Below the pieces are notes generated by a model. That model searched no databases. It had not been told where the DNA came from and worked only from the letters and a program-made list of their open reading frames with translations. Of a stretch of DNA of 31,468 bases, positions 1 to 31,468 are shown one piece after another. The stretch's first letter is position 1. Each line of letters starts with the position of its first letter. The DNA is from Spirochaetia bacterium (GTDB lineage Bacteria > Spirochaetota > Spirochaetia > Treponematales > Breznakiellaceae). The translations under genes were made by a program, and so were the position numbers. The stretch spans positions 1 to 31,468 of the forward strand of contig BNUU01000020.1 in NCBI GenBank assembly GCA_025997595.1. The letters run 5' to 3'.

Positions 1-205
1 CCTGGACATCCCCCTGGGTTGAGGAGAGGAGTTTTAAAAGGCCGGTAACCATGGTGAGGATACCGAGAATCAGCCGGAAGGTCTCGTTTTTGAAGGAAAA
101 TTTCAGAGACGACTCTATGGAGCTTTCCACATCGGTCCCCTCGTTGATCAGGACAAATCCCGCCGCCGCATTAAACAAAATGGACAGAAAATAAAATTGT
201 ATCAT
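1..205 (-). CDS. Small membrane protein, 3' end outside the window
   Basis: An open frame starts with ATG at 205 and runs off the window edge, giving 68 codons. A GGGGAA ribosome binding site sits about 6 bases upstream of the ATG. The N-terminus is hydrophobic (MIQFYFLSILFNAAAGFVLI), followed by a short charged stretch and a second hydrophobic segment around residues 45-60 (LILGILTMVTGLLKLL), so this is probably a membrane protein with at least two helices. It begins 23 bases after the stop of the preceding minus-strand frame and is likely the next gene of the lipoprotein-nnr operon. I do not recognise the family. Confidence 0.6.
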   Translation of the reverse strand, partial: MIQFYFLSILFNAAAGFVLINEGTDVESSIESSLKFSFKNETFRLILGILTMVTGLLKLLSSTQGDVQ

Positions 206-228
206 CGTATTCCCCACTTTTCAGTATT

Positions 229-447
229 TTACTGCGTTTTAAGTTTAAATTCAAGACTGTCCCCTCCGCCCTGAATACGGAGCAGCAATTCCTCATCTTC
301 AAAGGGAAGGGCAAGGCGGTACTCCTCCTCGTCCTTTAGGGTGAAGGAAATCCGGTAGGGCTCAATGACCGGGGGTTCCGGAAAACCGTTTTCCGCTTTG
401 TCCTTTGCCGCGCCTTTTTGCAGAACCGGTGAAACCGCAATATCCAC
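229..447 (-). CDS. C-terminal part of a frame-broken membrane-anchored protein
   Basis: This frame has a possible GTG start at 447, but it has no convincing ribosome binding site. The same frame stays open upstream to the A9 run at 494-502 and would add about 18 residues, including GLSAGGAYTGAV, that read as normal protein. It encodes a soluble acidic segment (ISFTLKDEEEYRLALPFEDEELLLRIQGG) with a beta-rich look. The simplest reading is that it is the C-terminal domain of the protein encoded by 482-877, displaced by one base at the homopolymer. It could also be a separate small gene. No family recognised. Confidence 0.45.
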   Translation of the reverse strand: MDIAVSPVLQKGAAKDKAENGFPEPPVIEPYRISFTLKDEEEYRLALPFEDEELLLRIQGGGDSLEFKLKTQ

Positions 448-481
448 CGCCCCGGTGTAGGCCCCTCCCGCAGAAAGACCT

Positions 482-877
482 TTATCTTGTATCTTTTTTT
501 TTCAACACAATAATGGTGGTCCCTTCGTGCCTTAGGGCAACGGCGGAAATCCTATTTCCCCCAAGGTTCTTGTCCGCGCTGTCCCCCGCATGGTACCAGA
601 CAGATGTAAAGATGCTCATGACCGCGAGTATCAAAACGGAAACAAACATGACGGCCTTGGGCTTGGTAGAGATCAGGGGCCGCAGAAGGTTGAACTTAAC
701 CGGGGCGGTTTCCCGGTAGAGGTCCCGCACCGATTTGGGCGCCCTTTGGAGACGATGCTCACGGGAATAATAGAAAACCATTTCTTCTTCGGAATTGTTA
801 TTTTCGGTTAAGGGGTATCCGGCATTGGGCCGGGCGGGTTTGGTGTCATCAACAGGAACCTTTGGTTCATCACTCAT
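482..877 (-). CDS. Membrane-anchored hypothetical protein (N-terminal part; frame breaks at A9)
   Basis: The start is taken as ATG 877 because it overlaps the nnr stop in an ATGA junction (874-877), which implies translational coupling. A GTG at 886 is also possible. The protein has an acidic, proline-containing cytoplasmic region, a charged stretch with SREHRLQRAPKSVRDLYRE, and one transmembrane helix around residues 78-95 (AVMFVSVLILAVMSIF), then a short outer segment ending VLKKKDTR at 482. The stop follows directly after nine A residues (plus-strand T 494-502). With one A fewer, translation would run on through 229. The product is therefore either truncated, or a protein of about 215 residues made by slippage. 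Function unknown. Confidence 0.55.
   Translation of the reverse strand: MSDEPKVPVDDTKPARPNAGYPLTENNNSEEEMVFYYSREHRLQRAPKSVRDLYRETAPVKFNLLRPLISTKPKAVMFVSVLILAVMSIFTSVWYHAGDSADKNLGGNRISAVALRHEGTTIIVLKKKDTR
494..502 (-). other. A9 homopolymer at a reading-frame break
   Basis: The minus strand carries TTG followed by nine A and then GATACAAG. In the upstream frame the run reads as three lysines and a stop follows three codons later. Loss of one A (or transcriptional slippage to 8 or 11 A) joins this frame to the open frame that ends at 229. Runs of nine A are known substrates for RNA polymerase slippage and for replication slippage. A sequencing error is also possible. Confidence 0.6.
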
Positions 878-2535
878 GTAAGCCACGCCTCCCCCGCCAG
901 GTTTGCAGCCCTGTCCGCCAGTTCCAGGGGATCCAGAAACCGGGAAGCCAGGGCCGGGGATTTGGCGCTTTCAATTAAGAGCGCCGCCGCGGCAAGGGCG
1001 CAGGAATACAGGGAGAATTCCCACCCGGCGGCGCGCCATTGCTCCGCAATGGCGAAGCATCTCGCGGCAATGCCGGTACAGAAGCCCGCAAGAAGATCCC
1101 CGGTGCCGCCCATCCCCAGGACCGGCGCCATGCCGTCGATAATGCTGAGGCGGCCGGCCGGAGAGGCGGCATACATCACATGGCTCTTGAAAAGGAAGTG
1201 CGCATTTTTTTCGGCGGCGAGTCTGAGCAGCAGCGGCGCGGGATCCGCGAGGATCTCATCTTTGGAAACACCGGCATAGGCGGCCAGTTCCCCCGGATGG
1301 GGGGTGAGCAGGGCATTGCCGTGGAATACCTGATCTTTGGCAAGCAGTATGGCATCGGCGTCGAGGATCAGGGGGATACCCGCAGCCTCCTTTTCCAGGG
1401 CCCGGCGCAGCATGATTTCCCGGTCAGGACTTTTACCCCAGCCGGGACCAAGGAGGATTGCATCCGGGTTAAAACGCGAATCCCCGCCCCCTGCCACGGC
1501 AGTGTCCCCGCCATTCGCGGCTATGGCGGCGACCATGACGCCGCCGGCGTTTACCGCCAGGATCGGGTGGATGGCCTGGTCCACCACGAGCCGGACAAGG
1601 CCGGCCCCGGCGGCCTGTGCGCCCCGGGCGGCAATACGGGCAGCTCCGGGCGTATCCGGAGAACCGGCGCGGATCTCCGCCACCCCCCGCTCGTATTTGT
1701 AGGCGGTTTTGTTTACCCGGGGAATAAGAGCACGGGCATAGTCCCAGGCAATAAGCTCTGCCGTACAGAATTGGGCTATCAACCGGGATGGGAAAATTTC
1801 CCCCACCGGCAAAATGATCCCACCGTATGGGCGGGCGGCGGGCCTGAAAAGGCAAAGCTTGAGGGGCTCAATGGCAAGCACCGCATCGGCTTCCACAATG
1901 GGCATCCCCGGTTTCCAGGAATCGGAAATACCCGAAGGGACATCAATGCTAACGATGAACAAAGAGAGGTTTTGCGCAGTATGCCCTGTTTTTTTTAGTT
2001 TGTTGATGGCCCGGGCCATTTCGGCGGCCTGACCCCGCAGGGGGCCTTCAAGGCCCGTACCGGCTATGCCGTCGATAATGAGGTCCGCCGTTTTCAGGCA
2101 GTCCGATAGGACTGCACTGTCCCACGGAGCATTTTCCCAGACCAGAACCGGGACCTCCATCTTTACCAGGGAACGGAAGGCTTCGGAACGGGGGTTGTGT
2201 TCACCCACGGCAGGGACCTTGTTTATCACCAGAAGGGAGCGTTCCGCATCCGCATAACCGGACAGGAGCAGGGACCGGAGCAGGACCATGGCGTCGGCGG
2301 CGTTGCTACCGGAACCGGCGAAGCCCACGATGCGGGGGGCGTCCCGATTTGGGGTGCCTGAAACACCGGCGGGAAAAAGGCAGGGCAAGGCGGCGGTTAA
2401 GACCTGGGCGCAGCGGCGGCCGGCGGCCTCCACCAGGGCGAAGGGCTCGAGCCCCCAGGAGGCGGAAGCTTCCTGGTCCAGAGCGCGGGCAGAAGCTGCC
2501 GAAAGAAGGACCGCAGGTCCGTCCTGGGCTATCAT
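874..2535 (-). CDS. nnr: Bifunctional NAD(P)H-hydrate epimerase / ADP-dependent dehydratase
   Basis: This two-domain metabolite-repair enzyme (553 aa) epimerises R-NAD(P)HX and then dehydrates the S form back to NAD(P)H. The N-terminal YjeF domain (about 1-245) shows IDGIAGTGLEGPLRG and SIDVPSGISDSW. Its usual NNGGDG nucleotide loop is replaced by SNAADA. The C-terminal ribokinase-like domain (about 275-553) shows LLGPGWGKS, LDADAILL, LTPHPGEL and the catalytic GGTGDLLAG. ATGA overlaps join it to the upstream lipoprotein gene (2532-2535) and to the downstream small gene (874-877), so the genes are coupled. A perfect hairpin lies inside the 3' part at 1034-1054. The family assignment is secure. 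Activity of the epimerase half is uncertain. Confidence 0.92.
   Translation of the reverse strand: MIAQDGPAVLLSAASARALDQEASASWGLEPFALVEAAGRRCAQVLTAALPCLFPAGVSGTPNRDAPRIVGFAGSGSNAADAMVLLRSLLLSGYADAERSLLVINKVPAVGEHNPRSEAFRSLVKMEVPVLVWENAPWDSAVLSDCLKTADLIIDGIAGTGLEGPLRGQAAEMARAINKLKKTGHTAQNLSLFIVSIDVPSGISDSWKPGMPIVEADAVLAIEPLKLCLFRPAARPYGGIILPVGEIFPSRLIAQFCTAELIAWDYARALIPRVNKTAYKYERGVAEIRAGSPDTPGAARIAARGAQAAGAGLVRLVVDQAIHPILAVNAGGVMVAAIAANGGDTAVAGGGDSRFNPDAILLGPGWGKSPDREIMLRRALEKEAAGIPLILDADAILLAKDQVFHGNALLTPHPGELAAYAGVSKDEILADPAPLLLRLAAEKNAHFLFKSHVMYAASPAGRLSIIDGMAPVLGMGGTGDLLAGFCTGIAARCFAIAEQWRAAGWEFSLYSCALAAAALLIESAKSPALASRFLDPLELADRAANLAGEAWLT
1034..1054. repeat. Perfect 9-bp stem / 3-base loop palindrome inside nnr
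   Basis: The arms CGCCATTGC and GCAATGGCG flank a TCC triloop. The geometry resembles the second hairpin of the palindromic doublets at 24806-24828 and 29503-29525, though the sequence differs. It encodes part of a segment (FAIAEQWRA) between GTGDLLAG and the last helix that seems somewhat longer than usual for the family. It may be chance in GC-rich coding DNA. Confidence 0.35.
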
Positions 2536-3752
2536 GGCGTTATGATCCCCAAAATTTTATCGGTACGCCACCAGACCAGCTTTGCTTCATAGTTACTTAC
2601 CAGAAGGGCCGAAAGAATACCGTCGGCGCTGAGGTCGAAGGTGTTGAGCTGGAGTTCATCCTTATCCACCCGGATGGTTCCCTGGTGGCGGTCCCCCCCT
2701 GAGCCGGCCGAAGAATCGGCGTTCAATATCAGGATGGAATAACCGGATTCCACCGGAAAGCTTAAGAAAACACGGCCCTCACGGATTGCCCCCAGCATGG
2801 AATAAAGCACCTGGGCGCTTACCCTGCGGCCGTTTTCGTTAAAGGTATATTCCAGAAAGGGTACTTCAACACGGCCCGTATAGGAACCGGTTTCCACATC
2901 CATGATCCAGATGATGGAGCTGTCCGGCTCATTGCCTGATCGGGTGTTGGTAGATTCATCAAAGGTATCCCGGTAATAATCAACCTTGAAGTAGAGGGTC
3001 CGGCTGTCCGGGGCGGCCATGATGGCGTCCAGGGAAGATGAGACCTTGGGCCAGTCCGGGGGAACCGGGACGGCGCTGTTCTTGAGCTGCACCAGGTACA
3101 GGAGCGTCCCCGCAGCATCGAACCAGTAAATATTCCAGCCCGTGGGAAGGCGGCATACCACCGCGATTTCATCCCGCAGGGAAGTATAGATCCCTGAAAT
3201 CCGGGGAAAGGGGCTGCCGCCGATTCCTTCCCGGCCCAGGTATTCCACAAAGCGGCCGTCCTGGTCAAAGTGGAGGACAATACTGTCCAGCAGGGCCTTA
3301 CTTTCACCGTCAATGCTGTACCGGTCGTCGGGGAGCCGGTCTTCCGCATAGATATGCTTCCGGGAATCCACCGCCAGATGTCCCGGTTCCCGCAGGGGAT
3401 AGGAAAAGGCCCACCGGGTAACCACCGCGCTGTCTTCGATATTGGTCCTCAGGGTCAGGGGCTCAGGGTTGGTCTCTTCATTATATATCATGAACAGCAG
3501 ATCCCCGTAGGACGTATACTGGAGTATCTTCTGCCCGTTTCCATCGGAAATATAAAAAAGCCCGTCCCGCATGGCGATGTTGGACCGGCTGATCCCCCGG
3601 TCCCCCTCCAGGTTATAGAGGGCCAACTGATCCTCCAGCCGGCCGATATCAAGGGTGAAATGATCTTCCCTGGCAATGGAAACCCCCTGATCCCGTGAAC
3701 AGGCGGAAAAAAACACCGGAAGCAAGGCTAAAACGATGGGCAGGAACTTCAT
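2532..3752 (-). CDS. Lipoprotein with beta-propeller (NHL-like) character
   Basis: A 406-residue protein with a lipoprotein signal peptide (MKFLPIVLALLPVFFSAC, lipidation Cys at residue 18), so it is probably anchored on the periplasmic side or at the cell surface. The body has repeated patterns typical of a propeller: DGLFYISDGNGQKILQYTSYGDLL, HLAVDSRKHIYAEDRL, IVLHFDQDGRFVEYLGREG, EIAVVCRLPTGWNIYWFDAAGTLL. These resemble NHL or six-bladed propeller proteins that bind ligands or partners rather than catalyse. Its stop overlaps the nnr start (ATGA). It is the first gene of this minus-strand cluster. The exact role is unknown, and the propeller call rests on pattern only. Confidence 0.75.
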   Translation of the reverse strand: MKFLPIVLALLPVFFSACSRDQGVSIAREDHFTLDIGRLEDQLALYNLEGDRGISRSNIAMRDGLFYISDGNGQKILQYTSYGDLLFMIYNEETNPEPLTLRTNIEDSAVVTRWAFSYPLREPGHLAVDSRKHIYAEDRLPDDRYSIDGESKALLDSIVLHFDQDGRFVEYLGREGIGGSPFPRISGIYTSLRDEIAVVCRLPTGWNIYWFDAAGTLLYLVQLKNSAVPVPPDWPKVSSSLDAIMAAPDSRTLYFKVDYYRDTFDESTNTRSGNEPDSSIIWIMDVETGSYTGRVEVPFLEYTFNENGRRVSAQVLYSMLGAIREGRVFLSFPVESGYSILILNADSSAGSGGDRHQGTIRVDKDELQLNTFDLSADGILSALLVSNYEAKLVWWRTDKILGIITP

Positions 3753-3810
3753 GGGGTAATTTTATAATGAATGGGAAATTGTGAATAGTACACATTTACA
3801 GACACAATCG

Positions 3811-3824
3811 GCGCCCTTTGGCGC
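3811..3824 (-). terminator. Weak hairpin at the end of the sugar ABC operon
   Basis: The arms GCGCC and GGCGC with a 4-base loop overlap the stop codon of the second permease gene. No U-tract follows on the minus strand, so an intrinsic terminator is doubtful. The rest of the 71-base gap to the lipoprotein gene holds AT-rich sequence, including TATAAA about 10 bases before its ATG, but no matching -35 was found. Confidence 0.25.
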
Positions 3825-4639
3825 TAGCCCTTTACCGCCCCCATGGTAAGGCCCTTGACCACGTATTTCTGGAATACCATGGTTAGGATGATGGCGGGGG
3901 TAACGATGGCCACTGCGGCGGCCATGACGCCCCCCCAATCGACTTCGGCATAGGACATAAAGTTGTATACCGCAATCGGCAGGGTACGGGTTTTTTCCAT
4001 GCTTAAAACCTGGGAGAACATAAAGTTGTTCCAGGAGAAAATAAAACTCAAGGTGACGGCGGTTACTACCCCGGGCATGGAGAGGGGCAGAATAATCGAG
4101 ATAAAAGCCCGCTGCCGGGTGGCGCCGTCTATCATGGCGGAGGCTTCCAGGTCCACCGGAATAGATTCAAAATAGGCGGACATGATCCATACGATCACCG
4201 GTAGGGCAATGAGCATGTGGGAAAGGATCAGCGCAATATAGCTATCCATCAGGCCGAGCCGGGAAAACACGATATACCAGGGCATAAGAAAAGAAATGCC
4301 GGGCATAAGCCGGGCCACCAATATGAGCATGAGGAGCCTCTTCTGGGCAAACCGGGCTATGGAATAAGCCGCCGGGAGGCCGATGATCATGGAGAGGGCC
4401 ACCGCAAAAAAGCCGACGATGCCGGAATTTTTCAGATATAAAAGAAAGTTCTGCTCCCCAAAAACCTTGTCGAAATTCCGCAGGGTGGGAGAGAATACGT
4501 ACTTGGGGGGCCAGGAAATAATATCAACCTGGGTTTTAAAAGAGGACATGAACATCCACAAAAAGGGAAACAGCATGGGGATAACGATCGCCAGAATGAG
4601 GATCGCAAAAAAGATGTTAAACAGGGGTGATTTTTTCAT
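3824..4639 (-). CDS. Carbohydrate ABC transporter permease, MalG type (CUT1)
   Basis: An inner-membrane permease of 271 aa with about six transmembrane helices, beginning with the N-in helix FFAILILAIVIPMLFPFLWMFM. The EAA loop that docks the ATPase is EASAMIDGATRQRAFISIIL, about 70-85 residues before the end, as in MalG-type proteins. The end, QKYVVKGLTMGAVKG, is typical of this family. The ATG at 4639 has GGAG about 8 bases upstream, and the gene follows the other permease gene after 11 bases. Together with 4651-5532 and 5578-6864 it forms a binding-protein-dependent sugar importer. No ATPase gene is adjacent. Confidence 0.9.
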   Translation of the reverse strand: MKKSPLFNIFFAILILAIVIPMLFPFLWMFMSSFKTQVDIISWPPKYVFSPTLRNFDKVFGEQNFLLYLKNSGIVGFFAVALSMIIGLPAAYSIARFAQKRLLMLILVARLMPGISFLMPWYIVFSRLGLMDSYIALILSHMLIALPVIVWIMSAYFESIPVDLEASAMIDGATRQRAFISIILPLSMPGVVTAVTLSFIFSWNNFMFSQVLSMEKTRTLPIAVYNFMSYAEVDWGGVMAAAVAIVTPAIILTMVFQKYVVKGLTMGAVKG

Positions 4640-4650
4640 AATACCCGCTC

Positions 4651-5532
4651 CTACAACTCAAACTTTTTCCGCAGCTGCATAACGGCCATACTGAACAGTA
4701 ATACTACGACGAATAAGAATACCAGCACCGCAGAGGAGCGCCCCATGTTGAAATATTCAAAACTCATTTTGTAGGCCAGAATATTCAGGGTCTCCGAGGA
4801 ATAGCCGGGTCCGCCCCTGGTCATGGCGTAGATGATATCGTAGGTTTTCAGGGCGTCTACCGCCCGCAGTACCACTGCGGTCAGGACCGTGGGCATGATC
4901 ATGGGCAGGGTGATGCGAAAAAAAGTCTGCGCCCCGTTGGCGCCGTCCACCATGGCGGATTCAAAGGGCTCCTGGGAAAGCCCCGAAAGCCCTGCCAGGA
5001 CGATGAGGGCGATCATGGGGGTCCATTGCCAGATGTCAACCAGCATCAGGGAGGGGAGCACCGTGGAGCTTGCGGTAACCCATCCGCTCTGGGGCAGGTG
5101 GAAGACGCTCAAAACGTAATTGAGAAACCCGATGGTAGGATCGTAAAAAAGATTAAACACAATGCCGATGGATACCGGGGTAACCACCAGGGGGAGGAGC
5201 AGGATGAATTTCAGGAAATTCTTCCCCCGGAATTCCCGGTTCAGGATGAGGGCGATAATGGTCCCCATCACCGCCTCGGCGGCTACCGCCCCAAAGGTAA
5301 AGGCAAAGGTCCGCCAGACGGCGGCGGCGAAACGGGGTTCCCTGAGCACCATCAAATAGGTGTTAAACCCGGCGAACCGCATGGGACGGCCCGAGGTCAG
5401 GGTCCAGTCGGTAAAGCTTACAAACAGGGTGTAAACCACCGGAAAGATCATCAGCAGTATGACAAAGATAACTGCCGGCAGGGGGAAAAGGTACTTTAAA
5501 TTACGCTCAAAAAATCCACCCCTTCCTATCAC
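4651..5532 (-). CDS. Carbohydrate ABC transporter permease, MalF type (CUT1)
   Basis: The first permease of the importer, with a helix at PLPAVIFVILLMIFPVVYTLFVSFTDW and the EAA loop ESAMVDGANGAQTFFRITLPMIMPT. It has about six helices and ends in a short basic tail. I prefer the GTG start at 5532 because AAGGAG lies 7 bases upstream. The TTG at 5538 would leave no spacing. It lies 45 bases downstream of the binding-protein gene. The substrate is an oligosaccharide or other CUT1 ligand that cannot be read from the permease. Confidence 0.9.
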   Translation of the reverse strand: MIGRGGFFERNLKYLFPLPAVIFVILLMIFPVVYTLFVSFTDWTLTSGRPMRFAGFNTYLMVLREPRFAAAVWRTFAFTFGAVAAEAVMGTIIALILNREFRGKNFLKFILLLPLVVTPVSIGIVFNLFYDPTIGFLNYVLSVFHLPQSGWVTASSTVLPSLMLVDIWQWTPMIALIVLAGLSGLSQEPFESAMVDGANGAQTFFRITLPMIMPTVLTAVVLRAVDALKTYDIIYAMTRGGPGYSSETLNILAYKMSFEYFNMGRSSAVLVFLFVVVLLFSMAVMQLRKKFEL

Positions 5533-5577
5533 CGGCAATCTCCTTAACTAGTGTCTGTCCATAAAATCGGTTACTTT

Positions 5578-6864
5578 CTATTTACCGTATTCGCCGTCGG
5601 CCTTGAGCAGATCATTGACCGCCGCAGCCTTTTCCACCGCCAGCGTAGGGATCCTTGCGGAAGCGCCGCTTGAGTTAATCGATTCGATGATCACTTCTCC
5701 GATAAGATCCCGGGCCTGGCCCACGGAACTCATGAAGGGCCGGTCATAGGGATAGCCGTTTTTGGCGGCATGGGCCTGGGTTTCGATCAAGCCGGGGTTC
5801 ATCTTGGCCCGTACCTGAGGATCAAGCCATGCGGAATTGCGGGCCATGGTGATATTTGACAGCATCCCCTTGATGGCCAGTTCCTTGCTGGTTGCCCAAA
5901 CAAGGAATTTCTGGGCCGCTTCGGGGTTCTTGCTGGTACTGGCTATGCCCATTCCCCAGGAAACGACGATAAAGGGACTGTCACCCCTGGGTCCCTGGGG
6001 CAGTTTGGCAACCCCCACGTTTGCCTCGGGGATCTGGGTCTTGGTGGGATCCACGATCTGGCCGTAGAAGACCGAGGCATCGGTCCACATGGCAAGCCGT
6101 CCCGCCTGGAACACGGGCATCAGGGCTTCCCATGACATGGAAGTAACCCCCTGGGGTCCATAGCTGCCCAGAAGCCGGCCGTAATAGCGGATAGCGTCCA
6201 CCGCTTCGCTCTTGTCAAAGACCGCGATATTGTTATCCAGATACTTCCCGCCATAGTTGTAGACATAGCTGGAAAGCTGGGTTACCGCCGCCGCTCCCGC
6301 GCCCCGGGAACCGAAACCGGCCACATTGCCCTTGTGCAGGGCCTTGGCGGCATTTTCAAGTTCCGTAAAGTTGGCGGGAACCGAAATCCCCGCCTGCTGG
6401 AAGAGGTCCTTCCGGTAGTAGAGCACCTGCCATTCGGTTACCAGGGGCACCACATAGGGGGTCCCCGCCTTACGTCCGATATCCACGGTGTTGGTGGGAT
6501 AATCCGAAAAATCGTAGGAATTTAAGGGGGCATACCAGCCATTCTTGTTGTACAGGAGGCTTTCCTGCAGGGGCCGGGTCATGAAAACATCCACCGTGGA
6601 CGATCTGGTGGTGAATTCGGTGGTCAGTTTTTGGGTAAGCTGACTTTCCTGAAGGCTTTCCACCAGCACCTTGATGCCGGTCTGGGCCTCAAATTCGGGG
6701 ATCGCCGTCTTGAGCAGTTCCCCATAGGGATGATTTGCCAAAAGCACCCGGATTTCCTGGGCCGGGGCCTGGGCCGGCTTTGCGGCGCCGCCATCCGATT
6801 TTGGGCTGGCAAAAGCTGCAGCGGACAAAGATACCGCCAATAATACGCATAAGAAACGTTTCAT
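5578..6864 (-). CDS. Sugar ABC transporter substrate-binding protein (CUT1 / MalE-like)
   Basis: The 428-residue periplasmic receptor of the importer. The true start is ATG 6864, preceded by a perfect AGGAGG-type site and beginning a signal peptide (MKRFLCVLLAVSLSAAAFAS). A longer open frame to 7029 would put the signal peptide in the interior and run through the promoter. Binding-protein features include IRVLLANHPYGELLKTAIPEFEAQTGIKV, the DVFMTRP segment, YYRKDLFQQAGISVPANFTEL and the late MWTDASVFYGQ region. There is no lipobox cysteine, so it is probably a soluble periplasmic protein. It is the first gene of the operon and has its own promoter (6893-6921). Confidence 0.92.
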   Translation of the reverse strand: MKRFLCVLLAVSLSAAAFASPKSDGGAAKPAQAPAQEIRVLLANHPYGELLKTAIPEFEAQTGIKVLVESLQESQLTQKLTTEFTTRSSTVDVFMTRPLQESLLYNKNGWYAPLNSYDFSDYPTNTVDIGRKAGTPYVVPLVTEWQVLYYRKDLFQQAGISVPANFTELENAAKALHKGNVAGFGSRGAGAAAVTQLSSYVYNYGGKYLDNNIAVFDKSEAVDAIRYYGRLLGSYGPQGVTSMSWEALMPVFQAGRLAMWTDASVFYGQIVDPTKTQIPEANVGVAKLPQGPRGDSPFIVVSWGMGIASTSKNPEAAQKFLVWATSKELAIKGMLSNITMARNSAWLDPQVRAKMNPGLIETQAHAAKNGYPYDRPFMSSVGQARDLIGEVIIESINSSGASARIPTLAVEKAAAVNDLLKADGEYGK

Positions 6865-6879
6865 ATTTCCTCCTGGAAT

Positions 6880-6891
6880 GAACATTAGTTC
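6880..6891. promoter_or_regulatory. Possible operator at the sugar-operon transcription start
   Basis: The 12-base palindrome GAACATTAGTTC (stem GAAC/GTTC) lies just downstream of the predicted -10 box, about where transcription should begin. Its position would suit a repressor of the importer operon. It is short and no regulator gene is adjacent, so this is tentative. Confidence 0.25.
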
Positions 6892-6892
6892 C

Positions 6893-6921
6893 AGTATAAC
6901 CCCGTTTTCCCGTGGTGTACA
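6893..6921 (-). promoter_or_regulatory. Promoter of the sugar ABC operon
   Basis: On the minus strand, TGTACA (6921-6916) and TATACT (6898-6893) are separated by 17 bases, close to the sigma-70 consensus. The predicted start lies about 22 bases before the ATG at 6864, leaving room for the strong ribosome binding site. The nonamer CAGTATAAC occurs twice on the plus strand (6892-6900 and 6920-6928), so a second upstream -10-like box may exist. Confidence 0.55.
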
Positions 6922-6982
6922 GTATAACAGTATGAATAGGATTGAAGAAATCAGGATCCCTAAATAAACTGTTGTCAGGTAT

Positions 6983-8542
6983 ATGGAAAAACAATATGGT
7001 TTCGGCGTTCTTCTGCTCATTCTTTTCATCCTGCTCTCCGCCTGCCCTTCCGGATCGAGCCCTGATTATTTTATGCTGAATGATCCGGGGGATTTTAAAC
7101 GGGAAGCGGCGTTTCTGTCGGAGCTTCTTGAGGATCCCGATGTTCTTGGCCCCCTCAGTATTGCACCGGCCGGCGCCGAAGCCAGGGGTACGGCGTCTAT
7201 CGTCATTGATTTTTCCGTTGATACGGACGCCTCAGGTCCGGAGGGCGCCGCCGCGAATGCCGGCGGTCCCAAGGGCATACCCATCTCCCGGACCTGGCTG
7301 GTCCCCCGCGCAGACCCCCTGGCCGGCCGCGCCAATACTACCCTGGCGGCCTGCGCCGGCGGGGTAGAAACCCTTATCCCCCTGGAAGAACTCCGGCCCC
7401 CCTATACGGCGCTGCGGGTGGACGGCCTTTCCGTGGAAGATCCAGGTTACCCCCTGGTGCGGGAAGTCCGGATAAACCTCCGGGCCGCTTCCCCCGAAAA
7501 GAAAAAACGCTCCGGGCGTGAACAGCGGCGGATTGCAGAAAAAATCGCCGCCCTGGAAGGGCTGCTGCGGGACAGTCCCAAGCCCCTGGTGATGGAACAG
7601 CCGGAAATCCTCTGGATCGCCTCCGCGGGGGATCTGATGCTGGGCCGGGGGGCGGAGGACATTCTTTTGAAGGAAGGGCCTGAGGGGATCTTCGGCGGAA
7701 CCGCGGCGCTGCTGGCCGGCGCGGACCTTGCCCTGGTGAATCTGGAGGGAGCGGTGAGCAGCCGGGGGACAAAGGCGGAAAAGGCCTATAACTTCCGCTT
7801 TGATCCGAGGACGGCCCCGGCCCTTAAAGACGCCGGTATCGACGCGGTGCTGCTGGCCAATAACCATGTCTTTGACTACGGGGAAACCGCCTTTTTGGAC
7901 AGCCTCTCCCACCTGCAAAACACCGGCATCAACATACTGGGGGCGGGCCTAAACGATACCGAGGCCGCCCGGCCCCGGGCCTTTCGCAAAGGCAAAACTG
8001 CGGTTCAGGTATTCGGCCTTGCATCCTTCCCACAGGAGCGGAGCGGCTGGGACGGCCTTAGGGTCGCGGCGGAAGCGGACAAGCCCGGCCTCCTCCACGC
8101 GGGCAGGAAAGGAAACGTGGAACAGCTCAAGGCCCATCTCAGCCGGGATGAGGAGGAAGCTCTGGACATCGTCCTCTTCCACGGCGGGGATGAATGGTCC
8201 CGGCAGCCCAATGCTTCCACCCGGCAGCTCATCACGGACCTGATTCAGCAGGGGGCGGACCTCATCATCGGCTCCCATCCCCATATCGTACAGGGCTTTG
8301 AATGGGTAGCGGGCAAGCCCGTTTTCTGGTCCCTGGGGAACTACGTCTTTGCCGGCATGGATAACACCGCAGGCGGGGACGAGGGGCTTTTTATCCGCCT
8401 GGGCTTTGCGGGGTCCCGTATGGTGTACCTGGAGCCCTATGCCCTTACCCTGAGCCAAAACCGGACCGCCCTGGCGCCGCAGGAAAGGGTGAATAATTTC
8501 TATGAGTTATCTAAGGCCTTGGCGCCCGCACCGGTAAAATAG
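6983..8542 (+). CDS. CapA-family (PGA_cap) metallophosphatase-like lipoprotein
   Basis: A 519-residue protein with a lipoprotein signal peptide (LLILFILLSAC, Cys about 21). The first 200 residues are not recognised and include a basic stretch (EKKKRSGREQRR). The rest is a CapA domain of the calcineurin-like metallophosphatase fold, with its motifs in order: GDLMLGRG, NLEGAVS, LLANNHVFDYG, FHGGDEW, GSHPHIVQG and WSLGNYVF. In Bacillus, CapA takes part in poly-gamma-glutamate synthesis or export. Isolated CapA lipoproteins in other bacteria are largely uncharacterised, and no capBC partner is present here. It is transcribed divergently from the sugar importer with a 118-base gap. Confidence 0.85.
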   Translation: MEKQYGFGVLLLILFILLSACPSGSSPDYFMLNDPGDFKREAAFLSELLEDPDVLGPLSIAPAGAEARGTASIVIDFSVDTDASGPEGAAANAGGPKGIPISRTWLVPRADPLAGRANTTLAACAGGVETLIPLEELRPPYTALRVDGLSVEDPGYPLVREVRINLRAASPEKKKRSGREQRRIAEKIAALEGLLRDSPKPLVMEQPEILWIASAGDLMLGRGAEDILLKEGPEGIFGGTAALLAGADLALVNLEGAVSSRGTKAEKAYNFRFDPRTAPALKDAGIDAVLLANNHVFDYGETAFLDSLSHLQNTGINILGAGLNDTEAARPRAFRKGKTAVQVFGLASFPQERSGWDGLRVAAEADKPGLLHAGRKGNVEQLKAHLSRDEEEALDIVLFHGGDEWSRQPNASTRQLITDLIQQGADLIIGSHPHIVQGFEWVAGKPVFWSLGNYVFAGMDNTAGGDEGLFIRLGFAGSRMVYLEPYALTLSQNRTALAPQERVNNFYELSKALAPAPVK

Positions 8543-8609
8543 GAGCATGCGGGAGGAAGTCTCCCTTCCGGAGCGCATTACCCTTCGCGGTCTTCCCCCG
8601 ATGTTTCCA

Positions 8610-9122
8610 TCAATGCCCTTTTACCCAGGCATAGTCCCCGTCATCGCTTTCGGTGGGGATAGGGCGGTGCGCTGCGCCGAGAACCGCGTCTCCGTATTCA
8701 TAATCCAGCAGGAGCGCAATATCCTCAAGGCAGATAGTATCGCAGTCAAGATAAATGACCTGCTCATATTCACGAAGCAGATAAGGCGCCAACAATCGAA
8801 AATACGCGGCCACCGTAAAGATAAGCTTCGCAGTATCAAAGTTGATTCCTTCAATATATTTGCTAACATCAATGATGTCCAAAGAAAAACCGGCAGCCTT
8901 ATTGACCTGCCTGTACAGCAGTTCCTGATGCTCTGCTGAAATATCCACCTGCAATACAAAAAACCGGTACTCAGCGCCGCCGGTGGCAGCGCCTGCCGCG
9001 TTCTCCATAATGGACTGGCCGTTGCGGAAAACTACAAAGGCTGAAACTAAACAGATACTATGCAGATAGAACGGATTACCGCCTTGCAGCCGTGGCGGTA
9101 CCCGCCCCCTTGATATTACCAA
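8610..9122 (-). pseudogene. Decayed family 8 glycosyltransferase
   Basis: The recognisable part is the N-terminal half of a GT8 (LgtC/GspA-like) enzyme: RFFVLQVDISAEHQELL, AAYFRLLAPYLLREYEQVIY and the metal-binding DxD in LDCDTICLEDI. A stop at 8610 follows shortly after VLGAAHRP. Families of this type normally run another 100-150 residues, and I find no continuation in any frame. The extreme N-terminus, with the usual nucleotide-binding strand, is also missing or scrambled. No ribosome binding site is visible. I infer a truncated, probably non-functional remnant lying tail-to-tail with the capA-like gene. Confidence 0.65.
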
Positions 9123-9143
9123 ATTTATTTGATATGGTTATAT
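9110..9143 (+). promoter_or_regulatory. Promoter and possible HicB operator for hicAB
   Basis: TTGATA (9110-9115) and TATGGT (9133-9138) are 17 bases apart. The -10 ends only five bases before the hicA ATG, and no Shine-Dalgarno is visible, so the message may be leaderless. The same stretch, 9113-9143, is an imperfect palindrome with ends ATATTACC and GGTTATAT, a plausible site for autorepression by the HTH domain of HicB. Confidence 0.45.
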
Positions 9144-9335
9144 ATGCCCTTGAGCGGAAAGGATATGCTCCGGCTTTATACGAAAGCCGGGTGGGAAGTC
9201 ATCCATCAAAAAGGTTCTCATGTTCAAGTGGCAAAGGAAAATTGGCATGAAACCATACCCATGCACAAAGAGTTGAAAAAGGGTATGGAACAGCATTTGC
9301 TGAAAAGATTGAAAGACACGGAGGGTGAAAAATGA
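9144..9335 (+). CDS. hicA: HicA-family mRNA interferase toxin
   Basis: A 63-residue HicA toxin with the small double-stranded-RNA-binding-like fold. It aligns with the family as LSGKDMLRLYTKAGWEVIHQKGSHVQV, where the histidine in GSH is the expected catalytic residue, followed by the HETIPMHKELKKGMEQHLLKRL tail. ATG 9144 is chosen because it places the first helix as in other HicA proteins. A TTG at 9129 is in frame but lies inside the promoter. The stop overlaps the hicB start (ATGA, 9332-9335), which is the usual toxin-antitoxin coupling. HicA cleaves mRNA and is neutralised by HicB. Confidence 0.88.
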   Translation: MPLSGKDMLRLYTKAGWEVIHQKGSHVQVAKENWHETIPMHKELKKGMEQHLLKRLKDTEGEK

Positions 9336-9757
9336 ACTATCATTTTAAGCTGCATAAAGAAACCTCAGGCTATTGGGCGGAATGCTGCGAACTGGAAGGC
9401 TGCAATACCGAGGGGGATTCTCTGAAAGAGGTACGGAAAGCCTGCGAAGAAGCCCTGGATGTTTATCTGTATGAACCGGGCAACTCGGAAAGGAATATCC
9501 CCCTGCCCGATGAAACCCTGGACGGCAAAAAGGGCATCATAAAAGTTGCGGCGGATCCCCAGAGGGCCTTTGCGATTTTATTAAAAAACTACCGCTTAAA
9601 TGCCCGCCTGACACAGAAACAGGCTGCGGAAATGCTGGGCATGAAAAACATCTATAGCTATCAGCGGCTGGAAAAAAAATCTAACCCGTCATTGTCAATA
9701 ATCAACAAAATTCACACAAAATTCCCGGAAATCAGGCTGGAATATTTATTTTTATAG
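9332..9757 (+). CDS. hicB: HicB-family antitoxin with C-terminal HTH domain
   Basis: A 141-residue antitoxin. The N-terminal domain (MNYHFKLHKETSGYWAECCELEGCNTEGDS, then EVRKACEEALDVYL) is the partial RNase H-like fold that binds and blocks HicA. The C-terminal part (about 85-141, LLKNYRLNARLTQKQAAEMLGMK) is an XRE-like helix-turn-helix that would bind the hicAB promoter. The order toxin-antitoxin with an ATGA overlap is standard. The pair lies between a decayed glycosyltransferase and the cysteine desulfidase gene, which marks a small accessory insertion. Confidence 0.88.
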   Translation: MNYHFKLHKETSGYWAECCELEGCNTEGDSLKEVRKACEEALDVYLYEPGNSERNIPLPDETLDGKKGIIKVAADPQRAFAILLKNYRLNARLTQKQAAEMLGMKNIYSYQRLEKKSNPSLSIINKIHTKFPEIRLEYLFL

Positions 9758-9773
9758 TGCCCTCAAGGGAACT
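9756..9773. terminator. Hairpin between convergent hicB and cyuA
   Basis: The arms AGTGCCCT and AGGGAACT, with one mismatch and a 2-base loop, fill the gap between the two convergent stop codons. There is no T-tract on either strand, so it could help end transcription or only protect the 3' ends. Confidence 0.25.
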
Positions 9774-11023
9774 CAAGCCCGCTGGGACATGATTTCCAGA
9801 ATTGCCTTGTTGGTATTTCCCATGCCGGTTTTGGAAAGGTACTCCATGTTCCGGAATACATCGTGGATATCCTCCGCCAAAATACCGTCCCCCTGGGATA
9901 TGGAGAAGTCCGAAACCGCGGTCATGGCGGACATGGAGGCGGTGGCGGCGGAGATGGCAACCTTATTGGCGCAGCCTTCCTTGGCCCCGTCGCAGATCAT
10001 CCCGGTTATTCCCCCAATCATGCTGCGGACGGCCCCCATCATCTGGGTGATATCGCCCTTCAGGATATAGACGATGCCCACCGAAGCGCCCAGACCGGAG
10101 GCGACCCCGCAGGAACAGATAGGCGCCAGGGTACCCAGATAGGCCTTGGCGAACAGGTTCACCCCCATGGCCATGGCAAGGCCCCGGATAAGCTGCTCCC
10201 TGGATGTTCCCAGCTTTTCCGCCGCCGCGGCCACGGTAAGGAAGATGGTGATCCCCTGGTTTCCGCTGCCGGTGGCGATCATCACCGGGAGCTGAACCCC
10301 GGTCATACGGGCAAAGGAGGCCGCCCCGGTAAGGGTCTGGACATGGGGAATAAGGGAATCCCCCCAGAGGAGGTTCTTGTTCAGGGTAGAAAGGGATTTC
10401 CCAAAACCCATCTCCATCCCCCTGGCCGCTATGTTCCGGTTGATCGCCACCCCCTCTTCCAGGAAACTGATTTTTTCAAGATCAACCTCATCGGCAAACT
10501 GCTTCAGCCGGGCAAGGGTGAATGTTTTAAGCCGCTCCGCTTCATGGTTGAATTCGGGCTTAAAGACGCCGTAGGGGGGATGTTCAATACCGGCTATGTG
10601 GTCATGGTTCTTATAGGTGATGACCCGGGTTTCGGCGGCATCGGTGGTGAGGATCGTTTCGATGTAGAGTTCGCTCATATCTTCCCGGGGGCTGACGGTA
10701 ATGCGGGGCAGCAGCGCCTCTGCGGCTTTTTCATGCTCCGGTTTAATTTTGCTCAGCACATCCATTGCATCGTCGGGATTGCCCCCAACAATACCCAGGG
10801 CCGCGCAGAGTTTAATCCCCCGGCCGGAAACCCCGGGAATCCCCACGAACATGGCGTTTTTAAGCAGCCCCATGTCCATGGAAATAGCCACAGACTTGAT
10901 TTCCCCCGGGGTGTTTTTACGGGCAATGGCGCAATTCAGGGCGATTGCCACCGGTTCGGTACAGCCCGTGGCGATTTTTACGGAACCCCTGATCTGATCA
11001 AGGAGAAAATCAAAATCATCCAT
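9773..11023 (-). CDS. cyuA: L-cysteine desulfidase (CyuA / YhaM, UPF0597 family)
   Basis: A 416-residue cytoplasmic enzyme related to the alpha subunit of iron-sulfur serine dehydratases. CyuA-type enzymes convert L-cysteine to pyruvate, ammonia and sulfide through 2-aminoacrylate, using a [4Fe-4S] cluster. Family marks are TGCTEPVAIALNCAIA near the N-terminus, the glycine-rich GIPGVSGRGIKLCAALGI, GSGNQGITIFLTVAA, CSCGVASGLGASVG and MICDGAKEGCANK. The cysteines in the first and last two are likely cluster ligands. It lies 6 bases after ridA, whose product hydrolyses the aminoacrylate this enzyme releases, so the pairing makes chemical sense. Full-length for the family. Some members may act on serine or other substrates. 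Confidence 0.88.
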   Translation of the reverse strand: MDDFDFLLDQIRGSVKIATGCTEPVAIALNCAIARKNTPGEIKSVAISMDMGLLKNAMFVGIPGVSGRGIKLCAALGIVGGNPDDAMDVLSKIKPEHEKAAEALLPRITVSPREDMSELYIETILTTDAAETRVITYKNHDHIAGIEHPPYGVFKPEFNHEAERLKTFTLARLKQFADEVDLEKISFLEEGVAINRNIAARGMEMGFGKSLSTLNKNLLWGDSLIPHVQTLTGAASFARMTGVQLPVMIATGSGNQGITIFLTVAAAAEKLGTSREQLIRGLAMAMGVNLFAKAYLGTLAPICSCGVASGLGASVGIVYILKGDITQMMGAVRSMIGGITGMICDGAKEGCANKVAISAATASMSAMTAVSDFSISQGDGILAEDIHDVFRNMEYLSKTGMGNTNKAILEIMSQRA

Positions 11024-11029
11024 TGTGTC

Positions 11030-11413
11030 TTACCCTTTTTTGCACGCAAGGGCTTCAATTTCTATGGACGCATCCTTGGGAAGCCGGGATATTTCTATGG
11101 TTGACCGGGCCGGGAAAGTGGAGCCCGCAAAAAATTCACCGTACACCTTGTTTACCGTGTCGAAATCCGCCAGATTTTTAAGAAAAATAGTGGTCTTTAC
11201 CACATCGTCCCGGGTAAGCCCCGCTTCCCGCAAAATATGGTCGATATTCCCCAGACTTGTCCGGGCCTGTTCGCCGATGTTCCCGGCCATTTTTCCGGTT
11301 TCCGCGTCTATGGGCAGTTGGCCGGAAATGTAGAGAGATCCGCCGGCCTCTATAGCCTGTGAATAGGGGCCTATGGCTGCCGGCGCCTTGCTTGTTGCGA
11401 TTGCTTTTTTCAT
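11030..11413 (-). CDS. ridA: 2-iminobutanoate/2-iminopropanoate deaminase RidA
   Basis: A 127-residue trimeric RidA (YjgF/YER057c/UK114) enzyme that hydrolyses the reactive enamine/imine products of PLP-type or Fe-S dehydratases before they damage other enzymes. Start ATG 11413 gives MKKAIATSKAPAAIGPYSQAIEAGG, the usual N-terminus. A longer frame to 11500 overlaps the regulator gene and is rejected. The signature near the C-terminus is RSTIEISRLPKDASIEIEALA, with the substrate-binding arginine and glutamate. A GGAAAGG ribosome binding site precedes it. It sits between the regulator and cyuA, and probably handles aminoacrylate from cysteine breakdown. Confidence 0.95.
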   Translation of the reverse strand: MKKAIATSKAPAAIGPYSQAIEAGGSLYISGQLPIDAETGKMAGNIGEQARTSLGNIDHILREAGLTRDDVVKTTIFLKNLADFDTVNKVYGEFFAGSTFPARSTIEISRLPKDASIEIEALACKKG

Positions 11414-11426
11414 ACCCTTTCCTTCT

Positions 11427-12095
11427 TTATGAGTGAGATTTATGTTCCCGTATATAATTATAAATTGTGTACCGGGAAACCGAGAGTTCCCGGGCCACAA
11501 TATCTATCGCGCCGCGTATATCAAACATGCCTTTCTTTATAAGTTCATACACGATAATTTTGTTCTTCCCGTGGTTGGGAATATCATGATGCCCGTTTAT
11601 GGTGGTGATCGTTTCCCGGAGGGTGGTCATTATCAGCTCGTCCAGGTTAGCCACAAAATTCTCGGGATTTACCGGGTTCTCCGTCTGGGGAACCGCCAGG
11701 GTGTTAATCATGCTGAGCAGGGGGACGTCCATGTTCAGGTTGATACATATCATCCCGATGGGCTTATCCGAGGGGTTCCGGATCATGATGGTGATGGAGC
11801 GCAGGGTTTTACCGTCCGTGGTTTTTGAATAGTAGCAATCGGTGACATTCTTACTGGTTTCGGTGGATTCCCGGAGGATCTTCATCCCCAAGTCCGTTAT
11901 GGGGGACCCTAAACTCCGGCCGGTTACATGGCTGTTGGCGATATGAATAACCGAGCAATCCAGGCTTTCAAAGGAATGGAGCACCACTTCGCAGTTTTCC
12001 CCCAAAAACGCGGCAATACCGTCTACGATGGGTTTCACAGAGTCCAGGAGCTGCCTGTCCTTTACGGTTATGGAAGGAGCGTTTGCGGTTTTCAT
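11427..12095 (-). CDS. YheO-type PAS/HTH transcriptional regulator
   Basis: A 222-residue regulator with an N-terminal YheO PAS-like domain (FLGENCEVVLHSFESLDCSVIHIANSHVTGR, then SITIMIRNPSDKPIGMICINL) and a C-terminal HTH_22 helix-turn-helix (GAIDIVARELSVSRYTIYNYIRE). Relatives such as DauR control amino-acid catabolism. It is the first gene of the regulator-ridA-cyuA unit and is divergent from the ATC-hydrolase/liv operon, so it is the natural candidate to control both through the AT-rich 150-base gap. The effector is unknown. An amino-acid-like ligand is inferred from context. Confidence 0.88.
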   Translation of the reverse strand: MKTANAPSITVKDRQLLDSVKPIVDGIAAFLGENCEVVLHSFESLDCSVIHIANSHVTGRSLGSPITDLGMKILRESTETSKNVTDCYYSKTTDGKTLRSITIMIRNPSDKPIGMICINLNMDVPLLSMINTLAVPQTENPVNPENFVANLDELIMTTLRETITTINGHHDIPNHGKNKIIVYELIKKGMFDIRGAIDIVARELSVSRYTIYNYIREHKSHS

Positions 12096-12105
12096 CTCTC
12101 ATGAA

Positions 12106-12135
12106 ATAATAAAGTATAATTTACACGGCTGTCAA
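12106..12135 (-). promoter_or_regulatory. Promoter for the regulator-ridA-cyuA unit
   Basis: On the minus strand a consensus TTGACA (12135-12130) and TATTAT (12111-12106) are 18 bases apart. The -10 ends only 10 bases before the ATG at 12095, so the message would have a leader of a few bases at most. A further TATACT lies at 12119-12114, but without a good -35. Confidence 0.5.
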
Positions 12136-12183
12136 CAAAATTTAAAAAAAAATGAGAAGTATTAAAAAATTTTTATAAAAGGC

Positions 12184-12212
12184 TTGCTTTTATTGGCAAC
12201 AGGATCAATAAT
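12184..12212 (+). promoter_or_regulatory. Promoter for the ATC-hydrolase/liv operon
   Basis: TTGCTT (12184-12189) and AATAAT (12207-12212) are separated by 17 bases. Transcription would start near 12219, leaving a leader of about 27 bases that contains the strong GAGAGGAGA ribosome binding site before ATG 12246. Confidence 0.45.
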
Positions 12213-12245
12213 TATTAATAAAACGCAAGAGAGAGGAGACTTAAA

Positions 12246-12740
12246 ATGACGCAAATCAAAAACACGGCAGGCCCCGCCGACGCGATTGGGGATGTGAATC
12301 GGGCCCAGATTGAACACCGGGCAACCTGGATGGGGCTTATCTATGACGAGATGAAGAAGGCCGGCATTGACGCCGAGCCGATTGTCCGGCGCGCAATTAA
12401 ACGGTGCGGCCGTATCCACGGGGAAAACATCAAGGGCAAATGCGCGGATCCAAAGGACTGTGTGAATTTCAAGGATAACTTTTTAAGCGATCTGGTTATC
12501 AAGACCTTTGACATGCGGCCCATCAAGGCGGATAAGGATACCCTCAGTGTGGATTTCCATTATTGCGCCCTGGTCACCGCGTGGCAGAAACTGGGCTTTG
12601 ACGATGCAACCTGCGCCCTCCTTTGTGATATGGCCATGGACGGGGATCGGGGTATCGCCGAAGTACTGGGCTTAACCCTGGATCTGGACAAAACCATCGC
12701 CAAGGGCTGCCCGGACTGTCAGCTACGGTTTCATAAATAG
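12246..12740 (+). CDS. ATC-hydrolase-family protein (L-2-amino-thiazoline-4-carboxylate hydrolase-like)
   Basis: A 164-residue cysteine-rich protein (eight Cys) of the family named for the Pseudomonas enzyme that opens the ring of L-2-amino-thiazoline-4-carboxylate on the way to L-cysteine. Family marks are EHRATWMGLIYDEMKKAGI in the first helix, RRAIKRCGRIHGE, then HYCALVTAWQKLGF, CALLCDMAMDGDRGIA and the end KGCPDCQLRF. Many family members have no tested function, so the substrate here is open. It heads a long plus-strand operon 47 bases ahead of livK and is divergent from a cysteine desulfidase unit, which supports a role in releasing cysteine from an imported ring compound. A strong GAGAGGAGA site precedes the ATG. 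Confidence 0.75.
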   Translation: MTQIKNTAGPADAIGDVNRAQIEHRATWMGLIYDEMKKAGIDAEPIVRRAIKRCGRIHGENIKGKCADPKDCVNFKDNFLSDLVIKTFDMRPIKADKDTLSVDFHYCALVTAWQKLGFDDATCALLCDMAMDGDRGIAEVLGLTLDLDKTIAKGCPDCQLRFHK

Positions 12741-12787
12741 CAAACATAGACTCCCGTATGGGATGTCTGAAAATTTTGGAGGAAAAA

Positions 12788-13918
12788 ATGAAAAGAGTAT
12801 TAGTGTTGATGTTGGCGGGACTGTTGTCCACAGCGGCTGTTTTCGGCGGAGGCCAGAAAGCAGGCGGCGGCGGTAACACCGTGAAGATTGCGGTGGCGGT
12901 ACCCCTGACCGGGGACAACTCCGAATACGGAAAGAGTTTTTTAACCGCCGCGGAAATCATGGTGGAAAAGTGGAATGCCGCCGGGGGCGTCCTGGGCAAA
13001 AAGATCGAACTCGTAAGCTATGACGATAAAAATTCCGCCGAAGAAGCGGCTTCCATCGCCAATAAGATCGTAAGCGACAAGGAGATTATTGCGGTGCTGG
13101 GGCACTTCTCCTCCGGGGTCAGCATGACCGCGGCGCCGACCTATCAGGAAAACAAGGTTATTGAGATTTCCAACTGCGCGTCCCACCCGGACTATTCGAA
13201 GATCGGTAATTACATTTTCCGGAACAACACCGTAATTATTGAAGAGTTCAAGGTTGTGGTGGATGTGGTGGCCAACGATTTAAACCTCAAGAATGTCGGC
13301 ATTATCGCTATCAAGACCGACTGGGGAACCACCGCCGGGGGTATCGCGGAGAACTATGTCAAGTCCAACAATAAACTTAACCTGGTGGGCTACGAACAGG
13401 TACTTGAAACCTCCGACGATTATGGCCCGGTGATTGCCAAGATGAAAGCGGCGGGCGCCGAAGCGATTATTGCGGTGGGCATGTACAGCCTCTACGGACC
13501 CCTGGCCAGGCAGTACAAAGAAGTGGATCCCAAGATCCAGCTCCTTGGGGTATCCAACGCCTATACCCAGCAGATCATTCAGCTTGGGGGCCCCGCAGTG
13601 GATGGTCTCTTTGCGCCGGTAAGTTTCTTCGCCGAATCTCCCGATCCGGAGATCATAGAATTTGTCACCGAGTTCAAGAAGCGGTTCGGTATGGAGCCTT
13701 CCGCCCTGGCTGCCCAGGCCTATGACTGCATCGGAATTCTGCTTCAGGCAATTAAAAATGTGGGCGCCCTGGATCGTGAAAAGGTTCGTGACGCGGTAAA
13801 CAACATTAGCTATCCCGGTATTACCGGTCCCACCACCTTTGATGCCATTGGGGATGCTTCAAAAACCTTCCAGAAGGTAGTAATCAGGAACGGTAAATTC
13901 GTTCAGTATAAAAAGTAG
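12788..13918 (+). CDS. livK: Liv-type ABC transporter substrate-binding protein
   Basis: A 376-residue periplasmic receptor of the branched-chain amino acid (HAAT) class. ATG 12788 follows a perfect GGAGGAAAAA site and starts the signal peptide MKRVLVLMLAGLLSTAAVFG. The earlier in-frame codon at 12758 would add ten unrelated residues. Type I periplasmic fold marks: VKIAVAVPLTGDNSEYGKSF, AAEIMVEKWNAAGGVLGKKIEL, YDDKNSAEEAASIANKIVSD, AVLGHFSSGVSMTAAPTYQENKV. It has no lipobox. Liv-type receptors bind amino acids but also amides, urea and other small polar compounds. The neighbouring enzymes suggest something other than leucine. Confidence 0.92.
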   Translation: MKRVLVLMLAGLLSTAAVFGGGQKAGGGGNTVKIAVAVPLTGDNSEYGKSFLTAAEIMVEKWNAAGGVLGKKIELVSYDDKNSAEEAASIANKIVSDKEIIAVLGHFSSGVSMTAAPTYQENKVIEISNCASHPDYSKIGNYIFRNNTVIIEEFKVVVDVVANDLNLKNVGIIAIKTDWGTTAGGIAENYVKSNNKLNLVGYEQVLETSDDYGPVIAKMKAAGAEAIIAVGMYSLYGPLARQYKEVDPKIQLLGVSNAYTQQIIQLGGPAVDGLFAPVSFFAESPDPEIIEFVTEFKKRFGMEPSALAAQAYDCIGILLQAIKNVGALDREKVRDAVNNISYPGITGPTTFDAIGDASKTFQKVVIRNGKFVQYKK

Positions 13919-13948
13919 TATTAGTATTAAGCCGGAGCGGGGGAGAAC

Positions 13949-14830
13949 ATGATAGTATTGATCCAGCAGATTTTTAACGGAATCGCACTGGGGCTGGTGT
14001 ATGCCCTGGTGGCGGTCGGGTACTCATTGGTGTTCGGTATACTCCGGCTGATCAACTTTTCCCATGGCGCGGTATATGCCTTTGGCGCCCATGCCGCGCT
14101 GTTTTTTGTGGGTCTGCATTTCGGCCCCATCCCCGCAATTATTTGTGCGGTGGCCGTAACCGGAATACTGGGGGTGTTGATCGATAGACTTACCCTGGCT
14201 CCGCTGCGGAAAAAAAAGTCCGTACCCATTGCCGCCCTGGTAACCACCCTGGGTATATCCAACATTATCCAGAATATGCTGGTGGTCATCTTCGGCAGCC
14301 AGCGGAAACCCTTCCCGGATTTCTTTAATCTGGGGATGCTTACCATCGGCGGGATACGGATGAACAGCCGGCAGTTTGTCATGTTCGGCGTAGCCCTGGT
14401 CCTGCTCCTCTTCCTGCTGCTGATCGTGCAGAAAACCAAGATCGGTCTTGCCATGCGGGCGACGGCTCAAAATATAAAAGCCGCCTCCCTCATGGGTATT
14501 AATGTAAACAGTATCATTACCCTCACCTTCCTTATGGGAGGGGCCTCCGCCGCCATAGCCGGCGGTATGGTAAGCGGGTACTATCAGGTGGTGTATCCGG
14601 GCATGGGCTTTATGATTGGCCTCAAGGCTTTTGCCGCCTCGGTTTTAGGGGGTATCGGCAGCCTTCCGGGGGCGCTGGTGGGGGGCCTTGCGGTGGGGGT
14701 CATCGAAAGTATCGCTGCGCTCTACATCGGTTCCAATTACCGGGACTCCATGGCTTTTATTATCCTTATTGTGGTTTTGATTTTCCGCCCTGCGGGAATC
14801 TTCGGCAAAAATGAAGTAACAAAGGTGTAA
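13949..14830 (+). CDS. livH: Liv-type ABC transporter permease LivH
   Basis: A 293-residue inner-membrane permease starting with the typical LIQQIFNGIALGLVYALVAVGYSLVFGILRLINFSHG. Later marks are MRATAQNIKAASLMGINVN and LGGIGSLPGALVGGLAVGVIES. GGGGAG precedes the ATG. It pairs with LivM to form the membrane channel and follows livK after 30 bases. Confidence 0.95.
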   Translation: MIVLIQQIFNGIALGLVYALVAVGYSLVFGILRLINFSHGAVYAFGAHAALFFVGLHFGPIPAIICAVAVTGILGVLIDRLTLAPLRKKKSVPIAALVTTLGISNIIQNMLVVIFGSQRKPFPDFFNLGMLTIGGIRMNSRQFVMFGVALVLLLFLLLIVQKTKIGLAMRATAQNIKAASLMGINVNSIITLTFLMGGASAAIAGGMVSGYYQVVYPGMGFMIGLKAFAASVLGGIGSLPGALVGGLAVGVIESIAALYIGSNYRDSMAFIILIVVLIFRPAGIFGKNEVTKV

Positions 14831-14833
14831 GCC

Positions 14834-15874
14834 GTGGCAAAAAAACAGACAGAATTTTTCTTAAAAATAGAAGAATTCATATCCGCCCGGCGGGTTTATT
14901 TCTTTGCCGGTATTATTCTCCTGCTTGCGGTGATCCCCCTCTTCGGGTTCAACCGGTACATCATGCGCATCCTCATCGTTATCGGCATCTATTCTATCCT
15001 GACCCTGGCCCTCAACCTGGTCGCCGGGTATACGGGCCAGCTTTCCATGGGGAACGCCGGTTTTTACGCCATCGGCGCCTATACCTGTACCCTGCTGATG
15101 ATCCGCTTCGGTTTGAATTTCTGGTTCGCCATGCTGGGAGGAGCGGTCCTGGCGGGGTTCTGCGGTTTTCTGCTGGGCCTGCCGACCTTCCGCTTAAAGG
15201 GTTCCTACCTCACCATTGTTACCCTGGGGTTCGGGGAGATCATACGGATGATCCTGATGAACTGGGACCCGGTTACCAACGGGACCCTGGGGATCAGAAA
15301 CATTCCCCTGCCGGTTTTCTTCGGCATTAAACTATCCTTTGCGAATAACGGCCTGTACTATCTGGTCCTGGTTCTGGCAATTTTGATTTCTGTTTTCTGC
15401 AGGCTCATTCTTAATTCCAAAATAGGCAGGGCCTTTATTTCCATCCGGGAAGACGAGATCGCCGCCCAGATGATGGGCATTAAAACGACGTATTACAAGG
15501 TGTTAGCCTTTGTGCTTTCCGCGTTTCTTTCGGGAATTGCCGGGGCCTACTATGCGCCCATGGTAGGGTACATCGATCCCAATTCCTTCACCTTTGATGT
15601 TTCCTCCCAGATAATCAGTATGACTATTCTGGGGGGGCTCGGGACCATGCGGGGGATGTACTTTGGGGCGGCGGTACTGATCATCTTCCCCGAGGTATCC
15701 CGGTTCATGATGGATTACCGGTTTGTGATCTACGGGCTTATCCTGGTACTGATGATGCGTTTCAGGCCCCAGGGACTTTTGGGCTGGCAATCGCGGCTGC
15801 CCTACCGGTTTACAAAGGCTGTGCAGAAAGAACTGGAAGCGGCGGGCCTCTTTCATAACGTAAAGGCAGGTTGA
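14834..15874 (+). CDS. livM: Liv-type ABC transporter permease LivM
   Basis: A 346-residue permease starting at GTG 14834, three bases after the livH stop. Family marks are TLALNLVAGYTGQLSMGNAGFYAIGAYT, FRLKGSYLTIVTLGFGEIIR, SIREDEIAAQMMGIKTTYYK and the C-terminal MRFRPQGLLG. It has about nine to ten hydrophobic segments and is of usual length. Tight spacing shows co-expression with LivH. Confidence 0.95.
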   Translation: MAKKQTEFFLKIEEFISARRVYFFAGIILLLAVIPLFGFNRYIMRILIVIGIYSILTLALNLVAGYTGQLSMGNAGFYAIGAYTCTLLMIRFGLNFWFAMLGGAVLAGFCGFLLGLPTFRLKGSYLTIVTLGFGEIIRMILMNWDPVTNGTLGIRNIPLPVFFGIKLSFANNGLYYLVLVLAILISVFCRLILNSKIGRAFISIREDEIAAQMMGIKTTYYKVLAFVLSAFLSGIAGAYYAPMVGYIDPNSFTFDVSSQIISMTILGGLGTMRGMYFGAAVLIIFPEVSRFMMDYRFVIYGLILVLMMRFRPQGLLGWQSRLPYRFTKAVQKELEAAGLFHNVKAG

Positions 15875-15876
15875 AA

Positions 15877-16653
15877 ATGGCGCTACTGCAGATAAAAGGT
15901 ATCGGCCTTAGTTTCGGCGGCCTCCGGGCGGTTGATAATGTAAACATCCATGTTAATCAGGGTGAGATTGTCAGCCTGATTGGCCCCAACGGAGCCGGCA
16001 AGACCACGATTTTTAACATACTTACGGGGATCTATAAAATTGATACGGGAGAAATACTGTTTGAGGATAAACCCATCCACAATCAGATACCCCAGGATAT
16101 TGTAAAGGCCGGTATCGCCCGGACTTTTCAGAATATCCGGCTTTTCCGCAACATGCGGGTCATTGAAAATGTCCTGGTGGGTTCCCATATCACCGCCCAT
16201 TACGGGCTTCCGGATACCATTTTCCGTACCCCCCGGTTTAAGCAGGCGGAAACGGAAAGCACCGTTAATGCGGTTCGGCTGCTGCGGGAGGTGGGGCTTT
16301 TAAACCGGCTGCACGACTATGCCGCCAACCTTCCCTACGGCGAACAGCGGAAACTGGAGATAGCCCGTGCATTGGCAACCGGGGCGCGGCTCATCCTGCT
16401 GGACGAACCCGCCGCAGGAATGAACCCCCAGGAATCGGAGGAACTGCTGCGCTTTGTCCTCAGCCTGCGGGACAAGGGTTATACGATCCTGATGATTGAA
16501 CACGATATGAACGTGGTGATGAATATGTCCGACCGTATCTACGTGCTTGATTACGGCAGGCTGATCTCGGAGGGACTGCCGGCCCAGGTGGCAAATGATC
16601 CCAAGGTAATAGAAGCCTATTTAGGGGGTGTTCCGAATGATCAAAATAAGTAA
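15877..16653 (+). CDS. livG: Liv-type ABC transporter ATPase LivG
   Basis: A 258-residue ATPase. ATG 15877 is chosen over an upstream TTG at 15871 that overlaps the livM stop. Walker A is GPNGAGKT (residues 36-43), the signature region is LPYGEQRKLEIARAL with a Y in place of the usual S, Walker B is LILLDEPAAGMNP, and the H-loop is IEHDMNVVM. The LivG-type Q-loop insertion (GIARTFQNIRLFRNMRVIENVLVG) is present. It acts with LivF on the LivHM channel. Confidence 0.95.
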   Translation: MALLQIKGIGLSFGGLRAVDNVNIHVNQGEIVSLIGPNGAGKTTIFNILTGIYKIDTGEILFEDKPIHNQIPQDIVKAGIARTFQNIRLFRNMRVIENVLVGSHITAHYGLPDTIFRTPRFKQAETESTVNAVRLLREVGLLNRLHDYAANLPYGEQRKLEIARALATGARLILLDEPAAGMNPQESEELLRFVLSLRDKGYTILMIEHDMNVVMNMSDRIYVLDYGRLISEGLPAQVANDPKVIEAYLGGVPNDQNK

Positions 16654-17347
16654 TTTGAATGCCTTCTACGATAATGTGCATGCCCTCAAGGATATCAGCC
16701 TGGAAATACGGCAGGGGGAGATCGTTTCCCTCATCGGCAGTAATGGCGCGGGAAAGACCAGCACCCTGAGCTGCATCACCGGTCTGGTGCCCGCCCGGTC
16801 CGGCGCCATCACCTACAAGGATCGGCCGATTACCAATATACCGGTCCACAAAATTGTGGACCTCGGGATAAGTTTGTCCCCCGAAGGCCGGGAGGTGTTT
16901 CCGGGGCTTACGGTGGAGGAGAATCTCCGGCTGGGAATGTATTCGAAAAAGAACAGCGCCGCAAAGACCAACGAGTCCTTCCGGCGGGTATACGATCTTT
17001 TCCCCCGGCTCAAGGAACGGGTTGCCCAGGTTGCGGGCACCCTTTCCGGAGGTGAGCAGCAGATGCTCGCCATAGGCCGGGCCCTGATGAGCGAGCCGGA
17101 ACTCCTGCTCCTGGATGAGCCTTCCCTGGGTCTTGCCCCCAACCTGGTGCTGCTGATTTTCGAGCTCATCAAGGAGATCAACAAACAGGGGGTTACCATA
17201 CTCCTGGTGGAACAGAACGCCAATATGGCCCTGTCCATTTCCAACCGGGCCTATGTTCTTGAAACCGGCAGGATTGCCCTTTCCGGGGAATCACAAAAAC
17301 TGTTGAACGATGAAAATATACGAAAAGCCTATCTGGGAAATGTTTAG
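16637..17347 (+). CDS. livF: Liv-type ABC transporter ATPase LivF
   Basis: A 236-residue ATPase. ATG 16637 has AGGGGG 8 bases upstream and overlaps the end of livG by 17 bases, so the two are coupled. The GTG at 16628 lies within that ribosome binding site. Walker A is GSNGAGKT (34-41), signature LSGGEQQMLAIGRAL, Walker B LLLLDEPSLGLAP, H-loop VEQNANMAL. It completes the five-gene importer. Confidence 0.95.
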   Translation: MIKISNLNAFYDNVHALKDISLEIRQGEIVSLIGSNGAGKTSTLSCITGLVPARSGAITYKDRPITNIPVHKIVDLGISLSPEGREVFPGLTVEENLRLGMYSKKNSAAKTNESFRRVYDLFPRLKERVAQVAGTLSGGEQQMLAIGRALMSEPELLLLDEPSLGLAPNLVLLIFELIKEINKQGVTILLVEQNANMALSISNRAYVLETGRIALSGESQKLLNDENIRKAYLGNV

Positions 17348-17355
17348 GAGTATGT

Positions 17356-19104
17356 ATGAAAAAGTTATTCAATTCCACAGAAAATCTGATTTATGAAATG
17401 GGAGCCGGGCTTTCCCTGGTGAATACCGCCCTGGTTTTTGACCGGCGCTACAAATTTTTGCGGAAGAAAGAACCAAACCCCAATAAGGTTACCCTGATAA
17501 GCGGCGGCGGCAGCGGCCATGAACCCGCCCACGCCGGGTATATCGGGGAAGGTATGCTGGATGCCGCGGTCTGCGGGGACGTCTTTGCATCCCCCTCCCA
17601 GGTCCAGGTGTACCAGGCCATTAAGGCCTCCGCCGGTAAAAAGGGAACCCTGCTCATCATCAAGAATTACAGCGGTGATATTATGAACTTTCAGAACGCA
17701 GCTTTTCTCGCGGGGATGGACGGCCTGGAGGTGGATTATATCAAGGTCTGTGACGATATCGCCGTTGAGGACAGCCTGTATACCGTGGGCCGCCGGGGGG
17801 TAGCAGGAACAGTATTGGTGCATAAGATTGCCGGCGCCGCCGCCCAGGCGGGGGGGAGCCTCGCGGAAGTTAAGCGCCTTGCCCAAAAAGCCGCCGACCA
17901 TGTCCGCAGCCTGGGCTTTGCCTTTTCATCCTGTACGGTACCCGCCAAGGGAAGTCCCACCTTCTCCCTTGGTGAGGACGAAATGGAATACGGCATCGGC
18001 ATCCACGGTGAGCCCGGCATTCAGCGGGAAAAAGTCGCCACTGCGGAAGCCCTGGCAAAACGTATGGTTCCCGCCATCCTTGCGGATCTGAAGCTGCAAA
18101 AGGGCGGTGATGCTGCCCTGCTGGTGAACGGCTTCGGTGCAACGCCCCTCTTGGAACTGTATATCCTGGCCTATTCCGCCATGGCGGAACTGGACGCCGC
18201 GGGGATCAAAACCTACCGTATCTTCGCGGGAAATTACATGACCAGCCTGGAAATGGCCGGCGCGTCAATCTCAATTCTGAAACTGGATGATGAGTTAAAA
18301 ACACTGCTGGACGCAAAAAGCGATGCCCCGGGATTTATGATAAACGGCGGATCAGAGGCGCCCCAGTTTCTCCCCGCCTTACCGGCCGGCAAAGACCGAA
18401 ATGTTTCGTATAAAGTCCAGACCGATTCCCAATACGCGTGTATCAAGAATGAAAAGCTCACCCTTCAAAATATCATCTACCTGGTTGATAAGATGAGTGA
18501 GATTATCATCGAGAACGAGGCGCCCTTCTGCGAACTGGATTCCCATGCCGGGGACGGAGATTTTGGCATGAGTATTGCCAAGGGATTCCGTTTCCTTAAA
18601 ACCGACTGGGAAGACATAACCGCCCATGCAAAGACCATCGAAAATTTCCTGGACGCCTGTTCGGTGGTGATCATGGAATACTGCGGCGGCGCTTCGGGTC
18701 CCATCTGGGGCTTTGCCTTTAAGTACGCCGCTAAAGCCGCCGCAGGCAAGACGGAACTGGACGTAAAAGGCTTTGCGGAGATCCTGCAAGCCGCGGTTCA
18801 GGGTGTGCAGGAAACCGGCAAACGGGCCTTTGGCCGGGGCGCGGTGGTGGGGGATAAAACCCTGGTGGACGCCCTGGTTCCCTGCGCCGATTCCTGGTCC
18901 GCCTCCGCCAAGGAGGGGAACCGTTTCCTGGAAGGTTTTAAAAAAGCCGCAGAGGCCGCAGTGGCGGGCGCGGAAAAAACCAAGGACATTGTAGCCAGGA
19001 TGGGCCGGGCGGAAAATGCCGGCAAGCGGAGCCTGGGCTATCCCGATGCGGGGGCCCATGCCCTGGGGTTCATCTTTACGGAACTTGCAAAGGGTCTTCA
19101 GTAA
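17356..19104 (+). CDS. Fused DhaK-DhaL dihydroxyacetone-type kinase
   Basis: A 582-residue single-chain kinase with ATP as likely donor, as in the Citrobacter and eukaryotic enzymes. The K domain (about 1-330) has LISGGGSGHEPAHAGYIG (near 47-64) and GIGIHGEPG, whose histidine (about 217) covalently holds the ketose. The L domain (about 365-582) has the metal-binding LDSHAGDGDFG (about 394-404), GGASGPIWGF and the late AGKRSLGYPDAGAHAL. AGGAG precedes the ATG, 8 bases after livF. Fused kinases of this type phosphorylate dihydroxyacetone, but some act on C4 ketoses such as erythrulose. With an isomerase and a second kinase next door, a ketose other than dihydroxyacetone is quite possible. Confidence 0.93.
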   Translation: MKKLFNSTENLIYEMGAGLSLVNTALVFDRRYKFLRKKEPNPNKVTLISGGGSGHEPAHAGYIGEGMLDAAVCGDVFASPSQVQVYQAIKASAGKKGTLLIIKNYSGDIMNFQNAAFLAGMDGLEVDYIKVCDDIAVEDSLYTVGRRGVAGTVLVHKIAGAAAQAGGSLAEVKRLAQKAADHVRSLGFAFSSCTVPAKGSPTFSLGEDEMEYGIGIHGEPGIQREKVATAEALAKRMVPAILADLKLQKGGDAALLVNGFGATPLLELYILAYSAMAELDAAGIKTYRIFAGNYMTSLEMAGASISILKLDDELKTLLDAKSDAPGFMINGGSEAPQFLPALPAGKDRNVSYKVQTDSQYACIKNEKLTLQNIIYLVDKMSEIIIENEAPFCELDSHAGDGDFGMSIAKGFRFLKTDWEDITAHAKTIENFLDACSVVIMEYCGGASGPIWGFAFKYAAKAAAGKTELDVKGFAEILQAAVQGVQETGKRAFGRGAVVGDKTLVDALVPCADSWSASAKEGNRFLEGFKKAAEAAVAGAEKTKDIVARMGRAENAGKRSLGYPDAGAHALGFIFTELAKGLQ

Positions 19105-19107
19105 TAT

Positions 19108-20505
19108 ATGGATCATATAAAACTGGGCTATGCCCCTACGCGGCGGAGTATCTTCAGCGCTCCGGATGCGATCAAATACCGGAAGCTGACTAAAGAAAAG
19201 CTTACCGAACTCGGCATTGATATGGTCGATATTGATGATATTAACAAGGAAGGTCTCCTCTACGACGCCGCCGAACTCCCGGCCATAATCGCCAAGTTCA
19301 CTTCTGCGGGGGTGGATGGTATTTTTGTGCCCCACTGCAACTTCGGTACCGAGTACGCTGTTGCCGAATTAGCCCGGCGGATGAAGCTGCCCGTCCTGGT
19401 GTGGGGCCCCCGGGACGAGGCGCCTGACAGCGAAGGAATCAGGCTCCGGGACAGCCAGTGCGGTCTCTTTGCCACCGGCAAGGCGCTGCGCCGTTTTGGT
19501 GTGCCCTTTACCTATATGACCAACTGCCGCCTGGGGGATCCTGAATTCAAGCGGGGCCTGGATGTATTTATCCGGGTCTGCAATGTGGTAAAGATCTTCC
19601 GCCGAATCAGAATACTGCAAATTTCAACACGGCCCTACGATTTCCTTACCACCATGTGCAACGAAGGAGAACTCCTGGAAAAATTCAATATCCAGCTTGC
19701 CCCGATCCCGATGACAGAACTGGTTCTGGCGATGAAGGATGCGGAGAACAGGAGCGAAACCAAAGAAACAATTGCTTACATTAAGGAGAAAATGGAGCTT
19801 AAATGCGATGAGAGCGTAGCGGCAAAAACGGCTGTCCTTAAAATCGCTATGAAGAATCTGGCGGCCCAATATGACTGTAACGCTGTGGCTATTCAGTGCT
19901 GGAACGCCCTGCAGACTGAAATCGGTATTATGCCCTGCGGCGCCAATTCGCTCCTGACCGATGATGGAATACCCGTGGTCTGCGAAACCGATATTCATGG
20001 GGCCATAACTTCTCTCCTGGTGCAGGCTGCGGCGCTGGGAGAAAAGCGCATCATGTTTGCCGACTGGACCGTACGGCATCCGGATAACGAAAATGGGGAG
20101 CTGCTGCAACACTGCGGCCCATGGCCCATTTCTCTGGCGCTGAATAAGCCTTCCCTGGGAAAGTCAGTTGCCTTTTCTCATCCCGGGTCAGTTTCCGCAG
20201 AGGCGCGGCATGGTGAACTGACCCTGGCGCGCTTTGACGGTGACAATGGGGAATACAGTCTGTTGCTTGGAAACGCCAAAGGTATAGACGGACCCTTTAC
20301 CAAAGGCACCTACCTCTGGATCGAGGTAAAAAACTGGAAACGTCTTGAAGCAAAAATTGTTGAAGGGCCCTATATTCACCACTGCGTTGCCATTCATGGC
20401 GATGTTACGGCGGTTCTTTACGAAGCCTGTAAGTACCTGGGTATTAAGCCGGATCTTTACGACAATAACGATGAAGAAGTAAAGGCCTTCCTTCGGGGGG
20501 AATAA
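19108..20505 (+). CDS. L-fucose/L-arabinose isomerase-superfamily sugar isomerase
   Basis: A 465-residue protein starting three bases after the kinase stop. The overall layout is that of the FucI/AraA superfamily, which interconverts aldoses and ketoses with a divalent metal. The N-terminal half has GVDGIFVPHCNFGTEYAVAELARRMKLPVLVWGPRDEAP, typical of the Rossmann-like domains. Candidate metal ligands are the Glu and Asp of CETDIHGAI (about 293 and 295) and the histidines of IHHCVAIHGD (about 424-425). E. coli FucI is 591 aa, so this is a short divergent member. The substrate cannot be read from sequence. Its place between two kinases supports a sugar catabolic role. Confidence 0.8.
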   Translation: MDHIKLGYAPTRRSIFSAPDAIKYRKLTKEKLTELGIDMVDIDDINKEGLLYDAAELPAIIAKFTSAGVDGIFVPHCNFGTEYAVAELARRMKLPVLVWGPRDEAPDSEGIRLRDSQCGLFATGKALRRFGVPFTYMTNCRLGDPEFKRGLDVFIRVCNVVKIFRRIRILQISTRPYDFLTTMCNEGELLEKFNIQLAPIPMTELVLAMKDAENRSETKETIAYIKEKMELKCDESVAAKTAVLKIAMKNLAAQYDCNAVAIQCWNALQTEIGIMPCGANSLLTDDGIPVVCETDIHGAITSLLVQAAALGEKRIMFADWTVRHPDNENGELLQHCGPWPISLALNKPSLGKSVAFSHPGSVSAEARHGELTLARFDGDNGEYSLLLGNAKGIDGPFTKGTYLWIEVKNWKRLEAKIVEGPYIHHCVAIHGDVTAVLYEACKYLGIKPDLYDNNDEEVKAFLRGE

Positions 20506-20513
20506 AGGGGCAA

Positions 20514-21971
20514 ATGAAGGTACCGTTTATTTTAGTGATTGATCAAAGCACCTCGGGTACCAAGGCGCTGATCTTTGATTCCTCCGGGGATATCCTGTGC
20601 CGCTGTGACCGTGCCCATGAACAGAAGATATCATCCGAGGGATGGGTCTCCCATGACCCCATGGAGATATACCGTAATACCCTGGCCGCCGTGGCAGATG
20701 CGGTAAAGGGATCAGGCATAGATCCGGCGGATATAAGCGGCGTGGGCATAAGTAATCAGCGGGAGACCGCTCTGGTATGGGGGCAGGACGGAAAGCCCCT
20801 CACCGATGCGGTGGTTTGGCAATGCGTCAGGGGCGAAGAAATCTGCGCCGGCCTTGCGGATCATGGCGAAGAGATCAGAAGCCGCACCGGGCTTCCCCTT
20901 TCACCGTATTTTTCTGCGGCAAAAATAGCCTGGATTCTGAAACATTCAGAGGGCGCTCGCGAAAAAAAACTCTGCGCCGGAACCATCAACAGCTGGCTTG
21001 TTTTCTGCCTGACAGGAAATTTTAAAACCGATTACTCCAATGCTTCCAGAACGCAGCTCTTAAACCTTACAAGCCTGGACTGGGATAAAAGGGTGTGTGA
21101 TCTTTTTAAAATCGATCCCGCTATGCTTGGTGAAATCTGTGACAGCAACGCCCTCTACGGCCATACCGATTTTGAAGGGCTCCTGCCAAAGCCTGTTCCC
21201 ATCCGGGCTGTTATGGGCGACTCCCACGCCGCCCTCTACGGACAGGGGTGTCTTAAAAAAGGCATGGGCAAAGCAACCTATGGAACGGGATCATCGGTCA
21301 TGGTCAACATAGGAGAAGCGCCGCTGTTTTGCAGGAATGTTGTTACCTCACTGGCCTGGGGTATAGACGGCAGGGTAAATTATGTTCTGGAAGGCAACAT
21401 CAATTATACCGGCGCCGTCATCAAATGGCTTGTCGAAGATCTGGGCCTTATTAGGTCTCCCGGGGAAGCGGGGCCCCTGGCGGCTCAGGCCAACCCCGCT
21501 GATACAACCTTCCTGGTACCTGCCTTTTCCGGTCTGGGAGCGCCCTATTGGGCGCCTCACGCCAGGGCTTCTTTTTGTGGCATGACCCGCAGTACCCATA
21601 GGGCTGAGCTGGTAAAAGCGGCGGAGGAGAGCATCGCCTTTCAAATCACCGACTGTGTAAAAGCGATTCAGGACGAGTCAGGGCTTGTTTTATCGGAACT
21701 GCGCGCCGACGGGGGCGCTGCAAGGGATGAATTCTTAATGCATTTTCAGAGCGATATGCTTAACCTTCCCCTTTCGGTGCCTTCGCAGGAAGAACTTTCG
21801 GCCACAGGGGTGGCATATCTGGCGGGCATTACCCTGGGCGTATATTCTGTGGATATATTTTCCCGTTTACCCCGAAGAACCTTTATACCATCCATGGATG
21901 CAGAGATCAGGGAAAAGCGATACCGGCTCTGGCAGGATGCGGTACGCCGGGTAATGGTTCCTCTTCACTAG
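20514..21971 (+). CDS. FGGY-family carbohydrate kinase (glycerol-kinase-like)
   Basis: A 485-residue ASKHA-fold kinase with a good AAAGGGG site before ATG 20514. The phosphate-1 loop is VIDQSTSGTKALIFDSSG. The sequence is closest in style to glycerol kinase: GVGISNQRETALVWGQDGKPLTDAVVWQC, INSWLVFCLTGNFKTDYSNASRT, GKATYGTGSSV, and RADGGAARDEFLMHFQSD, the conserved adenosine-site motif. The substrate may be glycerol, a pentulose or another polyol or ketose. It is the last gene of the liv-dhaKL-isomerase set and lies only 27 bases before secA. Confidence 0.9.
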   Translation: MKVPFILVIDQSTSGTKALIFDSSGDILCRCDRAHEQKISSEGWVSHDPMEIYRNTLAAVADAVKGSGIDPADISGVGISNQRETALVWGQDGKPLTDAVVWQCVRGEEICAGLADHGEEIRSRTGLPLSPYFSAAKIAWILKHSEGAREKKLCAGTINSWLVFCLTGNFKTDYSNASRTQLLNLTSLDWDKRVCDLFKIDPAMLGEICDSNALYGHTDFEGLLPKPVPIRAVMGDSHAALYGQGCLKKGMGKATYGTGSSVMVNIGEAPLFCRNVVTSLAWGIDGRVNYVLEGNINYTGAVIKWLVEDLGLIRSPGEAGPLAAQANPADTTFLVPAFSGLGAPYWAPHARASFCGMTRSTHRAELVKAAEESIAFQITDCVKAIQDESGLVLSELRADGGAARDEFLMHFQSDMLNLPLSVPSQEELSATGVAYLAGITLGVYSVDIFSRLPRRTFIPSMDAEIREKRYRLWQDAVRRVMVPLH

Positions 21972-21998
21972 ACAACCGGTTTGTGGTACACTGGACCC

Positions 21999-24758
<2,760 letters not shown>

Positions 24759-24777
24759 AATCGATACAATATTGCGT

Positions 24778-24828
24778 GGAGTTTCGGCTATGCCGAAACT
24801 CCTTAGCCGTTCAGCTTCGCTGAACGGC
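24778..24828. repeat. Palindromic doublet between secA and the SPOR gene
   Basis: Two adjacent perfect hairpins fill the gap between the convergent genes. The first, 24778-24802, has arms GGAGTTTCGG and CCGAAACTCC around CTATG. After TTA, the second, 24806-24828, has arms GCCGTTCAGC and GCTGAACGGC around the triloop TTC and abuts the stop codon of the SPOR gene. The first hairpin matches 23 of 25 bases of the one at 29476-29500. The second has the same size and geometry as 29503-29525 but a different sequence. Neither has a T-tract, so this is better called a dispersed palindromic repeat than an intrinsic terminator, though it may stop or protect transcripts. Confidence 0.85.
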
Positions 24829-26493
24829 CTAATTCGACTTTACAAACGCGTCCTTATACCCGTTGCTTTTGAAGCGCTGGAGTAATGCGCCGCTTTCGCC
24901 CAGGTTGACCGGGCCAACCAGCAGCCGGTATGGGGGTTTACCGGCGCTGCCGGCGGCCTGGACTGCCAGGGGATAGGTTTTGTCGATCCTGGTTAAGGCG
25001 TCTTCCACCGCCGCAGCCTGACTGAAGGCTCCAAGCTGCAAATAGTATTTGCCCCGCTCCAGTTCACCGATGAGGGGAACTGAAAATTTGGCGCCATTTT
25101 CAATTGGAACAACAAAAAGAGATTCATCCATGGAGCTCGGAAGCGTTTGGGCCGGGGCGGGCGTTTCCGGAAGGGAACTGCGGGCCGCGGGGCCATGACC
25201 GGTCTCGGTGGGCCGCGCCGGGGTCTTGTCCTTTTCGATTGGACCAATAAACAGGGATTCATCCATATAGTCCGGGGATATCCAGGCAGGGGCCGCCTGA
25301 GGTGTCTGGACCGCCTGAGGCTGGGCCGGAACGGAAGGACGCCGTTCAATGGGCCCGATAAAGGCTTCAGGAGGAATAATATAATCGGAGTAAGCTTCCG
25401 GGGGCCGTTTTTCCGCGGGGAGCAGGGCCAGATCCAGGGGAGCGCCTCCCGGGACAGGGACAGGGGCCTCGTTCCGGGTTATGGCATTCCCATTATTCGG
25501 CCGGGAACTTCGGGGCGATGGGTCGACCCCTGAGACCTCAGAATCGATATTCCTGTCGGCGGCAATTGTCGGGGACAGGGGCTTCTCGCTTTCTGTTATG
25601 CTCGGAGGAGGATCCCAGCCCAATGGTCCGATGTCTGTGGACGCAGCGGGAAGCTCCGGGCCGTCAATTACGCCGACCGAGCCGCCCTGTGCCCAAATGG
25701 GATAGAGGGTGGATTCGGGGGAATCCTCTCCGGCGGCGGCAAATCCGGGCTGAATACTTTCAGCGGGGTCATTCCAATAAGCGTCCCAATCAGCCTCAGC
25801 CCCCCTGCTTTTTGTATCCGGAGACAGACTGGGGCTGGGATAGGCATTGGGAATATCCACAATAGTGTAACTCAGGTAGGGATAATTCGAAGAGGCCGGT
25901 TTGACGGGGACCGACACGGGGGCGGCCGGGGTTGAAGAACTTGCCGGGCCCTGCTGCCCCTGGGGCAGATTCGGCAAAGGGGCTGCCGAATCCTGCCGCT
26001 GGGCCGCTTTCCCTGTGGGAAGCGCCTGCGACAGGCGTGACTCGAGGTTATCCTCCGGGGCTTGAGCCTTCGTATTATTACCCTCAGGGGTATCGGCGGC
26101 TATCATGGCCCGGGGGTCGTAATCCGGGTCCCCACTGGTGGCAAGCCCTTCGGTAAAGCGGGAGAAGGCTACGGGGTCCGAGGGCACTTTCATGCTGATT
26201 CTGCCGATGGATTTAGGCTGTAAACCGATGCTTTTGGAAGCATCCTGGGAAAGGATTGCCAGAAGACCGGGACTGTCGAGCCCGGCGGATACAATTACCC
26301 GAATGGATTTTCCTGTTTCCAGATTGGTGATGTCCACCACCGTATTCCGGGGAAAAGAATTGGTCGCCGCATAAAACCCTGTGTCGGGGAGATCTCCCCG
26401 GGCCGCCGCCGCGGCCGCCCCTTCCCACACGGAAGCATTGGTTAATACCGTCAGGGCCGCCAAAACAAGAACAAAATTCCGTATATTTTTCAT
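24829..26493 (-). CDS. RlpA-like / SPOR-domain envelope protein
   Basis: A 554-residue exported protein with signal peptide MKNIRNFVLVLAALTVLTNA. The first part (about 35-110, GFYAATNSFPRNTVVDITNLETGKSIRVIV) resembles the double-psi beta-barrel of RlpA. The middle (about 125-470) is long, proline- and serine-rich, low in complexity and carries three copies of an FxxPIE motif (FIGPIER, FIGPIEK, FVVPIEN). The end (about 478-554, GKYYLQLGAFSQAAAVEDALTRI, then YRLLVGPVNLGESGALLQRFKSNGY) is a SPOR domain, which binds septal peptidoglycan lacking stem peptides. A role in cell-wall remodelling or division is likely. Whether the RlpA-like part is catalytic is unclear. It follows 26509-27003 after 15 bases. 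Confidence 0.82.
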   Translation of the reverse strand: MKNIRNFVLVLAALTVLTNASVWEGAAAAAARGDLPDTGFYAATNSFPRNTVVDITNLETGKSIRVIVSAGLDSPGLLAILSQDASKSIGLQPKSIGRISMKVPSDPVAFSRFTEGLATSGDPDYDPRAMIAADTPEGNNTKAQAPEDNLESRLSQALPTGKAAQRQDSAAPLPNLPQGQQGPASSSTPAAPVSVPVKPASSNYPYLSYTIVDIPNAYPSPSLSPDTKSRGAEADWDAYWNDPAESIQPGFAAAGEDSPESTLYPIWAQGGSVGVIDGPELPAASTDIGPLGWDPPPSITESEKPLSPTIAADRNIDSEVSGVDPSPRSSRPNNGNAITRNEAPVPVPGGAPLDLALLPAEKRPPEAYSDYIIPPEAFIGPIERRPSVPAQPQAVQTPQAAPAWISPDYMDESLFIGPIEKDKTPARPTETGHGPAARSSLPETPAPAQTLPSSMDESLFVVPIENGAKFSVPLIGELERGKYYLQLGAFSQAAAVEDALTRIDKTYPLAVQAAGSAGKPPYRLLVGPVNLGESGALLQRFKSNGYKDAFVKSN

Positions 26494-26508
26494 CTGCCTG
26501 TCCTTTAT

Positions 26509-27003
26509 CTATCCATTGATGTGGGGTATTAATCTGCGAACCGTCTGTTTAACACGGGCAAATTCATCTTTCATATTATTATTATTCCTCCCGGCATAGC
26601 GCTCTTCATAGAGAAACTGATAGGGCCTGGTTTTATAGAGCCGCAGGGATATATCCCCGGGCTTCTGGACTTTTCCCCCTGCTACGGCGGGAAAATCCAG
26701 CAAGGCAAGGATAAAGTAATCCACCCCCCCGTCTATGGCCCCGGACAGATCCGCCATGGCCTCGTCGGGGAGTTCCTTATCTGTTTTTTGCGCCAGATGC
26801 AGGCTCGGGGAGTTACTGACGATATGGCCTTCCTCAAAAAATACATCCATAAGGCTGCTTTCCCAAAGAACGGAATATTCATTAGCCTTCCGGTCATCCC
26901 GCAGTCCCGTTTCTATTACCAGGAACGAAACCGTGGCCCCCTGAAGGGGCAAAATCATGACAGCCATAAGAAGTAACAGGGTCAAAATTCGTTTCAACGC
27001 CAT
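26509..27003 (-). CDS. Exported hypothetical protein
   Basis: A 164-residue protein with a signal peptide (MALKRILTLLLLMAVMILPL, cleaved after QGA). The mature part (VSFLVIETGLRDDRKANEYSVLWESSLMDVFFEEGHIVSNSP) reads as a small alpha/beta domain, and the region VDYFILALLDFP suggests a fold like those that compute or bind in envelope-stress proteins, but I do not recognise the family. There is no lipobox. It lies 15 bases upstream of the SPOR gene and is probably co-transcribed, so an envelope role is inferred. It is divergent from loaP with an 88-base gap. Confidence 0.7.
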   Translation of the reverse strand: MALKRILTLLLLMAVMILPLQGATVSFLVIETGLRDDRKANEYSVLWESSLMDVFFEEGHIVSNSPSLHLAQKTDKELPDEAMADLSGAIDGGVDYFILALLDFPAVAGGKVQKPGDISLRLYKTRPYQFLYEERYAGRNNNNMKDEFARVKQTVRRLIPHING

Positions 27004-27091
27004 GGTGGAAGCCCCCTCATTTCATATCGGCAGATTTCCAATGGGTAATTAATTCGATGTATAGAAAAAGCCCTTTTTTTATTGTAATTTT

Positions 27092-27640
27092 ATGGGGATG
27101 AATTATTTTGCAATACAGGTAAAAACACGGTCCGAGGAAAAGTACATCAAACTCTTCAAGGCCCTGCACCCGGAAATCAACATTCCCATTCATTTTCCCA
27201 AACGAAAAATTGATATACGCAGAAGGGGCAGGATCATTCCCTCCTCATCGGGGGTTTTCCCCGGTTATATTTTTCTGGAAGTTGAAGATGAAAAGGATAT
27301 GGTCACTCACCAGTGGGCGTTCCGCCGGACCGACGGCTTTTTCCGTTTTCTGAAGTCCAATCAGAACATAAGCCCCCTGGCGGACCGGGACCTTGAAATC
27401 GTCCTCCATTTTATCAAAAATGTGGGCCCCCTGGCGGGGAAGTCCAGGGTCTATTTTGATGAAAATTCCCGCATCGTTGTGACGGAAGGCCCCTTAATGG
27501 GGCTTGAGGGGAGCATCATAAAGGTCGATAAAAGAAAGGGGAGAGCGAAGATCAAACTGGATCTGTACGATGATTCCTTTTCCATCGACCTTGCCTTTGA
27601 GGTAATCGGGCAGGCGGCGCGGCCCGGGCCGGTATTATAA
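27092..27640 (+). CDS. loaP: LoaP-type NusG paralogue (processive antiterminator)
   Basis: A 182-residue NusG-family protein with the NGN domain (MNYFAIQVKTRSEEKYIKLF, then GVFPGYIFLEVEDEKDM) and a C-terminal KOW domain (VVTEGPLMGLEGSIIKVDKRKGRAKIKL). The FPGYIF and GPLMGLEG segments match the LoaP branch, which promotes readthrough of terminators in long polysaccharide and antibiotic operons. Housekeeping NusG differs in these places. The start may be ATG 27092 or 27098. No Shine-Dalgarno is evident. It stands at the head of a surface-sugar gene set (dehydratase, aminotransferase), the usual position for LoaP genes, and would act on the operon that follows. Confidence 0.87.
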   Translation: MGMNYFAIQVKTRSEEKYIKLFKALHPEINIPIHFPKRKIDIRRRGRIIPSSSGVFPGYIFLEVEDEKDMVTHQWAFRRTDGFFRFLKSNQNISPLADRDLEIVLHFIKNVGPLAGKSRVYFDENSRIVVTEGPLMGLEGSIIKVDKRKGRAKIKLDLYDDSFSIDLAFEVIGQAARPGPVL

Positions 27641-27686
27641 GGAAATTAGTTCCAGAACGCCAGTTCCGGATCTTCGTTAAAAAACA

Positions 27687-29225
27687 ATGACCACAAAAAA
27701 ATCGGGACGTTTGTACATTATCGGGGCGGGGTTTGCCGGGCAGACCCTGGCCAATGAGATCAAGGCCAGGGCCATCTTCGGCGAAGTGGTGGCCTTTCTG
27801 GACGACGACCCGGAAAAAATCGGCCGCCGTCTGGACGGCATCCCCGTGCTGGGACCCATCCGGGATGTTGCCAAACTTCTGCGGATGAACCCTGCGGACG
27901 AGGCGATCATCGCCATACCCAGCGCCAGCCAGGAATACCTCAAGGAACTCTACGGCATCCTCAAAAAGGCGGGTTTTGAAAAGATCCGGATTTTACCGGG
28001 AATTTCCCAGATCATCGAAGGGGACGCCCACCTGATCCAGACCCGCAGCATCGATCCTCAAGATCTTCTGGGCCGTACCCCGGTGGCCATCAATTTAAAG
28101 GAAAGCCTCCACTACCTGCGGGGCAAGCGGGTACTGGTGACCGGTGCGGGGGGCTCCATCGGCAGCGAACTTTGCCGGCAGCTCCTCTCCGGGGGGGCCT
28201 CCCGGCTCTACCTCTTTGGGCATGGGGAAAATTCAATCTACCAGATCGACAGGGAACTGCGGCTCCTGCAGGAAGCGGGGGTCGGCGAAAAGGCCACCCT
28301 GGTGCCCGTCATCGGGGACCTCAAGGACGCGGCATACATGGACTACATCATGGGCCACCTCAAGGCGGATGTGATCTTCCACACCGCCGCTTACAAGCAC
28401 GTGCCCATGATGGAGGAAAACCCCGTGGCGGCCATCGAAAACAACCTCTTCGGTACGGAAAACCTTATCCGCGCCGCCCGGAAACACGGGGTCAAGCGCT
28501 TCGTCCACATCACCACCGACAAGGCCGTGGAGCCCGTGTCGGTGTACGGGGCCTCAAAGTACCTCTGCGAGCGGCTGGTTTTGGAGGAAGCGTTAAATGC
28601 CGAGTCGGCAGCCGAAAGGGTGCCTGGCACCAGTTCCGGCGATCTCAAATTCATGGTGGTCCGCTTCGGCAATGTGCTGGGCTCCCGGGGCTCCATCGTG
28701 CCCCTCTTCCAGAAACAGATCGAGCGGGGCGGGCCGGTGACCGTCACCCATCCGGATATGCGGCGCTGGTTCATGACCATCCCGGAAGCCTGTTCCCTGG
28801 TGCTCAAGGCCGGGGGGGTCGGGGAAAACGGCAACCTCTACCTTTTGGACATGGGGGAATCTATCCGTATCCGGGACATGGCGGAGCAGATGATCCGGTT
28901 CTACGGCTTTGAGCCCGAGGAGGACATCAAAATCGAATACGTGGGGCTCCGCCCCGGCGAACGGCTGGACGAGCAGCTCTGGGGCGAAGATGAGATCCCC
29001 CGTGAAACCCCCTACAGCCGCATCCTCCGGGTGGACCGCCGTTCTCCCCCGGTAACGGACATCCGCAGCCTTTCGGAAAAGCTCAAACCCATCTGTTACT
29101 TTGATCCTCAAAAGCCTAGGATGTACCGGAACAGCGAACTTTTACGGGAACTCCTCGCCGAATCCATCCCCAGCCTTTTCGCGGCGATCTATTCGGGCGC
29201 CGTCCCGGAGCGGGTACATGGTTAA
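27687..29225 (+). CDS. UDP-N-acetylhexosamine 4,6-dehydratase-like protein (CapD/WbpM family, soluble)
   Basis: A 512-residue protein with two Rossmann domains. The first (about 8-120, LYIIGAGFAGQTLANEI, VVAFLDDDPEKIGRRLDGIPVLG) is the CoA/nucleotide-binding-like domain of the family. The second (about 145-440) is an extended SDR with VLVTGAGGSIGSELCRQLL, HTAAYKHVPMMEENP, ITTDKAVEPVSVYGASK and GLRPGERLDEQLW. Membrane helices found in WbpM/PglF are absent. Such enzymes make the UDP-4-keto-6-deoxy sugar that the next gene's aminotransferase would aminate. The SDR Tyr-Lys pair (Y287, K291) is kept, whereas many WbpM/PglF-type proteins have Met at the Tyr position. Its 3' end overlaps the aminotransferase start by 8 bases. 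Confidence 0.9.
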   Translation: MTTKKSGRLYIIGAGFAGQTLANEIKARAIFGEVVAFLDDDPEKIGRRLDGIPVLGPIRDVAKLLRMNPADEAIIAIPSASQEYLKELYGILKKAGFEKIRILPGISQIIEGDAHLIQTRSIDPQDLLGRTPVAINLKESLHYLRGKRVLVTGAGGSIGSELCRQLLSGGASRLYLFGHGENSIYQIDRELRLLQEAGVGEKATLVPVIGDLKDAAYMDYIMGHLKADVIFHTAAYKHVPMMEENPVAAIENNLFGTENLIRAARKHGVKRFVHITTDKAVEPVSVYGASKYLCERLVLEEALNAESAAERVPGTSSGDLKFMVVRFGNVLGSRGSIVPLFQKQIERGGPVTVTHPDMRRWFMTIPEACSLVLKAGGVGENGNLYLLDMGESIRIRDMAEQMIRFYGFEPEEDIKIEYVGLRPGERLDEQLWGEDEIPRETPYSRILRVDRRSPPVTDIRSLSEKLKPICYFDPQKPRMYRNSELLRELLAESIPSLFAAIYSGAVPERVHG

Positions 29226-30561
29226 AGGACATATTGAACCCATACCCTTTGCCCGGCCCTTTGTCGGGAAGGAAGAAGAAGATGCGGTGCTCCGGGTACT
29301 CCGCTCCGGCTGGCTCACCACGGGGCAGGAAACCCTGGCCTTTGAAAAAGAATTTGGGTCTTTTCTTTCAAAAACTACTTCACCGGTTACAATAAACCAT
29401 ACAGTAATGTCATATCCTGCAAAGGCTACTTTACATGGTGTGGAAAATCATACAGGAAACTCCCCCTCGACTAATGGAGTTTCGGCTACGTCGAAACTCC
29501 AAGCAACCCGGCAGAGCCGGGTTGCACCCCTCCCCTGCCTGGCGGTGAATTCGGCAACAAGCGGATTACATTTGGCTCTGGAAGCCTGCGGGATCGGCCC
29601 TGGCGATATCGTACTGGTCCCTTCCTGCACCTTTACCTCCACCGCCGAGGTGGCCCGCTACCTGGGCGCCGAGTCGGTTTTTGTGGACGTGGCCCCCGGC
29701 TCGTTTCACCTGGACCCCAAGGCCCTGGAACGTACCCTGGAAAAGCTCAGGCGGAACCGGCCCGGTAAAGCGAAAGCGGTGATGCCCGTGCACTACGGCG
29801 GCCTCCCCTGCGACATGAAGGCGATCATGGAGATCGCCCGCCATTACGGTCTCAGGGTGATCGAAGACGCGGCCCACTCCTTCCCCTCGATGGTGCCTGG
29901 CACCGGATTCGCGGGAACTATCGGCGATGCCGGGGTGTTTTCGTTCTATGCCACCAAGACCATGACCACCGGGGAAGGGGGCATGGTGGTGTGCCGGGAT
30001 TCGGAACTGGCGGCCCGGATTTCGATCATGCGCTCCCACGGCATCGACCGCAGCGTCTGGAACCGCTACACCGACACCAAAGCCTCCTGGTATTACGAGG
30101 TGGCGGCCCCCGGCTTCAAGTACAACCTCCCCGATATATTATCCGCTTTGGGCCGGGTCCAGCTTGGGCGCGCCTGGGATATGCTGCGGATGCGGGAGAC
30201 AATAGCCCGCCGTTACAACGAAGCATTCGCCGGTGACGGCCACTTCATTCTTCCCCCTTCGGGGCCGGGGAATGCCTGGCACCTCTACCCGCTGCGGCTG
30301 CGGCTTGATACCCTTTCCATAGACCGGGATGCCTTTATCCGGGAACTGCAGGAGGGGGGCATCGGGGTATCGGTGCACTTTATCCCCCTGCATACCATGC
30401 CCTATTACAAGAAAACCTATCATTTAAATGATGATGATTTCCCCGAAACCATGAAGAGCTTCCGCCATGAGATTTCCCTCCCCATCTGGCAGGGGATGAC
30501 CGGGGCCCAGGTTGAGCGGGTGATCGCTATGGTCAAAGGTATCGCAGGTAAGTATACTTAA
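29218..30561 (+). CDS. DegT/DnrJ/EryC1 sugar aminotransferase with an in-frame insertion
   Basis: A 447-residue PLP enzyme. ATG 29218 has GGAG 8 bases upstream and overlaps the preceding stop. Family marks are IPFARPFVGKEEEDAVLRVLRSGWLTTG, LAVNSATSGLHLALEACGIGPGD, VEDAAHSFPS and SFYATKTMTTGEGG, in which K247 should carry PLP. It would transfer an amino group to a UDP-4-keto sugar, as PglE or related enzymes do. Between FEKEFGSFLSK (to residue 52) and LAVNSATSG (from 108) lie about 55 residues where relatives have about four. This insertion is AT-rich in its first 100 bases and ends in the palindromic doublet at 29476-29525. The frame stays open throughout, so the protein may still work. Confidence 0.9.
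   Translation: MVKGHIEPIPFARPFVGKEEEDAVLRVLRSGWLTTGQETLAFEKEFGSFLSKTTSPVTINHTVMSYPAKATLHGVENHTGNSPSTNGVSATSKLQATRQSRVAPLPCLAVNSATSGLHLALEACGIGPGDIVLVPSCTFTSTAEVARYLGAESVFVDVAPGSFHLDPKALERTLEKLRRNRPGKAKAVMPVHYGGLPCDMKAIMEIARHYGLRVIEDAAHSFPSMVPGTGFAGTIGDAGVFSFYATKTMTTGEGGMVVCRDSELAARISIMRSHGIDRSVWNRYTDTKASWYYEVAAPGFKYNLPDILSALGRVQLGRAWDMLRMRETIARRYNEAFAGDGHFILPPSGPGNAWHLYPLRLRLDTLSIDRDAFIRELQEGGIGVSVHFIPLHTMPYYKKTYHLNDDDFPETMKSFRHEISLPIWQGMTGAQVERVIAMVKGIAGKYT
29476..29525. repeat. Palindromic doublet inside the aminotransferase gene
   Basis: The first hairpin, 29476-29500, has arms GGAGTTTCG and CGAAACTCC. It matches 23 of 25 bases of 24778-24802. After AA, the second, 29503-29525, has arms GCAACCCGGC and GCCGGGTTGC around the triloop AGA. 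The layout equals that of the copy next to secA. It is read through in frame as residues 87-103 of the aminotransferase. Confidence 0.88.
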
Positions 30562-30565
30562 ATTC

Positions 30566-31468
30566 ATGCCCGGCAGCGCCTTTCTGGAAGACATCTCCTT
30601 TCGTTCCATGCTTTTTGCCCTCACCATCCGGTCCCCCGTCGCAAAGGGCAGGCTCGAGTCCATTGAATGTCCCAAAATGACCAGTTCCTATACCCTTATC
30701 ACCGCGAAGGACATCCCGGGAAAGAATCAGCTTGGGACCTCAGCCAAAGGTTCCCCTCTTGAGGATTTTTCCCTCCCCATTCTGGCGGAGGATACCCTTT
30801 CCTACATCGGGGAGCCCGTGGCCATTTTGACGGGGCCCGATCCGGCGAAACTTGAAAAGTACGCCGAACAGTGCAGGGTCCATGCCGTTGAGGAAGCTCC
30901 GGTTTTTTCAAGCCAAAATGCTATGGAAAACATGATCCTGGGGGAACGGCGGATTGTCAGGGGAGATACAGAAACGGCCTTTGCCAATGCAAAAACCATC
31001 GTGAGCGGGAACTACAAAACCGGTATCCAGGAACACTGGTACGCGGAGCCCGTCGGGGCCGCCGTGGAGTATACAGGGGAGGAAGAACCCGCCTTTATTA
31101 TCCATACCGCCACCCAATGGCCCTTTCACGTGCGGCGCTCTGCGGCAGAGGCCCTCAACATTCCCGAAGGCAAAATCGTGGTGGAGCCCACCATGATTGG
31201 CCTCCACATGGACGGGAAGATCTGGTATCCCTCTTTGATCGCAAGCCAGGCCGCCCTTGCCGCCTTTGTCACCCGGAAACCGGTCAAACTGATCCTTACC
31301 CGTGAGGAGGATTTCCGCTATTCCCCCAAACGGAACAGCTCGGAGATTGAGATCCGCAGCGCCCTGGGGGAAAAGGGGGAACTTCTGGGTACGGAAATTA
31401 CGGCAACAATGAATCTGGGGACAGCGGGGGTCTTTACCGGGGAAATTCTCGATCAGACTTGCCTGGGC
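30566..31468 (+). CDS. Molybdenum hydroxylase large subunit (xanthine dehydrogenase family), 3' end outside the window
   Basis: An open frame of 301 codons from ATG 30566 to the window edge, starting 4 bases after the aminotransferase stop, with AGGTAAG upstream. The N-terminal domain (MLFALTIRSPVAKGRLESIE, YTLITAKDIPG, YIGEPVAILTGPD) and the following part (IQEHWYAEPVGAAVEY, ATQWPFHVRRSAAEALNIPEGKIVVEP, AALAAFVTRKPVKLILTREEDF) match the XdhA/CoxL/aldehyde oxidase large chain. In the loop that usually reads GGGFGGK and holds the cofactor phosphate, this protein has GLHMDGK (212-218). It may be a divergent or non-catalytic member. Two-chain arrangements with a second half downstream cannot be seen here. 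Confidence 0.85.
   Translation, partial: MPGSAFLEDISFRSMLFALTIRSPVAKGRLESIECPKMTSSYTLITAKDIPGKNQLGTSAKGSPLEDFSLPILAEDTLSYIGEPVAILTGPDPAKLEKYAEQCRVHAVEEAPVFSSQNAMENMILGERRIVRGDTETAFANAKTIVSGNYKTGIQEHWYAEPVGAAVEYTGEEEPAFIIHTATQWPFHVRRSAAEALNIPEGKIVVEPTMIGLHMDGKIWYPSLIASQAALAAFVTRKPVKLILTREEDFRYSPKRNSSEIEIRSALGEKGELLGTEITATMNLGTAGVFTGEILDQTCLG

What the first reader, a model, noticed from the sequence alone, without database searches (positions are those of the whole stretch)
29370..29540. Palindromic repeat inserted in frame in a sugar aminotransferase
Residues about 53-107 have no counterpart in the DegT/DnrJ family layout, which joins FLSK-type and LAVNSATSG-type segments with about four residues. 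The extra DNA, about 150 bases, has roughly 40 % GC in its first 100 bases against a GC-rich flank, and then a 50-base double hairpin whose first arm recurs at 24778. The frame is kept and there are no stops. Rickettsia palindromic elements are known to insert in frame at surface turns of proteins. This looks like an independent case in a spirochaete, sitting at a turn before the PLP-phosphate motif.
Basis: partly seen in the sequence, partly recalled or inferred. Interest (0 to 1): 0.82.

Follow-up and report, generated by a model that had tools for sequence, protein, structure and literature searches.

The report
Hairpin DNA inserted within working genes
In a spirochaete related to termite-gut treponemes, short DNA pieces that fold into hairpins have inserted inside several protein genes without shifting the reading frame, and some of them are partly built from a reversed copy of the gene they landed in, which hints at how they arise.

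Summary
In an intact DegT/ArnB-like aminotransferase gene (29218-30561), codons about 53-107 are extra, in two layers. An AT-rich part (39 % GC) is shared with the same-genus genome G001. A double hairpin (29476-29525) is not; the net difference is exactly 19 codons. The AlphaFold2 model leaves residues 56-98 disordered in an otherwise confident fold.

It is not a one-off. The genome (G000) has 21 GGAGTT...AACTCC sites; 20 of 21 pair at least 3 bp further in. At least 5 of 21 lie in frame in genes: DegT, an FGE/PEGA protein, TsaD, a DEAH-type helicase and phosphoglycerate mutase (3 of the 21 were not read). The helicase carries one at different sites in G000 and G001, each site empty in the other. 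In 198 ortholog pairs, 13 of 75 in-gene length differences have a hairpin of 9 bp or more in the longer allele, against 9 of 1500 random coding windows.

In several in-gene copies one arm of the second hairpin is native gene sequence and the other its reversed copy, as replication template switching would make. DegT itself does not show this. It works like Rickettsia palindromic elements and intragenic REPs but fits neither definition: a new variant of a known kind.

The parts
29218..30561 (+). DegT/DnrJ/EryC1/StrS (ArnB/PseC-like) aminotransferase gene, 447 aa, intact frame
   Evidence: (PF01041, 348 bits); dN/dS against G001 0.17 over 365 codons
29371..29474 (+). AT-rich linker part, 39 % GC, older layer shared with same-genus genome G001; no further copy found in the own genome
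   Evidence: one search found only the hairpin part elsewhere
29476..29500 (+). hairpin 1, GGAG-type; copies elsewhere in the genome; absent from G001 at this site
29503..29525 (+). hairpin 2, site-specific sequence, absent from G001 at this site
24778..24802 (+). hairpin 1 of an intergenic copy of the same doublet type
   Evidence: G001 has no hairpin at the corresponding place
24806..24828 (+). hairpin 2 of the intergenic copy, different sequence from 29503-29525

Best explanation
A dispersed REP-like palindrome (GGAGTT...AACTCC, mostly 21-27 nt, variable inner stem) inserts mainly next to the 3' ends of genes and sometimes inside genes. Inside genes only in-frame copies at surface linkers survive. 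The second hairpin beside it is often made locally by replication template switching, which lays down a reversed copy of the adjacent native sequence, and template switching later keeps the arms perfect or flips the loops. In DegT the result is a 19-codon disordered extension before the PLP-binding core. Shown here: family of copies, presence/absence between two congeners, kept frame, disordered loop in the model, native arm in several copies. Inferred: that the palindrome moves as an element, and that template switching is the enzymatic route; no transposase was tied to it.
For: 21 GGAGTT..AACTCC sites in G000, 20 of 21 with at least 3 further inner pairs, and 23 of 26 in G001; bases 8 and 9 vary. 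In 1.59 Mb of G000, 35 adjacent-hairpin rows of all kinds, 15 of them GGAG-type, against 1 in a second-order Markov control. Insert present in one and absent in the other congener at DegT, helicase site 1 (G001 only), helicase site 2 (G000 only), kinase receiver (G001 only), intergenic 24778 and a site beside a tRNA. 13 of 75 in-gene length-difference blocks carry a hairpin in the longer allele against 9 of 1500 random coding windows, Fisher p 8e-13; 6 of the 13 are GGAG-type. One arm is native: helicase site 1 (identity to the empty allele 0.76, control maximum 0.65), receiver (0.78, 0.61), TsaD hairpin 2 (0.90, 0.80); by eye also helicase site 2 and phosphoglycerate mutase of G000. Loop inversion between congeners in coding hairpins of TsaD and a PcrA/UvrD-like helicase. 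dN/dS 0.06-0.28 in five genes with such inserts. Model of DegT: residues 56-98 pLDDT below 50 between H37-54 and E107-110. 7 of 9 in-gene loci seen read GGA-GTT, Gly-Val.
Against: DegT itself shows no native arm: both hairpins match the empty allele at 0.50-0.60, no better than control. Over all 13 inserts only 4 of 17 hairpins exceed the control maximum, one of them not GGAG-type. The two clean intergenic presence/absence sites show no native arm. In FGE, G001 has hairpin 2 alone, so the pair may be lost or gained stepwise. TsaD can also be read the other way, G001 being a deletion. The looser pattern read backwards also gives 12 sites in G000, whose inner pairing I could not test. No target-site duplication was seen. 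The single Y1 transposase gene is flanked by another repeat.
Confidence: 0.62

Rival explanations
1. The hairpins are not mobile. Permissive linkers simply grow by template switching on chance near-palindromes, and the GGAG consensus reflects a hotspot motif.
For: 7 of the 13 hairpin inserts are not GGAG-type; native arms and loop inversions; hairpins of other sequence at the same phosphoglycerate mutase linker in G010, G018 and G006.
Against: GGAGTT is not seen in the empty alleles of DegT or helicase site 2, while the same end sequence recurs at 21 sites and in 13 of 56 related genomes for the stricter GGAGTTTC pattern, backwards control 0 or 1 per genome.
Confidence: 0.22
2. A classical non-autonomous element (REP/REPIN-like) moved whole, both hairpins, by a transposase such as a RAYT; hairpin 2 is just variable.
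For: REP dimers inside genes are known in many bacteria (PMC3733652, sections read); a Y1 transposase gene is present in G000.
Against: Hairpin 2 differs at each site and is native on one side in several copies; the Y1 gene lies among GGGACAGAGC repeats, though one GGAG doublet lies about 900 nt downstream.
Confidence: 0.1
3. The hairpins are selected RNA structures (3' end protection or termination), and the in-gene ones are regulatory.
For: 8 of 12 intergenic copies lie within 35 nt of a stop codon by my gene calls; strong folding.
Against: In-gene copies are followed by long conserved coding sequence under purifying selection; no T-run follows the DegT doublet; no Rfam match.
Confidence: 0.06

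Closest known systems
Rickettsia palindromic elements (RPE)
   Same: Palindromic DNA inserted in frame in unrelated, probably functional genes; extra peptide at tolerated positions (passages of PMC10969869; background of PMC3733652).
   Different: RPEs are described as about 150 bp with a conserved encoded peptide; here two hairpins of 21-40 nt each, different peptide at each site, no sequence relation tested or seen.
Intragenic REPs of the GTAG and CGTC families (Di Nocera et al. 2013, PMC3733652; section 15 whole, sections 4 and 17 first parts, passages)
   Same: Short stem-loops, often dimers, mostly beside gene 3' ends, some inside genes including repair helicases; stems vary by compensatory changes.
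   Different: Those families have an unpaired GTAG or CGTC tag; here GGAG is part of the stem. No native-arm hairpin was found by the terms I searched in that text.
Replication template switching at inverted repeats (PMC8604942 and PMC8794818, abstracts and outlines only)
   Same: Makes reverse-complement copies next to the original, perfects arms, inverts loops.
   Different: Those papers treat yeast coding substitutions and RNA genes; here it builds codon-scale in-frame insertions beside a recurrent palindrome.
Coding palindromes in nematomorph mitochondria (PMC6649704, abstract and outline only)
   Same: Perfect inverted repeats inside functional coding sequence.
   Different: There both arms encode conserved protein; here they encode extra linker.

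Membership tests
Rickettsia palindromic elements | In-frame insertion in unrelated functional genes | tested here: met
   DegT, FGE/PEGA protein, TsaD, helicase, phosphoglycerate mutase in G000; dN/dS 0.06-0.28 in five genes tested, phosphoglycerate mutase not tested
Rickettsia palindromic elements | About 150 bp with a conserved encoded peptide across copies | tested here: not met
   Doublets 46-69 nt; peptides differ apart from Gly-Val in 7 of 9 loci
Rickettsia palindromic elements | Sequence homology with RPE families | not tested
   No RPE sequence was fetched
GTAG / CGTC REPs | Unpaired GTAG or CGTC tag at one end | tested here: not met
   GGAG pairs with CTCC in the stem; flanking bases vary (by reading the rows)
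GTAG / CGTC REPs | Short stem-loops, dimers, mainly intergenic near gene 3' ends | tested here: met
   15 doublets in 1.59 Mb, 12 intergenic, 8 of 12 within 35 nt of a stop codon
GTAG / CGTC REPs | Association of GTAG REPs with a transposase gene | tested here: inconclusive
   One Y1_Tnp gene; neighbours are GGGACAGAGC repeats, one GGAG doublet about 900 nt away
Template-switch mutation | New arm is reverse complement of adjacent native sequence | tested here: inconclusive
   4 of 17 hairpins in 13 inserts exceed the control maximum; not so for DegT

The most novel reading that the evidence does not exclude
A palindromic element that does not carry its second half but makes it at each landing: insertion of the GGAG hairpin is coupled to fold-back copying of the target's own flank, so every copy builds a hairpin with its host gene and leaves a flexible peptide whose sequence is dictated by that gene. 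Spirochaete protein linkers, even in universally conserved enzymes such as TsaD, would be extended by this route.
Probability: 0.3. Interest if true: 0.8.

Novelty: new variant of a known kind. Interest (0 to 1): 0.62.

Why it matters
It gives a case outside Rickettsia and outside the tagged REP families in which palindromic DNA repeatedly becomes protein, with two congeners that show inserted and empty alleles side by side. That makes two open questions testable: how such elements insert without a known transposase, and whether template switching is the source of new in-frame linkers. About one in six of the in-gene length differences of 6 aa or more between these congeners carried a hairpin (13 of 75), so the effect on protein length is not marginal in this pair.

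Tried and rejected
A single 150-base element: rejected, the AT-rich part is shared with G001 without the palindrome. A known RNA: no Rfam match at E up to 0.1 in 24600-29700. RAYT-driven movement: one Y1_Tnp gene, flanked by another repeat. First doublet scans missed wobble, overlapping and 2-nt-loop cases, so the scan was rewritten; helicase site 2 is still missed as a doublet. A BLAST indel survey was weak: 3 of 49 coding inserts with a hairpin against 9 of 980 control windows, some of which were masked N, and it lost long inserts; replaced by the ortholog survey. In one search the short alleles showed 0 of 75 hairpins, but many are too short to overlap one, so this is not a fair control; the random windows are. 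Gene calls and the GGAG grouping rule are my own scripts, the rule made after seeing the first copies. Paper searches on Treponema, termite and repetitive extragenic palindromic together found 0 papers, and four of five terms on in-frame palindromes and template switching gave 1; the library lacks most subscription papers and I did not see the original RPE papers.

Full report
What is there. The window lies in G000, a 2.26-Mb draft genome in 139 contigs, 78.7 % complete. Its nearest named relatives are termite-gut type spirochaetes: Spirochaetia bacterium PG1894_110, MS502-68, Treponema sp. bins, Breznakiella homolactica ('termite-gut' is recalled). The gene at 29218-30561 encodes a DegT/DnrJ/EryC1/StrS aminotransferase of 447 aa, nearest in structure to ArnB, with no internal stop.

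The extra segment has two layers. G001 shares the AT-rich stretch but lacks 8 + 49 nt, which hold the double hairpin. The protein difference is 19 residues. A third genome, MS502-68, has a different in-frame palindrome in the same linker, of the CCTTTGCG / CTCTGTGG type. That type is dispersed too: 9 matches in the G000 sample and 5 in the G001 sample. Other relatives have linkers of varied length there.

Structure. An AlphaFold2 model built on 27 sequences has mean pLDDT 86.9 and pTM 0.84. Residues 56-98 are below 50, between helix 37-54 and strand 107-110. The insert therefore loops out before the PLP-binding core. This is a prediction.

The repeat family. GGAGTTTC N3-25 GAAACTCC occurs in 13 of 56 genomes searched; G000 has 7 sites and a backwards control of 0. 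The looser GGAGTT N7-30 AACTCC has 21 sites in G000 and 26 in G001, with backwards controls of 12 and 15. The control sites were not listed, so their inner pairing is unknown. Of the listed forward sites, 20 of 21 and 23 of 26 pair at least three bases further in, while bases 8 and 9 vary. In 1,591,860 bases of G000, 15 GGAG-type doublets were found, 12 between genes and 3 inside genes. One Markov control of the same size had 1 doublet of any kind, against 35 rows. Of 17 exact GGAGTT..AACTCC hairpins in that sample, 4 lie in genes: DegT, helicase, FGE/PEGA protein and TsaD. A fifth in-gene copy is in phosphoglycerate mutase on contig 67. Three sites were not read. In the G001 sample (705,696 readable bases), 9 doublets were found.

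In-gene copies. TsaD: the query has residues 240-275 where the Thermotoga chain has six; NCBIfam TsaD 366.5 bits, over its cut-off. FGE/PEGA protein; G001 has hairpin 2 only, and G007, of another genus, has a GGAG hairpin plus further hairpins at the same place. Helicase (TIGR03817-like): G001 carries the doublet at site 1, where G000 is empty; G000 carries one at site 2, where G001 is empty. Hybrid kinase receiver: G001 carries it, G000 is empty. Phosphoglycerate mutase: G000 and, as a tandem pair, G026. In 7 of these 9 gene loci the hairpin is read GGA-GTT; the exceptions are TsaD and the receiver.

How common. Of 198 reciprocal best pairs between G000 and G001 (65,889 aligned residues), 75 blocks differ in length by 6 aa or more. 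In 13 of them the longer allele has a hairpin of at least 9 bp, against 9 of 1500 random coding windows of matched length (Fisher p 8e-13). Six of the 13 are GGAG-type: DegT, two helicase sites, FGE, TsaD and the receiver. The short alleles had none, but many are too short to hold one.

The clue to mechanism. In helicase site 1 and the receiver, the 3' arm of hairpin 2 is the native gene sequence, present in the empty allele, and the 5' arm is its reverse complement. Measured against other loci's empty alleles, this exceeds the control maximum for helicase site 1, the receiver, TsaD hairpin 2 and one insert that is not GGAG-type: 4 of 17 hairpins. Helicase site 2 and the G000 mutase look the same by eye. 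DegT does not show it, nor do two clean intergenic sites. Two coding hairpins have inverted loops between congeners, TsaD and a PcrA/UvrD-like helicase, the latter also with compensatory stem changes. Reverse-complement copying, arm correction and loop inversion are what template switching does according to the abstracts of PMC8794818 and PMC8604942.

Gene function. dN/dS against G001 is 0.17 (DegT), 0.06 (helicase), 0.28 (FGE), 0.20 (kinase) and 0.12 (TsaD), with no internal stop. The genes look functional, but translation of the inserts is not shown.

Place among known things. Intragenic REPs, often dimers and often in repair helicases, are known in many phyla (PMC3733652, sections read), and RPEs are the classic case (PMC10969869, passages). 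The present family lacks the unpaired tags and the conserved peptide. It is therefore a new variant of a known kind; the fold-back second hairpin is the part I did not find described, within the searches named.

Noticed in passing
L080 2944-3003, L086 9098-9158, L099 8558-8618, L104 269-328, L111 775-834, L149 9924-9980: A second doublet family: long hairpin GACTTGTTCGGCAAC.. plus GCAAAATAC..GTATTTTGC, usually followed by a T-run; 8 rows in the G000 sample, also in G001. May be terminators.
   Followed up: no
L081 1813-1908, L100 2479-2574, L112 14383-14482, L113 5220-5314: Triple-hairpin arrays with loops CATTAAAACG / CGTTTTAATG and unrelated stems; four arrays in the G000 sample.
   Followed up: no
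L038 3160-3300: MS502-68 has a different palindrome (CCGCAAAGTACGCAAAG...CCTTTGAGTCCTTTGCGG) in frame in the same DegT linker; related CTCTGTGG-type palindromes are dispersed in G000 and G001.
   Followed up: partly
L125 3257-3305 and L252 3698-3745: A coding hairpin pair near the C-terminus of a PcrA/UvrD-like helicase, kept in G000 and G001 with compensatory changes and an inverted loop.
   Followed up: partly
G000:C16:26522-26857 (L116): The only Y1_Tnp match in the genome, with GGGACAGAGC repeats around it.
   Followed up: partly
L129 12306-12359 and upstream: Triple hairpin beside what looks like a tRNA gene in G000, absent from G001 (tRNA identity recalled from sequence).
   Followed up: partly
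L278, L280, L281: Phosphoglycerate mutase linkers of G018, G006 and G010 hold other hairpins, some with a native arm by eye.
   Followed up: no
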